Source: Aureimonas sp. SA4125 (GTDB lineage Bacteria > Pseudomonadota > Alphaproteobacteria > Rhizobiales > Rhizobiaceae). From it: DNA of 64,000 nt. The first letter of the stretch is position 1; the number at the start of each line of letters is the position of its first letter. The stretch spans positions 1,178,001-1,242,000 of the forward strand of contig NZ_AP025032.1 in NCBI RefSeq assembly GCF_019973775.1, in the 5' to 3' direction. Both the position numbers and the translations under genes were made by a program. Positions 1-64,000 of this stretch are shown one piece after another. The notes below the pieces were generated by a model that did not search any database, had not been told where the DNA came from, and saw nothing but the letters and a program-made list of their open reading frames with translations.

Positions 1-125
1 CCTTACGTCAGAATCGGGCTTGCCCCACGGGGCCGTGAGCATGAATTCATATCACCATCAGCCTTTAGACGTAAGATGCGGGCGGGTTGCCGACTTTGCT
101 CGGCCGGGTTGCCTTGCCTGGTGTC

Positions 126-1946
126 CTAGCCAAACACGCTCGCTCCGGAATTGGCAGCACCCACGGCGAGACGGAACGGCGCGAACAGCTCGCGGCCGAT
201 GCCGAACTCGTTGCCGCTGAGGTCGACTTCGGCGGTCTGGCGCATGGCGAGCTCGGCTGGGTCGACGAGGAGCTCCAGCGTGCCGGCATCGCCATCGAGG
301 CGGATCATGTCGCCCTCGCGGATCTTGCCGATCATCCCGCCGGCCTTGGCCTCCGGCGTCACGTGAATGGCCGCCGGGACCTTGCCGGAGGCACCCGACA
401 TGCGCCCGTCGGTGACGAGGGCCACCTTCTGGCCGCGGTCAAGGAGAATGCCGAGGAAGGGCGTCAGGTTGTGCAGTTCGGGCATGCCGTTCGACTGCGG
501 GCCCTGGAAGCGCACCACGGCGATGAAGTCTCCGGTCAGCGTGCCGGCCTGAAAGGCCGCCGAGAGCTCGCCCTGGGTGTGGAAGATTTTTGCCGGCGCC
601 TCGACGAGGCGACGCTCCGGCTTGACGGCGGAAACCTTGATCACGGCGTGGCCGATATTGCCCTGGAGCATGCGCAGGCCGCCATTGGCTGAGAAGGGCT
701 TGTCGCCGGTCGTCAGGACCATGGGATCGCCGCTCTCCGGCGGTGCCGGCTGGCGAATGACGGATTGGCCGTCCGCGGCGAGCTTCGCCTCGATCGCATA
801 GGGCCTGAGGCCCGCGCCCCAGGCCGTGCGGACGTCGTCGTGGAGGAGGCCGCGGTCGAGCAGTTCGCGGATGAGGAAACCCATGCCGCCGGCAGCGTTG
901 AAATGGTTCACGTCCGACAGCCCGTTGGGATAGACGCGGGCGAGCAGCGGCGTCGCGTCCGAGAGGTCGGAAATGTCCTGCCAGGTCAGCTGGATGCCGG
1001 CCGCCGCCGCCATCGCGAGGAGATGCAGCGTATGGTTGGTCGAGCCGCCGGTGGCGTGCAGGCCGACGACGCCGTTCACCACGGCGCGCTCGTCGACGAC
1101 GAGGCCGGCCGGCGTGTACTCGTTGCCGAGGGCCGTGATCGCCAGCGCGCGCTTCGTCGCTTCCTTGGTCAGGGCGTCGCGCAGCGGCGTGTTCGGGTTG
1201 ATGAAGGAGGAGCCCGGCGTGTGCAGGCCCATGATCTCCATCAGCATCTGGTTGGAATTGGCGGTGCCGTAGAACGTACAGGTGCCCGGCCCATGATAGG
1301 ATTTGGATTCCGATTCCAGGAGCTCCGGACGGCCGACCTTCCCCTCTGCATAGAGCTGGCGGATCCGCGCCTTCTCGTCGTTCGGCAGGCCCGTGGTCAT
1401 CGGTCCCGCCGGCACGAAGATCGCCGGCAGGTGGCCGAAGGTGAGGGCGGCGATGACGAGACCGGGCACGATCTTGTCGCAGACGCCGAGATATACGACG
1501 GAATCGAACATGTCGTGGCTGAGGCCGACGGCCGCCGACATGGCGATGACGTCGCGCGAAAACAGGCTGAGCTCCATGCCGGCCTGTCCCTGCGTGACGC
1601 CGTCGCACATCGCCGGAACGCCGCCGGCGACCTGCGCCGTGCCGCCGACCTCGCGCGCTGCCGCGCGGATGAGTTCGGGATAGCGCTCGAAGGGCTGATG
1701 GGCCGAGAGCATGTCGTTGTAGGCGGTGATGATGCCGAGATTGGGCGTCTGGGTGCCGGACAGGCGCTCCTTGTCGGTCGGTCCGCAGGCGGCAAATCCA
1801 TGCGCGAGATTGCCGCAGGACAGCGTCGAGCGCTTCGGCCCGGCCGCGCCCTTGGCGCGGATGCGGCTGAGATAGAGGTCACGGGTCGGGCGCGAGCGCT
1901 CGCGAATCCGGTCGGTGATCTCGTCGATGCGACGGTCTACGGTCAT
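126..1946 (-). CDS. edd: Phosphogluconate dehydratase (Entner-Doudoroff)
   Basis: This 606-residue cytosolic enzyme dehydrates 6-phosphogluconate to 2-keto-3-deoxy-6-phosphogluconate, the committed Entner-Doudoroff step. It belongs to the IlvD/Edd iron-sulfur dehydratase family. The family signature CDKIVPG is at about residues 156-162, another conserved Cys lies in MCDGVTQGQ near residue 114, and the C-terminal signature [11 protein letters not shown] is near residue 515. The length is typical for Edd. I chose the ATG at 1946 because the protein then begins [14 protein letters not shown], as Edd proteins do; the frame stays open further upstream, but that part overlaps pgl in another frame. 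It is the last gene of the zwf-pgl-edd operon. The eda aldolase partner is not in the window. Confidence 0.97.
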
Positions 1947-2011
1947 TGGGTCATCCTTTGTCGGGTGAGAGGCGGTCCTGTCGGGAGAGGACCGTCTCGT
2001 CGTTCGAAGGC

Positions 2012-2737
2012 TCAGTCGGTCGCGACAGGGGCCGCATCGGTCGCGAGCGGGGCCCAGAAAATCTCCAGCGGCCGTTCGCGGGGCGCGCGCAACACGGCGC
2101 GAATCGGCAGGTCGAGTTCCGATCCCGGACTTTGCGCCGCCTCGAGCACGCCGAGTTTTTCCGCTCCCTCGACATGAAGCACCAGCAGGCGGGCATCGAT
2201 GAGGCGCGACAGGGTCAGCGTCACCCGCGGCTCGCCGGCGCCGGGCGCGCGCATGATGGCGATAGACTTCGGATTGGTCGGATCGATGGCGGTGGCGAGC
2301 GTATCGCCCCCGGGAAAGAAGGAGGCGGTATGCCCATCGGTCCCCATGCCGAGGACGACGACGTCGAAGGGCCGTCCCAGCCCGCCCAGCCGCGCGCAGA
2401 GGGTCTCCTCGACATCCTCCGGGGCTTCCGCGGCTTCGTAGAGCGGTTCGAAATGCGCGGCGGCGGCCGGACCCTTCAGGAAATGCCGGCGCAGAAACCC
2501 GGCATTGGAGCGCGCGTGGTCTTCGCCGACCCACCGCTCGTCGACGAGCGTGACCGTGACGGCGGACCAGTCCAGATCGATCGCCGAGAGCTTCTGGAGA
2601 AAAAGCTCAGGCGTCGATCCACCCGAAACGGCAAGGCTTGCCGAGCCGTTGATGGCGATTCCTCCGGCCAGCACCGCAGCGACGCCGGTCGCCAGGGCTT
2701 CCGCCAGCGCCTCCCTCGACCCGTAGCGATGCAGCAC
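2012..2737 (-). CDS. pgl: 6-phosphogluconolactonase
   Basis: This enzyme hydrolyses 6-phosphogluconolactone to 6-phosphogluconate, linking Zwf to Edd. The protein has about 241 residues and belongs to the glucosamine/galactosamine-6-phosphate isomerase superfamily. Family motifs are visible: SGGSTPELF near the N-terminus, VDERWV in the middle, and [14 protein letters not shown], which forms the active site. I chose a GTG start at 2737 because GGAGAG stands a few bases upstream and the family-like sequence ([15 protein letters not shown]) begins there. An ATG at 2791 would add 18 residues with no family similarity that I recognise. It lies between zwf and edd with short gaps (85 and 65 bp), so co-transcription is likely. 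Confidence 0.93.
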
Positions 2738-2822
2738 GGCGCTCTCCTTCCAGTGTCGGGCCCGGCATGGTGCCGGGAATCTCTCTGCCAAGCACCTCCC
2801 GCGGGAGGGACCCGCGCGGTCG

Positions 2823-4301
2823 CTATTCCGGCTCGTGCCAGGTCCGCCCGTCGCGCTCGATGAGGGCGATCGACGAGGAGGGGCCCCAGGTGCCGGCGGT
2901 GTAGCCCTGCGGCTTCAATCCCTTGTCGGCCCAGGCGTTGAGGATGGGGTCGACCCATTCCCACGCCGCCTCGACCTCGTCGCGGCGCATGAACAGCGTC
3001 TGGTTGCCGCGGATCACGTCCATCAGGAGGCGCTCGTAGGCGTCGGGATTGCGGGTCTGGAAGGACGCGGCGAAGCTCATGTCGAGAGGCACGTGCCGGA
3101 GACGCATGCCGCCGGGGCCCGGATCCTTGATCATCAGCCACTGCTTGACACCCTCGTCCGGCTGCAGCCGCATCACCAGCTGGTTCTGCTGCACATTGCC
3201 GGCACTGGCGTCGAAGATCGAGTGGGGGATCGGCCGGAAGGTGACGATGATCTCCGACATGCGCTGCGACAGGCGCTTGCCGGTCCTGAGGTAGAAGGGC
3301 ACGCCGGCCCAGCGCCAGTTCTCGATCTCGACCTTCAGCGCGACGAAGGTCTCGGTATCGCTGTCGCCGTCGTTCAGGTCGTCGATATAGCCCTTCACCG
3401 CCGCGCCTTTGGAGGCACCGGCCTTGTACTGGCCGCGTACCGTCCGCTGCTCGACGTTGCCGGTGCCGATCGGGCGAAGCGCGCGCAGAACCTTCAGCTT
3501 CTCGTCCCGCAAGGCGTCGGCATTCATCGCCGAGGGCGGCTCCAGCGCGACGAGGCAAAGCAGCTGCAGCATATGGTTCTGCACCATGTCGCGCAGCGCG
3601 CCGGCCTTGTCGTAGTAGCTGGTCCGTCCCTCCAGTCCGACCTCCTCGGCCACCGTGATCTGAACGTGGTCGATATATCCCGACTTCCACACCGGCTCGT
3701 ACAGCATGTTGGCAAAGCGCAGCGCCATCAGGTTCTGCACGGTCTCCTTGCCGAGATAGTGGTCGATGCGGAAGACCTGCTCCTCGCGGAAATGCCGGCC
3801 GATCGTGTCGTTCAGCGCCCGCGCCGATTCCAGATCGCGCCCGACCGGCTTTTCGACGACGAGGCGGGTCTTCTCGTTGGCCAGACCCTTTTCCGCGATC
3901 TTGCTGGCGAGGTCGGCAAACAATGACGGGCCGACGGCGAGATAGAACGCGCGGATGCGGTTGGTGCCGACCTCGTCGAGCAGGCCCTTGAGAGCATCCC
4001 AGCCGGTGTCGGAACGGGCATCGACCTCGCGATAATGCAGACGCGAGAGAAAGCGGTCGACTGATTCGGAGTCGCGATCCTCCGGCTTCACATAGGCCTC
4101 GATCGCGTTCCGGGCGAAGGCGCGATAGTCCTCGTCGGAGATGTAGGTTCGGGAGGCGCCGATGATCCGCGACTCCGCCGGGATCTGCCCGTCATGGTCA
4201 CGGTGATAGAGCGCCGGCAGGAGCTTGCGCTCGGCGAGGTCGCCGTTTCCACCGAAGACGATGTAGTCGAAAATCTCGACCGGAATGATCTGGCTGGACA
4301 T
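2823..4301 (-). CDS. zwf: Glucose-6-phosphate 1-dehydrogenase
   Basis: This cytosolic enzyme oxidises glucose-6-phosphate to 6-phosphogluconolactone with NADP or NAD and feeds the Entner-Doudoroff and pentose phosphate routes. The protein has 492 residues, the normal size. The Rossmann motif GGNGDLAERKLLPALY is at residues 17-32. The substrate-binding and catalytic signature RIDHYLGKE is at about 178-186. EKPVGRDL near 150 is also conserved. The ATG at 4301 follows a TTG codon that could be read as a start one codon earlier; the ATG is preferred. It is the first gene of the minus-strand zwf-pgl-edd operon, with a palindromic operator candidate at 4338-4366 upstream. Confidence 0.97.
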   Translation of the reverse strand: MSSQIIPVEIFDYIVFGGNGDLAERKLLPALYHRDHDGQIPAESRIIGASRTYISDEDYRAFARNAIEAYVKPEDRDSESVDRFLSRLHYREVDARSDTGWDALKGLLDEVGTNRIRAFYLAVGPSLFADLASKIAEKGLANEKTRLVVEKPVGRDLESARALNDTIGRHFREEQVFRIDHYLGKETVQNLMALRFANMLYEPVWKSGYIDHVQITVAEEVGLEGRTSYYDKAGALRDMVQNHMLQLLCLVALEPPSAMNADALRDEKLKVLRALRPIGTGNVEQRTVRGQYKAGASKGAAVKGYIDDLNDGDSDTETFVALKVEIENWRWAGVPFYLRTGKRLSQRMSEIIVTFRPIPHSIFDASAGNVQQNQLVMRLQPDEGVKQWLMIKDPGPGGMRLRHVPLDMSFAASFQTRNPDAYERLLMDVIRGNQTLFMRRDEVEAAWEWVDPILNAWADKGLKPQGYTAGTWGPSSSIALIERDGRTWHEPE

Positions 4302-4337
4302 CAAGGCCTTTCCCAGCGGCTTTCGCGCTGCGATATG

Positions 4338-4366
4338 CTAATCGAAACCGATTAGTCTAATCGATT
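4338..4366. promoter_or_regulatory. Operator candidate upstream of zwf
   Basis: Two related palindromic sites lie 37-65 bp upstream of the zwf start. The first is CTAATCG-AAAC-CGATTAG (4338-4355), a perfect 7-bp inverted repeat. The second is CTAATCGATT (4357-4366), which contains the palindrome AATCGATT. Central-CG palindromes of this kind are typical of LacI-family operators, and sugar operons are often controlled by LacI-, RpiR- or GntR-type repressors. No candidate regulator gene lies next to the operon in this window, so the binding protein is unknown. Confidence 0.5.
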
Positions 4367-4445
4367 GAAAAACTCCAGTGGATCGAACCTTCCGGAGCGT
4401 ATCTCTTATGCATGGCAAGCCTCGCGCCAAGCTCTCCTGACGCCG

Positions 4446-5726
4446 TCACAGCCGATCCCGCAGGGAATACCAGGTCATGGCGAGGAACAGGAGCGGGTGG
4501 CGCAAAGACCTGCCGCCCGGAAAAGCCGGGATCTTCAGCGCTTCGAAGTCGGCGAGCCGGTCGCGGTTGCCGGTGATCCGGTCGGCATAGAGCCGGCCGG
4601 TAAAGTTCGCCAGCATCACCCCATGCCCGGAAAAGCCGCCGATGGCGGTGATGCCGGGCTCGACGACCCTGACATAGGGCATGCGCACCATGGTGATGCC
4701 GACCGATCCGCCCCAGGCATGGGTGATCGGCACGTCCCTCAGATGCGGGTAGATCTCGGCGATCTGGCGGCGGATGTGGTGTGACATGTCGCCGGCGGCC
4801 GTCGTGTAGGCCTCGCGGCCCCCGAACAGGAGACGCCCATCGCGAGACTTGCGGAAATAGCGCACGACGAAGCGCGAATCGTCGACGGACTCACCGCCCG
4901 GCAGCACGCGATCCGGCTCCTCGAGCGGCGCGGTGGCGCCGATGAAGGAGCGGATCGGCATGATATGGCGCGCCGCCTCGCGGTTGAGATCGCCGCCATG
5001 GGCATTGGTGGCGATCAGCGCCCGGTCGGCGCGGATGGTGCCGCGCGCCGTCGTGGCGATGACGCCGCCAACGCCCGTGAGCGAGACGACCGGCGTCTCC
5101 TCGAAGAGTTGCGCGCCGGCCTCGGCGGCGACGCGGGCGGTGCCGACGAGAAGCTTCAGGGGATGGATGTGCCCCGTGCCGGTGTCGCGCGTGCCGCCGA
5201 AATAGGCCGACGATCCAAGCCGCTCTTGCGTCTCGGCCCGGTCCATTAGCGTGATGTGGGGGTAGCCGTAGCGGGTGGCGAGTTCCTCGGCGTTTTCGGC
5301 ATAGTCCTTCACCAGCCTCTGCCGGTGCGCGACGGAGAGCTGCCCCTCGGCATAGTCGATGTCGATGGCGTGGACGCTGGAGAATTCGAGGAGATGGGCT
5401 TTCGCCTCTTCGGCGAGATCGAACAGCGCCTTCGTCCGCTCGAATCCGTAGGTCGGTTCGAGATCCCCCGTCCACAGCCGATGCCCGGTGTTGAGCTGGC
5501 CGCCATTGCGCCCGGACGCCCCGTCGCCGAAGCGATGCCCTTCGAGCACCGCGACGCTGACGCCGCGTGCGGCAAGCTGGGCCGCCGCGGAAAGGCCGGT
5601 ATAGCCGCCGCCGACGACGAGGACGTCGACCTTGAGGTCGCCGTCGAGCCGAGGATAACGCGGCCTCTCGACGGAATCCTCGTACCAGGAGCGGCCCGGC
5701 GAGATCGGCGACTGGTAGTCCGCCAT
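4446..5726 (-). CDS. puuB: FAD-dependent gamma-glutamylputrescine oxidase-like protein
   Basis: This is a DAO-family flavin oxidoreductase of 426 residues. By family and context it is likely to oxidise gamma-glutamylputrescine to the aldehyde, releasing ammonia and hydrogen peroxide (Puu pathway). The N-terminal dinucleotide-binding motif VVGGGYTGLSAA is at about residues 36-47, followed by GASGRNGGQ (FAD-contacting in this family) near 69-77. The C-terminal part has GGFSGHGV, typical of DAO enzymes. Its ATG overlaps the stop codon of puuA (TGATG at 5728-5724), implying translational coupling. The assignment rests on the glutamine-synthetase-like gene directly upstream; the substrate is inferred. 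Confidence 0.85.
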   Translation of the reverse strand: MADYQSPISPGRSWYEDSVERPRYPRLDGDLKVDVLVVGGGYTGLSAAAQLAARGVSVAVLEGHRFGDGASGRNGGQLNTGHRLWTGDLEPTYGFERTKALFDLAEEAKAHLLEFSSVHAIDIDYAEGQLSVAHRQRLVKDYAENAEELATRYGYPHITLMDRAETQERLGSSAYFGGTRDTGTGHIHPLKLLVGTARVAAEAGAQLFEETPVVSLTGVGGVIATTARGTIRADRALIATNAHGGDLNREAARHIMPIRSFIGATAPLEEPDRVLPGGESVDDSRFVVRYFRKSRDGRLLFGGREAYTTAAGDMSHHIRRQIAEIYPHLRDVPITHAWGGSVGITMVRMPYVRVVEPGITAIGGFSGHGVMLANFTGRLYADRITGNRDRLADFEALKIPAFPGGRSLRHPLLFLAMTWYSLRDRL

Positions 5727-7138
5727 CAGACGCTCAACAGCAGGAATTCGCGTTCCCAGGGGCTGATCACCTGCATGAAGGTCTCGAACTCGCCCCGCTT
5801 GATGCCGGCATAGGTGCCGACGAAATCGCGCGAGAAGACGTCATGGAAGGCCGGCTCGGCCTCGAACGCCGCGACCGCTTCGAGGAGGCCGCGCGGCAGC
5901 GAGATCACGCCGTCCTCGTTCACCGTCTTGTCGGTCGGCTGATCCGGCTCCAGGCCTTCGGCCATGCCGAGATAGCCGCAGGCGAGCGATGCGGCGAGCG
6001 CAAGATAGGGATTGGCGTCGGAGGAGGGCAGGCGGTTCTCGACCCGCCGCCCGGAAGCGTCCGAGGTCGGCACGCGAAACGCCGTGGTCCGGTTGTCGTA
6101 GCCCCAGGCGTTGTTGGTCGGTGCCGACATGCCATAGGTCAGCCGCCGGTAGGAGTTCACATAGGGCGCCATCATGATCAGCGCCGCGGGCACGTAGCGC
6201 TGCATCCCGCCGATGAAGTTGTAGAACAGCTTCGAGGGCGTGCCGTCGACTTCGGAAAAGATGTTCTGGCCGCTGCGCTGGTCGATCACCGACTGGTGGA
6301 TGTGCATCGCCGAGCCCGGCTGGCCCTGGATGGGCTTGGCCATGAAGGTCGCGTAGATCCCGTGCTTCAGCGCCGCCTCGCGGATGGTCCGCTTGAACAT
6401 GAAGACCTGGTCGGCAAGCTCGATCGGATTGCCGTGGCGCAGGTTGATCTCGAGCTGGGCGGCGCCGTCCTCGTGGATCAGCGTGTCGATCTCGAGCCCC
6501 TGCGCCTCCGAGAAATGGTAGATGTCGTCGATCAGCTCGTCGAATTCGTTGACCCCGCCGATCGAATAGGCCTGGCCGCTCTGAATCTGCCGCCCGGAAC
6601 GCCCGGTCGGCGGGGTCAGCGGATAGTCCGGATCGACGTTCTTGGAGACGAGATAGAACTCGATCTCGGGCGCCACGATCGGCTGCCAACCCCGGTTCTC
6701 GTAGAGCGCCATCACGCGTTTCAAGACGTTGCGGGGAGTGTAGCCGACGGCGGCGCCCGTCGTGTCGACGAGGTCGCAGATGATCTGCGCCGTCGGATCG
6801 CTCTCCCAGGGCACAAGCGACAAGGTCGACAGGTCAGGCACCAGCTTCAGGTCGCCGTCGTTCGGCGAATAGCGGAACTCGCCGGTCTCTTCCGGGTACT
6901 CGCCGGAAATCGTGTGCATGAACAGCGCCGAGGGCAAAGCCAGCGAGGTGTTGCCGGTAAACTTCTTCGCCGGCATCATCTTGCCGCGGGCAACGCCGGC
7001 AAGGTCGGGCGTGATGCATTCGAGGTCGTCGATGCCGCGGACCGCAAGCCACTGCGCAGCCTCGGCCATCGACTGCACGCCGCGCGTGGAGTCGAGGAAG
7101 GTCGGGCGTGGTTCCTCGTTCAGGCGGAAACGGGTCAT
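5726..7138 (-). CDS. puuA: Glutamine synthetase family protein, likely glutamate-putrescine ligase
   Basis: This is a GS-family ligase of about 470 residues, probably glutamate-putrescine ligase, which makes gamma-glutamylputrescine from putrescine, glutamate and ATP. The catalytic-domain motifs KPIQGQPGSAMHIHQS (ATP and metal binding) and NRTTAFRVPTSD are clear, and APEIEFYL marks the start of the catalytic domain. The sequence GVARGKMMP near the N-terminus is typical of the PuuA-like GS group rather than GlnA. The start at 7138 (MTRFRLNEEPRPTFLDS) matches the usual PuuA N-terminus. An ATG at 7270 would add about 44 basic, low-complexity residues and looks less likely. It is coupled to puuB, and the potFGHI putrescine importer lies 6 kb away. 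Confidence 0.87.
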   Translation of the reverse strand: MTRFRLNEEPRPTFLDSTRGVQSMAEAAQWLAVRGIDDLECITPDLAGVARGKMMPAKKFTGNTSLALPSALFMHTISGEYPEETGEFRYSPNDGDLKLVPDLSTLSLVPWESDPTAQIICDLVDTTGAAVGYTPRNVLKRVMALYENRGWQPIVAPEIEFYLVSKNVDPDYPLTPPTGRSGRQIQSGQAYSIGGVNEFDELIDDIYHFSEAQGLEIDTLIHEDGAAQLEINLRHGNPIELADQVFMFKRTIREAALKHGIYATFMAKPIQGQPGSAMHIHQSVIDQRSGQNIFSEVDGTPSKLFYNFIGGMQRYVPAALIMMAPYVNSYRRLTYGMSAPTNNAWGYDNRTTAFRVPTSDASGRRVENRLPSSDANPYLALAASLACGYLGMAEGLEPDQPTDKTVNEDGVISLPRGLLEAVAAFEAEPAFHDVFSRDFVGTYAGIKRGEFETFMQVISPWEREFLLLSV

Positions 7139-7368
7139 GTCCCGCTTCGAGGGTCCCTGCATCTGGAGGGACGACGCGCTGCCGTCACTCGACCCGCGCT
7201 TGGGCTTTTCGCGTTTGATCTTCGGCCGCGCACTCAAGGGCGGTCTCACGTTTCTGGGGCGGTCTGCCATGCAATCTTTCGGGCTACTCGATTGCCGGCC
7301 AGCATAGACGCTTGGCGTGAGGCGGGAAAGACGCCCCGACAAAGTGCGCTTCCCGGCCCACGGGCCGA

Positions 7369-7398
7369 TTGACGTCCCGGATTAAACGTAGCTACATT
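7369..7398 (+). promoter_or_regulatory. Promoter and palindrome of brnTA
   Basis: TTGACG (7369-7374) and TACATT (7393-7398) are separated by 18 bp and look like a housekeeping promoter. The perfect palindrome GTAGCTAC (7388-7395) overlaps the -10 element and could be the autoregulatory operator. BrnTA systems are known to be repressed by BrnA or the BrnTA complex; that this palindrome is the site is inference. The -10 ends only 5 bp before the brnT ATG. Confidence 0.5.
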
Positions 7399-7403
7399 AA
7401 ATA

Positions 7404-7676
7404 ATGAAGATCACCTTCGATCCGGCGAAGCGTGAAAAGGCTCTGCGCGAGCGCGGGCTGGATTTTCACCGCGCGTCGGAAGTCTTCGATGGTGCGTTCA
7501 CGTCTGCCCCGGACGATCGCTTCGACTATGGTGAGACCCGCATCATTTCTGCAGGATTTCTCGACGGTCGCATGGTCGTGGTCGTGTGGACGCCACGGGG
7601 AGAAACCCGGCACATCATTTCGATGAGGTATTGTCATGCCAAGGAAGAAAAGCGCTGGCGAAAGCGATTGGATTGA
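7404..7676 (+). CDS. brnT: BrnT family toxin
   Basis: This 90-residue protein has the BrnT pattern: an N-terminal ITFDPAKREKALRERGLDF (family: FDP.K...N..KHG..F), a central EVFDG, and the C-terminal HIISMRYCHAKEEKRW resembling the conserved RIISAR.A...E. BrnT proteins are RelE-fold ribonucleases that inhibit translation and are neutralised by BrnA. No Shine-Dalgarno sequence is visible and the predicted -10 element is almost adjacent, so the mRNA may be leaderless. The gene overlaps brnA by 41 bp, the usual toxin-first BrnTA order. Confidence 0.9.
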   Translation: MKITFDPAKREKALRERGLDFHRASEVFDGAFTSAPDDRFDYGETRIISAGFLDGRMVVVVWTPRGETRHIISMRYCHAKEEKRWRKRLD

Positions 7677-7896
7677 TCCCGACGACGCTCCGGAATTGAC
7701 GGACGCGTATTTTGACCGGGCGGATCTCTACCACGGCGAGGTTCTGGTCCGGCGCGGCCGCCCGCCGCTCGATGCGCCGAAGCGGCAGGTCACGCTGCGG
7801 CTGAGCCCGGAGGTGATCGACCACTTCAAGGCCGGCGGGCCCGGCTGGCAGACCCGGATCGACGACGCTCTGCGACAGGTGATCGCCGCCAAATAG
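7636..7896 (+). CDS. brnA: BrnA family antitoxin
   Basis: This 86-residue antitoxin starts inside the 3' end of brnT. The C-terminal half contains a ribbon-helix-helix DNA-binding segment, KRQVTLRLSPEVIDHFKA followed by GWQTRIDDALRQVI, as in BrnA proteins. The N-terminal acidic part (about residues 10-35) is the likely toxin-binding region. The family role is to neutralise BrnT and repress the operon. The gene is followed immediately by a 21-bp tandem repeat array that runs into a long terminator hairpin. Confidence 0.9.
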   Translation: MPRKKSAGESDWIDPDDAPELTDAYFDRADLYHGEVLVRRGRPPLDAPKRQVTLRLSPEVIDHFKAGGPGWQTRIDDALRQVIAAK

Positions 7897-7920
7897 GCAC
7901 AGCCGGAGGCCACCAGGTAA

Positions 7921-7998
7921 GCGCGGCCGGAGGCCAGGTAAGCGCGGCCGGAGGCCAGACAGGCGCGGCCGGAGGCCAGACAGGCGCGGCCGGAGGGG
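7921..7998. repeat. 21-bp tandem repeat array
   Basis: The unit GCGCGGCCGGAGGCCAG plus four variable bases occurs at 7921-7941, 7942-7962 and 7963-7983, with a partial copy at 7984-7998 and a diverged copy at 7898-7920. The second and third copies are identical. Each unit contains GGCCGGAGGCC, a near palindrome. The last copy forms the left side of the terminator stem at 7990-8029, so the terminator may have arisen from, or seeded, the repeats. Confidence 0.85.
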
Positions 7999-8029
7999 CG
8001 CGCGATCGAAGCGACGCGCGCCCCTCCGG
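7990..8029 (+). terminator. 15-bp-stem terminator after brnTA
   Basis: CCGGAGGGGCGCGCG (7990-8004) pairs perfectly with CGCGCGCCCCTCCGG (8015-8029) around a 10-nt loop and is followed by ATTTT. It separates brnTA from the convergent minus-strand genes and could stop transcription from both sides. The very GC-rich 15-bp stem is unusually strong and the T-run is short. Confidence 0.75.
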
Positions 8030-8079
8030 ATTTTGGCCCTTTCAGCCTTCGCCCAGAGGCGGGGCCGGAACGAAAACGG

Positions 8080-8340
8080 TCAGCCGTTCGTCTTGACGAT
8101 CACCGGGATCAGCAGATCCCCCCAGTTGCCGTTGCCCGAATGATGCCGCGCCGAGCGCACCAGTTCGACCGAGACGCCGGCCTCGACCGCCTTCATCACC
8201 GACTGGTTCAGCCGGTGCAGGTCGTTGGCGAGCATCCGGATCGCCGTCTGCTGCGCCTCGTCCATGGCCGAGGACTGCTCCTCGGCGCGTTCCTTGACGC
8301 GGGTGCGGGGGCGGTTCGTTTCCAGCGAAATCGCGCTCAT
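8080..8340 (-). CDS. Conserved small protein downstream of aceA
   Basis: This is an 86-residue soluble protein with no signal peptide or membrane segment. It is mostly helical in appearance, with an acidic/basic central stretch (KERAEEQSSAMDEAQQTA) and a C-terminal part containing WGDLLIPVIVK. It lies 48 bp downstream of aceA on the same strand and has GGAGAGAAACG just before its ATG, so it is probably co-transcribed with aceA. I do not recognise a characterised family. A small gene after aceA recurs in related genomes as far as I recall, but I cannot verify that here. No function is proposed. Confidence 0.7.
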   Translation of the reverse strand: MSAISLETNRPRTRVKERAEEQSSAMDEAQQTAIRMLANDLHRLNQSVMKAVEAGVSVELVRSARHHSGNGNWGDLLIPVIVKTNG

Positions 8341-8388
8341 CGTTTCTCTCCTCGATTGTCTGTTGATGCGTGGGAGCGGGCCGGGCGC

Positions 8389-9690
<1,302 letters not shown>

Positions 9691-10047
9691 CGCGGCTCTT
9701 CTCCATCGGTCCGTTACGCAATGTGACACGGCGGTCTGTATCGCGTTCCATCACTGGATAGGCTGGTGCCGGCGCCGCAGACAGAAGATACTGCTTGATC
9801 TCGCGTGCTTTCGGGTCGGCTTGTCGGCGTTTGTGACAGCCGCGATTGTCATTTTGTAAAAGCCTGTCAGACTTCTGCAGCGACAATGCCGCGGGGCATG
9901 CGGTGTGGCGGGGCGACCACAACGCCGCGATTTCGGCGCAAGTTGATAGTTTTGCAGCATAATCGCGGAACCGCTTCATGAATTTAAACACATTTCGGCG
10001 ATGCTTGCGCTTCACCCCGGCAGATGGCCGGATGTCGCGTGGAGTGA
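9691..10047. promoter_or_regulatory. aceA / regulator divergent intergenic region
   Basis: This stretch of about 357 bp between aceA and the downstream small ORF and scfR-like gene holds no gene that I can support. It contains the near palindrome TTTTGTAAAA (9852-9861) and a related AT-rich TTTTGCAGCATAAT further right. In ScfR/RamB-type systems the regulator binds TTTGCAAA-like sequences in front of glyoxylate genes, so these are candidate binding sites. No clear promoter hexamers were found. Confidence 0.4.
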
Positions 10048-10197
10048 ATGGCCATGGCCGTCGCAGTGCTTCGTATCGTCAAGGCCGTGAAGGCCGTCAC
10101 TTCGGCGTTTGGTTCGGGCTACCGGCCGGAAGAGCATTACATGCGCGGACCCGGTCCCGCCTTCCGCAAGCGCTTCGGCACCGACACCCGCAGCTGA
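10048..10197 (+). CDS. Possible small protein upstream of scfR-like gene
   Basis: This is an open frame of 49 codons with two in-frame ATGs (10048 and 10054). GGAG stands at 10041-10044, well placed for the second ATG. The translation has a short hydrophobic/basic N-terminal helix (VLRIVKAVKAV) and a Gly/Pro/Arg-rich tail (YMRGPGPAFRKRFG). It ends 34 bp before the ScfR-like gene. I do not recognise the protein. The good ribosome-binding site and non-random composition favour a real gene, but it could equally be leader sequence. Confidence 0.4.
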   Translation: MAMAVAVLRIVKAVKAVTSAFGSGYRPEEHYMRGPGPAFRKRFGTDTRS

Positions 10198-10231
10198 GTT
10201 CAGCCGGCGCCCAGAAGCGGCCGCCACGCTG

Positions 10232-11653
10232 ATGGCCGAGAACAAGATCTTCGCCGGCCCGCAGATCCGCCGCATCCGCACCGGCCTCGGCCTGACGCAG
10301 ACGGCGATGGCAGAGGCGCTCGGCATTTCGCCGTCCTATCTGAACCTCGTCGAGCGCAACCAGCGGCCGCTGACGGTCCAGCTGATCCTGAAACTGTCGC
10401 AGACCTACGACGCCGATCTGTCGGGCCTGCGGGGTGGCGACAAGGACGGGCAGGTCGCCGACCTTCGCGCCGTTTTCGCCGATCCGCTCTTGGCGGGGGA
10501 ACTGCCGGGCGAGCAGGAACTCGTCGAGATTTCAGGCACGGCGCCGAACGTCGCCGCAGGGATCGCAAAGCTCTACCGCGCCTATCGCGAGCAGCACGGC
10601 CGCCTCAGCGACCTCGCGGACCTGCTCGCCGGCGAGGGCCGCGGTATCAGTCTGGCCGGCGCCCGCATGCCGATCGACGAGGTGCGCGACGTCTTCGAGA
10701 ACCGGCCGAACCATTTCTCCGCGATCGAATCGGCCGCGGAGACCTTTCACCAGTTGCTCGCACCCGGCGACGACCTGATGGGCGCGCTGAAGGGCTGGCT
10801 GCGCCGCGAGCACGAGGTCTCGGTGCGCGTCCTTCCGGTCGATACCATGCCGAACTGGCGCCGACGCTTCGACCGTCATTCCCGGCGCCTCTTCCTGTCC
10901 GAGCGCCTCGGTGCCGCCGACCGGTTGCGCGAAGTGGCGATGGAGGCGGCGCTTCTTGCCTTCGGTCCGGTGATCGAGGCGGAGAATGCGACCTTCACCT
11001 TCGCCAGCGCCGAAGCCGTGCGGCTCGCGCGCTACGAACTCGTGCGCTATGCGGCCCTCGCTCTGATGATGCCCTACGCGCCCTTCCAGGCCGCCGCTCT
11101 TCGTGCCGCCTACGATATCGACGTGCTTTCCGGGCGCTTCCAGGTGTCGTTCGAGCAGGCCGCCAACCGCCTCACCACTCTGCAGCGGCAAAGCGCGCCG
11201 GGCGTCCCCTTCTTCATGCTGGAGGTGGACCATGCCGGCAACCGCTTCCGCCGCGCCGGCGCGCGCGGCTTTCCCCAGAAGCGTTTCGGCGGCGCCTGTC
11301 CGAAGCTGTCGCTGCACGACGCCTTCTCGCAGCCCGGCCGCGTTCTCGTCGATGTCGTCGAGATGCCCGGCGGCGATCAGTACCTCACCGTGTCGCGGAC
11401 GCTGGAGGGACTGAACGCGGGTTATGCCGAGCGGCCGCGCCGCACCGCGCTGATGCTCGGCTGCGACATCGCCTTCGCCGGCGAGACTGTCTACGGCCGC
11501 ACGCTTGGCGAACGTCCGGCTACGCTCGGCATCGGTCCGGCCTGTCGTCTGTGCGAGCGCCAGGCGTGCCTTGCCCGGGCCGAGCCGCCGCTGACCCGCC
11601 CGCTCGGTCTCGACGAGATGGTCACCGGTCTCGGCGCCTTCGATTTCCAGTAG
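10232..11653 (+). CDS. ScfR/RamB-like XRE transcriptional regulator
   Basis: This 473-residue regulator of short-chain fatty acid and glyoxylate metabolism carries an N-terminal XRE helix-turn-helix (IRRIRTGLGLTQTAMAEALG, about residues 11-30, then ISPSYLNLVE). A central IrrE/ImmA-like region follows. The C-terminal DUF2083 domain has a Cys cluster, ACRLCERQACLARAEPP, typical of ScfR proteins. The start at 10232 (MAENKIF) gives the family-like N-terminus; an open frame upstream begins before it. It is divergent from aceA, so control of aceA by acyl-CoA or short-chain fatty-acid status is likely but inferred. Confidence 0.88.
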   Translation: MAENKIFAGPQIRRIRTGLGLTQTAMAEALGISPSYLNLVERNQRPLTVQLILKLSQTYDADLSGLRGGDKDGQVADLRAVFADPLLAGELPGEQELVEISGTAPNVAAGIAKLYRAYREQHGRLSDLADLLAGEGRGISLAGARMPIDEVRDVFENRPNHFSAIESAAETFHQLLAPGDDLMGALKGWLRREHEVSVRVLPVDTMPNWRRRFDRHSRRLFLSERLGAADRLREVAMEAALLAFGPVIEAENATFTFASAEAVRLARYELVRYAALALMMPYAPFQAAALRAAYDIDVLSGRFQVSFEQAANRLTTLQRQSAPGVPFFMLEVDHAGNRFRRAGARGFPQKRFGGACPKLSLHDAFSQPGRVLVDVVEMPGGDQYLTVSRTLEGLNAGYAERPRRTALMLGCDIAFAGETVYGRTLGERPATLGIGPACRLCERQACLARAEPPLTRPLGLDEMVTGLGAFDFQ

Positions 11654-11760
11654 CGCCGTTTGCCAGTTTCGCGCCGCGCCGCTATTTGGGCGTCATTGGA
11701 TGATGCGACAGGCTCCGGGGGCCTTGCGGCTTTCGGGGTCAGGCAAAGGGTACGGCGGAC

Positions 11761-12552
11761 ATGGACCAGCGCGTGGAGCAGAAGGCCAAGACACAGGGCC
11801 TCGAAGATACGATGACGCGCGAGGGCTTCGTCGCCAAGGCCGTGCAGAAGATGGTCGACGGCGCCGAGAAGTTGAACCTGAAGCACTCGGCGGTCGGCAA
11901 TCCGGCGGTCTACCCGACCGACGATTTTCCCTGGGCGCGCGAGGTCGAGGCCGAATGGCGCCTGATCCGCGCCGAGCTGGACAAGATCCTGGTGCGCAAG
12001 GGTGAGCTCCCGGCCTTCCACGAGATCTCTTCCGAGGTTCGCTCGATCTCGTCCGACCAGAACTGGAAAACCTTCTTCCTCTGCGGCTACGGCATCACCT
12101 CGGAAACGGCGATCGCGCAGTGTCCGGAGACCTGGCGCATCCTGCAGAAGATTCCCGGCATGAAGTCGGCGATGTTCTCCATCTTCGAGCCCGGCAAGCA
12201 CCTGCCGCCGCACCGCGGCCCCTACAACGGCGTCCTGCGCTTCCATCTCGGCCTCGTCGTGCCGGACCAGCCCGACAAGATCGGCATCCGCGTCGACAAG
12301 GAAGTCTGCCACTGGAAGGAAGGCGAGGCGCTGATCTTCGACGACGCCTACGAGCACGAGGCCTGGAACCACTCCGACAGCGTGCGCGTGGTGCTGTTCG
12401 TCGACTTCGAGAAGCCGCTGAACTTTCCGGCCAACCTCACGAACAAGGCGGTCCTGAATCTCGCCATGTTCACGCCCTTCATCCGCGAGGGCTACAAGGC
12501 GCACAAGGCCTGGGAGAAGATCTTCTACGGCGCCGGCCAGAAGCACCGCTAG
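11761..12552 (+). CDS. Aspartyl/asparaginyl beta-hydroxylase family dioxygenase
   Basis: This 263-residue member of the AspH-like Fe(II)/2-oxoglutarate dioxygenase family has two motif regions: PPHRGPYNGVLRFHLGL (first metal-binding His and 2-oxoglutarate region, about residues 151-167) and YEHEAWNHSDSVRVVLFVDF (second His and the conserved Arg, about 196-215). Bacterial members include LpxO and OlsC, which hydroxylate fatty-acyl chains of lipid A and ornithine lipids. The absence of an obvious membrane segment and the overall similarity do not let me choose among these. It stands alone between the scfR-like gene and a GNAT gene. Confidence 0.83.
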   Translation: MDQRVEQKAKTQGLEDTMTREGFVAKAVQKMVDGAEKLNLKHSAVGNPAVYPTDDFPWAREVEAEWRLIRAELDKILVRKGELPAFHEISSEVRSISSDQNWKTFFLCGYGITSETAIAQCPETWRILQKIPGMKSAMFSIFEPGKHLPPHRGPYNGVLRFHLGLVVPDQPDKIGIRVDKEVCHWKEGEALIFDDAYEHEAWNHSDSVRVVLFVDFEKPLNFPANLTNKAVLNLAMFTPFIREGYKAHKAWEKIFYGAGQKHR

Positions 12553-12560
12553 GCTGCGGG

Positions 12561-13115
12561 ATGGCGGACTTACCTGCGGTCTCTCCTGACGGTTGGCGTT
12601 CGATGACGGCGGCCGATCTCGACGGCGTGAAGGCGCTGTCCGACCGCATCCATCCCGGTCTCGTGGAGCGGCGGGAGGTCTTTGAAGATCGGCTCGCGGT
12701 CTTTCCGGCCGGTTGCCTCGTCCTCGTCGCGGCTGGGGAGATCGCCGGCTACGGCATTTCGCATCCGGCGAAACTGCGTGAGCCGCCGCATCTCGACCGG
12801 CTGCTGGGCAGGCTGCGGCCGGACGCCGACAGCTATTACATCCACGACGTCGCCCTGGCGCCCGAGCAGCGCGGGACGGGTCGGGCGGTCGAGGGAGTAG
12901 CGAGGCTGCTGGCCGTCGCGGCGGCCTATCCCGCCGCGGCGCTCGTCTCCGTCTACGGTACCGCGCCCTTCTGGGCCCGGTTCGGCTTTGACGACACAAC
13001 CGCGACGATGCCGCCCGGCCGCCTCGCGCCCTATGGCGACGACGCCCGCTACATGATCCGGAAGAATTCCGATTTTGCCGGTCGATCGCGCGACTTCGCA
13101 CTGCGAAGGGACTAG
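12561..13115 (+). CDS. GNAT family N-acetyltransferase
   Basis: This 184-residue acetyltransferase-like protein has the central beta-strand YYIHDVALAPEQRGTG, which is the GNAT motif A acetyl-CoA pyrophosphate loop (Q/R-x-x-G-x-G/A degenerate as QRGTGRA), at about residues 93-110. VYGTAPFWARFGF near 132-144 is the usual motif B Tyr/Phe-rich segment. The start at 12561 lies 9 bp after the hydroxylase stop, suggesting co-transcription. The substrate cannot be predicted. Confidence 0.82.
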   Translation: MADLPAVSPDGWRSMTAADLDGVKALSDRIHPGLVERREVFEDRLAVFPAGCLVLVAAGEIAGYGISHPAKLREPPHLDRLLGRLRPDADSYYIHDVALAPEQRGTGRAVEGVARLLAVAAAYPAAALVSVYGTAPFWARFGFDDTTATMPPGRLAPYGDDARYMIRKNSDFAGRSRDFALRRD

Positions 13116-13220
13116 GCAGGCGCTGGCAGATGCTGAATAGTAAGGCTCTTCAGCGTCCGTGCCCTGCGGCCCGGACACGCCGAGCGCGCCTTCCAACGTT
13201 CAGAACGAGGTCGACCCTTG

Positions 13221-14315
13221 ATGAAGTCCCGTCTTGCCGCGGCCACCGCCGCCGCCGTGATCATCGCAGCCACATACTCTGCCTCGGCGCAGGAAAAGGT
13301 CGTGCGGATCTACAATTGGTCAGACTATATCGACGATTCGATCCTGAAGGATTTCACCGCCGAGACCGGTATCGAAGTCGTCTACGATACCTATGACTCC
13401 AATGAAATTCTGGAGACCAAGCTGCTGGCCGGCGGCACGGGCTATGATGTCGTCGTGCCCTCGGCCGAGTTTCTGTCGCGCCAGATCTCGGCCGGCGTGT
13501 TCCAGAAGCTCGACCCGGCAAAGCTGACCAATATGGGCGAGATGTGGGACGTCGTGCAGACGCGCGTCGCCGTCTACGATCCTGAGAATGCCTACTCGGT
13601 CAACTACATGTGGGGCACCACCGGCGTCGGCATCAACGACAAGAAGGTCGCGGAAGCCCTGCCGGACGCGCCGACCGATTCATGGGCTCTGGTCTTCGAC
13701 CCGAAGAATGCCGAGAAGCTCGCATCCTGCGGCATCGACATGCTGGATACCGGCAACGAGCTCATCCCGGCAGCGCTCAACTATCTCGGGCTCGACCCGA
13801 ACTCGACGAGTGCCGAGGACATCGACAAGGCGCGCGACCTGCTCGTCGCGGTGCGTCCCTTCGTCCGGAAATTCCACTCGTCGGAATACATCAACGGCCT
13901 GGCCAATGGCGATATCTGCGTCGCGGTCTGCTATTCCGGCGACATCTTCCAGGCCAAGGCGCGGGCCGCCGAGGCGGGCCAGGGCGTCGAGATCAGCTAC
14001 CGCATCCCCAAGGAGGGAGCGCTGATGTGGTTCGACCAGATGGCCATCCCCGCCGACGCCCCGCATGTCGACAACGCGCTGACCTTCATCAACTACATGA
14101 TGCGCCCGGAAGTCATCGCCAAGGCGACCGACTATGTCAGCTACGCCAACGGCAACAAGGCGTCGCAGGCGCTGATCTCCAAGGAGATCCTCGACGACAA
14201 GGCGATCTATCCGGACGAGGCGACGCTCGCCAAGCTCTATACCAAGCAGCCCTACGACGCGAAGACGCAGCGTTTGGTGACCCGGGCCTTCACCACCGTC
14301 AAGACCGGCCAGTGA
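13221..14315 (+). CDS. potF: Putrescine ABC transporter substrate-binding protein
   Basis: This 364-residue periplasmic binding protein has a signal peptide of about 24 residues ending ASAQE. The mature start VRIYNWSDYIDDSIL is characteristic of PotD/PotF polyamine-binding proteins, as are YDTYDSNE and GGTGYDVVVPS. It captures putrescine (PotF) or spermidine (PotD) and delivers it to PotGHI. The choice of putrescine is based on the closeness of the mature N-terminus to PotF and the nearby puuA/puuB genes. The TTG at 13218 could be read as a start but the adjacent ATG is better. It is the first gene of potFGHI. Confidence 0.92.
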   Translation: MKSRLAAATAAAVIIAATYSASAQEKVVRIYNWSDYIDDSILKDFTAETGIEVVYDTYDSNEILETKLLAGGTGYDVVVPSAEFLSRQISAGVFQKLDPAKLTNMGEMWDVVQTRVAVYDPENAYSVNYMWGTTGVGINDKKVAEALPDAPTDSWALVFDPKNAEKLASCGIDMLDTGNELIPAALNYLGLDPNSTSAEDIDKARDLLVAVRPFVRKFHSSEYINGLANGDICVAVCYSGDIFQAKARAAEAGQGVEISYRIPKEGALMWFDQMAIPADAPHVDNALTFINYMMRPEVIAKATDYVSYANGNKASQALISKEILDDKAIYPDEATLAKLYTKQPYDAKTQRLVTRAFTTVKTGQ

Positions 14316-14392
14316 TCGCCGCGTCCTGATCCTCCCCCGGCCGCCTCCGCGCGGCCGGGCTCTCGATGCTCCCGGCAGGATGGGCGCGCGCC

Positions 14393-15544
14393 ATGGCAGT
14401 GACGACAAAGTCTCTCGGCAATATCCGCCGAAGTTTCGAACCGTGGAGCGATCCGGCGCAGAAGCCGCTGATCGAGGTCGACAAGGTCACGAAGAGGTTC
14501 GGCAATTTCACCGCCGTCGACGACCTGACGCTCCACATCTACACCCGCGAATTCTTCGCGCTGCTCGGCCCTTCCGGCTGCGGCAAGTCGACATTGTTGC
14601 GCATGCTGGCCGGCTTCGAGACGCCGACATCGGGCGACATCCGGCTCGACGGCAAGAGCCTCATCGGCATGCCGCCGCACAAGCGGCCGCTGAACATGAT
14701 GTTCCAGTCCTACGCCCTCTTCCCGCACATGACGGTGGAGAAGAACATCGCCTTCGGCCTGAAGCAGGACGGGATGGCGAAGTCGGAGATCTCCGACCGC
14801 GTCGGCGAGATGCTGAAGCTCGTGAAACTGGCGCCCTTCGCCAAGCGCAAGCCGCAACAGCTGTCCGGCGGGCAGCAGCAGCGCGTGGCGCTCGCCCGCT
14901 CGTTGGCCAAGCGCCCGAAGGTCCTGCTCCTCGACGAGCCGCTCGGCGCGCTCGACAAGAAGCTGCGCGAGGAGACGCAGTTCGAACTGATGGACCTGCA
15001 GCAGGATCTGGGCCTCACCTTCATCGTCGTCACCCACGACCAGGAGGAGGCCATGGTCATGGCCGACCGCATCGCCCTGATGCGCGAGGGGAAAATCGCG
15101 CAGGTGGCGCCGCCCGCGGTGATCTACGAGGCGCCGTCCAACCGCTACGTCGCCGATTTCATCGGCCATGTCAGCCTGCTCGACGGCATCGTCGAGGGGC
15201 GGCGCAACGGGCTCCTGCGGCTCGCCGCCGCCGGCACGATGGTCGAGGCGGAGGCCCCCGCGGACTTCGCGCCCGGGACGCCGGCCGCCTTCGCCATTCG
15301 CCCGGAAAAGGTGAAGATCACCCGTCAGCCGCCGGCCGATCCTGCCGTCAACGCGCTGCACGGGCAGATCTGGGACATCGCCTATTTCGGCGATGTGACG
15401 CAGTTCAACGTCAAGCTCGCTTCCGGCGACATCGTCCGGGCGACGACCATCAACGCCATGCGAAGCGCCGCCGAGCCGCTGACCTGGGACGACGACGTCT
15501 GGCTGACCTTCGCGCCGGATGCCGGCATCGTCCTGACGCACTGA
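14393..15544 (+). CDS. potG: Putrescine ABC transporter ATP-binding protein
   Basis: This cytoplasmic ATPase subunit of about 383 residues has Walker [11 protein letters not shown]-loop FQSYALFPH, signature [15 protein letters not shown], Walker B VLLLDEPLGALD and switch VVTHDQEEAM. A C-terminal TOBE domain is present, with FAIRPEKVKI and FNVKLASGDIV. The ATG at 14393 (MAVTTKSL) has GCAGGA about 12 bp upstream; an ATG at 14366 in the same frame is an alternative adding 9 residues. The gene lies between potF and potH in the order of the E. coli potFGHI operon. Confidence 0.94.
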   Translation: MAVTTKSLGNIRRSFEPWSDPAQKPLIEVDKVTKRFGNFTAVDDLTLHIYTREFFALLGPSGCGKSTLLRMLAGFETPTSGDIRLDGKSLIGMPPHKRPLNMMFQSYALFPHMTVEKNIAFGLKQDGMAKSEISDRVGEMLKLVKLAPFAKRKPQQLSGGQQQRVALARSLAKRPKVLLLDEPLGALDKKLREETQFELMDLQQDLGLTFIVVTHDQEEAMVMADRIALMREGKIAQVAPPAVIYEAPSNRYVADFIGHVSLLDGIVEGRRNGLLRLAAAGTMVEAEAPADFAPGTPAAFAIRPEKVKITRQPPADPAVNALHGQIWDIAYFGDVTQFNVKLASGDIVRATTINAMRSAAEPLTWDDDVWLTFAPDAGIVLTH

Positions 15545-15551
15545 GGGCACC

Positions 15552-16478
15552 ATGGCCGCCAACCCGTCCGCCAACCCGTCCGTCCGGCCGGTCTCCCGCC
15601 TCTACCAGACGATCGTCATCGGACTGCCCTATCTCTGGCTCGTCCTGTTCTTCCTGGCACCGTTCCTGATCGTCCTGAAGATCTCGCTGTCGGAGACGGC
15701 GATCGCGATGCCGCCCTATCTCCCGGCCTTCGCGCTGGATTCGGTCTCCGGCTTCATGGCCAATCTGCAGAAGCTCGACTTCGCCAACTATGTCTGGATC
15801 TTCGACGATCCGCTCTATCTCAACTCCTACCTGTCCAGCCTGCGCATCGCGGCGATCTCGACGGCGGCGACGCTCCTCGTCGCCTATCCCTTCGCCTACG
15901 GCATGGCCAGGGCGCCGGACGCGATCCGGCCGATCCTGCTGATGCTGACCATCCTGCCGTTCTGGACGAGCTTCCTCATCCGCGTCTATGCTTGGATCGG
16001 CATCCTGAAGAACGAGGGCCTGCTGAACCAGTTTCTGCTCTGGACGGGGGTGATCTCGACGCCGCTGTCGATCCTCAATACCGAAATGGCGATCCATATC
16101 GGCATCGTCTATTCCTACCTGCCCTTCATGGTGCTGCCGATCTATGCCAGCCTCGAGCGCATGGACATCAGGCTGATCGAGGCGGCGAACGATCTCGGCT
16201 GTCCGCCGATCAGAGCATTCTGGGCGATCACCGTGCCGCTGTCGCTGCCGGGCGTCCTCGCCGGCGTCTTCCTCGTCTTCATTCCGGCGGTCGGCGAGTT
16301 CGTCATTCCCGATCTGCTCGGCAGCTCCAACACGCTGATGATCGGCAAGACGCTGTGGGACGAGTTCTTCTCCAACCGTGACTGGCCGGTCGCCTCGGCC
16401 GTCGCGGTGGTGCTTCTCCTGGTGCTCGTCGTCCCGATCATGGCGTTCCAGCGCCTGCAGGCGAAGGCACCGGCATGA
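15552..16478 (+). CDS. potH: Putrescine ABC transporter permease PotH
   Basis: This inner-membrane permease of 308 residues has about six transmembrane helices, the first near residues 24-47. The EAA loop that contacts the ATPase is EAANDLGCPPIRAFWAITVP (about 212-231). Residues before the first helix are Asn/Pro/Ser-rich from a short duplicated DNA unit (ANPSANPS). It pairs with PotI. It starts 7 bp after potG and overlaps potI by 4 bp (ATGA), so the operon is tight. Confidence 0.94.
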   Translation: MAANPSANPSVRPVSRLYQTIVIGLPYLWLVLFFLAPFLIVLKISLSETAIAMPPYLPAFALDSVSGFMANLQKLDFANYVWIFDDPLYLNSYLSSLRIAAISTAATLLVAYPFAYGMARAPDAIRPILLMLTILPFWTSFLIRVYAWIGILKNEGLLNQFLLWTGVISTPLSILNTEMAIHIGIVYSYLPFMVLPIYASLERMDIRLIEAANDLGCPPIRAFWAITVPLSLPGVLAGVFLVFIPAVGEFVIPDLLGSSNTLMIGKTLWDEFFSNRDWPVASAVAVVLLLVLVVPIMAFQRLQAKAPA

Positions 16479-17293
16479 GACAGCGCTGGACCTCCTTCAA
16501 CATCCTCTGCCTGATCCTCGGCTTCGCCTTCCTCTACGTGCCGATCGGCCTGCTCGTCCTCTATTCCTTCAACGCCTCGCAGCTCGTCACGGTCTGGGGC
16601 GGCTTCTCGACGAAATGGTATGGCGAGCTCCTGCGCAACAGCCAGATGCTGGACGCGGCCTGGGTGACGATCCGCGTCGCGCTCTTGTCTGCGACATGCG
16701 CCACGATCCTCGGGACGCTGGCCGCCATGGCGCTGGTGCGCTTCACCCGCTTCCGCGGGCGGCTGCTGTTTTCGGGCCTGATCTACGCGCCGCTGGTGAT
16801 GCCCGAGGTGATCACCGGCCTGTCGCTGCTGCTGCTCTTCGTCGCCGTCGATTTCAACCGCGGATTCTGGACGCTGACCATCGCCCACATCACCTTCACC
16901 ACCTGCTTCGTCGCGGTCGTGGTGCAGTCGCGCCTTGTCGCCGTCGACCGGTCGCTGGAGGAGGCGGCGCAGGATCTCGGCTGTCCGCCGGGCAAGACCT
17001 TCTTTCTCATCACCCTGCCGGTGATCTGGACGGCGGTGGCCGCCGGCTGGATGCTTGCCTTCACGCTGTCGCTCGACGACCTCGTCATTTCGAGCTTTGC
17101 CACCGGCCCCGGCGCGACGACGCTGCCGATGCGGATCTACAGCCAGGTGCGCCTCGGCGTGACGCCGGAGATCAACGCCATCTGCACCATCCTCATCGCC
17201 GTCGTCTCCGTCGGCGTGATCATCTCGGGGATCCTCACCAAGCGCGACGTCGTCCGGCGCGCGCGCGACGAACGGCTCGCCGCCGGCGGCTGA
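16475..17293 (+). CDS. potI: Putrescine ABC transporter permease PotI
   Basis: This second permease subunit of 272 residues has about six transmembrane helices. Its EAA loop is EEAAQDLGCPPGKTFFLITL (about 161-180), closely related to that of PotH. DDLVISSFATGPG downstream is typical of PotI/PotC. It overlaps potH by 4 bp and closes the potFGHI operon. The imported putrescine can be degraded by the PuuA and PuuB homologues encoded at 4.4-7.1 kb. Confidence 0.94.
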   Translation: MRQRWTSFNILCLILGFAFLYVPIGLLVLYSFNASQLVTVWGGFSTKWYGELLRNSQMLDAAWVTIRVALLSATCATILGTLAAMALVRFTRFRGRLLFSGLIYAPLVMPEVITGLSLLLLFVAVDFNRGFWTLTIAHITFTTCFVAVVVQSRLVAVDRSLEEAAQDLGCPPGKTFFLITLPVIWTAVAAGWMLAFTLSLDDLVISSFATGPGATTLPMRIYSQVRLGVTPEINAICTILIAVVSVGVIISGILTKRDVVRRARDERLAAGG

Positions 17294-17335
17294 CGGCCGG
17301 CGTTCAGCTGCATCCCCACGGTGGCTCCCGGCCGT

Positions 17336-18544
17336 TCATCCCCCGCAGGTGCATTCCTTCTGCTGGGCAGCGAGGATCGCGTCGAACACGGCGTCGGCGG
17401 CGCGGCTCTGCGGATCGCCCTTCTCGCCGGCGGCACGCTGGAGATAGTCGAGCGCCTCGATATCGGCGAAGGCGGAGGCCAGCGCCAGCCGTATGCCGTC
17501 GCCGCCCGGCGTCGGCGATGGGGCGCGAAGCGCGGCGCGGGCAGCAAAGAGGCGCGAGAGAACGGGCTCGGTGGGGGCCGGTTCGGTCACCGCCGGAAGG
17601 CTCTCGTCGGCGACCGGCGCAAGGAAACCGGCGGACCGTGCTGCGCTCAAAAGATCGTCCACCGCCGCGGCACGATCGTCGGACTCGGCAAGAACGCGCG
17701 GGATGGACGCCTTCAGCGGCGGCAAGTCGGGATCGCTGGCGCCCGTCCCGGCGCCGGGGTTCGGGGTCGTGTCGGCGCGCGACAGACCGGCCGAGGGGCG
17801 CAGGCCCGGTATGGCGCCGGTCGGCGCCTGGTCGAGCAGCGCGGAGGGTCGATCGACCGGTGCAAAACGGGGCGCCGCGACAGGCTTCATCGCGGCAAAG
17901 GCGGCATCGATGGAGTTCAACGCAGCATTCGATTGGGTCGCCAGCAGCGATTGCAGCCGCGCCGGGTCGTTGCCTGCGCGCGTGGCAAATTTTCGCAGCG
18001 TCATGACGTATTGCGGCACGCCATTGCAGAGATAGGGCGTCGGCTTTTGCGAGAGATAGTCGGAGAGGTCCGTCCGCAGGCGCTCGGCCACCCAGCGCGC
18101 GTCGGCACTCGGTATCGGCCGCCCGCGGCTCTTGGCGAGCGACGACGCCGCGGCCAGCGCCGCCATTTCCGCCCGGCTGCGGGAAGCCGGCTTCGGCGTG
18201 AAGATCGTCATGCCGGGAAGCGACAGGTCGCCGGCCGGCCCCGTTTCCGCCCGCGCGGAAGAGGATGGTCTCTTCGATCCGGCAAGGGCCGCGAACTCGG
18301 TCTCCTTGATCCTCCGCAACGCCGCCTGGTAGCGGCCGACGCAGTCTTCGCCGGTGCCCGCCCTGTCGTCGCCCGGCTTCCGGCGACCGGCGGGATCGCG
18401 CCCCGGACCGGCAGGGGAGACCTTGCCCATCTCGGCGATCGAACCGCTGGACGCAGCCATGGCGGGCGCGAGCGGCAGCGCGACCATGCCGGTCAAGAAC
18501 GTGGCGAAGGCCAGTCGTGCGGGGGAGAAAGCGAATTTGGCCAT
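17336..18544 (-). CDS. Secreted protein of unknown function
   Basis: This protein of about 402 residues has a clear Sec signal peptide at the N-terminus (MAKFAFSPARLAFATF, hydrophobic to about residue 29, cleavage after AMA). The mature part is rich in Ala, Pro, Ser and Arg. It has a more ordered helical segment containing LSDYLSQKPTPYLCNGVPQYV and FATRAGNDPARLQSLL, and ends in QKECTCGG. A few Cys residues may form disulfides in the periplasm. I do not recognise a family. The ATG at 18544 is chosen because it begins the signal peptide. It is encoded next to, and on the same strand as, the AsmA-like gene. Confidence 0.75.
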   Translation of the reverse strand: MAKFAFSPARLAFATFLTGMVALPLAPAMAASSGSIAEMGKVSPAGPGRDPAGRRKPGDDRAGTGEDCVGRYQAALRRIKETEFAALAGSKRPSSSARAETGPAGDLSLPGMTIFTPKPASRSRAEMAALAAASSLAKSRGRPIPSADARWVAERLRTDLSDYLSQKPTPYLCNGVPQYVMTLRKFATRAGNDPARLQSLLATQSNAALNSIDAAFAAMKPVAAPRFAPVDRPSALLDQAPTGAIPGLRPSAGLSRADTTPNPGAGTGASDPDLPPLKASIPRVLAESDDRAAAVDDLLSAARSAGFLAPVADESLPAVTEPAPTEPVLSRLFAARAALRAPSPTPGGDGIRLALASAFADIEALDYLQRAAGEKGDPQSRAADAVFDAILAAQQKECTCGG

Positions 18545-18628
18545 GGCGACAACTCGGTGCATCAGGGTTGGACGTCGACGCTGCCGCCGGCGGGTCGTAC
18601 CGGCCGACCGCCCCGATCGCTCGGGCGG

Positions 18629-20569
18629 TCACATCGGCGCGACCGGCGGACCCGTCGTCACCGTCGGCCGCGGCCATTCGCCCGACATTCTGAAGCTGAC
18701 GGGTTGAGAATTTGCTAGGGGCGTGGCGGTCGCGGTGGAAAGCGGCGTGAACGAGCCAAAAACATCGATTCCGTTCGTGGCGGTGGACAGGGCGCCTGCC
18801 GCCTCGAAAGTTCCAGCCGCGCCGTCGAGACTCAGTTTCTGGATCGCAACGCTCGGCCCGGTGCTGGAAAGCTTGGCCTGGAGTTTCTTGAACGGGATCG
18901 CCGAAGCGCCCGTCGCGAGCGCGAAAGGCTTCGTCCCGGCGCCGAGGAACACCGCCGGATCAAAACCGCTGAGCGATCCGTCCCGCGCCGTTACGGCGAG
19001 CGTCAGCTGCAGCCGACGGGCGATATCGGCCCAGCTGGTCACCGGCATGCCGACTTCGGCGTGCAGATCCGACAGGCCGGAAACGCCGACGGCGGAGACG
19101 CCGATCGCCGCTAGCAGCTGCGCCGTATCGATGCCGGAAACGCTGGCCGATCCCTTGGCCAGGGGGATGCGGGCGCGGCTATCGACGGCGAATCGGCCCT
19201 GGCCCTGGCCGCCGAGCATGCTGGCATCACCGACGTCGAACATCGCCACGCCGTCCTTGAACTTCACCGTCGCGGCAAGATCGGTGATCGGTACGGTGGC
19301 GATCGCGCCTTCCGCCGCCGAAATTCTGAGGTCGAGATCGAGCCTGTGGATGAAACCCGTCGCGATGCGCCGCTCGAATTCCAGTGGATTGCGCGGCAGG
19401 GGGGCGAGTGCCTGCGCAAAGGCGGTGAGATCGAGCTGGTCGAAGGCGAGGGTGCCGCTGACCGCGGGAACGGAGTCCGCTCCCATCGCCATTTCCATCG
19501 CGCCCGTGCCGGAATAGCCGACGATGCTGACGGTGGCGTCGCGAAGGTTCAGTTTCATCCCGGTGCTCTCGAGCGCGGCCTCGATCGCCATGGTGCCGAG
19601 ATCGGGCATGGTCGCGTTCGGGTCACCGAGCCAGCGAACCGAACGGGCCAGCGAAGGCGTCGAAATTTTCACCGCGCCGGCGAAGTCGCTGTTGCCCCGG
19701 GTCGAGCCCGTGCCCGAAAACCGGATGTCGAGCGGCGGCGAGGTCAGCGTCAGGTCGATGGCGCTGGGGCCGCCTTCCAGAAACTCGAGCGGCGACGACA
19801 GTTTGAGATTGATGTCGGCCGGCTCGCCGTTCCAGACGTAGGAGCCAGTGAGGACGGCGGCGGCACCCGGCGAGGGCCAGCTGACCGTGATGTTGGCGTC
19901 GGTGATGCCGCGCGCATTGTCACCGGGTGCCGCGCGCACGGCGCCGTTGCTGATATCGACCCGCGTCAGATCGCCGAGCCGCGTCAGGAACGCCGCGAGA
20001 TAGTGCGATATCTGGCGGAAATCGCGGCTGTCTCTCGACGATCCCAGCCCCGAGGGCGCCTCCTGCGCCGGCATTTCAGGCGCGCCACTGCGCCCGGTCT
20101 TGGCAGGGGCGGCAGGCGCGATGGCCGCTTGCGCGGGATCGGTCAGGGCGCCGGCGAGGAGCCGAGGCCGAATCACCGTCAGCCTCTCGATCTCCGCCCG
20201 ACCGAAAAGCGCGTCCCAGAGACCGAGGTCCGCGATGATGGCGTCGACCGTCGCCATGGGACGGGCGCCGGCCATTTCCTCTCCGACGCGCACGCGCGAC
20301 AGCCGGATCTGCGTCTTCGGCAGGAGGCTGAGCGAGGACGATCCTTCCACGCTGACGGGCAGTCCCGCCAGATCCGAAAGCTGGCGTTCGATATCGGCCC
20401 GCGCGGCGCCCGCCTGGAGGGAAAGCCCGGAGAGGATGGCAAAGGTCGCCAGCGTCGCCGCGACGAGGGCGACAACGATCGCCGAGACGCCCGACCATTG
20501 TCGCAGTCCCCAATGCCGCAGTCCCGACTGGCGCGGCGAGCGTGCCGACCTCTTCTCGATGCGCGTCAC
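18629..20569 (-). CDS. AsmA-like family protein
   Basis: This protein of about 646 residues has one N-terminal transmembrane helix (about residues 28-52, VSAIVVALVAATLATFAIL) followed by a long, probably periplasmic, beta-rich region. The early segment with LAGLPVSVEGSSSLSLLP and RVRVGEE and the late segment FKKLQAKLSSTG, then AAGALS, match the AsmA/YhdP-like pattern: repeated groove-forming strands linked to phospholipid transport and envelope integrity. A GTG start at 20569 follows GAGGGGAAACGGA. No partner gene is adjacent apart from the secreted unknown. Function in lipid traffic is inferred from the family. Confidence 0.82.
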   Translation of the reverse strand: MTRIEKRSARSPRQSGLRHWGLRQWSGVSAIVVALVAATLATFAILSGLSLQAGAARADIERQLSDLAGLPVSVEGSSSLSLLPKTQIRLSRVRVGEEMAGARPMATVDAIIADLGLWDALFGRAEIERLTVIRPRLLAGALTDPAQAAIAPAAPAKTGRSGAPEMPAQEAPSGLGSSRDSRDFRQISHYLAAFLTRLGDLTRVDISNGAVRAAPGDNARGITDANITVSWPSPGAAAVLTGSYVWNGEPADINLKLSSPLEFLEGGPSAIDLTLTSPPLDIRFSGTGSTRGNSDFAGAVKISTPSLARSVRWLGDPNATMPDLGTMAIEAALESTGMKLNLRDATVSIVGYSGTGAMEMAMGADSVPAVSGTLAFDQLDLTAFAQALAPLPRNPLEFERRIATGFIHRLDLDLRISAAEGAIATVPITDLAATVKFKDGVAMFDVGDASMLGGQGQGRFAVDSRARIPLAKGSASVSGIDTAQLLAAIGVSAVGVSGLSDLHAEVGMPVTSWADIARRLQLTLAVTARDGSLSGFDPAVFLGAGTKPFALATGASAIPFKKLQAKLSSTGPSVAIQKLSLDGAAGTFEAAGALSTATNGIDVFGSFTPLSTATATPLANSQPVSFRMSGEWPRPTVTTGPPVAPM

Positions 20570-20836
20570 TCCGTTTCCCCTCACGCAGTCCCGACATCGA
20601 CGGGCGTGGCCCATGAGGGCTCGCCTGGCAGGTGCCGGCGCTGAAGGCCGGCGGCATGGTTCGGGTCAGGGCATGCTGCCATTGCCCGCTGCGACGTCGC
20701 GCTTGTTTCTAGCGTGACTTCTGCAAGGGTGCAAAGCACCGGCCGTGCGATTGGATGCGGGGCCTGGCCTTCCCCGGTTGCGGACATCGCTGCTCTCGTG
20801 TCACGAGCAGAAGCGACGGCTGCAGGAGACCTTGCC

Positions 20837-22789
<1,953 letters not shown>

Positions 22790-22908
22790 CACGATCGACG
22801 TTGATACGCTCGAAGTTGACGGGCTGCCCTGCCTGGTTGTCACGACGCAGGACCATCGCGGCGCGGATCTCGGCCGTCGGCTTGGGACCGCGCCCGTCCG
22901 CGGCGGTG

Positions 22909-23433
22909 TCAGGCCTGGAAGGCGGTGCGCAGGAGGTTGAGCTGCTCGCCGACCGGATTGACGGTCTCGTCAGAGGCCGGGTAGGCGCCGTAGATCTCGC
23001 GGTCGAGCATCGCGATGCGCCGCTCGAGCTTCAGGGCACGCTCGACAAGCGAACGGAAGATTTCAGGCAGTTCGTGGAAGAGGGGCGTGTCGCGGCCCGA
23101 GCCGACGCCTTCGAGCCGAACCTTCACCTTTTCGATCTCGACCTGCGCCCGCGTCATGTCACCCTGATTGGCGGCGCGCTGCAGGAGAAGCCAGGAGGCG
23201 ACCTGCATCAGCCGGGTCGTCAGCCTCATCGATTCGGCGGCGTAGAGCGTCGCGGCGGCACGCGACAGCGCCTTGCAGTCGCTCCGACCGTCACCGTCGA
23301 GATAAACGGCCGTCTCGTCGACGAGCGTCATGCCTTCGTTGAAAAGCGGCTGGAACGACCGCGAGAAGGCCATGTGTTCCGCCAGCCGAATGGTCCGTTG
23401 ATCGTCGACATGGTCGAAACTGTTCGTGGTCAT
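22909..23433 (-). CDS. rcdA: RcdA-like DUF1465 protein
   Basis: This 174-residue all-helical protein belongs to the alphaproteobacterial DUF1465 group. Its Caulobacter member RcdA is an adaptor that helps ClpXP degrade the master regulator CtrA. Typical features are the N-terminal FSRSFQPLFNEGMTLVDETA, a middle helix with SMRLTTRLMQVASWLLLQRA, and a C-terminal segment RIAMLDREIYG. The length fits. The DNA upstream carries a near-CtrA site and an sRNA candidate (23.5-23.7 kb). Adaptor function is by family; I assign the symbol with moderate confidence. Confidence 0.75.
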   Translation of the reverse strand: MTTNSFDHVDDQRTIRLAEHMAFSRSFQPLFNEGMTLVDETAVYLDGDGRSDCKALSRAAATLYAAESMRLTTRLMQVASWLLLQRAANQGDMTRAQVEIEKVKVRLEGVGSGRDTPLFHELPEIFRSLVERALKLERRIAMLDREIYGAYPASDETVNPVGEQLNLLRTAFQA

Positions 23434-23549
23434 GGACGGCTCACCAGACTGGATTCGAGAAACGGACCGGAATCGGCAATGCCGTAGACGACCGTCAGTG
23501 GAAACTGCTCGTCACGCCGCTGAATGGCAAGCCACCTTCGCGAGCTTGG

Positions 23550-23563
23550 TTAACGCAGGTTAA
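23550..23563. promoter_or_regulatory. Near-consensus CtrA site upstream of rcdA
   Basis: TTAACGCAGGTTAA has two TTAA halves spaced by 6 bp, one less than the CtrA consensus TTAA-N7-TTAA. It lies about 117 bp upstream of the rcdA start. In Caulobacter rcdA belongs to the CtrA regulon. The off-by-one spacing makes this a weak call on its own. Confidence 0.35.
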
Positions 23564-23598
23564 GCATTTTCGGTTCGCTCGCAATCCATGCTTCGGGC

Positions 23599-23626
23599 AA
23601 AAAAAGAGCCGCGAAAAGGCGGCTCT
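23599..23626 (-). terminator. Rho-independent terminator of sRNA candidate
   Basis: On the minus strand an 8-bp perfect stem (arms 23619-23626 and 23605-23612) with a 6-nt loop is followed by a run of seven T's. It is one of the cleanest intrinsic terminators in the window. The convergent qor gene does not need it and rcdA starts downstream of it, so it most likely ends an independent minus-strand transcript. Confidence 0.85.
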
Positions 23627-23700
23627 GAAGTTAAACAGGGAGGTGTCCGACAGGATGGAGAGCCATCCGTGTCTAACCAGAAAACTGGATATCCCCAGTA
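23599..23700 (-). ncRNA. Candidate trans-acting small RNA
   Basis: Reading the minus strand, three hairpins line up within about 100 nt: ACTGG-N6-CCAGT (23699-23684), GGATGG-CTCT-CCATCC (23668-23653), and a Rho-independent terminator AGAGCCGC-CTTTTC-GCGGCTCT with a U-tract (23626-23599). Between the second hairpin and the terminator lies an unpaired CACCTCCCTG, complementary to a Shine-Dalgarno core. No ORF is present. A CtrA-consensus site (23714-23729) lies just upstream. This architecture (stem-loops, anti-SD loop, terminator) resembles the Hfq-type alpha sRNAs known in rhizobia, but I cannot assign a named family. The 5' end is estimated. Confidence 0.7.
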
Positions 23701-23713
23701 AACGCCAACATCC

Positions 23714-23729
23714 TTAATCCCGCGTTAAC
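23714..23729. promoter_or_regulatory. CtrA-consensus binding site
   Basis: TTAATCCCGCGTTAAC is an exact TTAA-N7-TTAAC match to the CtrA box. It is 14-30 bp upstream of the estimated sRNA 5' end and about 115 bp upstream of qor on the other strand. A CtrA box at the -35 position is typical of CtrA-activated promoters. Confidence 0.6.
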
Positions 23730-23843
23730 GATGCTTGCCGACAGGCCGCCACCAGATCCTGCACAGCGACCGGTGCCGACGAAGGATGTCGCTGCGGATG
23801 TCGTGCCCTATCTCAGCCCGTCCGTACCGAAAAAGGATGAACG

Positions 23844-24851
23844 ATGCAGCTCCCTGACACGATGACAGCCGTGGTGCTCCGGGGCGCCGGCGGACCGGAG
23901 GTCCTGGTACCCGAAGCGCGGCCGCGGCCGCGACCGGCGCCGGGCCAGATCCTGATCGAGGTGCATGCTGCCGGCGTCAACCGGCCCGACGTCCTGCAGC
24001 GAATGGGTGCCTATCCCGCGCCAAAGGGCGCGCCGGACTGGCCGGGCCTGGAGGTCGCCGGCCGGGTCGCGGCGCTGGGTGAGGGGGGCAGCCGCTTTGC
24101 GCTGGGGGACAGGGTGATGGCCCTTCTCCCGGGTGGCGGCTATGCGGACTATGCCGCGGTCGCCGAGGAAAATGCCCTGCCCGTGCCCGAGGGCCTCAGC
24201 CTCGTCGAGGCGGCAGGCGTTCCGGAGACTTTCTTCACCGTCTGGCACAATGTCTTCCAGCGCGGTGGTCTAGTCGCCGGCGAGCGCTTTCTCGTCCACG
24301 GCGGCACGTCCGGCATCGGGACGACGGCGATCCAGCTTGCCAGGAGTTTCGGCGCCGAGGTCTACGTCACCGTCGGCAGCCCCGAGAAATGCGCAGCATC
24401 GCTGAAGCTCGGCGCGCACCATGCGATCAACTACCGCGACGAGGATTTTGTCGAGGCGATCAAGGCGGCCACCGGGGGCCAAGGCATCGACGTCACGCTC
24501 GACATGGTCGGCGGCGACTACACAGCCCGCAATCTGGCCGTCGCGGCCGAGGATGGCCGGATCGTCCAGATCGCCTTCCTCAGGGGCCAGGCGGTCGAGA
24601 TCGATCTGCAGCCGATCATGATGAAGCGCCTGACCCTCACCGGATCGACGCTGCGGGCGCGCTCGGTGGCGTTCAAGGCCTCCATCGCGCGCGCGCTGGA
24701 GGAAAAGGTCTGGCCGCTTCTCGCCGACGGCAGCATCCGTCCGCTGATCGACACGATCTATCCTCTGGAGAACGCGGCCGAAGCGCATCGGCACATGGAT
24801 GACGACCATATCGGCAAGATCATCCTGACGACGCGCTACTTCGCCGGCTAA
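23844..24851 (+). CDS. NAD(P)H-quinone oxidoreductase (zinc-independent MDR family)
   Basis: This 335-residue medium-chain dehydrogenase/reductase of the QOR/PIG3 type has an N-terminal GroES-like domain (VNRPDVLQRMGAYP, then WPGLEVAGRV) and a nucleotide-binding motif LVHGGTSGIGTTAIQLA (about residues 149-165). It lacks the structural-zinc Cys cluster of alcohol dehydrogenases. It probably reduces quinones or similar carbonyls with NADPH. It stands directly before trcR on the same strand, with a 230-bp gap that contains a separate promoter candidate. Confidence 0.9.
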   Translation: MQLPDTMTAVVLRGAGGPEVLVPEARPRPRPAPGQILIEVHAAGVNRPDVLQRMGAYPAPKGAPDWPGLEVAGRVAALGEGGSRFALGDRVMALLPGGGYADYAAVAEENALPVPEGLSLVEAAGVPETFFTVWHNVFQRGGLVAGERFLVHGGTSGIGTTAIQLARSFGAEVYVTVGSPEKCAASLKLGAHHAINYRDEDFVEAIKAATGGQGIDVTLDMVGGDYTARNLAVAAEDGRIVQIAFLRGQAVEIDLQPIMMKRLTLTGSTLRARSVAFKASIARALEEKVWPLLADGSIRPLIDTIYPLENAAEAHRHMDDDHIGKIILTTRYFAG

Positions 24852-24970
24852 CGGAAAATGTCATGCCATCGAAAGCGCCGAGGTGCGAATCGCACGGCCG
24901 GCAACCGGCGGGAATTTCTCGCATTATGTGTGAAGAGCGGCGGTAAACTCAGGCGAATGCCGCGATTTCC

Positions 24971-24999
24971 TTGCGGTCTAAACGCGCAACCCTTATAAA
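24971..24999 (+). promoter_or_regulatory. Promoter candidate for trcR
   Basis: TTGCGG (24971-24976) and TATAAA (24994-24999) are spaced by 17 bp, giving a good housekeeping-type promoter 82 bp before the trcR ATG. A GAATC (GANTC) site sits at the centre of the palindrome GTGCGA-A-TCGCAC (24883-24895) further upstream. Confidence 0.5.
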
Positions 25000-25081
25000 G
25001 AGGTCGATTTCCAGAATTTGTGGTGCGATCCACAGCCTGTTTCCGGCGCGAGCCGGGGAGGCGACCCGGAGGACTGTCTTC

Positions 25082-25786
25082 ATGGCCCAGCAACTTTTGA
25101 TGCCCAAGGCGACCGCCGTCTGGCTGGTCGACAACACGTCCCTGTCGTTCGAACAGGTCGCGGATTTCTGCACGCTGCATCCGCTCGAGATCAAGGCCAT
25201 CGCCGACGGCGAATCGGCACAGGGGATCAAGGGCATGGACCCGATCATGACCGGCCAGCTGACGCGCGAGGAGATTTCCCGCGGCGAGGGGGACGAGAAG
25301 TACCGTCTGAAGCTGTCGCTTCCCAAGGTCCGCGTGCCCGAGGCCAAGCGCAAGGGACCGCGCTACACGCCCGTGTCGAAGCGCCACGATCGCCCGAACG
25401 CCATCCTCTGGCTGGTGCGCAACCATCCGGAACTGAAGGATCCGCAGATCTCGCGGCTGGTGGGCACGACCAAGAACACCATCCAGCAGATCCGCGAACG
25501 CTCGCACTGGAACTCGGCCAATCTCCAGCCGATGGATCCGGTGACGCTCGGCCTCTGCTCGCAGATCGACCTCGACATGGAGATCGAGAAGGCGTCGCGC
25601 GGCATGCCGCGCCTGGAGGAGGTCGCGGAGGAAGAGCGCCTGCTCTCGGCGGCGCAGACCCAGAACTACCGCGGCCGGACCGAGTCCGAGGACGGCGAGC
25701 TCGATGCCGCCGCCGTCTTCGCCAAGCTGACAGCGATGAAGCGCACCCAGGCCGACGTCGATGCCGACGAGGACGAACAGCGCTGA
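25082..25786 (+). CDS. trcR: Cell cycle transcriptional regulator TrcR (DUF1013)
   Basis: This 234-residue protein of the alphaproteobacterial DUF1013 family is described as an essential transcriptional regulator that associates with RNA polymerase. The N-terminal segment (LMPKATAVWLVDNTSLSFEQ at residues 5-24, then VADFC) and the central HTH-like segment SRLVGTTKNTIQQIRERSHW are diagnostic. The C-terminus is acidic (DADEDEQR). The ATG at 25082 follows GGAGGACTGTCTTC; the upstream open frame is non-coding leader. A bidirectional terminator follows at 25820-25851. Confidence 0.9.
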   Translation: MAQQLLMPKATAVWLVDNTSLSFEQVADFCTLHPLEIKAIADGESAQGIKGMDPIMTGQLTREEISRGEGDEKYRLKLSLPKVRVPEAKRKGPRYTPVSKRHDRPNAILWLVRNHPELKDPQISRLVGTTKNTIQQIRERSHWNSANLQPMDPVTLGLCSQIDLDMEIEKASRGMPRLEEVAEEERLLSAAQTQNYRGRTESEDGELDAAAVFAKLTAMKRTQADVDADEDEQR

Positions 25787-25819
25787 TCGACATCGGCGCC
25801 TGAATCCGCCTGCACATCG

Positions 25820-25851
25820 AAAAGGCCGGCCGCCATAGCGGTCGGCCTTTT
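25820..25851. terminator. Bidirectional terminator between trcR and SDR
   Basis: AAAAGGCCGGCCGC (25820-25833) pairs with GCGGTCGGCCTTTT (25838-25851) with one G-U pair and a CATA loop. The A-tract and T-tract flank both sides, so it can terminate trcR on the plus strand and the convergent SDR gene on the minus strand. Confidence 0.85.
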
Positions 25852-25887
25852 CGTTTGTCGCGCCGGGCGAGAGGTGCGCCCGAGAAC

Positions 25888-26673
25888 CTACGGCTTGACG
25901 GGCACGGTGTAGTTCAGGCCGAGCCGGCCGCCGTCGGCATAGATCGTCTGGCCGGTGACATAGCTCGCATCGTCCGAGGCAAGGAAGGTCGCGACCGCGG
26001 CGATCTCCGCGGGATCGCCGATGCGCCCGAGCGGGGTGCGCGACAGGATGCGGGCCTCGGCGCCCTTGTCGCTGGCGACGGCCGCCAGGAGATCGGTCAT
26101 GATCGAGCCGGGGCCGATCGCGTTGACGCGGATGCCATAGGGGGCGAGCGACAGGGCCATGGTCTTGGTCAACTGATTGAGGCCGCCCTTGGAAACGGAA
26201 TAGCCGACCTGGTCGGGCAGGGCGAAGACCGCGTTCACCGAGGACATGTTGACGATGGTGCCGGCCGGCCCGCCGCGCTTCACCGACTGCACCATGTGGC
26301 GGGCGACCGCCTGGCCGCAGAGGAAGGCGCCTTTCAGGTTGACGCGGAGAACGCGGTCGAAGTCGGCTTCCTCGAGGTCGAGAAAATCCGCCTTGTGGAC
26401 GATGCCGGCATTGTTGACGAGGATGTCGATCGCCGAAAACCGCGCCTGGCAGGAAGCGACAAGCCGCGCGACGGCCGTCGCGTCGGAGACGTCGGTCGCC
26501 GTGAAGGCGATCGTGCCCTTGTCGCCGAGATCGTCGACGGTCTTCTCTCCAGCCGCCGCGTCGACGTCGGCGATCATCACGCTGGCGCCCTCGGCCAGAT
26601 AGCGCTCGGCGATCGCCCGCCCGATACCCTTGGCGCCACCCGTGACGATCGCAATCTTGCCGCTCAGTCTCAT
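25888..26673 (-). CDS. Short-chain dehydrogenase/reductase
   Basis: This 261-residue classical SDR has the cofactor motif VTGGAKGIGRA (residues 10-20), NNAG near residue 87, the catalytic triad in NMSSVNAVFALPDQVGYSVSK (Ser, then Tyr and Lys), and the C-terminal GQTIYADGGRLGLNY. The acidic residue in IADVDA after the second strand favours NAD(H). The substrate is unknown; sugar or hydroxy-acid alcohols are common for such proteins. It is a single gene, convergent with trcR. Confidence 0.9.
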   Translation of the reverse strand: MRLSGKIAIVTGGAKGIGRAIAERYLAEGASVMIADVDAAAGEKTVDDLGDKGTIAFTATDVSDATAVARLVASCQARFSAIDILVNNAGIVHKADFLDLEEADFDRVLRVNLKGAFLCGQAVARHMVQSVKRGGPAGTIVNMSSVNAVFALPDQVGYSVSKGGLNQLTKTMALSLAPYGIRVNAIGPGSIMTDLLAAVASDKGAEARILSRTPLGRIGDPAEIAAVATFLASDDASYVTGQTIYADGGRLGLNYTVPVKP

Positions 26674-27096
26674 CTGGAATTCCCTTCATCACTCTGCTGG
26701 ATGCGGCAGGCAGTATCAGAGCATGCCGGGAAAATCAGCCATGACCCGTGACGGCAGCCTACGGCGCTCATGCGCCGTCGACGACGGTCGGCTGTCCGAC
26801 AAATGGGTGGCTCCCGCGGAGACGCTCAAGAAGGGATTGCCGTCCGCCGTCAGGTCTCTGGAATAGAGGGAGGGAGAGCCGGTTCGGCTCGGCCGGCTCG
26901 CCAAGTGCAGGCGGCCGCCTGTCCGCCCGCCGCCATGCACCGAACCACAGGTTTTTTGATCCGCACACCTGATAATGAAAGGGCTGCGGAAAGATGCGGA
27001 TCGCAGATGTGGAAGGATTGTGGCTCATTGCATCGATCACTTACGCTGATGGTGCATATACGGTAACTTTCGAATTGGTTGCATTTGGAGAATACG
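26674..27096. other. Intergenic region, no gene supported
   Basis: This 423-bp region lies between the SDR gene and the unknown membrane protein, which diverge from it. It contains an inverted repeat GAGCCGG-N10-CCGGCTC (26876-26899) of unknown role and AT-richer sequence after 26950 that probably holds the promoter of the 27.1-kb gene, whose RBS is GGAG at 27087-27090. Short open frames here are not convincing. Confidence 0.5.
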
Positions 27097-28209
27097 ATGA
27101 GCGCGATGGAAAAGAGCCTTCGGCGCGCGCTCGAGGCGGGCGACGCGCGGGACCCGCAGTTTCGCGATTCGATCTACTCGGCATCCGAACGCGCGCTCGA
27201 GCGGCTGCTGCGGGATACGCCGGCCGACGAAGAGACGGCCTATGCCCGCCGGGTGCTCCTTGCCGAGACGATCAACAGGATCGAGGCCGACTATTTCGAG
27301 CCCGTCGGCGAGCCCGAGCATGTCGGCGAAGCATTCGAGGAGCCGGGCGATGCTGCCGCGTTGCAACATGAGCCGATCCACCGGCAGGAGGAAGAACGCT
27401 TCATCGCCGAAAGCGAGGACGCAGCGCAGGCCGGCGACGGCGTCCCGCTGTTCTGGGCGAACGGGCAGCAGGGCGACGTGCTCGCTGCGGAAGTCCCCGA
27501 TGACGACGGCCGGCCAGCGGCGGCGCGCCCGTCCCCCGATGCCAGCGAGGCGGGCTCCGGCATCGCCTGGTCGCCCAAGGCCGGAGGCTCCTGGCGGGCC
27601 CTCCCGAAAAGCAAAGGGCGTCTGGGGCTGCCGGGTGTGCTGGCGCTGGCCGCTCTCCTCGCCCTCCTCGCGGTGATCTATGTCCTTTACGGCGCGATTT
27701 TCGCCCCGTTCGAACAGCGTGCCGCCGCTGGGAGTGCGGCAGCCACGGATGCGGCCGGCACCCCGGCCGCCGAGTGGATCAACATCTTCGACGGCCGGCA
27801 GCTCGACGTCATATCGACGCCGTCCGGCGGCACGGTCGACGGCGTCACCGTCAAAGACCTGCCGGCCGTGCGTCTTGCGCCCGCGGCAAAGGGGGGCGAG
27901 ATCAACGTCGCCATTGGTCCGGGCGTCGTCAGCACGATCAAGGGTCGCAGCGTGAGGGTCGAGGTCGTCGCCGGCTCGTCCGACGGCAACGCCCGCGAAT
28001 TCGGCATCCGCTGCCTCTTCGGCGAAGAGACCGCCTGCGGGCGCCAGCGTTTCCGGACGGAGCAGGCAAGCGAGACCTTCGTCTTCGACATGGCCGTGCC
28101 GGCCGCTGCCTCGGCCGCAGGGGTGCTGGCCATCGATCCGCAGCTCGGCGCCGAGACCGGCAATCTCGACCTCTATTCGGTGCGCCTGCAAAGCGGTGCC
28201 CGCAACTGA
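27097..28209 (+). CDS. Single-pass membrane protein of unknown function upstream of phoR
   Basis: This 370-residue protein has a cytoplasmic helical, acidic N-terminal part. Residues 1-70 contain SIYSASERALERLLRDTP and RRVLLAETINRIEADYF. A low-complexity linker follows, then one transmembrane helix (LPGVLALAALLALLAVIYVL, about 178-197), and a C-terminal periplasmic beta-rich domain with WINIFDGRQLDVIS and FGIRCLFGEETACGRQRF, whose two Cys may pair. The start at 27097 has TTTGGAGAATACG upstream. The architecture recalls a membrane signalling or anchoring protein, but I recognise no family. It is 129 bp upstream of phoR on the same strand. Confidence 0.78.
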   Translation: MSAMEKSLRRALEAGDARDPQFRDSIYSASERALERLLRDTPADEETAYARRVLLAETINRIEADYFEPVGEPEHVGEAFEEPGDAAALQHEPIHRQEEERFIAESEDAAQAGDGVPLFWANGQQGDVLAAEVPDDDGRPAAARPSPDASEAGSGIAWSPKAGGSWRALPKSKGRLGLPGVLALAALLALLAVIYVLYGAIFAPFEQRAAAGSAAATDAAGTPAAEWINIFDGRQLDVISTPSGGTVDGVTVKDLPAVRLAPAAKGGEINVAIGPGVVSTIKGRSVRVEVVAGSSDGNAREFGIRCLFGEETACGRQRFRTEQASETFVFDMAVPAAASAAGVLAIDPQLGAETGNLDLYSVRLQSGARN

Positions 28210-28338
28210 CATGCGAACGCAGCATTCGCCTGTCATGCTGGCAGATGCTCGATTCCCATCGCCACCCTTGCCCCGCCCAGCGCCCTCGTCGCGCCCCGAG
28301 GAGCGGACGGAAGCCGGGCCTGCCAAGCCGGAGTATTC

Positions 28339-29670
28339 TTGACGACGATCCCTTCCAGCCCGGCGCCCTCCAGCCCGGCCCCCTCCGGTCCGGGCGGCGC
28401 CCATTCCAGCGAAGAGACGGACGGGCCGCGCCGCACGGTCTCGCTCCGAAGGGTCGCCCTTGCCGGCATCCTCGGTTTCGGCTTCGCGATGGCCGTCGAT
28501 CTGCCGTCCTGGCAGCCGGTGCTCGCGGGCTTCTTCCTGATGATGGCGATCTGCTTCGTGCCGCGTCGGAGTGTCCGACGGATGCGCGCCAGCGACGAAA
28601 TCCGCCGCCGCCAGTCTCCCCTGTGGCCGGATGCCGGCACCAAGGCGGTGGTCGAGGCCATGCTCGAGCCGGCCTTCGTCATCGACCGCAACCTCCTCTT
28701 GCGCTTTCGCAACGGCGTCTCGGAACGCGCCTTCGGCAACATGACGCTCGGTGACGCGATATCCCTGCGTTTCCGCTCTCCCGAGCTTCTGGCGGCGATC
28801 GAGGCCTCCGTCGCCGACAGGAAGACCGGCAGCGCCGACTTCGTCGAGGGCCGGTCCTCCGACCGGTTCTGGTCCGTCGACATTCTTCCCATTCCCGCCT
28901 CACAGGGCGAGCGCCCCTCCTTCTTCCTGCTGCTCTTCCGCGACCGCACGGCCGAGCGCCGGATCGAGCGCATGCGCACCGACTTCGTCGCCAATGCCAG
29001 CCACGAGCTGCGCACGCCGCTCGCCTCGCTGATCGGCTTCATCGAGACGCTGCAGGGCGCGGCCCGGGACGACGCCGTCGCCAGGGCGCGCTTTCTCGAC
29101 ATCATGCGCGACCAGGCCGCGCGCATGTCGCGGCTGATCGACGACCTCCTGTCGCTGTCGCGCATCGAGATGAAGCGGCATGTGGCGGTGGAGGGGAGGG
29201 TCGACCTCGCCGAAATCCTTCGGGAAGTGCGCGAGGCGCTGGAGCCGTTGGCAGGCGAAAGCGCCCTGTCGATCGAAATCGAGGCCGAGCCCGGCGCCCA
29301 CATCGTTGCCGGCGATCGCGACGAGCTGCTGCAGGTCTTCTCCAATCTCGTCGAGAACGCCTGCAAGTATGGCGAGGGCGGCAAGCGCGTGGTGATGACG
29401 CTGAAACGAACCCGCGGACGCGATGGCGCCTTCGTGGAAGCTTCCGTCTCTGATTTCGGGGCGGGCATCGCGGCCGAGCACGTGCCGCGCCTGACGGAGC
29501 GATTCTACCGTGTCGAAACCGCCGGCTCACGCGCGCGAAAGGGGACCGGCCTCGGGCTTTCGATCGTGCGCAACATCCTCGTGCGCCACCGCGCGCGGCT
29601 TCTCGTCCACTCCGTGGTGGGGCAGGGATCGACCTTCACCGCACGCTTCCCGGTCAAGGACATCCACTGA
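28339..29670 (+). CDS. phoR: Phosphate regulon sensor histidine kinase
   Basis: This 443-residue membrane sensor kinase phosphorylates PhoB when phosphate is low. A Pro/Ser-rich N-terminus (short SSPAP repeats) is followed by two close transmembrane segments (about residues 40-75) and a PAS-like domain. The HisKA box is FVANASHELRTPLASL, with the phospho-accepting His at about 222. The ATPase domain has FSNLVENACKYGE (N box), DFGAGI and GTGLGLSIV (G boxes). The start is TTG at 28339 with GGAG just upstream. In this order phoR comes before pstSCAB and phoB is last, as in many Hyphomicrobiales. Confidence 0.92.
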   Translation: MTTIPSSPAPSSPAPSGPGGAHSSEETDGPRRTVSLRRVALAGILGFGFAMAVDLPSWQPVLAGFFLMMAICFVPRRSVRRMRASDEIRRRQSPLWPDAGTKAVVEAMLEPAFVIDRNLLLRFRNGVSERAFGNMTLGDAISLRFRSPELLAAIEASVADRKTGSADFVEGRSSDRFWSVDILPIPASQGERPSFFLLLFRDRTAERRIERMRTDFVANASHELRTPLASLIGFIETLQGAARDDAVARARFLDIMRDQAARMSRLIDDLLSLSRIEMKRHVAVEGRVDLAEILREVREALEPLAGESALSIEIEAEPGAHIVAGDRDELLQVFSNLVENACKYGEGGKRVVMTLKRTRGRDGAFVEASVSDFGAGIAAEHVPRLTERFYRVETAGSRARKGTGLGLSIVRNILVRHRARLLVHSVVGQGSTFTARFPVKDIH

Positions 29671-29709
29671 CGCCGCGATTCTCGATTTGAAAAAAATCAG
29701 TGGGTTAGA

Positions 29710-29742
29710 CTGTCATAAAACTGCAATCAGACTGTCATAGAG
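29710..29742 (+). promoter_or_regulatory. Three-unit PHO box upstream of pstS
   Basis: Three 11-bp direct repeats follow each other: CTGTCATAAAA (29710-29720), CTGCAATCAGA (29721-29731) and CTGTCATAGAG (29732-29742). The outer two match the PHO-box half-site CTGTCAT exactly and the middle one is degenerate. Phosphorylated PhoB is expected to bind here and activate pstSCAB-phoU-phoB, giving positive autoregulation through the distal phoB. Confidence 0.9.
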
Positions 29743-29845
29743 ACTTCGTGCAACGGGTCTACACCAACCCGTGAACCGCAGCCGACTTCGAGAGACGGCG
29801 CGCCTTTCCGGTTCGATCCACGAAACTCCTCAAGGAGAAATCCCC

Positions 29846-30883
29846 GTGACCATTCGCACCATCGCTGGCCTCGCGCTCGGCACCGCCCTTGCGCTCGTGG
29901 GCCAGGCCCATGCGCAGAGCCGCGACAACATCCAGGTCGTCGGCTCGTCGACGGTCTTCCCGTACAGCCAGGCGGTTGCCGAGCGCTTCGCCAACACCGC
30001 CTCTTTCAAGTCCCCGGTCGTCGAGTCGACCGGTACCGGCGGCGGCATGCAGATCTTCTGCGGCGGCATCGGCGCCCAGACCCCGGACTTGACCGGCGCC
30101 TCGCGCGCTATGAAGAAGTCCGAATTCGATCTCTGCGCCAAGAACGGCGTGACCAACGTCACCGAGATCCTCCTCGGCTACGACGCGCTGTCGCTGTCGA
30201 GCGCCCAGGGCGGGCCGGACATGGACATCACCAAGGCCCAGCTCTTCCAGGCGCTCGCCGCCGAAGTCGAAGTCGACGGCAAGATCGTCGCCAACCCCTA
30301 CAACGCCTGGAACGAGATCGACGCCTCGCTGCCCGCCGAGCCGATCCTCGTCTACGGCCCGCCGCCGACCTCCGGCACCCGCGACGCCTGGGTCGAGCTC
30401 GTGATGGTCGAAGGTTGTGGTGAATTCGCCGCGATCGAGGCGCTCGAGAAAGAGAAGAAGGCGGAAGTCTGCGAGCGCATGCGCACCGACGGCAAGTTCG
30501 TCGAAGCCGGCGAGAACGACAACCTGATCGTTCAGCGTCTGGCTGCCGATGCCAAGGCCTTCGGCATCTTCGGCTACTCCTTCCTCTATGAGAACCAGGA
30601 CAAGCTGAAGGGTGCCTCGATCGCCGGCGTCAAGCCGAGCGAAGAGACCGTGAAGTCAGGCGAATACGCCGTGTCGCGTCCGCTCTTCATCTACGTCAAG
30701 AACGACCACCGCACGGCGATCCCGGGCCTCAACGAGTTCCTGACCGAATATGTCAGCGAAGGCGCGATCGGCACGGGTGGCTATCTCGAGGAGCGCGGTC
30801 TCGTCCCGCTCAGCGCCGAGGAAGCCGCCAAGGTTCGCGACGCCGTCACCAACTCGACCGCGATGACGTCTCCGGCTTCCTAA
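29846..30883 (+). CDS. pstS: Phosphate ABC transporter substrate-binding protein
   Basis: This 345-residue periplasmic phosphate-binding protein has a signal peptide to about residue 23 (TALALVGQAHAQ). The mature N-terminus NIQVVGSSTVFPYSQAVAE has the Ser/Thr loop that binds phosphate. TGTGGGMQIFCGG and PPTSGTRDAWVELV also belong to the phosphate-site loops. It is of the longer alphaproteobacterial PstS type. The GTG start at 29846 has AAGGAG at 29832-29837. A hairpin follows in the 72-bp gap to pstC and may raise the relative amount of PstS. Confidence 0.95.
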   Translation: MTIRTIAGLALGTALALVGQAHAQSRDNIQVVGSSTVFPYSQAVAERFANTASFKSPVVESTGTGGGMQIFCGGIGAQTPDLTGASRAMKKSEFDLCAKNGVTNVTEILLGYDALSLSSAQGGPDMDITKAQLFQALAAEVEVDGKIVANPYNAWNEIDASLPAEPILVYGPPPTSGTRDAWVELVMVEGCGEFAAIEALEKEKKAEVCERMRTDGKFVEAGENDNLIVQRLAADAKAFGIFGYSFLYENQDKLKGASIAGVKPSEETVKSGEYAVSRPLFIYVKNDHRTAIPGLNEFLTEYVSEGAIGTGGYLEERGLVPLSAEEAAKVRDAVTNSTAMTSPAS

Positions 30884-30909
30884 GCCGAAGCCTCTTCGTC
30901 GTTCAACGT

Positions 30910-30936
30910 CCCGTCAGTCGCTTCGCGGCTGGCGGG
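30910..30936 (+). terminator. Intercistronic hairpin between pstS and pstC
   Basis: CCCGTCAGTCGC (30910-30921) pairs with GCGGCTGGCGGG (30925-30936) across a 3-nt loop, with two G-U pairs, followed by ATTT. It lies just upstream of the pstC GTG. Such hairpins commonly attenuate transcription or protect the 3' end of an abundant binding-protein mRNA. Confidence 0.5.
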
Positions 30937-30955
30937 ATTTCGTGGGAGACCGCAT

Positions 30956-32338
30956 GTGAGCCTGTCGCTGACCCTTCTGATCCCCCTGATCCTTGCGGTC
31001 GTGGGCTACCTCGTCGCCAAGTCGAAGGCCAAGGCGCTCGCCCCGGTTCTCGGCACGAAACTGCACTCCCTCCCCAGCTATCACGGCTATCTCGTCGCGC
31101 TCGCGATCCTGGTGCCGAGCTATGTCATCATCTTTCTGTGGCTCTTCCTGGAGCAGTCGGTCCTCAAGGCCATCATCGTCGCCGCGCTGCCTTCGACCAT
31201 GCTGGACGGAGCGCTTCCGGCCCAGGTCAGCCTTCTGGTCAGCCAGGTTCAGCAGGCCGCCTCCGGCGCCACTTTCGGGACGCCCGATCCCGCCATCCTC
31301 GTGGCGGCCGAGCGCCTGAACGAGGCCGCGGCGTTTTCGCGCTGGGCCCTTCCGGCGGTCATCATCGTGGTCGCCGTGGCCGTCGTCGCCTTTCTGATCT
31401 CGCGGATCGCCGTTCGCTTCCGGGCGCGCAATCTCTCCGAGATGATCATGCGTGGTCTCCTGCTCTTCTGCGCGTCGCTGTCGATCTTCGCCACGCTGGG
31501 CATTCTCATGTCCCTCCTGTTCGAGGGCATCCAATTCTTCTCGCGCGTCTCGCCGCTGGAATTCTTCTTCGGGACGAAGTGGGACCCGCAGATCGCGATC
31601 CGTGCCGATCAGGTGGGCTCCACCGGGGCTTTCGGTGCCATTCCGGTGTTCATGGGAACCCTGACCATCGCGCTGACGGCGATGTTCGTCGCGCTGCCCG
31701 TCGGTCTTTTCGCGGCGATCTACATGGCCGAATTCGCTTCGCCGCGGGTGCGCAACGTCGTCAAGCCGCTGATCGAGCTGCTCGCCGGCATTCCGACCAT
31801 CGTCTACGGCTTCTTCGCGGTGCTGGTCGTCTCGCCCCTGCTACGCGATTGGGCCGGGTCCGCCGGCATCCAGATGTCGCCGACGGCGGCGATCGTGCCG
31901 GGTCTGGTGATGGGAGTGATGCTGATCCCCTTCATCTCCTCGCTCTCCGACGACGCCATCACGGCCGTGCCGCAGGCCCTGCGCGACGGTTCCCTGGGTC
32001 TGGGCGCGAACAAGGCCGAGACGATCACCCGCGTTCTCCTGCCGGCCGCGCTTCCCGGCATCGTCGGCGGCGTCATCCTCGCCACGACGCGCGCCATCGG
32101 CGAGACGATGATCGTCGTCATGGCCGCCGGCCTGACCGCAAACCTCACCGCCAACCCGCTCGACGGCGTCACGACGGTGACCGTGCAGATCGTGGCGCTC
32201 CTGACCGGCGACACCGAGTTCGACAATCCGAAGACGCTCGCCGCTTTCGGTCTCGGCCTGACGCTGTTCCTCGCGACGCTCCTCCTCAACCTCGTGGCTA
32301 TCCAGATCGTCAAGAAGTATCGGGAACAGTATGACTGA
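30956..32338 (+). CDS. pstC: Phosphate ABC transporter permease PstC
   Basis: This 460-residue inner-membrane permease is longer than E. coli PstC because of an extended N-terminal region with two or three extra helices and a loop (about residues 1-150). The permease domain has GAIPVFMGTLTIALTAMFVA and the EAA-type loop QALRDGSLGLGANKAETI. The start is a GTG at 30956 with GGGAGAC upstream. It overlaps pstA by 8 bp. The long N-terminus is common in alphaproteobacterial Pst systems. Confidence 0.93.
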   Translation: MSLSLTLLIPLILAVVGYLVAKSKAKALAPVLGTKLHSLPSYHGYLVALAILVPSYVIIFLWLFLEQSVLKAIIVAALPSTMLDGALPAQVSLLVSQVQQAASGATFGTPDPAILVAAERLNEAAAFSRWALPAVIIVVAVAVVAFLISRIAVRFRARNLSEMIMRGLLLFCASLSIFATLGILMSLLFEGIQFFSRVSPLEFFFGTKWDPQIAIRADQVGSTGAFGAIPVFMGTLTIALTAMFVALPVGLFAAIYMAEFASPRVRNVVKPLIELLAGIPTIVYGFFAVLVVSPLLRDWAGSAGIQMSPTAAIVPGLVMGVMLIPFISSLSDDAITAVPQALRDGSLGLGANKAETITRVLLPAALPGIVGGVILATTRAIGETMIVVMAAGLTANLTANPLDGVTTVTVQIVALLTGDTEFDNPKTLAAFGLGLTLFLATLLLNLVAIQIVKKYREQYD

Positions 32339-33629
32339 CATTCCTTTGACCGACCGACTCGCCACCCCGACCGCGAGGGAGACGACCCGGTCCCGCATCA
32401 GGGCGGGTCTCGCCGGACGCAAGAGCGCGCAGCGGCGCCTGAAGATCTACGGGATCGCCGCGATCGTCTTCGCCCTGACCATGCTCGGCGTGCTGGTCTC
32501 CTCCGTCATCTCCACGTCGCTCCCGGCCTGGACGCAGACGCAGATCCTCCTCGACATCACGGTTCCCGAGGGCGGACCCGGCGCGCCGACCGCCAACTAC
32601 GGAACCGTGGTCGACAATGCCGTTGCCGCCCTGTTTCCTGCCGCAGAACGCGACCGGGCCGAGCTTCGGCGACTGACGTCGATGCTGAGCAACGGCGCCC
32701 AGTACTGGATCCGCGACGCCATGGCGGCGACCAGTGCGGCACCGGGAACCGTGGTGCCGATCTGGGTCCCTGTGTCCGACGCCTATGAGCAGTTGTACGA
32801 GGGCATCATCCTCGCCTCGACGCCGGAAAATCGCCGGCCGCTCAACGACGGTCAGATCGATCGGTTCGAGGAACTGCAGCAGCAGGACCGGGTGCGCTCG
32901 GTGCTCGACTGGGGCCTCATCAACAACGCCGACAGCCGCTTTCCGGAACTCGCCGGTCTGCGGGGCGGCCTCGTCGGCACCTTCTACCTCCTCATCGTCT
33001 GTCTCTGCGTCAGCGTTCCCATCGGCGTCGGAGCCGCCGTCTACCTCGAGGAATACGCCCCGAAGAACAAGTTCACCGATTTCATCGAGATCAACGTGAA
33101 CAATCTGGCGGCCGTGCCCTCGATCGTGTTCGGTCTGCTCGGCCTTGCTTTGTTCCTCGGCTTCTTCGGCATGCCGCGATCGGCCCCGCTCGTCGGCGGT
33201 CTGGTTCTGGCGATCATGACGCTGCCGACCATCATCATCACCACCCGCAACGCGCTGAAGGCGGTTCCCCCGTCGATCCGCGAGGCGGCTCGCGGCATCG
33301 GCGCCTCGGAGATGCAGGTGATCGGCCATCACGTCCTGCCGCTCGCGCTGCCGGGCATCATGACCGGCGTCATCATCGGCCTGGCTCAGGCCCTCGGTGA
33401 AACCGCGCCGCTGCTGCTCATCGGCATGAACGCCTTCATCACTTCTGCGCCGGACTCGATGCTGGAGGCCTCGACCACCCTGCCGACCCAGATCTTCATC
33501 TGGTTCGACAGCCCGGAACGTGGTTTCGTCGCCCGGACGAGCGCTGCGATCTGCGTCCTTCTCGTCGTTCTCTCCTTCATGAACATCATCGCAATCATTC
33601 TTCGCCGCCGCTTCGAGCGGCGCTGGTAA
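32331..33629 (+). CDS. pstA: Phosphate ABC transporter permease PstA
   Basis: This 432-residue second permease has the first transmembrane helix at about residues 38-62, then a periplasmic insert of roughly 140 residues containing ANYGTVVDNAVAALFP and QYWIRDAMAATS, then the five-helix permease core. The EAA loop is SIREAARGIGASEMQVIGHH. The large periplasmic loop is typical of alphaproteobacterial PstA and may contact PstS. The gene starts inside the last codons of pstC (8-bp overlap). Confidence 0.93.
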   Translation: MTDIPLTDRLATPTARETTRSRIRAGLAGRKSAQRRLKIYGIAAIVFALTMLGVLVSSVISTSLPAWTQTQILLDITVPEGGPGAPTANYGTVVDNAVAALFPAAERDRAELRRLTSMLSNGAQYWIRDAMAATSAAPGTVVPIWVPVSDAYEQLYEGIILASTPENRRPLNDGQIDRFEELQQQDRVRSVLDWGLINNADSRFPELAGLRGGLVGTFYLLIVCLCVSVPIGVGAAVYLEEYAPKNKFTDFIEINVNNLAAVPSIVFGLLGLALFLGFFGMPRSAPLVGGLVLAIMTLPTIIITTRNALKAVPPSIREAARGIGASEMQVIGHHVLPLALPGIMTGVIIGLAQALGETAPLLLIGMNAFITSAPDSMLEASTTLPTQIFIWFDSPERGFVARTSAAICVLLVVLSFMNIIAIILRRRFERRW

Positions 33630-33644
33630 ACGGGCGGATCCAGT

Positions 33645-34457
33645 ATGATGGAAAACTTTCAAGCGACGCTCAATAAGGGTCCTGCCGTGAATACGAACCG
33701 TCCCGTGAAGATGAAGGGCGAGAACGTCTCCGTCCATTACGGCGCCAAGCAAGCGCTGTTCGGTGTCAGCCTCGACGTCTTGGAAAACCAGGTCACGGCC
33801 CTGATCGGTCCGTCCGGTTGCGGCAAGTCGACCTTCCTGCGCTGCCTCAACCGCATGAACGATACGGTGTCGTCGGCCAAAGTGACCGGCAACATCACCC
33901 TCGACGGCGACGACATCTACGATCCCTCGATCGACGTGGTCGAACTGCGGGCCCGCGTCGGCATGGTGTTCCAGAAACCCAATCCCTTCCCGAAGTCGAT
34001 CTTCGAGAACGTCTCCTACGGCCCGCGCATCCACGGCCTGGCGAAGTCCAAGGCGGACCTCGAGGAGATCGTCATCACCAGCCTGCGCCGCGCCGGCCTC
34101 TATGAGGAGGTCAAGGATCGGCTCGACGAGGCGGGCACCGGCCTTTCCGGCGGCCAGCAGCAGCGTCTCTGCATCGCCCGCGCAATCGCCGTCTCGCCCG
34201 AGGTGATCCTGATGGACGAGCCCTGCTCGGCGCTCGACCCGATCGCCACCGCCAAGGTCGAGGAACTGATCGACGAGTTGAAGCAGAACTACACCATCGT
34301 CATCGTCACCCACTCGATGCAGCAGGCGGCGCGCGTCAGCCAGGTGACGGCGATGTTCCATCTGGGCAACATCGCCGAGGTCGGGCCGACCGAGAAGATG
34401 TTCCAGAACCCCGACGACAAGCGCACCCAGGACTACATCACCGGCCGCTTCGGCTGA
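33645..34457 (+). CDS. pstB: Phosphate ABC transporter ATP-binding protein
   Basis: This 270-residue ATPase subunit has Walker [11 protein letters not shown], the Q-loop motif [20 protein letters not shown] that is specific to PstB, signature [16 protein letters not shown], Walker [16 protein letters not shown] and the switch [12 protein letters not shown]. Two adjacent ATGs (33645, 33648) are possible starts. PstB also links transport activity to PhoR signalling through PhoU. It follows pstA by 15 bp. Confidence 0.96.
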
Positions 34458-34551
34458 GCCGGCCAGGCACCAGCGCACCCACGAACAACAGACGGGACGG
34501 GCGGGCGGTCGCGAGGCCGCGGCTTTGACCGAGAGAACCGGGAGACCACAC

Positions 34552-35295
34552 ATGGACGAACATATCGTCTCATCCTACGACGACGAACTGAAGTTCATCG
34601 TGCGCCGGATCTCCGAAATGGGAGGCCAGGCCGAGCGCATGGTCGAGCGTTCCGTTGCGGCGCTGATCAACAGCGACTGGGGCCTGGCGCAGTCGGTCGT
34701 GGCCGATGACATGCTCCTCGACGCTGCCCAGCGCGAACTCGACGAGCGCGCCATCATGACCATCGCCAAGCGCCAGCCGATGGCGCAGGACCTGCGCGAG
34801 ATCGTCGGGGCCATCCGCATCTCCAGCGATCTCGAGCGCATCGGCGATCTCGGCAAGAACATCGCCAAGCGAGTCATCGCCGTGCACGAGCACCAGCAGC
34901 CGATCAAGCTGGTGCGCGGCATCGAGCATCTGTCGGAACTGGCGATCGAACAGCTGAAGGAAGTGCTCGACGCCTACGCGTCGCGCGATCACCTGCGCGC
35001 CCAGACGATCCGCGATGCCGACGAGGACATCGACGCGATGTACACCTCGATCTTCCGCGAACTCCTGACCTATATGATGGAGGATCCGCGCAACATCACC
35101 GCCTGCACGCATCTCCTGTTCAGCGCCAAGAACATCGAGCGGATCGGCGATCACGCCACCAACATTGCCGAGACGATCTTCTACATCAAGACCGGCCAGC
35201 AGATGGAAGCCGACCGCCCGAAGAACGACACGACGGCGTCGATGACCATCGAACTGCCCGGCAGCGCGCCGGCGCCGGGCGGCGCAGGGGAATAA
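34552..35295 (+). CDS. phoU: Phosphate signalling protein PhoU
   Basis: This 247-residue cytosolic protein is made of two three-helix bundles. Each carries the metal-binding E/DxxxD pattern and the conserved segments IVGAIRISSDLERIGDLGKN (first half) and LFSAKNIERIGDHATNIAET (second half). PhoU restrains PhoR/PhoB signalling when phosphate is sufficient and moderates Pst uptake. The start is the ATG at 34552 (MDEHIVSSYDDEL), preceded by GGGAGACCACAC. It is followed by phoB after 4 bp. Confidence 0.95.
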   Translation: MDEHIVSSYDDELKFIVRRISEMGGQAERMVERSVAALINSDWGLAQSVVADDMLLDAAQRELDERAIMTIAKRQPMAQDLREIVGAIRISSDLERIGDLGKNIAKRVIAVHEHQQPIKLVRGIEHLSELAIEQLKEVLDAYASRDHLRAQTIRDADEDIDAMYTSIFRELLTYMMEDPRNITACTHLLFSAKNIERIGDHATNIAETIFYIKTGQQMEADRPKNDTTASMTIELPGSAPAPGGAGE

Positions 35296-35299
35296 TGGC

Positions 35300-36058
35300 A
35301 TGAATGCGCGGATCGCCGTTGTCGAGGACGAGGAGGCGCTCTCCGTCCTCCTGCGCTACAATCTCGAGGCGGAAGGCTACATCGTCGACACCATCGCGCG
35401 CGGCGACGAGGCCGACATCCGCCTGAAGGAGATCGTCCCCGACCTCCTGATCCTCGACTGGATGCTGCCGGGCCTTTCCGGCGTCGAGCTCTGCCGGCGG
35501 CTGCGCACGCGGCCGGAGACCGAGCGCCTGCCGATCATCATGCTGACCGCGCGCGGCGAGGAATCCGAGCGGGTGAGGGGCCTGTCGGTCGGTGCTGACG
35601 ACTATGTCGTGAAGCCCTTCTCGACACCGGAACTGATGGCACGGGTGCGCGCCATGCTGCGGCGCGTGCGGCCGGAGAAGATCTCGACCCTCCTGAATGC
35701 CGGCGACATCGATCTCGACCGCGAAACCCACCGCGTCCGCCGTCTCGGTCGCGAGGTGAAGCTCGGACCGACGGAATTCAAGCTGCTGGAATTCTTCATG
35801 CAGTCGCCCGGGCGCGTCTTCTCGCGCGAGCAATTGCTCGACGGCGTCTGGGGCCGCGACATCTATGTCGACGAGCGCACCGTCGACGTCCATGTCGGGC
35901 GCCTGCGCAAGGCGATCAACCGCGGCCGCCAGCGCGACCCGATCCGCACCGTCCGTGGCGCCGGCTACGCCCTCGACGAGAACTTTTCCGCCAGCGCGAA
36001 GGCGGTACGGCCGGGCATGCCAGCGGTGGCAGGGGCGCGCGACAGCGCGGCGGAGTAG
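35300..36058 (+). CDS. phoB: Phosphate regulon response regulator
   Basis: This 252-residue OmpR-family response regulator has a receiver domain with acidic pocket VVEDEEALS, phospho-accepting Asp in LLILDWMLPG and Lys in DYVVKPFS. The C-terminal winged-helix domain has GPTEFKLLEFFMQSPGRVFS and DERTVDVHVGRLRKAI. Phosphorylated PhoB should bind the PHO box at 29710-29742. The C-terminus extends about 20 residues past the usual end with a low-complexity tail. The position at the end of the pst operon makes it autoregulated. Confidence 0.95.
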   Translation: MNARIAVVEDEEALSVLLRYNLEAEGYIVDTIARGDEADIRLKEIVPDLLILDWMLPGLSGVELCRRLRTRPETERLPIIMLTARGEESERVRGLSVGADDYVVKPFSTPELMARVRAMLRRVRPEKISTLLNAGDIDLDRETHRVRRLGREVKLGPTEFKLLEFFMQSPGRVFSREQLLDGVWGRDIYVDERTVDVHVGRLRKAINRGRQRDPIRTVRGAGYALDENFSASAKAVRPGMPAVAGARDSAAE

Positions 36059-36143
36059 CGCTCTCGCCTGCAAGGCGGCCGTCCGGACGCCCTCGCAATT
36101 GCCTGGAAACGGCGCATACTGCGGGCTGGCCCCGGAGACTCCC

Positions 36144-36635
36144 ATGGCAGAGAGCAAATGGGAGATTGGTCTTGGATCCGTCAATCTGGCGGCATCCGCG
36201 CTCATCGCGACATTCACCATTTTTGCGTTCACAGGTCAGAACGAGCTGTTCACCGAGCAGGGCAAGCAGAGCGATCAGCTCGGCACCCTGATCGCGGAGA
36301 CGGCATCGCTCAACCGGAAGGTCGACACCGTCGTCGATCGTGCCGCGCAGATCGAGCGGAAGATCGAGATCTCCCAGCTCAGTCCGAGCGTCATGATGGC
36401 GAAGGCGGGTTTTCCGGTGACGTCGGACGTGCAGCTTGTCTGGCTCGGAGACGAGATTGTCGCGTTCCCGCGCTCTCCGGAAGCCGAGCAGATCCTGAAA
36501 GACAAGAAATACCTGCCGCTGCAGGTGGATCCGACGATAGCCGGCTATGTTCTCGACCAGCGCGCCGCCAGCATCGTGAAGCAGGTGCTCGACGGCATGA
36601 ACGTCGACGGAACGCCGAGTCCCTGGCGCCCATAG
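36144..36635 (+). CDS. Small membrane protein of unknown function
   Basis: This 163-residue protein has a single transmembrane helix near the N-terminus (about residues 11-30, SVNLAASALIATFTIFAF) and a following probable coiled coil (QSDQLGTLIAETASLNRKVD, about 42-61, continuing TVVDRAAQIERKIE). A small C-terminal globular part contains VWLGDEIVAFPRSPEAEQIL. The ATG at 36144 follows CCCGGAGACTCCC. I do not recognise a family. It sits alone between phoB and gcrA. The composition looks coding and differs from the shadow frames. Confidence 0.65.
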   Translation: MAESKWEIGLGSVNLAASALIATFTIFAFTGQNELFTEQGKQSDQLGTLIAETASLNRKVDTVVDRAAQIERKIEISQLSPSVMMAKAGFPVTSDVQLVWLGDEIVAFPRSPEAEQILKDKKYLPLQVDPTIAGYVLDQRAASIVKQVLDGMNVDGTPSPWRP

Positions 36636-36743
36636 GTTCAACCGGACCCATCGCCTCTGCCGCAGTGACCTCTGGGCCGCATCCGAACGCTGGAGCGCCG
36701 CTTGGTCCGGCAATGCGCCGCCTCATCCGGCAGCGCTTGTCGC

Positions 36744-37304
36744 TTAGCGAACGCGTCGACGCTCGGAGACCGGCTGAAACGCGATCTTGGCGTGGTAGAG
36801 GCAGTAGGGCGAGGCGTCGTTGGAGTGGTTGCCGCAGAAGCGGAACTCCGGCGACAGCGGATCGCCCAGCGGCCACTTGCAGGTCCGCTCGTTCAACTGG
36901 ACGAGGGTCAGGTTGCGCGAGATCGGCACGACCTCGGCCGAGACGAGCGGCCGGGGCTGCTCGGCCACGGCGTCGATCTCTTCTTCCATCTTCAGGGCCG
37001 TGGCGCCGTGCGACCCGCCGCCGCTCGAGCGCATGATGCGGGGAGCGGACTGCATCGAGACGAGGCGAGCCGGCATCTCCATTTCGACGACCGATTCCAC
37101 CACCGCGGCGGCCGCGACCTTCGGCTGCGCCTGCTCCTGCGCGGATACATGCGCTTTCGCCCGTCCCTCGAGCTTCAGGCGGTGAACCTTGCCGATGACC
37201 GCGTTGCGGGTGACGCCGCCGAGTTGTCCGGCGATCTGGCTCGCGCTCAGCCCCTCGGTCCAGAGTTTGATCAAGAGATCCACTCTTTCTTCCGTCCAGC
37301 CCAT
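36744..37304 (-). CDS. gcrA: Cell cycle regulator GcrA
   Basis: This 186-residue alphaproteobacterial sigma-70 cofactor acts preferentially at promoters with methylated GANTC sites. The N-terminal HTH (MGWTEERVDLLIKLWTEGLS, then ASQIAGQLGG-VTRNAVIGK) is diagnostic. A variable middle follows, then a conserved C-terminus with NERTCKWPLGDP and FCGNHSNDASPYCLYHAKIA. The Cys residues here are typical. The ATG at 37304 has AGGAG upstream. The 460-bp upstream region contains a tight cluster of GANTC sites. Confidence 0.96.
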   Translation of the reverse strand: MGWTEERVDLLIKLWTEGLSASQIAGQLGGVTRNAVIGKVHRLKLEGRAKAHVSAQEQAQPKVAAAAVVESVVEMEMPARLVSMQSAPRIMRSSGGGSHGATALKMEEEIDAVAEQPRPLVSAEVVPISRNLTLVQLNERTCKWPLGDPLSPEFRFCGNHSNDASPYCLYHAKIAFQPVSERRRVR

Positions 37305-37331
37305 CACGAGCTCCTATTCTGTGCTACGGCA

Positions 37332-37478
37332 GAATCCCTCCCCGGCTTCCAACCATGGTTGGAAAGGGGTACAACATATATTGGTAGATTAGGGCCTGCC
37401 GCACGAAATCTAGTATCTGAAGGAAATTTACCCTATCGCGTGACTCGGTGACAAGAGTCGCGGGGAGCGTGTGGAATC
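37332..37478. promoter_or_regulatory. GANTC (CcrM) site cluster upstream of gcrA
   Basis: GANTC sites occur at 37332-37336, 37442-37446, 37455-37459 and 37474-37478; three of them lie within 37 bp. CcrM methylates GANTC, and both CcrM and GcrA act through such sites in promoters. The 37305-37763 intergenic region otherwise holds only the argD promoter candidate and no convincing gene. The inferred role is methylation-dependent control of gcrA, argD or both. Confidence 0.5.
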
Positions 37479-37599
37479 GAAATGTCGCTTTTCCCCAGAT
37501 ACCGCGGAAGTTTGTCAGGGTTCGATCGCGAAAAACGCTTGTCAGTGGGGCCGTCATGAGCATAGCGCGCTCTCTGGAAAAGCCTGCCACCCGTATCGA

Positions 37600-37628
37600 T
37601 TGACAAGCTCGCCGGGGCGCGTGGTATA
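37600..37628 (+). promoter_or_regulatory. Promoter candidate for argD-argF-hslO
   Basis: TTGACA (37600-37605) is followed after 17 bp by GGTATA (37623-37628); TATAGC, shifted by two bases, is the alternative -10. It lies about 135 bp upstream of the argD ATG. The exact -35 hexamer makes this one of the better promoter candidates in the window. Confidence 0.6.
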
Positions 37629-37763
37629 GCTCAAGGCCACGCAATGCATCATCGGCCGCCGATCGAAGCCTGCCCCTGCGGCAGGCTTTCAGCATTTCCG
37701 GGGCCCCGGAAATCACCTCGAGCCTTCGGATACCGCCCGCCGGGCACACAGCGAGTTCCTGTC

Positions 37764-38975
37764 ATGCCGAACGATTCCGCTCCCGTTTCACCCCTGTTCT
37801 CGACCTACGCCCGCGCGCCCCTGCGCTTCGAGCGAGGCGAGGGCGTCTGGCTGGTGACGGAGGAGGGGCAGCGCTTTCTGGATCTCGGAGCGGGCATTGC
37901 CGTCAACGCGCTCGGCCATGCCCATCCCCATCTCGTGGCGACACTGAAGCATCAGGCCGAAAAGCTCTGGCACACCTCCAATCTCTACGAGATTCCGGGG
38001 CAGGAGCGCCTCGGCGCGCGGCTAACGGCGGCGACCTTCGCCGACAAGGCCTTCTTCACCAATTCCGGTGCGGAGGCGCTCGAATGCGCCTTCAAGACCG
38101 CGCGGCGCTACCATTTCGTCAACGGCAATCCCGAGCGCTTCCGCATCCTCAGCTTCACCGGCGCCTTCCACGGCCGGACGCTGGCGACCATCGCCGCCGG
38201 CGGCCAGGCGAAATATCTCGAAGGTTTCGGCCCGAAGGTCGACGGCTTCGACCAGGTGACGTTCGGCGACCACGCTGCCTTGAAGGCCGCGATCGGGCCG
38301 GAGACGGCGGCGATCGTGATCGAGCCGATCCAGGGCGAGGGCGGCATCCGCTCGGTGCCGCCGCAGTGCCTGCGCGGCCTGCGCGAGCTCTGCGATGCCG
38401 AGGGCATCCTTCTGATCTACGACGAGGTACAGACGGGAGTCGGCCGCACCGGCAAGCTCTTCGCCTATGAGCATTCCGGCGCTGCACCCGACATCATGGC
38501 CGTCGCCAAGGGCATCGGCGGCGGTTTCCCGCTCGGCGTCTGCCTGGCGACGGAAGAGGCGGCGCGCGGCATGACGGCGGGAACGCACGGCACCACCTAC
38601 GGCGGCAATCCGCTGGCCATGGCCGTCGGCAACGCCGTGCTCGACGTCGTTCTGGCGGAGGGTTTCCTGGAGCATGTCCGTGACATGTCGCTGCGCTTCA
38701 AGCAGTCGCTGGCCTCGCTCGCCGACCGCTACCCCGACGTCATCGAGGATATTCGCGGCGAGGGCCTGCTGCTCGGCATGAAGGCGAAGGTCCCGAACAC
38801 CGTGCTCCTGACTGAGCTGCGCAATCACGGCGTCCTCACCGTGCCGGCTGGCGACAACGTACTCCGCATCCTGCCGCCGCTGATCATATCGGCCGACGAG
38901 GTGCGCGAGGCGATCGATCGGATCGAGCAGGCGGTGTCGTCATTGTCGCTGGGCGCCGCGAGGAAGTCGGCATGA
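37764..38975 (+). CDS. argD: Acetylornithine aminotransferase
   Basis: This 403-residue PLP enzyme converts N-acetylglutamate semialdehyde to N-acetylornithine in arginine synthesis; some homologues also serve lysine synthesis. The class III signature is visible as [14 protein letters not shown], with the PLP Lys in [30 protein letters not shown] and FTGAFHGRT bind the phosphate group. The ATG at 37764 ([16 protein letters not shown]) fits the family N-terminus; the longer open frame upstream is leader. It overlaps argF by 4 bp (ATGA). Confidence 0.95.
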
Positions 38976-39907
38976 GCGGGGCGACGCAAGCCCCGAAGCA
39001 TTTCATCGACATCGCGGACATGCCGGCGGCTTCGCTGCGCAGCATTCTCGACGATGCCGTCGCCCGCAAGGGCCTCGGCCGCGACGGGCCGCGGCCGCTG
39101 CAGGGCCGGGTGCTGGCGATGATCTTCGACAAGCCCTCCACCCGCACGCGCGTCTCCTTCGACGTGGCGATGCGCCAGCTTGGCGGCGAGACGCTGTTCC
39201 TTTCCGGTACGGAGATGCAGCTCGGCCGCTCCGAGACGATCGCCGACACGGCGCGCGTCCTGTCGCGCTATGTCGACGCCATCATGATCCGCACGACCTC
39301 GCACGACCGGCTCCTGGAAATGGCGGAGAATGCGACCGTCCCCGTGATCAACGGCCTCACCGACGACACACATCCCTGCCAGATCATGGCCGATGTCATG
39401 ACCTTCGAGGAGAAGTGTGGACCCGTCGCCGGCAAGACCTTCGCCTGGAGCGGCGACGGCAACAACGTCCTGAACTCGCTGATCGAGGCGTCGAGCCGCT
39501 TCGGCTTCGCCTTGCGCATCGCGACGCCCGAGGGCTCCGAGCCCGACGCCGGGCGTATCGCGCGGGCCCGCAGCGAGGGCGGCCAGATCCTGACGACCTT
39601 CGACCCCGTCGAGGCCGTCACCGGCGCCGACTGCGTCGTCACCGATACCTGGGTGTCGATGGGCCGCGAGGATTTCGCCCGCGGCCACAACGTCTTTGCG
39701 CCGTTCCAGGTGAACGAGCGGCTGATGGCGCATGCCGCCCCCGACGCGCTCTTCATGCACTGCCTGCCGGCGCATCGCGGCGAGGAAGTCACCGACGGCG
39801 TCATCGACGGTCCGCAGTCGGTCGTCTTCGACGAGGCCGAGAACCGGCTGCACGCGCAGAAGTCGATCCTGGCCTGGTGCTTTGGCGAGGCCGGTCAGCA
39901 TGGCTGA
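38972..39907 (+). CDS. argF: Ornithine carbamoyltransferase
   Basis: This 311-residue enzyme forms citrulline from ornithine and carbamoyl phosphate. Carbamoyl-phosphate binding motif [20 protein letters not shown] is at about residues 52-71. HPCQIMAD and the ornithine-binding [15 protein letters not shown] near the C-terminus are also clear. It starts in the last codon of argD and its end overlaps hslO by 8 bp, so the three genes form a tightly coupled unit. The argD-argF-hslO order is common in rhizobia. Confidence 0.96.
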
Positions 39908-40934
39908 TCCGGACAGCGGTCTCGGCGCCGAGACCGGCAGTGCCGGACTCGGGCGCCATCTCGGCGAGTTCGGCTTTGCCGGCGATGATGCGGTCGTGCC
40001 CTTCGCCGTCGAGAATCTCGATGCGCGCGGCCGTGCGGTGCAGCTCGGCGCCATGCTCGACGCCATTCTCGGCCGGCACGATTATCCCGAACCGGTCGCG
40101 CGCCTCCTCGCCGAGATGATCGTCCTCACCGTCCTCCTCGGGACGTCGCTGAAGTTCGACGGCAAGTTCATCGCGCAGACGCAGACAGACGGCCCCGTCG
40201 ATCTCCTCGTCGTCGACTTCACCACGCCCTCCAGCGTGCGCGCCTATGCCCGCTTCGATGCCGAACGCGTCGCTGAGGCCGAGGCCGCCGGCCAGACCGA
40301 TCCCGAGACCATGCTGGGCAACGGCACCATGGCGCTCACCGTCGACCAGGGCGGCCACAGCCAGCGCTACCAGGGCATCGTCGCGCTCGAAGGCGCGTCG
40401 CTCGAAAAGGTCGCGGAGGGCTATTTCCGCCAGTCCGAACAGATCCCGACGACTGTCCGGCTGGCCGTCGCCCGCATCGCCCGGCGCGGCGACGGAGGAT
40501 TTCGCGAATCCTGGCGCGCCGGCGGCCTGATCGCGCAGTTCCTGCCCGAGGCGTCCGAGCGCATGCGCCTGCCCGACCTTCCCGGCGGCGACGCCCCGGA
40601 GGGCGCCGAGGATGGCTTGGGTTTCGAGCCGGACGACGCCTGGACCGAGGTCAAGGCACTGGTCGAGACCGTCCACGCGTCGGAACTCGCCGATCCCGAA
40701 GTCGGCGTCGAACGGCTGCTCTTCCGCCTTTTCCACGAGCGCGGCGTGCGCGTCTTTCCCCCGACGCCCGTCGAGGACGACTGCAGCTGCTCGCGCGAGA
40801 GGATCAAGGCGGTCCTCTCGAACTTCTCCGCCACCGAGATCGCGGAAAGCGTCGAGGACGGCAAGATCGAGGTCACCTGCGAATTCTGCAGCGAGAGCTA
40901 CGTGTTCTCGCCGGACGAATTCGCCAAGGGCTGA
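39900..40934 (+). CDS. hslO: Redox-regulated chaperone Hsp33
   Basis: This 344-residue cytosolic holdase is activated by oxidation. The C-terminal zinc centre CSC (about residue 298-300) and CEFC (about 327-330) have the Hsp33 arrangement CxC-x(about 26)-CxxC. The N-terminal core has [20 protein letters not shown] and [13 protein letters not shown]. The ATG at 39900 overlaps the end of argF. Translation of an open frame upstream of this start belongs to the argF shadow and is not used. Confidence 0.94.
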
Positions 40935-40943
40935 CATTTACGC

Positions 40944-41369
40944 TCAGTTCAGCAGCCGTTTCTCCGGTGCGTCGAGCGAAAATGCCGGGATCTCGACCTC
41001 GAAGATGCGGCCGCCGGCGGTCTCCATGACATAGTGCCCGCGCATGATGCCCGATGGCGTCGGCAGGGGGCAGCCGGAGGTGTAGCTGAAGCTGTCGCCG
41101 GGCGAGAGCACCGGCTCCTCGCCGACGACGCCCGGGCCGCGGACTTCCTCGACATGGCCGTTGCCGTCGGTGATGTGCCAGTAGCGCGACCTCAACTGGA
41201 CGGTATCGCGGCTGCCGTTTTCGATCGCCACCTTGTAGGCGAAGACCCAGCGCCCGGCTTCCGGCATCGATTGATGCTCGAGATAGACCGGCGTCACCGA
41301 AACGGTGATATGGCGCGTCGTCGCCGTATAGTCGCCTTCGGGCTGAGGCTGGTGGGGATCGGTTTTCAT
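40944..41369 (-). CDS. apaG: ApaG domain protein (Co2+/Mg2+ efflux-associated)
   Basis: This 141-residue fibronectin-III-like protein of the ApaG family has the signatures [40 protein letters not shown] and [12 protein letters not shown], which cover the conserved strands. The cellular role is not firmly known: E. coli apaG mutants show altered Co/Mg efflux. It is a single minus-strand gene, convergent with hslO with a 9-bp gap. Confidence 0.93.
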
Positions 41370-41449
41370 GCGCCGTTATCGCCAACGGGCGGGCTCGGGT
41401 CAATGCGAAGCATCGGCCGGTGCGCGTTGGGGCAGGCAGGGAGAAGAGG

Positions 41450-42055
41450 ATGCTCGACGGAAGCGTGAAGGCACGCCTCGATCCGGCGCTCGACGCACTG
41501 GCGCGGCAACTGCACCGGGCCGGCTTCAGTGCCGACGCGGTGACGGTGGCGGGCTTCGTGCTCGGGCTCGGCGCGGCGCTGGCGATCGGCCTCAACGCCT
41601 TCGGTCTCGGGCTCGGCCTGATCCTCGCCTCGCGGCTTGCCGACGGCCTCGACGGTGCCCTGGCACGCCAGACGCGGCCGACCGATCTCGGCGGCTATCT
41701 CGACATCGTCCTCGACTTCATCTTCTACGGCGCGATCCCGCTCGGCTTCGCTGTCGCCGACCCCGCAGCGAACGCGCTGCCGGCGACCGTTCTTCTGATG
41801 AGCTTCTACGCCAACGGCGCGAGCTTCCTCGCCTTCGCCCTGATGGCCGAGAAGCGCAAGCTCGTCGCGGCGGCGCGCGGACCGAAATCGCTGTACTTCA
41901 CCACGGGCCTCGCCGAGGCGGGCGAGACGCTTCTCGTCTTCGTTCTCGCCTGCCTCTTTCCCGCATGGTTCGGCATCCTCGCCTATGTCTTCGCCGCGCT
42001 CTGCTTCGTCACCTGCTTCAGCCGCATCGCACTGGCCACCCGCGTCTTCAGATAG
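41450..42055 (+). CDS. CDP-alcohol phosphatidyltransferase family protein
   Basis: This 201-residue integral membrane enzyme transfers a phosphatidyl group from CDP-diacylglycerol to an alcohol. The family signature DG-x2-AR-x(about 8)-G-x3-D-x3-D is present as DGALARQTRPTDLGGYLDIV followed by LD. There are several predicted helices, the first at about residues 26-60. The acceptor alcohol cannot be deduced. The ATG at 41450 has GGGAGAAGAGG immediately upstream. Its 3' end overlaps that of metZ by 8 bp in convergent orientation. Confidence 0.85.
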   Translation: MLDGSVKARLDPALDALARQLHRAGFSADAVTVAGFVLGLGAALAIGLNAFGLGLGLILASRLADGLDGALARQTRPTDLGGYLDIVLDFIFYGAIPLGFAVADPAANALPATVLLMSFYANGASFLAFALMAEKRKLVAAARGPKSLYFTTGLAEAGETLLVFVLACLFPAWFGILAYVFAALCFVTCFSRIALATRVFR

Positions 42056-43238
42056 CGGCGAGGGCGCCGTCGATGTCCTCGAGGAGGTCGTCGATGTCCT
42101 CGAGACCGAGCGACAGGCGCAGGAGGCCGTCGGAAATGCCGAGCTCGGCCCGGACTTCCGGCGCGAGGTTCTTGTGCGTCGTCGTCGCGGGATGGGTGAC
42201 GAGGCTTTTCGCATCGCCGAGATTGTTGGAGATCTTGACGATTTCGAGGGCGTTGGAGAAGCGGAACGCGGCTTCCTTGCCGCCGGCGAGTTCGAAGGCG
42301 ACGAGGGTCGAGCCGCCGGTCATCTGCTTGGCGATGATCGCGGCGTCCGGATGGTCGGCGCGGCCGGGATAGAGCACTTTTGCCACGAGCGGCGAAGAGG
42401 CGAGGTGGTCGGCGACGGTGCCGGCGTTCCTGGTCTGGCAGGCGACGCGCAGCGGCAGCGTCTCCAGGCCTTTCAGCAGCGTCCAGGCGTTGAAGGGGGA
42501 GAGCGACGGGCCGGTGTGCCGAAAGTACTCGTGCAGGTTCTTGTCGATCCACTCCTTGCTGGACAGGATGACACCGCCGAGGCACCGACCCTGGCCGTCG
42601 ATATGCTTGGTCGCGGAATAGACGACGACGTCGGCGCCAAGTTCCAGCGGCTTCTGCTGCATCGGCGTGGCGAACACGTTGTCGACAACGACCACCGCGC
42701 CGACCTCATGCGCGATCTTGGCGACGGCCGCGATGTCGACGATCTCGAGCGTCGGGTTGGTCGGCGTCTCCATGAAGAAAACCTTCGTCTCCGGGCGGAC
42801 CGCGGCGCGCCAGGCGGCGAGGTCGCGGCCATCGACGAAGGTCGACGTGACGCCGGCGCGCCCGAGCATGGTCTCGACGACGTAGCGGCAGGAGCCGAAC
42901 AGCGCGCGCGAGGAGACGATATGGTCGCCGGCCTTCACCTGGCACTGCAGCGCGGCGGCGACCGCCGCCATGCCGGAGGCGGTGGCGCGGGCGTCCTCGG
43001 CGCCTTCCAGCGCCATCATCCGCTCCTCGAACATGCGCGTCGTCGGATTGCCGTAGCGCGAATAGATGAAGCCGGGCTCCTCGCCCTTGAAGCGCGCCTC
43101 GGCAGCCTCGGCGCTCGCATAGACGAACCCTTGCGTCAGGAACAGCGCCTCGGAGGTCTCGCCGAAACCGGAGCGGACCGTGCCGCCATGGACCATGGCC
43201 GTCGCCGGTCGCAGCGTCCGTTCGTTCTTCTTCAACAT
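42048..43238 (-). CDS. metZ: O-succinylhomoserine sulfhydrylase
   Basis: This 396-residue PLP enzyme converts O-succinylhomoserine (or O-acetyl-) and sulfide to homocysteine in methionine synthesis. Cys/Met-metabolism PLP motif VYSATKHIDGQGRCLGG contains the PLP Lys, and YSRYGNPTTRMFEERMMALE is also typical. The ATG at 43238 (MLKKNERTLRPATAMVHGG) is chosen because in-frame codons further upstream (43295) lie inside the leader terminator. It is under a SAM-II riboswitch (43343-43396) that should repress it when SAM is abundant. Confidence 0.93.
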   Translation of the reverse strand: MLKKNERTLRPATAMVHGGTVRSGFGETSEALFLTQGFVYASAEAAEARFKGEEPGFIYSRYGNPTTRMFEERMMALEGAEDARATASGMAAVAAALQCQVKAGDHIVSSRALFGSCRYVVETMLGRAGVTSTFVDGRDLAAWRAAVRPETKVFFMETPTNPTLEIVDIAAVAKIAHEVGAVVVVDNVFATPMQQKPLELGADVVVYSATKHIDGQGRCLGGVILSSKEWIDKNLHEYFRHTGPSLSPFNAWTLLKGLETLPLRVACQTRNAGTVADHLASSPLVAKVLYPGRADHPDAAIIAKQMTGGSTLVAFELAGGKEAAFRFSNALEIVKISNNLGDAKSLVTHPATTTHKNLAPEVRAELGISDGLLRLSLGLEDIDDLLEDIDGALAAI

Positions 43239-43280
43239 GGCATCCCGCTTTCCGCCGTCCCGGCTGGCGGGATCGGCCAT

Positions 43281-43317
43281 AAAAAAGACCGGCATGAGCG
43301 TCGCCGCACAGCCGGTC
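43281..43317 (-). terminator. Leader terminator between SAM-II riboswitch and metZ
   Basis: On the minus strand, GACCGGC (43317-43311) and GCCGGTC (43293-43287) form a 7-bp perfect stem followed by six T's (43286-43281). It is 26 nt downstream of the riboswitch and 43 bp upstream of the metZ start. It is a plausible expression platform for transcription termination. Confidence 0.8.
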
Positions 43318-43342
43318 CTGGAGCAATGGCGTCCTGGGTCGG

Positions 43343-43396
43343 CCCTTTAGCGAGTTGTTTAACGTGGCTGCAAGCCGGCCGGCCAAATCACCACGA
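43343..43396 (-). ncRNA. SAM-II riboswitch (metZ leader)
   Basis: Reading the minus strand, the conserved SAM-II core is present almost intact: TCGTGGTGATTTGG at the 5' side (43396-43383), CTTGCAGCCACGTTAAA in the middle and CGCTAAAGGG at the 3' end. These segments build the H-type pseudoknot of the alphaproteobacterial metA-motif riboswitch, which binds S-adenosylmethionine. It precedes metZ, a standard location. The P1 stem loop CCGGCCGGC replaces the variable loop. Confidence 0.93.
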
Positions 43397-43496
43397 ATTC
43401 CGACCCGACGATAATCCGCCGGTGGCCAGAGGTCAATTCTCTCTGCTAAAGCCTTTCGCGCGCGAGCCGCGCAAGTACGAGAGAAGGACGGGCCAA

Positions 43497-44588
43497 GTGA
43501 GCCGAATGCCAGGCGGAATCCTGCCCGACCGCGACATCGCGGCGCTGTTCGATATGGGCGCGATCGCCGCCGACCGGCCGCGCGACGCCGACCAGATCCA
43601 GCCGGCGAGCCTCGACCTGCGGCTGGGCTCCACCGCCTACCGCGTGCGCGCCAGCTTCCTGCCGGGCCGGGGTCGGACCGTGACGGAAAAGCTGGAGCGC
43701 TTCTCGCTGCACGCGATCGACCTGACGCCCGGCACCGTGCTCGAGACCGGCTGCGTCTATCTCGTGCCGCTGATGGAGCGCCTCGACCTGCCCGCCGGCA
43801 TGACGGCGGCCGCCAATCCGAAATCCTCGACCGGCCGGCTCGACATCTTCACCCGTGTGATCGTCGATGGCGGGCAGGAGTTCGACAAGATCTTCGAGGG
43901 CTATTCCGGCCCGCTCTACATCGAGATCTCGCCGCGCACCTTCCCGATCGTCGTCCGGCCTGGCTCGCGCCTCAGCCAGATCCGCTTCCGCTCCGGCGGC
44001 GCTCTCCTGGGCGAGGCGGAACTGGCCGACCTGCACGCGCGCGAATGCCTCGTCGCCGCGGCCATGCCCAACATCGCCCATGGCGGCATCGCCCTGTCGA
44101 TCGATCTCCTCGGCAATGACGACGGCCTCGTCGGCTATCGCGGCAAGCGCCATACCGGCGTCGTCGACGTCGACCGGCGCGGCGCCTACGACGTCGCCGC
44201 CTTCTGGGAGCCGATCCACCGGACCGGCACCGGCGAACTCGTGCTCGACCCGGACGAATTCTATATCCTCGTCTCCGGCGAGGCCGTCCACGTGCCGCCG
44301 GCCTACGCCGCCGAGATGACGCCGTTCGATCCCCTGGTCGGCGAGTTCCGGGTGCACTATGCCGGCTTCTTCGATCCGGGCTTCGGCCATTCGAGCGCCG
44401 GCGGCACCGGCAGCCGGGCGGTGCTGGAAGTGCGCAGCCATGAGGTGCCCTTCATCCTCGAACACGGCCAGATCGTCGGTCGCCTCGTCTACGAGCACAT
44501 GGCGGGCCTGCCCGATCGTCTCTACGGCCTTGACCTCTCTTCGAATTACCAGGCGCAGGGCTTGAAACTGTCGAAGCATTTTGTTTGA
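43497..44588 (+). CDS. dcd: 2'-deoxycytidine 5'-triphosphate deaminase (two-domain)
   Basis: This 363-residue protein is about twice the length of E. coli Dcd and typical of the alphaproteobacterial form. The first dUTPase-like domain has IQPASLDLRLGSTAYRVRAS and AANPKSSTGRLDIFTRVIVD; the second repeats the fold with VDVDRRGAYDVAAFWEPI and HEVPFILEHGQIVGRLVYE. It deaminates dCTP to dUTP for dTMP synthesis. The GTG at 43497 with GAGAAGGA upstream is chosen; an ATG three codons later is possible. The frame continues far upstream across the metZ leader as an unlikely shadow. Confidence 0.92.
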   Translation: MSRMPGGILPDRDIAALFDMGAIAADRPRDADQIQPASLDLRLGSTAYRVRASFLPGRGRTVTEKLERFSLHAIDLTPGTVLETGCVYLVPLMERLDLPAGMTAAANPKSSTGRLDIFTRVIVDGGQEFDKIFEGYSGPLYIEISPRTFPIVVRPGSRLSQIRFRSGGALLGEAELADLHARECLVAAAMPNIAHGGIALSIDLLGNDDGLVGYRGKRHTGVVDVDRRGAYDVAAFWEPIHRTGTGELVLDPDEFYILVSGEAVHVPPAYAAEMTPFDPLVGEFRVHYAGFFDPGFGHSSAGGTGSRAVLEVRSHEVPFILEHGQIVGRLVYEHMAGLPDRLYGLDLSSNYQAQGLKLSKHFV

Positions 44589-44623
44589 TAAACACATGCC
44601 GGAGGCTCGGCGATTCGCCCGCT

Positions 44624-44646
44624 TTGTTCGTCTTGAATACGAACAA
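44624..44646. promoter_or_regulatory. 8-bp inverted repeat upstream of small HTH gene
   Basis: TTGTTCGT (44624-44631) and ACGAACAA (44639-44646) form a perfect 8-bp inverted repeat separated by 7 bp, 30 bp before the small HTH gene. It can be an operator for a dimeric regulator or an RNA hairpin. TTGACT at 44650-44655 directly after it could be a -35 element. The palindrome size (23 bp) suits a LuxR- or TetR-type dimer. Confidence 0.45.
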
Positions 44647-44675
44647 CAGTTGACTGTCTGCGTGATTGCTCCACT

Positions 44676-44936
44676 ATGAGGCGGTGCCGTTGGTGCGCGC
44701 GCGGGGCCGGTCATTTGACAAATCAATTTGCAAGACCCGTCGACATCCTTCCGCGCTATTCCGCTGCGTGCCTCCAGATGGTGGCGGACGGCTACACGCT
44801 GGAGGATACCGCTCGCTATATCGGCTGCGACATCGAGCTTGTCTGGGACGTCCTGGAGCTGGCGCGACGGCGCCTCGGCGCCGCCAATCTCGAGCAATCG
44901 GTCGCGGCAGCGATGAAGATGGGCCTGATCGTCTAG
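44676..44936 (+). CDS. Small LuxR/GerE-like HTH protein
   Basis: This protein of up to 86 residues has a C-terminal half matching a LuxR-type helix-turn-helix: GYTLEDTARYIGCDIELVWD then ARRRLGAANLEQSVAAAMKM, ending in GLIV, the usual end of such domains. No receiver or ligand domain is present, so it is HTH-only. The annotated ATG gives an odd Cys/Arg-rich N-terminus; a TTG at 44715 would start at the conserved part (73 residues) and fits better with a promoter overlapping 44676. The function is unknown: a stand-alone DNA-binding regulator is likely. Confidence 0.6.
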   Translation: MRRCRWCARGAGHLTNQFARPVDILPRYSAACLQMVADGYTLEDTARYIGCDIELVWDVLELARRRLGAANLEQSVAAAMKMGLIV

Positions 44937-44989
44937 AGGGTCGGGCGAAAAGGCAAATTCCGTTTTTCGCACTATCCGACGCGGCAACG

Positions 44990-45535
44990 CTAGAGGATCG
45001 GCGCTTCACGACCGGACAGGTCAGTGGACTCGAGATTGGCGCGGATCTTCTTCAGAATGACTTCCGTACGCTGCAGCTCGCATTCGCAGAGGTCGCGCGT
45101 CGCTTGATCGATGACCATCTGGGTGAGGGGGGCCACTTCCTTCAAGAGATCGCGGGCGGCATCCGTCTCGGCGATGACCTTGACGCGTCGATCGACGGGA
45201 TGAGGACGTCGGGCGATGAGGCCTCGGCGCTCGAGCCGGTCGAGCGCGGCGGAAATCGTCATCGGCTCGACACCAAGAGTCGCTGCAAGATCGCACTGAC
45301 GCTGCGGCCCGGTGGCGGTGATCGCCGCCAGCGTCCTGATTTCCCCCTGCGACAGCTGCAGATTCTTATCGCCGATCAGCCGCTCGATTTTCTGCCTAAA
45401 TAGTCGAGAAATATCTGCAAAAACAAAATTCAGGGATGCGTTCAGCAAAGCGCCTGACGCAACATTATCGCGTTCAGGTTCGGACACGGTTTCTGCTGAG
45501 GAGAAACTGTCACGGCGGATTCTTCTGTCAGTCAC
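44990..45535 (-). CDS. MarR family transcriptional regulator
   Basis: This is a regulator of about 181 residues with a winged helix at the centre: LSQGEIRTLAAITATGPQRQ then CDLAATLGVEPMTISAALDR, the recognition helix, and the wing LIARRPHPVDRRVKVIAETD. N- and C-terminal helices should form the dimer interface. The start is uncertain: GTG at 45535 gives VTDRRIRRD, but the frame remains open to 45622 through two copies of a 21-bp repeat. No adjacent target gene is evident. Confidence 0.83.
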   Translation of the reverse strand: MTDRRIRRDSFSSAETVSEPERDNVASGALLNASLNFVFADISRLFRQKIERLIGDKNLQLSQGEIRTLAAITATGPQRQCDLAATLGVEPMTISAALDRLERRGLIARRPHPVDRRVKVIAETDAARDLLKEVAPLTQMVIDQATRDLCECELQRTEVILKKIRANLESTDLSGREAPIL

Positions 45536-45567
45536 ATCAAATATTTTGTCAGTCACATCGAATATTT
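45526..45567. repeat. Tandem 21-bp direct repeat at marR 5' end
   Basis: Two adjacent 21-bp units, 45526-45546 and 45547-45567, share 20 of 21 positions (TGTCAGTCACATC-A/G-AATATTT). They lie at or before the probable start of the MarR gene. If translated they encode two copies of a 7-residue unit (IFDVTDK/R). They may instead be binding sites for the MarR protein or a duplication in the leader. Confidence 0.8.
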
Positions 45568-46130
45568 CGTAGAGAGAAACAATGATACTACCTACGGCGC
45601 GGCAGCATTTGCGGCAACTCACGAATATGTCAGCTCAGTGGCTCCAAGCGACGCCGAGAAACATGCTGACCAGTAGCTCGAACTGCGCACACTCGTCTCA
45701 CCACTCGATACATCAAAGGCTCGATGCCGTCACCCGGCATGATGGGTTGCGCCAGGCGACGCCAGGCAAGGGCTCTGAGCTGGAAAGTCATGAACCGCGC
45801 CGGAGATGAGAAACCGGGATCGGCTCTCACCGTCTGGCCGAAAAGGGTCGCGATCCCCTGCTGGTCGTGTTCTCGGCGCGCCGGAAGCGGGGTCCTTGCT
45901 CCGGCCGCAGCCGTCCGCCTGATCTTGAGACCGCCGGCGTTCTCTTCGAGCCGATTCTGCCACCAGATATTTTCCCGCCGATCCACGGCGGCCGCAGGCA
46001 CGCCATTTCCCGAGCCGCGTCGTCATTGGAGCGGACACGCTCAAGCCTGCCGACGGTCCCTGTCGCCCCACCCCTGTTCGCAGCGCGCTTGCGCCCAACT
46101 GCCCCCCTTGCTAGTAATTCCGACTGGAGC
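45568..46130. other. Intergenic region before tRNA-Gly, no gene supported
   Basis: This region of about 560 bp lies between the MarR gene and tRNA-Gly. Several short open frames occur on both strands but none has a convincing start, composition or recognisable motif. It may hold the MarR promoter near 45600 and the tRNA promoter near 46100. No repeats or integrase remnants were seen. Confidence 0.5.
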
Positions 46131-46205
46131 GCGGGCGTAGTTCAGCGGTAGAACGCCAGCTTCCCAAGCTGGATGTCGTGGGTTCGATCCCCATCGCCCG
46201 CTCCA
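46131..46205 (+). tRNA. tRNA-Gly (anticodon CCC)
   Basis: The cloverleaf is complete: acceptor arms GCGGGCG and CGCCCGC, D-arm GTTC-AGCGGTA-GAAC, anticodon stem CCAGC-TTCCCAA-GCTGG with CCC at positions 34-36, T-arm GTGGG-TTCGATC-CCCAT, discriminator T and encoded CCA. It reads GGG codons. It is at the boundary between core-like and accessory DNA, a frequent attachment site; a second copy of its 3' end was not found in the window. Confidence 0.97.
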
Positions 46206-46808
46206 TCGTTGCGGATCGACAGACCCTCTGAGATAGGTGGGTCTTGAAAAGACTGCGCTTTTCCCCACTCGCCGACAACAGGTTTGAGAGCAGGCGTCGC
46301 CGATTTGAGACAAATTCGGCTTTAACGACAGCCGTTTGAGACTCGCCCGAAAACGGGCCGTCAAGGCGCCGTTTTACGTCGATTCGCTGACATGGGGATG
46401 CCGCCCGAGAGCTCCCTCATCGGGGCGGTCGGGTCAAGTCGAACAGGTGATGGACTGATGGATTGGGCAGCGCGCGAAAATCCCGCTGCCTATAGGTCTG
46501 GCGCGAGAGACGAGCCTCTGCATCGATCAGCGTGAACACGTCCGCAAGGGTCGTGAGGGAGGCTGCCAGCCAGTTATCTCGTGCGAGACGTGGGCAATCC
46601 GCCGAGATCGCGTCCGGCATGACCGAACGGACAAGCATTCGCCATCCAGGGGGCGTTCGAGGGCAAACCCGGGTAGGAGCACCGAGGTGAACGTCTCGGT
46701 GGAGCGGCTACCGTCTGCAAGCGGTTCAAGGCCTAGATGATGCACGCTGCTCGCGTAAGGAATCCGATTGTGGGGTGTAAGGACGATCGGGTGTCTGCCA
46801 TACCGCTT
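46206..46808. other. Region after tRNA-Gly, degenerate, no gene supported
   Basis: This stretch of about 600 bp lies between the tRNA and the 3' end of the peroxidase gene. Two overlapping minus-strand frames (46417-46638 and 46527-46745) look like the two frames of one decayed reading frame: ETFTSVLLPGFALE in the first, then DVFTLIDAEARLSRQTYRQR in the second. I cannot assign a family. No integrase gene is present, so any island integrase must be elsewhere or lost. Confidence 0.4.
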
Positions 46809-47993
46809 TCAGCGGACCCCGTTCTGTGTCTCAACGGCGTCGCTCTTGATTAACGAGTTTTTCACCAGCGGCTCCGGACGCGGGGTGGTTGCGGTGCTCG
46901 GCGGTAGGATCGGCAGTTCGACGCGGGGAGGCTCGCCCGTCAGGGTGCCGAGGAACGCTGCGATCGCGCTGGTCTCGTGGGGCGTCAGTTCTTGGCCGAG
47001 CTGGGCGACGCCCATGACGGCCACGGCCTGTTCGAGGCTCCACACCTTGCCGCTGTGGAAGTAAGGAGCCGTCAGCGCGACGTTTCGCAGCGGGACTGCC
47101 CGGAACACGTACTCGTCGGTAGCGGTCTTCGTGACTGCAAAGCGGCCCTTGTCCTCAAGCGGAAGGATGTCGCTGCCAGGGCGCTCGACGACCCCGAACG
47201 GGTAGTATTCCTGGCCACCGAAGTTGACGCCGCTGTGGCAAGCCGAGCACCCGGTGTCCATGAAGAGTTTCAGGCCCTGCTTCTCCTTGTCATCGAGCAC
47301 CGCAAGATTGCCCTCGAGGAACTGGTCGAACCGGGCGCCGGGCGTGATGAGGGTGGCCTCGAACGCCTCGATGGCCTTCGCGACATTGTCGAACGTCACG
47401 GCGTCGGCCTCGCCGGGGAAGGCGGTCCGGAAGTGCTCTTGGTAGGTCGGGATGCTGGTCAAGACATCGACAACGTGCTCCGGCGTCGCCGCCATTTCGA
47501 CGGCCGCCTGAATCGGGCCTTTGGCCTGCGAGCGGAGATCGTCGGCCCGGCCGTCCCAGAACTGGGCGACGTTGAAGATCGAATTGAACACGGTGGGGGA
47601 ATTGCGTGGTCCCTTCTGCCATCCGTGACCGATCGAGGTCTCCAGGTTATCCGTGCCGCCGCCCGCGAGGTTGTGGCAGGAGTTGCAGTTCAGGATGCCG
47701 CTTGCCGACAGGCGGGTGTCGAACCACAGCATCTGGCCCAGTTCCGTCTTCTCCCGCGTGACGGCATTGTCCTTCACCTTGGGAACGGTAGAGGGAATGG
47801 CATCGAAGATCTCGTCGGCGGCTGCGCGGAGCTGCTCGATCTCTTCCGGGGACATCGCGGGAGCAGACGTTGCGACCGCATCGGTTGCCGCGGACTGTGC
47901 GAAGGCTGCTGGCATGAGATTCGGCAGGGCCACCGCGGAGAGCAGGGTCAACGAAACACCGCTAGCCAAAAACCCGAACAGATGGCGTCTCAT
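46809..47993 (-). CDS. Di-haem cytochrome c peroxidase (MauG/CcpA family)
   Basis: This 394-residue periplasmic protein has a signal peptide cleaved near residue 32 (MPAAFAQ). Two c-type haem-binding motifs, CNSCH (103-107) and CSACH (249-253), define the bacterial di-haem peroxidase family, which reduces hydrogen peroxide or, in MauG-like members, modifies proteins. FWDGRADDLRSQAKGP is a conserved family segment. The RBS AGGAGA is intact. An IS5-family element lies only 24 bp upstream of the start codon, so the original promoter has probably been displaced. Confidence 0.9.
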   Translation of the reverse strand: MRRHLFGFLASGVSLTLLSAVALPNLMPAAFAQSAATDAVATSAPAMSPEEIEQLRAAADEIFDAIPSTVPKVKDNAVTREKTELGQMLWFDTRLSASGILNCNSCHNLAGGGTDNLETSIGHGWQKGPRNSPTVFNSIFNVAQFWDGRADDLRSQAKGPIQAAVEMAATPEHVVDVLTSIPTYQEHFRTAFPGEADAVTFDNVAKAIEAFEATLITPGARFDQFLEGNLAVLDDKEKQGLKLFMDTGCSACHSGVNFGGQEYYPFGVVERPGSDILPLEDKGRFAVTKTATDEYVFRAVPLRNVALTAPYFHSGKVWSLEQAVAVMGVAQLGQELTPHETSAIAAFLGTLTGEPPRVELPILPPSTATTPRPEPLVKNSLIKSDAVETQNGVR

Positions 47994-48017
47994 GGATTTT
48001 CTCCTAGGTGCCTAAGA

Positions 48018-48946
48018 GCCCGATTCAGAAGTTTCTCAAGCGTAGCAATATCTTGCGGTTCGCCGGGTAAGCATGCGGATGGAGGCGATCAGCGCCCATG
48101 CGGTTGAAGAGGAGACGGAAGTTTCCCAGTCTTTTGCGAGGCGGCGGCATCGTCCGAGCCACGCGAAAGTGCGCTCGACGACCCACCGTCGAGGCAGGAT
48201 CTCGAAGCCTTTGGCGACATCTGATCGCTTGATGATCTCGATGGTCCAGTCGCCATGGCGGGCGATCGCGTCGCGCAGTTTCTGCCCGGCGTAACCGCCA
48301 TCGGCGAAGACATGGCGCAGCCACGGGAAACGCCGGCGTATCGCCTTGAGCACATCGACGGCGCCGTCCCGGTCTTGAATATCGGCGGCATGCACGAGAA
48401 TCATGACCAGGAAGCCGCAGGTGTCGGTGAGGATATGGCGCTTGCGGCCCTTGATCTTCTTGCCGGCGTCATAGCCGCAAATCCCGCCGCTTTCCGTGGT
48501 TTTGACCGACTGGCTATCGATGACACCGGCACTGGGCGAGGCTTCGCGTCCTTCGATTTCGCGCAGGCTCATGACCAGCGCCATGTTGATCGCATCGAAC
48601 AGACCGGCATCGCGCCACGCGTAAAAATAGCGCCGCACCGTCGAAACCGGCGGAAAGCATTTGGGCAACAGCCGCCATGCACATCCGCTCGATGCGATGT
48701 AGAGCAAGGCGTTCACAACTTCGCGCATGTCCGCCGAGCGGCGCCGCCCTCCGCGTTTCGCGGCTGGGATAAACGGAGCCGTCACCATCCACTCCCGATC
48801 CGTCATATCGCTTGGATACCGCAACCCCTCCCGGCTATGCTCGCGCCGGGCAATACCAGACCATGCCATCGTTCACTCCATCTCCTCGCAAAGACGGCCT
48901 GAATCACAACATACTGGTATTGCTCAACAACTTTCGGATCGGGCTC
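48018..48946 (-). mobile_element. IS5-family insertion sequence (IS1031-like group)
   Basis: This element of about 929 bp is bounded by imperfect inverted repeats beginning GAGCCCGATTCAGAAGTTTC on the left and GAGCCCGATCCGAAAGTTG on the right (read inward). TAA flanks both ends (48015-48017 and 48947-48949), which fits the 3-bp TNA duplication of the IS1031 group. A single transposase ORF fills it. It stands between the peroxidase start codon and any upstream promoter. Confidence 0.85.
48036..48869 (-). CDS. IS5-family transposase
   Basis: This 277-residue DDE transposase of the IS5 family, single-frame type, appears intact. It has MTDREWMVTAPFIPAAKRGG near the N-terminus and CAWRLLPKCFPPVSTVRRYF in the middle of the N-terminal third. 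The catalytic residues are the first Asp in GVIDSQSVKT, the second Asp in VFADGGYAG and the Glu in RWVVERTFAWLGRCRR. The second methionine (22 residues in) could be the true start. It catalyses cut-and-paste movement of the element. Confidence 0.95.
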   Translation of the reverse strand: MAWSGIARREHSREGLRYPSDMTDREWMVTAPFIPAAKRGGRRRSADMREVVNALLYIASSGCAWRLLPKCFPPVSTVRRYFYAWRDAGLFDAINMALVMSLREIEGREASPSAGVIDSQSVKTTESGGICGYDAGKKIKGRKRHILTDTCGFLVMILVHAADIQDRDGAVDVLKAIRRRFPWLRHVFADGGYAGQKLRDAIARHGDWTIEIIKRSDVAKGFEILPRRWVVERTFAWLGRCRRLAKDWETSVSSSTAWALIASIRMLTRRTARYCYA

Positions 48947-49307
48947 TAAAAATCGTGGTTGGATCGGTGTCTGCGAAGCTCACGAGTAAGTACAATCGCC
49001 TGTTCGCGACCGGCAGGCACCCCGTCATTACGGTATTGTAGCGAAAGTCACCGGATCAGTGCTTGGTTCCCATAGACACTAAAGCGAGCCTGTTTCGGCT
49101 TCAGGTGAGCGGTCCACTGCGACTTCCGCGCGGGAGCGAACGCTTTAGCATTCACGCGCGATCCAGATCGTCACGGAGAATGCGATCATAGGCGCTGGAT
49201 TCCCTGGCCCCGGACCACGATCTCCTTCTGTTGCAACTCGCGCTCGAGACCCTCGCGCCATGCGCGCCACCATCGGCAGGTACTGCGACAGGGGCAGGCG
49301 GAGCCGC
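48947..49307. other. Region between two insertion sequences
   Basis: About 360 bp lie between the IS5 and IS256 elements. From about 49192 the plus strand carries a reading frame (with LLLLQLALETLAP) that runs without a stop into the IS256 target duplication and continues on the far side as the Crp/Fnr fragment, so it belongs to that pseudogene. The first 240 bp hold nothing that I recognise. Confidence 0.5.
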
Positions 49308-50682
49308 GGTAGTGTCCGCGCTCGTGGTGGAAATTCCGACATTGAAAGGTGTGGCTGAGGCGGTCACCGGATAGGGCGGCTAAGGTGGAGTTGCGAGACT
49401 TCAACCTGACCGGAGAACCCGATGACCGAGGACAGACTACCGCTTGCCGAGCTTTTTGCGAAAGCCGGGGACGGCGATTTCCTGAGAACGATAGCCGAGA
49501 GCGTGATGCAGCTCCTTATGGAGGTCGACGTTGAAGGCATGATCGGCGCCGGGCGCCACGAACGGACGCAGGAACGGGCGACTTATCGCAATGGCTACCG
49601 CGACCGCTCGCTCGACACGCGGCTCGGCTCGTTGCAGCTTCGGATACCCAAGCTTCGGCAGGGCAGCTACTTCCCGCCGTTCCTGGAGCCGAGAAAGCTC
49701 TCGGAGAAGGCCTTGGTTGCCGTCATTCAGGAAGCTTGGATCAGCGGCGTTTCCACCCGGCGGGTCGACGATCTGGTACAGGCCATGGGGCTGTCGGGGA
49801 TCGGCAAGAGCACCGTATCGAAGCTGTGCAAAGACATCGACGAACGCGTCGGCGGCTTCCTCGACCGTCCTCTCACTGGCGACTGGCCCTACCTCTGGCT
49901 GGATGCGACCTACCTGAAGCAGCGCGAGGGTGGACGCATCGTTTCGGTCGCCGCCATAATCGCCGTGGCCGTGAACACGGACGGCAAGCGCGAGATCGTC
50001 GGCCTTCACATCGGCCCCTCGGAAGCGGAGACGTTTTGGTCGAGCTTCCTCAAGAGCCTCGTGCGCCGCGGCCTGTCCGGCGTGAAGCTCGTGATCTCGG
50101 ATGCTCACGAAGGGCTGAAAGCCGCCATTCGCCGGGTGTTCAGCGCCTCCTGGCAGCGCTGCCGGGTGCATTGGATGCGCAACGCCCTGTCGTATGTCCC
50201 GAAGGCGCAGCAGAGCATGGCGGCGGCCGCGCTGCGCCAAGCCTTCGCCCAGCCCGATCGTGCTAGCGCCAGCCAGGCGCTGCGCCACGTCGCCGACCAG
50301 CTTCGGGGAAAGTGTCCAAAGCTCGGGGCCTTCATCGACAACAGCGAGACCGACGTGCTGGCGCACATGGATTTTCCCAGTCAGCACCGGACCCGGATCC
50401 ATTCGACGAATTCCCTGGAGCGCCTGAACAAGGAGGTGAAGCGGCGTGCCGACGTCGTCGGAATCTTCCCGAACGAGGGATCCATCATCCGGCTCATCGG
50501 CGCCGTCCTTCTCGAGGCCAACGACGAATGGCAGATCCAGAACCGCTACATGCAGACCGAACCCATGGCCGACCTCATGGCCATGGGCAACACTGCAAAA
50601 CCCGAACAGATTTCCACCGAAGTCGCCTGAAACGGAGCCGCTTCAGCTACACTCAATTTCCACCACGTTGACGGACACGACC
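49308..50682 (+). mobile_element. IS256-family insertion sequence
   Basis: This 1375-bp element has terminal inverted repeats GGTAGTGTCCG on the left and GGTCGTGTCCG on the right (read inward), continuing with CGTGGTGGAAATT on both sides. It is flanked by an exact 8-bp duplication GGAGCCGC (49300-49307 and 50683-50690). This confirms a simple insertion event into the Crp/Fnr gene. The internal transposase is intact. Confidence 0.92.
49422..50630 (+). CDS. IS256-family (mutator) transposase
   Basis: This 402-residue transposase has an N-terminal region containing IGAGRHERTQERATYRNGYR, typical of IS256/mutator proteins. The catalytic DDE residues are in LWLDATYLK, VISDAHEGLKAAIR and STNSLERLNKEVKRR; the last contains the family-signature Glu. 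CRVHWMRNAL matches the conserved C/H segment. Length and frame are intact, so the element could still be active. Confidence 0.96.
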   Translation: MTEDRLPLAELFAKAGDGDFLRTIAESVMQLLMEVDVEGMIGAGRHERTQERATYRNGYRDRSLDTRLGSLQLRIPKLRQGSYFPPFLEPRKLSEKALVAVIQEAWISGVSTRRVDDLVQAMGLSGIGKSTVSKLCKDIDERVGGFLDRPLTGDWPYLWLDATYLKQREGGRIVSVAAIIAVAVNTDGKREIVGLHIGPSEAETFWSSFLKSLVRRGLSGVKLVISDAHEGLKAAIRRVFSASWQRCRVHWMRNALSYVPKAQQSMAAAALRQAFAQPDRASASQALRHVADQLRGKCPKLGAFIDNSETDVLAHMDFPSQHRTRIHSTNSLERLNKEVKRRADVVGIFPNEGSIIRLIGAVLLEANDEWQIQNRYMQTEPMADLMAMGNTAKPEQISTEVA

Positions 50683-51198
50683 GGAGCCGCTCTGAACTTG
50701 TCCGAGGTGAGACGCTTGCGCGGCGGCGCTATCGTCTTCGACGAAGGACAGCCGGTTCGGCAATTCCATCTCCTCCTGTCCGGCAGCATTCGCTTTGTCC
50801 GGCTGACGGCCGATGGCAGCCAGATCATCGTCCTGCACATTCCACCGGGAGAGATGTTCGGTATCGGGACGGCCCTCGGGCAGATTACCCATCAGGTCAC
50901 TGCGATCACGGCAGACGATTCCGTCGTCCTGTCGTGGCCCAACGCTCTCTGGCCGAAGTTCTCTGGTGCCTATCCCGGGTTTGTTGCCGAGACGCTCCGC
51001 ATTTTCGGCAACCGGGCCGATGAGATGAGCGACCGGGTCGTCGAGCTGTCCACCAAGCCGGTAGAGCAGCGCGGGCTGCATGCATTTGGTCTCGACACTG
51101 GGGCCAGCAGAGCGCGGGACCGTCTGCCTTCGATGCGGACAGACCCGTTTGACAGTTAGGGGAAAGCCCGCCGCAACAGCCGGGGAATTTCCCGCCGC

Positions 51199-51930
51199 TT
51201 AGCTCAACAGCGGACCGTCGTGATCCAGATACGCCCTGTCGAAGTCGGCGATCACCACGAGGCGATCGAAATCGTGAAATGTGACCTGCCCCTGCTTGAA
51301 GGTGACCAAGTCGGCTTCCCTCAGTTGGCGCAGCACCCGGTTCACGTGGATCGCGCTGAGGCCCAAAGCGTCTGCCAGCATGTACTGTGAGAGCGGACAG
51401 GCATATCCGTCTGTCGTCCCCAGGCCCACGAGCTTCAGACGGGCGCCCAGTTCCAGCAGGAAGTGCGCAACCCGCTCGCGGGCGTCGCGCCGTCCGATCC
51501 CGACGAGATGCTCGACCACCATCGCTTCGTCCCGCGATGCCGCCCAGAGAACGGCGGTCGCGAGGCGCGGGGTCTGGCTGAATGTGTTCATGAGATCGCT
51601 GGCCAGAACCTCCGACGCCTCGACCTTGGTGACGGGCTCGATGTTGTGGTCGGCGGTCCGGAACAGCACCGATCGCAGGCCAAGGAAGTCGCCGGGGAGT
51701 TGGAAATCGACGATCTGGCGCGCGCCGCCCGACATGAGCTTGTAGGAGCATACCCAACCTGATGCCAAGATAAACGCGGACTGGTTCGTCTGCCCCTCGA
51801 ACGCGATGTCCCGTCCGGCCGGGAAAGAGCGGCGACGGGTATGAAGTCCGGCGAGCACTCCCAGCTCTTCCTGCGACAGGGCGACGAATGCTTGGAGTTT
51901 GCGTGCAAGAGGGCTGTGATGAAAGTCCAT
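51199..51930 (-). CDS. Crp/Fnr family transcriptional regulator
   Basis: This 243-residue regulator has a cNMP-binding fold: LHTRRRSFPAGRDIAFEGQT, then SAFILASGWVCSYKLMSGGA and VDFQLPGDFLGLRS. The dimer helix leads to the C-terminal winged HTH with CPLSQYMLADALGLSAIHVN as the recognition region, followed by RVLRQLREADLV. It lacks the N-terminal Cys cluster of Fnr, so oxygen sensing by Fe-S is not expected; cyclic nucleotide or another signal is possible. It is divergent from the small gene at 52.1 kb and the universal stress protein. Confidence 0.92.
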   Translation of the reverse strand: MDFHHSPLARKLQAFVALSQEELGVLAGLHTRRRSFPAGRDIAFEGQTNQSAFILASGWVCSYKLMSGGARQIVDFQLPGDFLGLRSVLFRTADHNIEPVTKVEASEVLASDLMNTFSQTPRLATAVLWAASRDEAMVVEHLVGIGRRDARERVAHFLLELGARLKLVGLGTTDGYACPLSQYMLADALGLSAIHVNRVLRQLREADLVTFKQGQVTFHDFDRLVVIADFDRAYLDHDGPLLS

Positions 51931-52011
51931 CGGTCAGCTTCCTTGAGATTCGTCCAAGGGAAAAAGGAGCAGACGATGTTCGTTCCGAAAAAATATCCCC
52001 GCAGATGTGGT

Positions 52012-52029
52012 TGACGCTGATCTGCGTCA
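52012..52029. promoter_or_regulatory. Palindrome in Crp/Fnr divergent promoter region
   Basis: TGACGC-TGATCT-GCGTCA is a perfect 6-bp inverted repeat with a 6-bp spacer, located 82 bp upstream of the Crp/Fnr gene and 91 bp upstream of the 52.1-kb gene. It resembles a Crp/Fnr-type dyad (TTGAC...GTCA halves) but with a wider spacing than the TTGAT-N4-ATCAA anaerobox. It is a candidate autoregulatory site. Confidence 0.4.
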
Positions 52030-52119
52030 GCAAGTCCTGCCGTGAGCGTGAGATATAGGGGCCTCATCCGAGGGAGAAGGCGCCCGCCTTCTTAGAGATG
52101 TCGAACGAAGGCTGCCTCC

Positions 52120-52356
52120 ATGATCCACGTCCCCGATGTGAACGGATCGGCGGCACTCGCGATCTGCGAGTCTCTGCTGCTGTCCCTGAACGACCGGAAC
52201 ATCCTGCCCGAGCGCGAGATCGTCGGGATCCTAAAGGACGCCGCTACGGCACATGCCGATGACCCGGGCACCGACGGCTTGGCCGATCACCACCGTGCCG
52301 TCGCTGCCTTGATCAACGCCATTCTCTCGGGCGGCAACTCCGTTCGACGCAGGTAG
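52120..52356 (+). CDS. Small conserved hypothetical protein
   Basis: This 78-residue soluble protein is helical, with SAALAICESLLLSLNDRNIL at residues 10-29 and PEREIVGILKDAATAH following. The C-terminal part contains DHHRAVAALINAILSG. No cofactor or catalytic motif is visible. The ATG is preceded by GGCTGCCTCC, a poor RBS. Genes for such proteins appear beside universal stress proteins in alphaproteobacteria as far as I recall; function is unknown. It is probably transcribed with the 52.5-kb usp gene. Confidence 0.65.
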   Translation: MIHVPDVNGSAALAICESLLLSLNDRNILPEREIVGILKDAATAHADDPGTDGLADHHRAVAALINAILSGGNSVRRR

Positions 52357-52475
52357 CCACATTACGCCGCGTGGCATGACCGCTTTGCGGCGGCCCCAAG
52401 GATCATCCCATCCCTTCATCTCACCAGAGGCCCGCGGGCCTGCGACCCGTTCCTTCCAGAAGGGCCACTGAGCCT

Positions 52476-53339
52476 ATGGAGCATCGACCGATGTCACGTG
52501 AATTCAAGAACGTCCTTGTCGTCCTGGCGCCCCAGGAAGAGACGGTTGAGTGCCCGACCCCGGCGCTGAAGATGGGACTGGCCTTGGCCCGGGAGGCGAA
52601 CGCCTTCGTTACGGTCAGCTTCATGTCCCCCCAGCCGGCTTGGGTCCCCCTCAGCCTCTTCTCCGATGCCCCGGCCGACATGATCGCGACCGAACGCAAG
52701 CGGCTCGACACCTTGGCGGAGACGTGCCTGGCCGCCGCCGTGACGGCTGCCGACGCTGCCGACATTCAGTCGAGCACGGAATTCCTCTCCCTCGACTTCC
52801 TTGCCTTGATGGGGCGGGCGCCGCGACTGGCCCAGTTGCAGGACGTCCTCGTGATGGACGCGAGAAGCGCCGTCCTGCGCGAGTATCCGGAGATCGTCGA
52901 GGGCATGCTGTTCCGAAGCGGACGGCCAGTCGTCCTCGTGCCTGAAGGCTGGACCCGCGGCGTTCCCCGGACCGTCTCGATCGCGTGGGACGGGAGCCTT
53001 CAGGCGACGCATGCCGTCGCCGAGGCGCTGCCGATCCTACAGGGCGCCGACGAAGTCCATGTGGTCACGGTGACGGGCGAGAAGGATCTCGGCAACGAGA
53101 CGCCGAGCGACCGGCTGGCGATCTACCTCGACCGCCATGGCGTGCGGGTGCGTGAGAATGCCCTGACCACGCGGAGCGGGAGTGTCGCCGACACACTCCG
53201 CGAGCACGTCGCGGCCAGCGGCTCGGACATGCTGGTGATGGGCGCGTACGCCCATTCGCGCATTCGGGAGGCCATCCTCGGCGGGGTCACCCGCTCGCTC
53301 CTCGGCGCGAGCCCGGTGCCCCTGTTCCTGAGCCACTGA
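52476..53339 (+). CDS. Universal stress protein (UspA family, tandem)
   Basis: This 287-residue protein resembles UspA-type nucleotide-binding proteins. Strand-1 motif FKNVLVVLAPQEETVE is at about residues 10-25. A second half begins TVSIAWDGSLQATHAVAEAL and ends with LVMGAYAHSRIREAILGGVT, which matches the ATP-binding G-x2-G-x9-G-S/T region in modified form. Tandem Usp proteins help cells cope with energy or redox stress. An ATG at 52491 is an alternative start. The gene lies between a Crp/Fnr regulator and a cut P-type ATPase gene, a set often controlled together in microaerobic stress. Confidence 0.88.
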   Translation: MEHRPMSREFKNVLVVLAPQEETVECPTPALKMGLALAREANAFVTVSFMSPQPAWVPLSLFSDAPADMIATERKRLDTLAETCLAAAVTAADAADIQSSTEFLSLDFLALMGRAPRLAQLQDVLVMDARSAVLREYPEIVEGMLFRSGRPVVLVPEGWTRGVPRTVSIAWDGSLQATHAVAEALPILQGADEVHVVTVTGEKDLGNETPSDRLAIYLDRHGVRVRENALTTRSGSVADTLREHVAASGSDMLVMGAYAHSRIREAILGGVTRSLLGASPVPLFLSH

Positions 53340-53413
53340 GCGACGGGACCGAGTTGGCGCCAGCCGATCCCCCACGCGATCGGGCCCATGTAACATCAGG
53401 ACCGCGACACCGA

Positions 53414-53617
53414 ATGCACAACCTCATCGAGGCCGACCTTAGCGAAGCGTCTCCGGTATTTCGGGACCCGCGCTTCCATGCTCGAGGATCTGACGAGGTC
53501 CTTCAAGCGGTCGGAAGCCGTCTCGCAGGGCTGACGGCAGCCGAGGCGGCTGCGAGGCTCGAGACCCATGGACCGAACAAACTTCCGGACGCCGCCCGCG
53601 TCCATCCGGTCCTCCGC
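53414..53617 (+). pseudogene. P-type cation ATPase, N-terminal fragment cut by IS21
   Basis: Only about 68 residues remain: an N-terminal tail and the cation-ATPase N domain, with VGSRLAGLTAAEAAARLETH followed by GPNKLPDA. The frame then runs into the IS21 terminal repeat and stops (Cys-stop from TGTTGA). The remaining 800 or so residues of a normal ATPase are not on the other side of the element. Transporter substrate (Mg, Ca or H) cannot be told. Confidence 0.85.
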
Positions 53618-53719
53618 TGTTGATTTCCACCCGGAACTGACCCGGGACAGCGCCTGATTTCCACTGAGATTTGACCCATGTGACCTTTCCCCGAGCGCGG
53701 CGAGCGAGGGGACAATGGA

Positions 53720-55261
53720 GTGATCTACATGGGACTTTTGAACGTCATCCGCCGCTTGGCTTTGCGAGAGAAGCTACCGATCCGAGAGATAGCCAGGCGG
53801 ACCGGGCTCTCGCGGAACACCATCAAGAAGTATCTGAAGGCCGGCACGATCGAGCCGAAGTTCTCGGTGCCGGAGCGGCCGAGCAAGCTCGACCCGTTCT
53901 CCGACAAGCTTGCAGCCTGGCTGAAGGCCGAAGCATCAAAGTCACGTAAGCAGCGCCGGCCTTTGACGCACTTGCATGCAGATCTCGTCGCTCTCGGGTT
54001 CACCGGTTCCTACAACCGTGTGGCCGCGTTCGCCCGCGAATGGCTTGCGGAGCGGCAGCGCGAGCAGCAAACGACAGGGCGCGGCATCTTCGTTCCCCTG
54101 TCTTTCCGCCCCGGCGAAGCCTTCCAGTTCGACTGGAGCGAGGACCATGCGGTGATCGGCGGCGACCGCACCAGGCTTCAGGTCGCGCATATCAAGCTGG
54201 CGCACAGCCGAGTGTTCCTCGTCCGTGCCTATCTGCTCCAGACCCACGAGATGCTGTTTGACGCTCATTGGCACGCCTTCCGCGTCTTCGGCGGCGTGCC
54301 TGAGCGCGGCATCTACGACAACATGAGAACGGCGGTAGACCGCGTCGGACGCGGCAAGGAACGCCAGATCAACCTGCGTTTCCTCGCCATGACAAACCAC
54401 TATGTCTTCAAGCCGGAGTTCTGCAATCCGGCCTCTGGTTGGGAGAAAGGGCAAGTCGAGAAGAACGTGCAGGATGCGCGGCCGCGTCTGTGGCAGCCGA
54501 TGCCGAACTTTCCCGATCTCGCCACGCTGAATGCCTGGCTCGAGCAGCGTTGTCTGGAGCTCTGGCGGGAGATCCCACATGGCCGTCTTGCCGGGACCGT
54601 CGCCGATGTCTGGGCCGAAGAGCAGCCCACCTTGATGTCGCTACCGCCTGCCTTCGACGGGTTCGTCGAGCAGAGCAAGCGCGTCTCGCCTACTTGCCTG
54701 ATCAGCTTCGAACGCAACCGCTACAGCGTGCCGGCTTCTTTTGCGAACAGGCCCGTCAGCCTCCGTGTCTACCCGGATCGTCTGGTCATTGCGGCCGAGG
54801 GGCAAATCTTGTGCGAGCATGAACGGCGGATCGAGCGATCGCATCATCTGCCGCCGCGAACGATCTACGACTGGCATCATTATCTGGCGGTGATCCAGCG
54901 CAAGCCCGGCGCGCTGCGCAACGGTGCTCCTTTCGCTGAACTGCCGTCAGGCTTCCGGCGATTGCAGGATCAGATGTTGCGACGGCCCGGTGGCGATCGC
55001 GAGATGGTCGATATCCTTGCCCTGGTCCTGCACCATGATGAGCAGGCGGTGCTGGCCGCAGTGGAGCTGGCACTGTCAGAGGGGGTCGCCACCAAGACCC
55101 ACGTGCTCAACATCCTGCACCGTCTGATCGACGGAAAGACGATCGACGGCCCGGCCATCGACACGCCGCAAACGCTGCTGCTGCGCCGAGAGCCCAAGGC
55201 CAATGTCGAGCGCTACGACGATTTGCGCGCCCGCAGGAGTGGAGGCCGCCATGCGTCATGA
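53720..55261 (+). CDS. istA: IS21-family transposase IstA
   Basis: This 513-residue transposase carries an N-terminal [23 protein letters not shown] (about residues 21-40). A DDE catalytic core has [22 protein letters not shown] and [13 protein letters not shown]-terminal beta-barrel follows. The frame starts with GTG at 53720; an ATG at 53729 with GGAG upstream is an equal or better start. It overlaps istB by 11 bp. Both genes look intact. Confidence 0.96.
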
Positions 55262-56045
55262 TCCCGCCAGCGGCGCCGTCGTCATCATGCTGCGCAGCCT
55301 CAAGATGTATGGCATGGCCCAGGCCGTCACCGACCTGATTGAGCAAGGCGCGCCTGCCTTCGAAGCCGCCGTGCCGATCCTGACGCAGCTCCTCAAGGCC
55401 GAGATGGCGGAACGCGAGGTGCGCTCGATCGCCTATCACATGAAGGCAGCACGCTTCCCGGCCTACAAGGATCTGGCGGGCTTCGACTTCTCAGCCAGCG
55501 AGATCAACGAGGCCACGGTGCGCCAGCTCCATCGCTGCGAGTTCATCGAAGGAATGGAGAATGTCGTGCTGATCGGCGGGCCGGGCACGGGCAAAACCCA
55601 TGTCGCGACCGCCCTTGGCGTTCAGGCCGTCGAGCATTATCGCCGGAAAGTTCGGTTCTTCTCGACCATCGAACTCGTCAACATGCTCGAACAGGAGAAA
55701 GCCAAGGGCAAAGCCGGCCAACTGGCCGAGACCCTCGTCCGTCTCGATCTCGTGATCCTGGACGAGCTTGGATACCTGCCATTCAGTGCCTCAGGCGGTG
55801 CGCTGCTCTTCCACCTGCTGAGCAAGCTCTACGAGCGCACCAGCGTCGTCATCACGACCAATCTGAGCTTCAGCGAATGGGCCACCGTCTTCGGCGATGC
55901 CAAGATGACCACCGCGCTGCTCGATCGCCTCACACATCGTTGCCACATCCTGGAGACTGGAAATGACAGCTTCCGCTTCAGAGCCAGCACCGACGCCGCC
56001 ACCCGCAAGAGGAAGGAAAGCGCACATGCCTTGACCCACACATGA
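55251..56045 (+). CDS. istB: IS21-family transposition helper ATPase IstB
   Basis: This 264-residue AAA+ ATPase assists IstA in target capture. Walker A is [15 protein letters not shown] (about residues 107-121) and Walker [34 protein letters not shown] follows, the sensor region. The ATG at 55251 is in the last codons of istA, the usual arrangement with coupled translation. Confidence 0.96.
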
Positions 56046-56112
56046 CCCACTCAGCATAACTCAGAGCCGGGTCAATTCTCGATGGAAAACCCGGGTCAGT
56101 TCCGGGTGGAAA

Positions 56113-56604
56113 TCAACACCCGTAGACAATGGAAAGCTGCTCGGCCGCCTCCTCCTCGCTCTTCCCCCGCACGACGAGTTCGTAGATGGCGGAAGCCAGT
56201 CCCGAGCGATCCGATCCCCCGAGACAATGGACCAGGACGGGTCCGGGTTGCTCCCGAAGAACCTGGGCGATCTCGACCATGGTCGTCATTTCCGGAACCG
56301 AGCGGGCGGAAATGGCGATCGCCCTGTACTGAATGCCGTTGCCCTCTGCGATCGATGTCTCCTCGGCGTACCACCGCTTGCCGGGATGTGCGCCTCGAAG
56401 ATTAAGGATCGTGCGAATGCCCCTTCGATCGATCAATGCCTGGAGCGTCTCGCCGTCCAGCTGCCCCGACCGGAAGAACGAGCCCGTCTGCACCTCGTGG
56501 ACATTGCCATTGGCATACAGGAGGCCCGCATAGCCGATCGGTGGCGAGAGGATCACCAAGGCGGCAAGCAGGGTCATCCGCAGGCGGGAGAGAAGGGGAG
56601 ACAT
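56113..56604 (-). pseudogene. Dual-specificity/tyrosine phosphatase, C-terminus cut by IS21
   Basis: A 163-codon frame with an N-terminal membrane anchor (about residues 9-31) and a phosphatase domain of the bacterial DSP/PTP type remains. SGQLDGETLQALIDRRGIRT precedes the P-loop HCLGGSDRSG (Cys 127, Arg 133), which fits CX5R. The domain ends at SIVYG, after which the final Cys and stop come from the IS21 repeat. About 30 residues expected in the family (after RYGH-type sequence) are missing. Catalytic residues remain, but the fold is probably incomplete. Confidence 0.8.
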
Positions 56605-57033
56605 GGCAGGCTTTCGGACGATGACGGTCCGATCCTGATACCTGCGCGCCCCCTCCGGCTCATGTCCGGGTCGTTACCGATCGCCAATGTTGCGAGCGCC
56701 ATGGGCCGCGTCCTGTCCGGAAAGAAGGACGATGTGGTGTCGCCGCCGGCCGGGGTGATCCGCCACGGTCGATTGCTCGCTTGACGGGGAAGCGACACGT
56801 GAAGGGTGGGGAGGCGGCTTCCACGAGGCCCGACAGCCAAGGTGCCGCGGGGAATATTGGTCAGGGCGTCTTCGCCCTGAGGGTGGGACTTGGACTGCAC
56901 GACCAATCGTGTCGCACGACCAATCGTGTCGGTTGGGCCGTTGCTTTTGCCGCGTCCGTGGCGATGATTAGGACTTTGATCGCATTTCAGCCGTAGTTTC
57001 GGGGCGTCGTTACCTGATACCGACACAAGAGGT
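56605..57033. promoter_or_regulatory. Intergenic region upstream of the metal cassette
   Basis: This region of about 430 bp has no convincing gene. It contains the tandem palindromic repeats at 56897-56930 and most likely the promoter of the efflux cassette between 56940 and 57033 (an AT-rich stretch near 56965-56990). The divergent phosphatase gene begins at 56604. Several short minus-strand frames here are shadows. Confidence 0.5.
56897..56930. repeat. Tandem palindromic 17-bp repeats, operator candidate
   Basis: GCACGACCAATCGTGTC occurs twice in perfect tandem (56897-56913 and 56914-56930). Each copy contains CACGA-CCAA-TCGTG, a 5-bp inverted repeat around a 4-bp centre. They lie 104-137 bp upstream of the first gene of the metal-efflux cassette. 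Such tandem dyads typically bind two regulator dimers cooperatively; no regulator gene is adjacent in the window. Confidence 0.6.
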
Positions 57034-57462
57034 ATGCGTATCCGCATGTCGTTCGTCCTGAACAAGATCGCTTCGCTGCTCGCGACCCTCGTGGTCGTCG
57101 GCATCGCGCTGTTTTGTTCATCGGCGGCCCAGGCGCATACCAACCACGGTGTCGAAACGGCCGAAGCGCCCGCCCGCCAGGTTGCCGCTTCCGTCGACCG
57201 CCCCGAGAACGCGTCCGGCGGCGATGCCACCGAAGCGTTGGCTTTTGTCCCCGTCGAGGACGGCACCGTCGGTGACCATCGCGTTGTCGGCTCCTCGTGC
57301 TGCGGCACGGGCGTGTCGAACTGCATGGCGGCGACCGTGGGGGCCTTGGCCGGATCGCTTCCGGCACCTCCCTCGGCAACGCATGACCGAGTGCCCGAGC
57401 CCGGCGCGCTGGACGGCGTGGTCCTCGACGGCATGATCAGGCCTCCCAAAGCCCTCGTCTGA
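57034..57462 (+). CDS. Secreted Cys-containing small protein of metal cassette
   Basis: This 142-residue protein has a signal peptide (SLLATLVVVGIALFCSSAAQA, cleaved before HTNHG). The mature N-terminus is His-containing, and the middle has SSCCGTGVSNCMAA, a probable metal-binding cluster. The rest is low complexity. A second ATG at 57046 is possible. It lies 4 bp before the adaptor gene, so it is the first gene of the cassette. No family that I recognise; similar small proteins accompany heavy-metal RND systems. Confidence 0.75.
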   Translation: MRIRMSFVLNKIASLLATLVVVGIALFCSSAAQAHTNHGVETAEAPARQVAASVDRPENASGGDATEALAFVPVEDGTVGDHRVVGSSCCGTGVSNCMAATVGALAGSLPAPPSATHDRVPEPGALDGVVLDGMIRPPKALV

Positions 57463-57466
57463 CACC

Positions 57467-59203
57467 TTGTCGGACGCGTTCGCGCGTCCCGGGCGATGTT
57501 CCAGACCTTGGGCTATCCTGATGATCCTTCCTATCCTGACCGCGGCCGCGTTTGCCGTCCTGTCGCTGGCGTCGCCCGTCCGCGCCCACGAGGGGCACGA
57601 CCACGGGGCGCCTCCGCCGGCCGTCTCCGCGCAGACCGCTCCCCGCGCCGAAGCACAGAGCACGCTCTTCGAACTGGTGGCGGTCGCGCGGGGGGCTTCG
57701 CTGGAGATGCACCTCGACCGCTTCGACACCAACGAACCCGTTGTCGGCGCGACGATCGAGGTCGAGACCCCTGCCGGTCCCGCGACCGCGGTCGTCGACG
57801 GCGACGTCTACCGCCTCGACGCAGCGTGGGCACAAGAGCCGGGGTCCTACGACCTCATCGCGACCGTCACCAGCGGGACGGATATCGACTTCCTGACGGC
57901 GACCCTGACCATCCCCGAGCCTGCCGCGCCGATCGTGGCCGCGAGCTCCGGCTGGCTGGTCGGGTCCGCGCTCGCGACCGAAATGCAAGAAGCCCTCTCC
58001 GTCGACCTCAGGGACAGGCTGTCGCGCAACGATCCCGCTCTCCTGGCGGTCGGCGCCATCGGCTTCGCGCTCGGCCTTCTCGCCATGGCGATGTTCCGGC
58101 GCAAGGCCATCGTCGCCGTCGGCGCAGCGGCGGGGCTTGTGCTCCTCTTCGGCGGCTCGATCGCGGTCGCGCAGGAGCTGAGCGGAGCCTCCGGGGTCGC
58201 CGTCCGCGACGTCGCGCAGCGGCTTCCCGATGGATCCGTCTTCGTGCCCAAGCCGTCGCAGCGAATTCTTGCGATCCGAACGCTGATGACAGTCGCCTCC
58301 GAGCATCGCCGCAGCGTCGAGATGCCGGGGCGGGTGATCCCCGATCCCAATGCCAGCGGCTACGTCCAGGCCTCGATCGCCGGCCGGCTCTCGCCGCCGC
58401 CGGGTGGCTTCCCCCGGCTCGGCGCCAGGGTCGAGGCCGGGGACGTCCTCGCCTTCGTCACCTCGCCGATCCAGACGATCGACCAGTCCGACCTTCGCCA
58501 GCGTCTCAGCGAACTCGATCAGGCGATCTCGATCGCCGAGCAGCGGGTGCGCCGATCGGAGACGCTGGTGAAGAGCGGGACGGTGGCCCAGACGACGCTC
58601 GACGAGACACGCATCGAGCTGGAGGGTCTTCGCGACCGCCGGCTGGCGATCGAGCAGGTGCAGGTGAAGCCGGAACCGCTCGTCGCCCCCGTCTCCGGGG
58701 TGGTGGCGGCCTCCAGCGCGATCGTCGGCCAGATGGCCGAGAGCAATGCCGTCGTCTTCCACATCGTCGATCCGGCGAGGCTCTGGGTCGAGGCGCTGGC
58801 CTATGGCAGCTCGGGATCCTTCCGTGCGGCCTCGGCCGAGGGCGAGGACGGCAGGTCGCTGTCCCTGAAGTTCGAAGGCTCCGGCTTTGCCGACACGTCG
58901 CAGGCGCTTCCCGTCCACTTCAGTGTCGAGGGAGAGACGAGGGGGTTGCGGCCCGGCCAGATGCTGACGGTGCTGGGTGAGACGGAAGCGGCCGAGACGG
59001 GCATTGCCTTGCCGCGGACAAGCGTCCTGCGCGGGTCGAACGGCCAGGACATCGTCTACATCCATTCCGGTGCCGAACGCTTCGAGCCGAAGGAAGTGCG
59101 CGTGCTGCCGCTCGACGGGGAGCAGGTTCTCGTCGCCGCCGGAATCGAGGCGGGCAACCGGGTCGTCACCGCGGGCGCCGAGCTCCTCAACCAGATCCGT
59201 TGA
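57467..59203 (+). CDS. RND efflux periplasmic adaptor (CusB/CzcB type)
   Basis: This adaptor is up to 578 residues, longer than usual. After a signal sequence ending SPVRA, the mature N-terminus EGHDHG is His-rich. An N-terminal beta domain (about residues 60-170) and two close hydrophobic helices (about 190-240, LAVGAIGFALGLLAMAMF and VGAAAGLVLLFGGSIAVA) precede the normal MFP core: GRLSPPPGGFPRLGARVEAG, then a coiled coil (LSELDQAISIAEQRVRRSET), then VAPVSGVVAASSAIVGQ. It links the CusA-type pump to an outer-membrane channel (absent here). TTG at 57467 gives the charged signal peptide start; ATG at 57521 is possible. Confidence 0.87.
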   Translation: MSDAFARPGRCSRPWAILMILPILTAAAFAVLSLASPVRAHEGHDHGAPPPAVSAQTAPRAEAQSTLFELVAVARGASLEMHLDRFDTNEPVVGATIEVETPAGPATAVVDGDVYRLDAAWAQEPGSYDLIATVTSGTDIDFLTATLTIPEPAAPIVAASSGWLVGSALATEMQEALSVDLRDRLSRNDPALLAVGAIGFALGLLAMAMFRRKAIVAVGAAAGLVLLFGGSIAVAQELSGASGVAVRDVAQRLPDGSVFVPKPSQRILAIRTLMTVASEHRRSVEMPGRVIPDPNASGYVQASIAGRLSPPPGGFPRLGARVEAGDVLAFVTSPIQTIDQSDLRQRLSELDQAISIAEQRVRRSETLVKSGTVAQTTLDETRIELEGLRDRRLAIEQVQVKPEPLVAPVSGVVAASSAIVGQMAESNAVVFHIVDPARLWVEALAYGSSGSFRAASAEGEDGRSLSLKFEGSGFADTSQALPVHFSVEGETRGLRPGQMLTVLGETEAAETGIALPRTSVLRGSNGQDIVYIHSGAERFEPKEVRVLPLDGEQVLVAAGIEAGNRVVTAGAELLNQIR

Positions 59204-59212
59204 GGCGCTGCG

Positions 59213-62200
59213 ATGTTCACCTTCCTCGTCACGCAATCCCTGCGCAACCGCATGCTGGTCCTCGCCATCGCGGCGGTGCTCGTCGTCTATGGCGCCTTCG
59301 TCTCGATGGGCCTGCCCGTCGACGTCTTCCCCGACCTCAACAGACCGACCGTCACGATCATGACAGAGGCGGAGGGGCTCGCCCCGCCCGAGGTCGAGCA
59401 GCTCGTCACCTATCCGCTCGAGACGCAGATGAACGGTCTGCCCGGCGTTTCCCGGGTGCGCTCCGTCTCCGGCGTCGGCCTCTCCATCGTCTATGTCGAG
59501 TTCGACTGGGACACCGACATCTACCTCAACCGCCAGCAGATCGCCGAGAAGCTGGCGCTCGTTCGCAGCCAGCTTCCCCCCGGGGTCTCGCCGCAGATGG
59601 GCCCGATCTCCTCGATCATGGGGCAGGTCATGCTCGTCGCAATGACGGCGCCTGACGAAGTCTCGCCGATGGCGCTGCGCGAGGCGGCGGACGCGCTGGT
59701 CAGGCCGCGGCTCCTCGCCGTTCCCGGCGTCGCCCAGGTCATCCCGATCGGCGGCGAGGTGCGCCAGTACCGGATCGCGCCGAACCCGGCCTCACTGCGG
59801 GCGCTCGGCGTCACGATGGAACAGGTCGAGGGCGCGCTCGCCTCGTTCGGCGCCAATACCGGTGGCGGGTTCACCGACCAGTATTCCCGCGAGTTCCTGA
59901 TCCGCAACATCGGCCGCAGCCTCAGCCTCGACGACCTGCGCAGCCTCGTCGTCGCGACGGTCGGCACGCGGCCCATCCTCCTCGACCAGGTCGCGGAAGT
60001 GTCCTTCGGCGCCCGGCAGAAGCGCGGCGAGGCGGGCTTCATGGGCCGCTCCGCGGTCATCGTCTCGATCGAGAAGCAGCCCGACGTCGACACCGTCGTC
60101 CTCACCCGCCAGCTCGAGGCAGCGCTTGGCGAGGTCAGCGCCTCGCTTCCGGACGGCATTCGCGCCGATCAGGTTCTCTTCCGGCAGGCGGACTTCATCG
60201 AGACCTCGATCCGGAACGTCGAGACGGTATTGCTGGAAGCCATCGTCGTGGTGGCGATCGTCCTCTTCGCCTTTCTCCTCAACGTGCGCACCACCGTCAT
60301 CTCGCTGACGGCAATCCCGGTCTCGATCCTCGCCACCGGCATCGTCTTCCACCTGATGGGCCTGTCCATCAACACGATGACGCTCGGGGGCCTCGCCATC
60401 GCCATCGGCGAACTCGTCGACGACGCGGTGGTGGACGTCGAGAACATCTTCCGGCGGCTGCGCGAGAACCGGGAGCTCGGCAATCCGCGCTCGGTCTTCG
60501 ACGTCGTCGTCGGCGCTTCGCAGGAGGTCCGCTCGGGCATCGTCTACGCCACCATCATCATCGTCCTGGTCTTCGTGCCGCTCTTTGCTCTGACGGGCAT
60601 CGAGGGCCGCCTTTTCGCGCCGCTGGGACAAGCCTACATCGTCTCGATCCTCGCCAGCCTCGTCGTCTCGATCACGCTGACGCCCGTGATGGCCTACTAC
60701 CTCCTGCCCAGCCTGAAACGCCTCGACGAGCACGAGAGCTTCATCGTGCGCTGGCTGAAGCGCGGCAACCGTGTTTTCCTCGACCAGGCCTTCCGCTGGC
60801 CGAAGATGCTGATGGGGCTCGCCGCCATCGGCGTCGTCGTCTCGGCAGTCGCGGCCACCGCCCTGCCGCGCGCCTTCCTGCCGCCCTTCAACGAGGGCAC
60901 GCTGACGATCAGCATGGCCTTCAACCCCGGCATTTCGCTGGCCGAATCCCATCGGGTCGGCCTGATCGCGGAAACCCTCATCATGGAGGTGCCCGAGGTC
61001 AGCGTCGTCGGGCGCCGGACGGGCCGGGCCGAGCTCGACGAGCATGCGGAAGGGGTCCACTCCTCCGAGATCGAGGTCGATCTCGATGCGGGCAGGCCGA
61101 AGACGGCAATCGAGGCGGACATCCGCTCGCGCCTCTCCGTTCTTCCGGTCTCGATCAACATCGGCCAGCCGATCTCGCACCGCCTCGACCACATGCTATC
61201 GGGCGTGCGCGCCCAGATCGCGCTGAAGGTTTTTGGCGAGGATCTCGACACCTTGCGTTCGGTCGCCGAGAGCCTGCGGGCCCGGCTCGCCACGGTCCCC
61301 GGCGTGGTCGATCTCCAGGTCGAGAAGCAGGTCCGCATTCCCCAGCTCGAGATCAGCATCGACTATGCCCGCGCCGCGCTGTTCGGCATCCAGCCGGCGA
61401 AGATCACCGAGGAGCTGGAGCAGCTTTCGAACGGGCGGGTCGTCTCCCGCCTCGTCGACGGCAACCGCACCTATGACGTCGTGCTGCGCCTCGGTGATGC
61501 CGAGCGGACGACGCAGGCGCTCGGGGATCTCCTGATCGAGACGCCGGCGGGCTGGGTGCCCGTGCGCCAGCTCGCCGATGTCCGCGAGACCGACGGTCCG
61601 AACCAGATCCTTCGGGAGAACGGCCAGCGGCGTGTCGTCGTGCTCGCCAACGCCTCGGGCGATGCGGACATGACCGAGGTGATCGAGCAGATCCGTGCGG
61701 AGATCGCGGCAGCGCAACTTCCGCCCGGCTTCTCCACCAGCCTCGAGGGCACCTTCCAGGCACAGGAAGAAGCGAGCCGCACCATCGGGCTGCTCTCGCT
61801 GGTGTCTCTCGCGATGATCTTCGCGATCCTCTACAGCCGCTACCGCTCGGCGGTGTTCACGCTGATCATCCTCGGCAGCATCCCGCTCGCCCTGATCGGC
61901 TCCGTCGAAGCGCTGTGGATCTCGGGACAGCCGCTGTCGGTCGCCTCGATGATCGGCTTCATTACCCTCACCGGCATCGCGGCCCGCAACGGCATCCTGA
62001 AGATCAGCCACATCATCAACCTGTCGATCCACGAGGGGATGCCCTTCGGGCGCGACCTCGTGATGCGCGGCAGTCTGGAGCGGCTGACGCCGGTGCTGAT
62101 GACCGCGTTGTCGGCGGGCGTGGCGCTGGTGCCGCTGATGATCGACGCCTCGGCGCCGGGCAAGGAGATCCTGCATCCCGTCGCGGTCACGATCTTCGGC

Positions 62201-62362
62201 GGGCTCGTGTCCTCGACGCTGCTCGACACCTTCCTGACCCCCGTCCTCTTCCTGCGCTACGGCGAGAAGCCGCTGAAGCGCCTGGTGGACGCCGCCCGTG
62301 CGGCAAGGTCCACCTCGGTCGACACCTCGCCCGCAGGCGCGATCGAGACTCATTCGTTCTGA
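59213..62362 (+). CDS. Heavy-metal RND efflux pump (CusA/CzcA family)
   Basis: This 1049-residue inner-membrane pump of the HME-RND class has 12 predicted helices. Its N-terminal signature is GLPVDVFPDLNRPTVTIMTE. Helix 4 carries GGLAIAIGELVDDAVVDVEN with the proton-relay acidic residues. The periplasmic segment GQPISHRLDHMLSGVRAQIA is specific to metal exporters. It drives export of divalent or monovalent metal ions using the proton gradient; Cu/Ag versus Co/Zn/Cd cannot be decided. It starts 10 bp after the adaptor. No outer-membrane factor gene is present. Confidence 0.93.
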   Translation: MFTFLVTQSLRNRMLVLAIAAVLVVYGAFVSMGLPVDVFPDLNRPTVTIMTEAEGLAPPEVEQLVTYPLETQMNGLPGVSRVRSVSGVGLSIVYVEFDWDTDIYLNRQQIAEKLALVRSQLPPGVSPQMGPISSIMGQVMLVAMTAPDEVSPMALREAADALVRPRLLAVPGVAQVIPIGGEVRQYRIAPNPASLRALGVTMEQVEGALASFGANTGGGFTDQYSREFLIRNIGRSLSLDDLRSLVVATVGTRPILLDQVAEVSFGARQKRGEAGFMGRSAVIVSIEKQPDVDTVVLTRQLEAALGEVSASLPDGIRADQVLFRQADFIETSIRNVETVLLEAIVVVAIVLFAFLLNVRTTVISLTAIPVSILATGIVFHLMGLSINTMTLGGLAIAIGELVDDAVVDVENIFRRLRENRELGNPRSVFDVVVGASQEVRSGIVYATIIIVLVFVPLFALTGIEGRLFAPLGQAYIVSILASLVVSITLTPVMAYYLLPSLKRLDEHESFIVRWLKRGNRVFLDQAFRWPKMLMGLAAIGVVVSAVAATALPRAFLPPFNEGTLTISMAFNPGISLAESHRVGLIAETLIMEVPEVSVVGRRTGRAELDEHAEGVHSSEIEVDLDAGRPKTAIEADIRSRLSVLPVSINIGQPISHRLDHMLSGVRAQIALKVFGEDLDTLRSVAESLRARLATVPGVVDLQVEKQVRIPQLEISIDYARAALFGIQPAKITEELEQLSNGRVVSRLVDGNRTYDVVLRLGDAERTTQALGDLLIETPAGWVPVRQLADVRETDGPNQILRENGQRRVVVLANASGDADMTEVIEQIRAEIAAAQLPPGFSTSLEGTFQAQEEASRTIGLLSLVSLAMIFAILYSRYRSAVFTLIILGSIPLALIGSVEALWISGQPLSVASMIGFITLTGIAARNGILKISHIINLSIHEGMPFGRDLVMRGSLERLTPVLMTALSAGVALVPLMIDASAPGKEILHPVAVTIFGGLVSSTLLDTFLTPVLFLRYGEKPLKRLVDAARAARSTSVDTSPAGAIETHSF

Positions 62363-62384
62363 CAACCCACCGGAGTTCGATCCC

Positions 62385-62753
62385 ATGAAGCAGTTTCGCA
62401 GTCTCATCATCGCCGCTGCCCTCGTCGTCTCGGCGACCGCGCATGCCCACGAACCCCGCAAGGGCCCGAACGGCGGGACGCTCGTGGATGCCGGGGTCCA
62501 CCATGTCGAGCTCGTCGCCGCGGGAAGCGAGGTGAAGGTCTATGTCAGCGACGTCGCCGACGCGCCGCTGCCCAGCGACGGCTTCACGGGCATGGCCATC
62601 CTTCTCATCGACGGCAAGCCGACCCGCGTGCCGCTCGCCTCGACCGGCGCGTTCCTGTCCGGACCGCTGGCGACGCCGTCGGAGGGCCCCGTGAAGGGAG
62701 CCGTCCAACTCACCGGGCCCGACGGCAAGACCTCGCAGGCCAAGTTCAACTGA
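62385..62753 (+). CDS. Small secreted His-containing protein of metal cassette
   Basis: This 122-residue periplasmic protein has a signal peptide (IIAAALVVSATAHA) cleaved before HEPRKGPNGG. The mature protein is beta-rich, containing GGTLVDAGVHHVELVAAGSE and VYVSDVADAPL. The N-terminal HEP.KGPNGG and VHHVEL provide possible metal ligands. GGAG at 62372-62375 is a good RBS. This type of protein is often found directly after CusA/CzcA-like pumps; the biochemical role is unknown, possibly a periplasmic metal chaperone. Confidence 0.8.
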   Translation: MKQFRSLIIAAALVVSATAHAHEPRKGPNGGTLVDAGVHHVELVAAGSEVKVYVSDVADAPLPSDGFTGMAILLIDGKPTRVPLASTGAFLSGPLATPSEGPVKGAVQLTGPDGKTSQAKFN

Positions 62754-62827
62754 TCGCCCGGGACGGCGTGCTGTCGTCCCGGGTTTTCGAGACCAACCGG
62801 CCCGAGGGCCATCCAAGGAGAACCACC

Positions 62828-63289
62828 ATGAACAAGACACTCATCATCGCGGCCATGCTCGCCACGCTCCCCCTGGCCGCGCAGGCCCAGGACGGGCACG
62901 CCGGGCATTCCATGTCGGGAGCGGGCATGTCGCACGGCCAGGCCGAGCTTCCGGCCGCCTGCAATGCGGCCGCCGGTGACATGGACATGTCGCAGATGAT
63001 GGCGGGCATGCAGGGGATGATGTCCGGCATGGACGACGTCCAGAAGGCCAACCACGATGCCATGATGGCGATGCACGGACCGATGATGAAGGCGTCCATG
63101 ATCAAGGACCCGGATCTGGCCTTCAACTGCGGGATGATCGCCCATCACCAGGGCGCCATCACCATGAGCGAGATCGAGCTGAAGATGGGCAAGGACGAGG
63201 AGTCCAAGAAGATGGCGCAGATGATCATCGACGCCCAGAAGAAGGAGATCGAGGAGATGACCGCGCGCGTCGAGGCGCTCGCGAAGTAG
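62828..63289 (+). CDS. DUF305 family protein, Met/His-rich
   Basis: This 153-residue secreted protein has a signal peptide to about residue 20 (PLAAQAQ). The first half is Met- and His-rich (HAGHSMSGAGMSHGQ and MSQMMAGMQGMMSGM). It continues into the DUF305 signature GMIAHHQGAITMSEIELKMG with DEESKKMAQMIIDAQKKEI. DUF305 proteins are four-helix, His-containing periplasmic proteins associated with copper resistance. AAGGAGAACCACC precedes the ATG. Met-rich content suggests copper or silver binding. Confidence 0.88.
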   Translation: MNKTLIIAAMLATLPLAAQAQDGHAGHSMSGAGMSHGQAELPAACNAAAGDMDMSQMMAGMQGMMSGMDDVQKANHDAMMAMHGPMMKASMIKDPDLAFNCGMIAHHQGAITMSEIELKMGKDEESKKMAQMIIDAQKKEIEEMTARVEALAK

Positions 63290-63306
63290 GCACCGCCGGA
63301 CGGGAA

Positions 63307-63332
63307 GGGGGGCGGCGGGTTTGCCGCCCCCC
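63307..63332 (+). terminator. GC-rich hairpin after DUF305 gene
   Basis: GGGGGGCGGC (63307-63316) pairs with GCCGCCCCCC (63323-63332) around a GGGTTT loop. It lacks a T-tract, so it may be a pause or RNA-stability hairpin rather than an efficient intrinsic terminator. It separates the DUF305 gene from the DUF411 gene. Confidence 0.5.
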
Positions 63333-63392
63333 GAATGCCATAACCGTGGACGGCTTGGGCCGGGCCCGCATGACGATGAAGGAAGACACAGC

Positions 63393-63836
63393 ATGATGTC
63401 CAAGCGAACGACGTTCCTTGCCGGGGCACTCGCGCTCCTCTCCACGGCCGCGCTGGCGGCCGAGACCGTCGAGGTGTTTTCGACGTCTGGATGCGGCTGC
63501 TGCATCGGATGGATGAAGCACCTCGAGGAAGCCGGGTTCGAGGTCTCGAACGATAACCTCGCCATGGCCGATCTTCACGCCAAGAAGACGGGCGCCGGAC
63601 TGAAGCCGGGCCAGACCTCCTGCCACACGGCATTCGTCGGCGGCTATGTCGTCGAGGGCCACGTCCCGGCGGCCGAGGTGAAGCGCCTGCTCGCCGAAAT
63701 GCCGGACGCGATCGGCCTCGCCGTGCCCGACATGCCGGTGGGCAGCCCCGGGATGGGCGAGAGCGACGAGCCATACGAGGTGCTTCTGGTGGGGCGCGAC
63801 GGGAATTCGACGGTATACGCGCGATATCCGAGATAA
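63393..63836 (+). CDS. DUF411 family metal-binding protein
   Basis: This 147-residue secreted protein has a signal peptide (FLAGALALLSTAALAAE) and, in the mature N-terminus, STSGCGCCIGWMKHLEEAGF, the CGCC motif of DUF411 proteins, which have a thioredoxin-like fold and are linked to copper tolerance. TSCHTAFVGGYVVEGHVPA contains the second conserved Cys-His pair, and AVPDMPVGSPGM the conserved Met-rich loop. It is the last complete gene of the window. ATGs at 63393 and 63396 are both possible. Confidence 0.92.
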   Translation: MMSKRTTFLAGALALLSTAALAAETVEVFSTSGCGCCIGWMKHLEEAGFEVSNDNLAMADLHAKKTGAGLKPGQTSCHTAFVGGYVVEGHVPAAEVKRLLAEMPDAIGLAVPDMPVGSPGMGESDEPYEVLLVGRDGNSTVYARYPR

Positions 63837-64000
63837 CGGCGCTTCCCGGGGGCGCCGCACATCCTCGCTCGCTCTGATGGTTCATTCGCACGGCCCGCTC
63901 GCGGGCTTCCGGGGAAAACCAGTTCGTCGTTCCTGCTCGTCATGGCTCCGGTCGCGCAAGGGTTGGAGCCTTCGGCAGAACCGGGCATCCCCGGTGTGTT

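Follow-up and report, generated by a model that had tools for sequence, protein, structure and literature searches.

We identified a small RNA (sRNA) gene on the minus strand of this DNA, between rcdA and a qor-like gene (Table 1). As judged from its sequence, it is a real sRNA of an already described Rfam family, RF02356 (BjrC1505). We think, with a probability of roughly three in four, that it specifies a stand-alone, trans-acting RNA of ~93-100 nt that is most likely activated by phosphorylated CtrA (CtrA~P) and would block translation at Shine-Dalgarno regions. It is also probable, if somewhat less firmly so, that BjrC1505 is a direct and ancient member of the CtrA regulon. It would then be CtrA-activated and conserved in the majority of Hyphomicrobiales and within parts of further orders of the Alphaproteobacteria; its diverged form in Rhizobium and Sinorhizobium would escape Rfam, and its promoter would be modelled there as RNA. 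Throughout, "the window" is the whole 64-kb stretch of DNA that was analysed.

Table 1. Features of the sRNA locus and its neighbours.
Feature	Position	Strand	Basis and remarks
sRNA gene, RF02356 (BjrC1505) family	23599..23691	-	predicted start ~23691, +/-~4 nt; length ~93 nt
Hairpin 1 (relatives: ATCCAG type)	23674..23691	-	fold; covariation
Hairpin 2 (relatives: GAGTGG...CCACTC type)	23649..23673	-	fold; covariation
Conserved core GACACCTCCCTGTT, mostly unpaired and complementary to Shine-Dalgarno sequences	23634..23647	-	alignment A1; fold
Intrinsic terminator, 8-pair stem and T run	23599..23626	-	fold; pairing in relatives
-10-like element TTTACT (family consensus ~TATTACT)	23697..23702	-	box-anchored profile of 138 loci; position from sequence
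CtrA box TTAATCCCGCGTTAAC	23714..23729	+	exact TTAA-N7-TTAAC; sole exact TTAA-N7-TTAA in the window
Second CtrA-like site, TTAA-N6-TTAA (6-base spacing)	23550..23563	-	between sRNA terminator and rcdA; sequence
rcdA, next gene downstream, same strand	22909..23433	-	PF07323 (DUF1465) 177.8 bits; PDB 3CTW 'RcdA', E 1.7e-32
qor-like zinc-binding dehydrogenase, divergent neighbour	23844..24851	+	PF00107/PF08240

Identity and extent of the sRNA gene

The RF02356 covariance model matches 23599-23735(-) over model positions 1-140 (58.1 bits, gathering cut-off 50), and this is the one match in the genome. The preliminary description of this DNA had held that no gene annotation would record the sRNA, a view contradicted by this match, which came from the Rfam search that it had itself proposed. 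It had also placed a minus-strand transcript at 23599-23729. The RNA, its hairpins and its terminator stand, but that span takes in the CtrA box, which lies upstream of the likely start.

The start was derived from the CtrA box and the -10 profile, and is predicted rather than mapped. A start nearer 23691 than 23729 is more likely, which would leave the box outside the RNA. At 138 loci, the length of the RNA counted from 36 bases past the start of the box is 91-106 nt (median 99). The new result for the family is that the first ~43 of the 140 model positions are probably promoter DNA (CtrA box and -10 element) and not RNA, because the box falls at -35, a -10 element follows it, and the predicted start is at hairpin 1.

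Madhugiri 2012 is said to be the founding paper of BjrC1505. The name also appears in a table of a Herbaspirillum study, in the available part of that report. We found no link of BjrC1505/RF02356 to CtrA in the mostly open-access literature searched.

RNA structure and conserved core

The 96-nt RNA 23694-23599 has a predicted folding energy of -34.1 kcal/mol (z -4.67), and 0 of 200 shuffled sequences did as well; here and below, shuffled sequences served solely as controls. Between hairpin 2 and the terminator, GACACCUCCCUGUU is largely open in this fold. The terminator with seven T proposed at the outset is present: its hairpin extends from 23626 to 23605 and its T run reaches 23599, with the first of the seven T inside the stem.

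Pairing was assessed in an alignment (A1) of 78 of 104 non-redundant sequences (26 left out). Across the three hairpins, 93.2% of cells are paired and double changes occur at 15 of 19 pairs (104 cells in total), a level matched by 0 of 500 shuffles. When the partner was shifted by 1-3 bases as a control, pairing fell to 32-49%. Double changes affect four of the six pairs of hairpin 1 (91.3% of cells paired) and 6/6 counted pairs of hairpin 2 (helices 2 and 3), and the terminator is paired in 99.3% of cells. Covariation in the three stems, named beforehand as a test of the RNA, is seen in all three hairpins.

Within the core, CTGT is invariant and CTCC nearly invariant among the 78 sequences. 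The segment CACCTCCCTG (23645-23636) is unpaired in the centroid structure of the 96-nt RNA, and its UCC lies in a 3-pair helix in the minimum-energy fold. The minimum-energy fold of a 131-nt span pairs the core with upstream sequence. The description of CACCTCCCTG as single-stranded thus holds for the shorter transcript of ~96 nt and fails over the 131 nt for which it was made. Because the core is able to base-pair with Shine-Dalgarno sequences, it should block ribosome binding at target genes.

The full-length match to BjrC1505 means that hairpins, core and terminator are held in common with that family. The 3' part is also similar to those of suhB/MmgR (RF00519) and SorY (RF02651), with CUCCCU, an ACUU spacer and a GC-rich terminator, but both models score below their cut-offs here (25.1 bits against 41 and 22.4 bits against 111, respectively). 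CcnA of Caulobacter crescentus (182 nt) is encoded within the replication origin, a different locus, and in the available text its authors report no clear detection of a homologue in S. meliloti. EcpR1 of Sinorhizobium meliloti is, like this sRNA, a conserved Hyphomicrobiales trans-sRNA tied to the cell cycle. According to the parts of its description available, however, it belongs to a different locus (divK-pleD/rpmG), has a sigma70 promoter and two hairpins, and is induced by stress and ppGpp.

Distribution and gene order

Among sampled genomes, RF02356 was identified in 245/297 from the order (212 above cut-off) and in 40/385 from the class (17 above cut-off); both scans used stricter filters, so weak matches were lost. 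There was no match in 14 control genomes, Caulobacter vibrioides among them. Searching 179 loci with a pattern of core plus terminator recovered the sRNA in 149 (141 once duplicates were removed); the pattern missed L106 and L172, where it is recognized by eye or by Rfam, and L020 (48.3 bits).

Loci were also chosen by rcdA. For the family we combined the 30 top-scoring loci with 20 chosen by hand, from 119 genomes with a match, and the core is present in 47 of these 50. The exceptions (L124, L129 and L135), together with L175-L179 (four of these five from genomes <2 Mb), are among the rcdA loci in which no sRNA was found. In the class search, the pattern located the core within 900 bases upstream in 10 of 30 rcdA loci, this window included, and one more (L106) was recognized by eye. 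Inspection of the DNA by eye suggests that a short open frame replaces the sRNA just before rcdA in L101, L108 and L110.

In the Rhizobium/Sinorhizobium/Shinella clade the core has diverged to TTTTTCTCCCTGTTTTACCTT. Of nine loci of this clade, one had no listed Rfam match and the others scored 27.8-46.6 bits, so that none reached the cut-off; the S. meliloti locus scored 27.8 bits against RF02356. Among the 80 top-ranking of 520 relatives in one RcdA clade, the core occurs in 80/80 loci, a box matching at least 7/8 bases in 72/80, and a second exact N7 box before rcdA in 80/80. Divergence is also seen close to this locus: in L120 (same genus, G761) the core has changed to CACTTCTCCCTGTTGCAACT despite an rcdA that is 70% identical. 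Thus, the flanks of CTCCCTGTT vary within the genus.

The gene order qor - sRNA - rcdA is common. The neighbour first described as RcdA-like is indeed RcdA, by both Pfam (DUF1465) and PDB 3CTW. Among 92 unique loci selected by RF02356, rcdA is downstream on the same strand in 76 and divergent qor is upstream in 62. No rcdA was seen within the ~1.5-kb flank at 16 loci (an upper bound), and all 16 have a box of at least 7/8. At one locus (L026) an adjacent, diverged rcdA was found by Pfam and missed by tblastn, and another locus (L019) stops at a contig end. By Pfam, rcdA is ~42 kb from the sRNA in G041 and G168 (the G168 match includes two in-frame stops), and on a different contig in G080 and G195. 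The sRNA is not always directly upstream of rcdA, as a leader or attenuator should be.

CtrA box and probable promoter

The exact TTAA-N7-TTAAC box noted in the preliminary description is present. TTAA-N7-TTAA occurs once in the window, where 0.01 are expected. In the sRNA sense the box is GTTAA-N7-TTAAG, roughly at -37 to -23 relative to the predicted start. Relative to that start, the locus has the sequence feature of CtrA-activated promoters, TTAA-N7-TTAA(C) at -35. As reported in the available text of one study, most CtrA-activated promoters of Caulobacter carry a single site at -35 (PMC11264516). The genome encodes CtrA (97% to the CtrA query).

We searched for the box 97 to 55 bases before the core in the 140 unique loci with 300 bases upstream, this locus included. 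At least 7/8 bases of TTAA-N7-TTAA were found in 132 of them, compared with 8 of 560 control windows upstream and a shuffle expectation of 13.6 for the box windows. The box is weaker than 7/8 in the other 8, which counts against a CtrA promoter. Selection by rcdA gives a fairer test, because the RF02356 model contains the box and picks made with it are partly circular; 43 of the 47 core-holding loci picked by rcdA have the box. Outside the order it reaches at least 7/8 in 25 of 27 loci, most of them picked by Rfam. The distance from box to core is tight (median 85, quartiles 81-88; mostly 78-92 in a wider window), and that from core to rcdA is loose (153-620, quartiles 237-282, 125 loci).

A profile anchored on the box in the 138 loci where it matches at least 6/8 bases (104 of them at <=90% identity) has the form gTTAAC-N6-TTAAGCTTT, followed by about six loosely conserved bases and a TATTACT-like -10. 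GCTTT right after the second TTAA (positions 15-19 from the box start) is also conserved, at 56-78% per base, and goes beyond the known CtrA motif. The second CtrA-like site, with 6-base spacing, is possibly rcdA's own promoter element.

Published observations touch on this region in relatives. The sections available from CtrA ChIP-seq in S. meliloti report binding at the rcdA promoter region and no effect of CtrA depletion on rcdA (PMC4433202). We find that this promoter region contains the diverged sRNA with an exact box. We considered that this box alone might explain the ChIP peak. The other exact box, ahead of rcdA, weakens that explanation and prevents assignment of the peak to the sRNA. 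A start-site study of S. meliloti, in its accessible part, places CtrA motifs ahead of rcdA and SMc00651 (PMC3616915). For agrobacteria, the text available describes multiple rcdA starts and a possible upstream CtrA site, such sites lying farther upstream than in Caulobacter (PMC10469942). The S. meliloti and agrobacterial reports are compatible with a CtrA-driven RNA upstream of rcdA. Against our interpretation, a study that mapped starts and terminators in Methylosinus sporium gives EcpR1 and ar45 as Rfam matches in its main text, but not BjrC1505.

Search for targets

The preliminary description proposed a CtrA-activated sRNA that closes a cell-cycle feedback by pairing with ctrA, gcrA, dnaA or rcdA mRNA. 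The covarying sRNA, the box at -35 kept in relatives and the frequent linkage to rcdA are supported, but the pairing with gcrA and rcdA is not, and we regard such a feedback as quite unlikely. In its favour, the gcrA start region pairs with the sRNA at -23.1 kcal/mol in this genome, and 1 of 42 mechanically defined open reading frames of the window (not all of them real genes) gives a lower value. Attractive here, gcrA was nevertheless rejected as a target since the pairing is not conserved in 30 relatives, where it is no better than for shuffled leaders (median z 0.23; 0/30 below -1.64). Conserved gcrA-leader pairing of the CcnA type is absent from this set. There was no clear signal for rcdA (median z -0.19; 11/125 below -1.64, with ~6 expected), which shows at most a trace, or for qor (median z 0.51; 5/72 below -1.64), and neither was kept as a target. 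In this genome, ctrA pairs at -16.3 kcal/mol near its start codon against a background mean of -15.6, and its 250-nt leader reaches -22.5 further upstream; the open frame of dnaA extends as far as the contig end. The comparison with gcrA and rcdA leaders that had been suggested thus yielded no conserved pairing. A feedback is unproven, and for gcrA the results speak against it.

Exact-seed targets were also sought. The pattern AACAGGGAGG-N2-12-ATG occurs at 4 places in this genome, one of which is the sRNA's own antisense, and the seed at 59 places in 28 relatives (at least one an sRNA antisense, two overlapping others). These 63 places in 29 genomes compare with 60 for the permuted control ACAAGGGAGG. 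Solute-binding proteins made up 8 of the 20 scanned (of 33 downstream proteins), and 7 of the 20 scanned for the permuted control (of 22 proteins with at least 90 residues). Exact-seed targets and the solute-binding enrichment were dropped as a general Shine-Dalgarno effect, given that the permuted seed did equally well.

Other features were noted in the window. gcrA is located at 36747-37304 (-), ~13 kb from the sRNA, and leaders of gcrA in relatives contain GGATTC in 21/30 and GANTC (a CcrM-type site) in 24/30, within 70 bases of the start. A CtrA-like response regulator (35309-35914 (+), 32% to the CtrA query) is ~0.8 kb from gcrA. We also identified a SAM-alpha riboswitch (43327-43404 (-), 77.7 bits) and a tRNA gene (46131-46202 (+), 70.3 bits).

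Proposed mechanism and alternatives

The computed evidence comprises RNA structure, family membership, a conserved box and -10 element, a frequent gene order and occurrence without nearby rcdA. Conservation strongly supports the predicted control of the sRNA by CtrA. We infer that phosphorylated CtrA would bind the -35 box beside the TATTACT-like -10 and activate, not repress, the sRNA promoter, which would produce sRNA in a pulse while CtrA is active. The sRNA is presumably made in this organism. The terminator would halt the transcript ahead of rcdA, and the largely unpaired GACRCCUCCCUGUU would pair with Shine-Dalgarno regions of target mRNAs, so that translation would probably be blocked by masking of these sequences.

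CtrA is able to repress as well as activate. There is a small but real chance that the sRNA exists and that CtrA represses it, or that the box serves another gene (qor or rcdA), as the box is near-palindromic and qor diverges from the same region in 62/92 loci. The tight distance of the box to the core and -10, its -35 place, which is typical of activation, and its retention in the 6 loci (of 92) where no qor and no rcdA were seen argue for activation of the sRNA instead. A chance arrangement of hairpins and box, with no RNA made, is scarcely credible: Rfam match, covariation, box conservation and terminator all oppose it.

The region could also be the 5' leader of rcdA, with the CtrA box driving rcdA and the terminator acting as a conditional attenuator. 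The 76 of 92 loci with rcdA downstream on the same strand would fit, as would the activation of C. crescentus rcdA by CtrA, reported in the available text of the ChIP-seq study (PMC4433202). We consider this unlikely, however, given a terminator paired in 99.3% of cells in 78 relatives, the Rhizobium/Sinorhizobium clade's own exact CtrA box between sRNA and rcdA (80/80 loci), and the retention of the box in all 16 of the 92 loci where no rcdA was seen in ~1.5 kb. The distant rcdA of G041 and G168, its place on another contig in G080 and G195, and the unchanged expression of S. meliloti rcdA on CtrA depletion, as that study's available text has it (PMC4433202), also speak against such a leader.

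Significance

In alphaproteobacteria, CtrA sets the timing of DNA copying, division and motility. Known cell-cycle sRNAs are few in the accounts available, with CcnA in the Caulobacter origin and EcpR1 driven by stress. The results suggest that ~30% of the RF02356 Rfam model is promoter. An sRNA with a CtrA box in most sampled genomes of the order makes both its switching by CtrA and the targets that it silences concretely testable. It also offers a possible reading of the S. meliloti result, in which CtrA is at the rcdA promoter region yet rcdA expression is unchanged. If our interpretation is true, the sRNA would give the CtrA network a translation-level arm, next to the gene that encodes the adaptor for degradation of CtrA itself.
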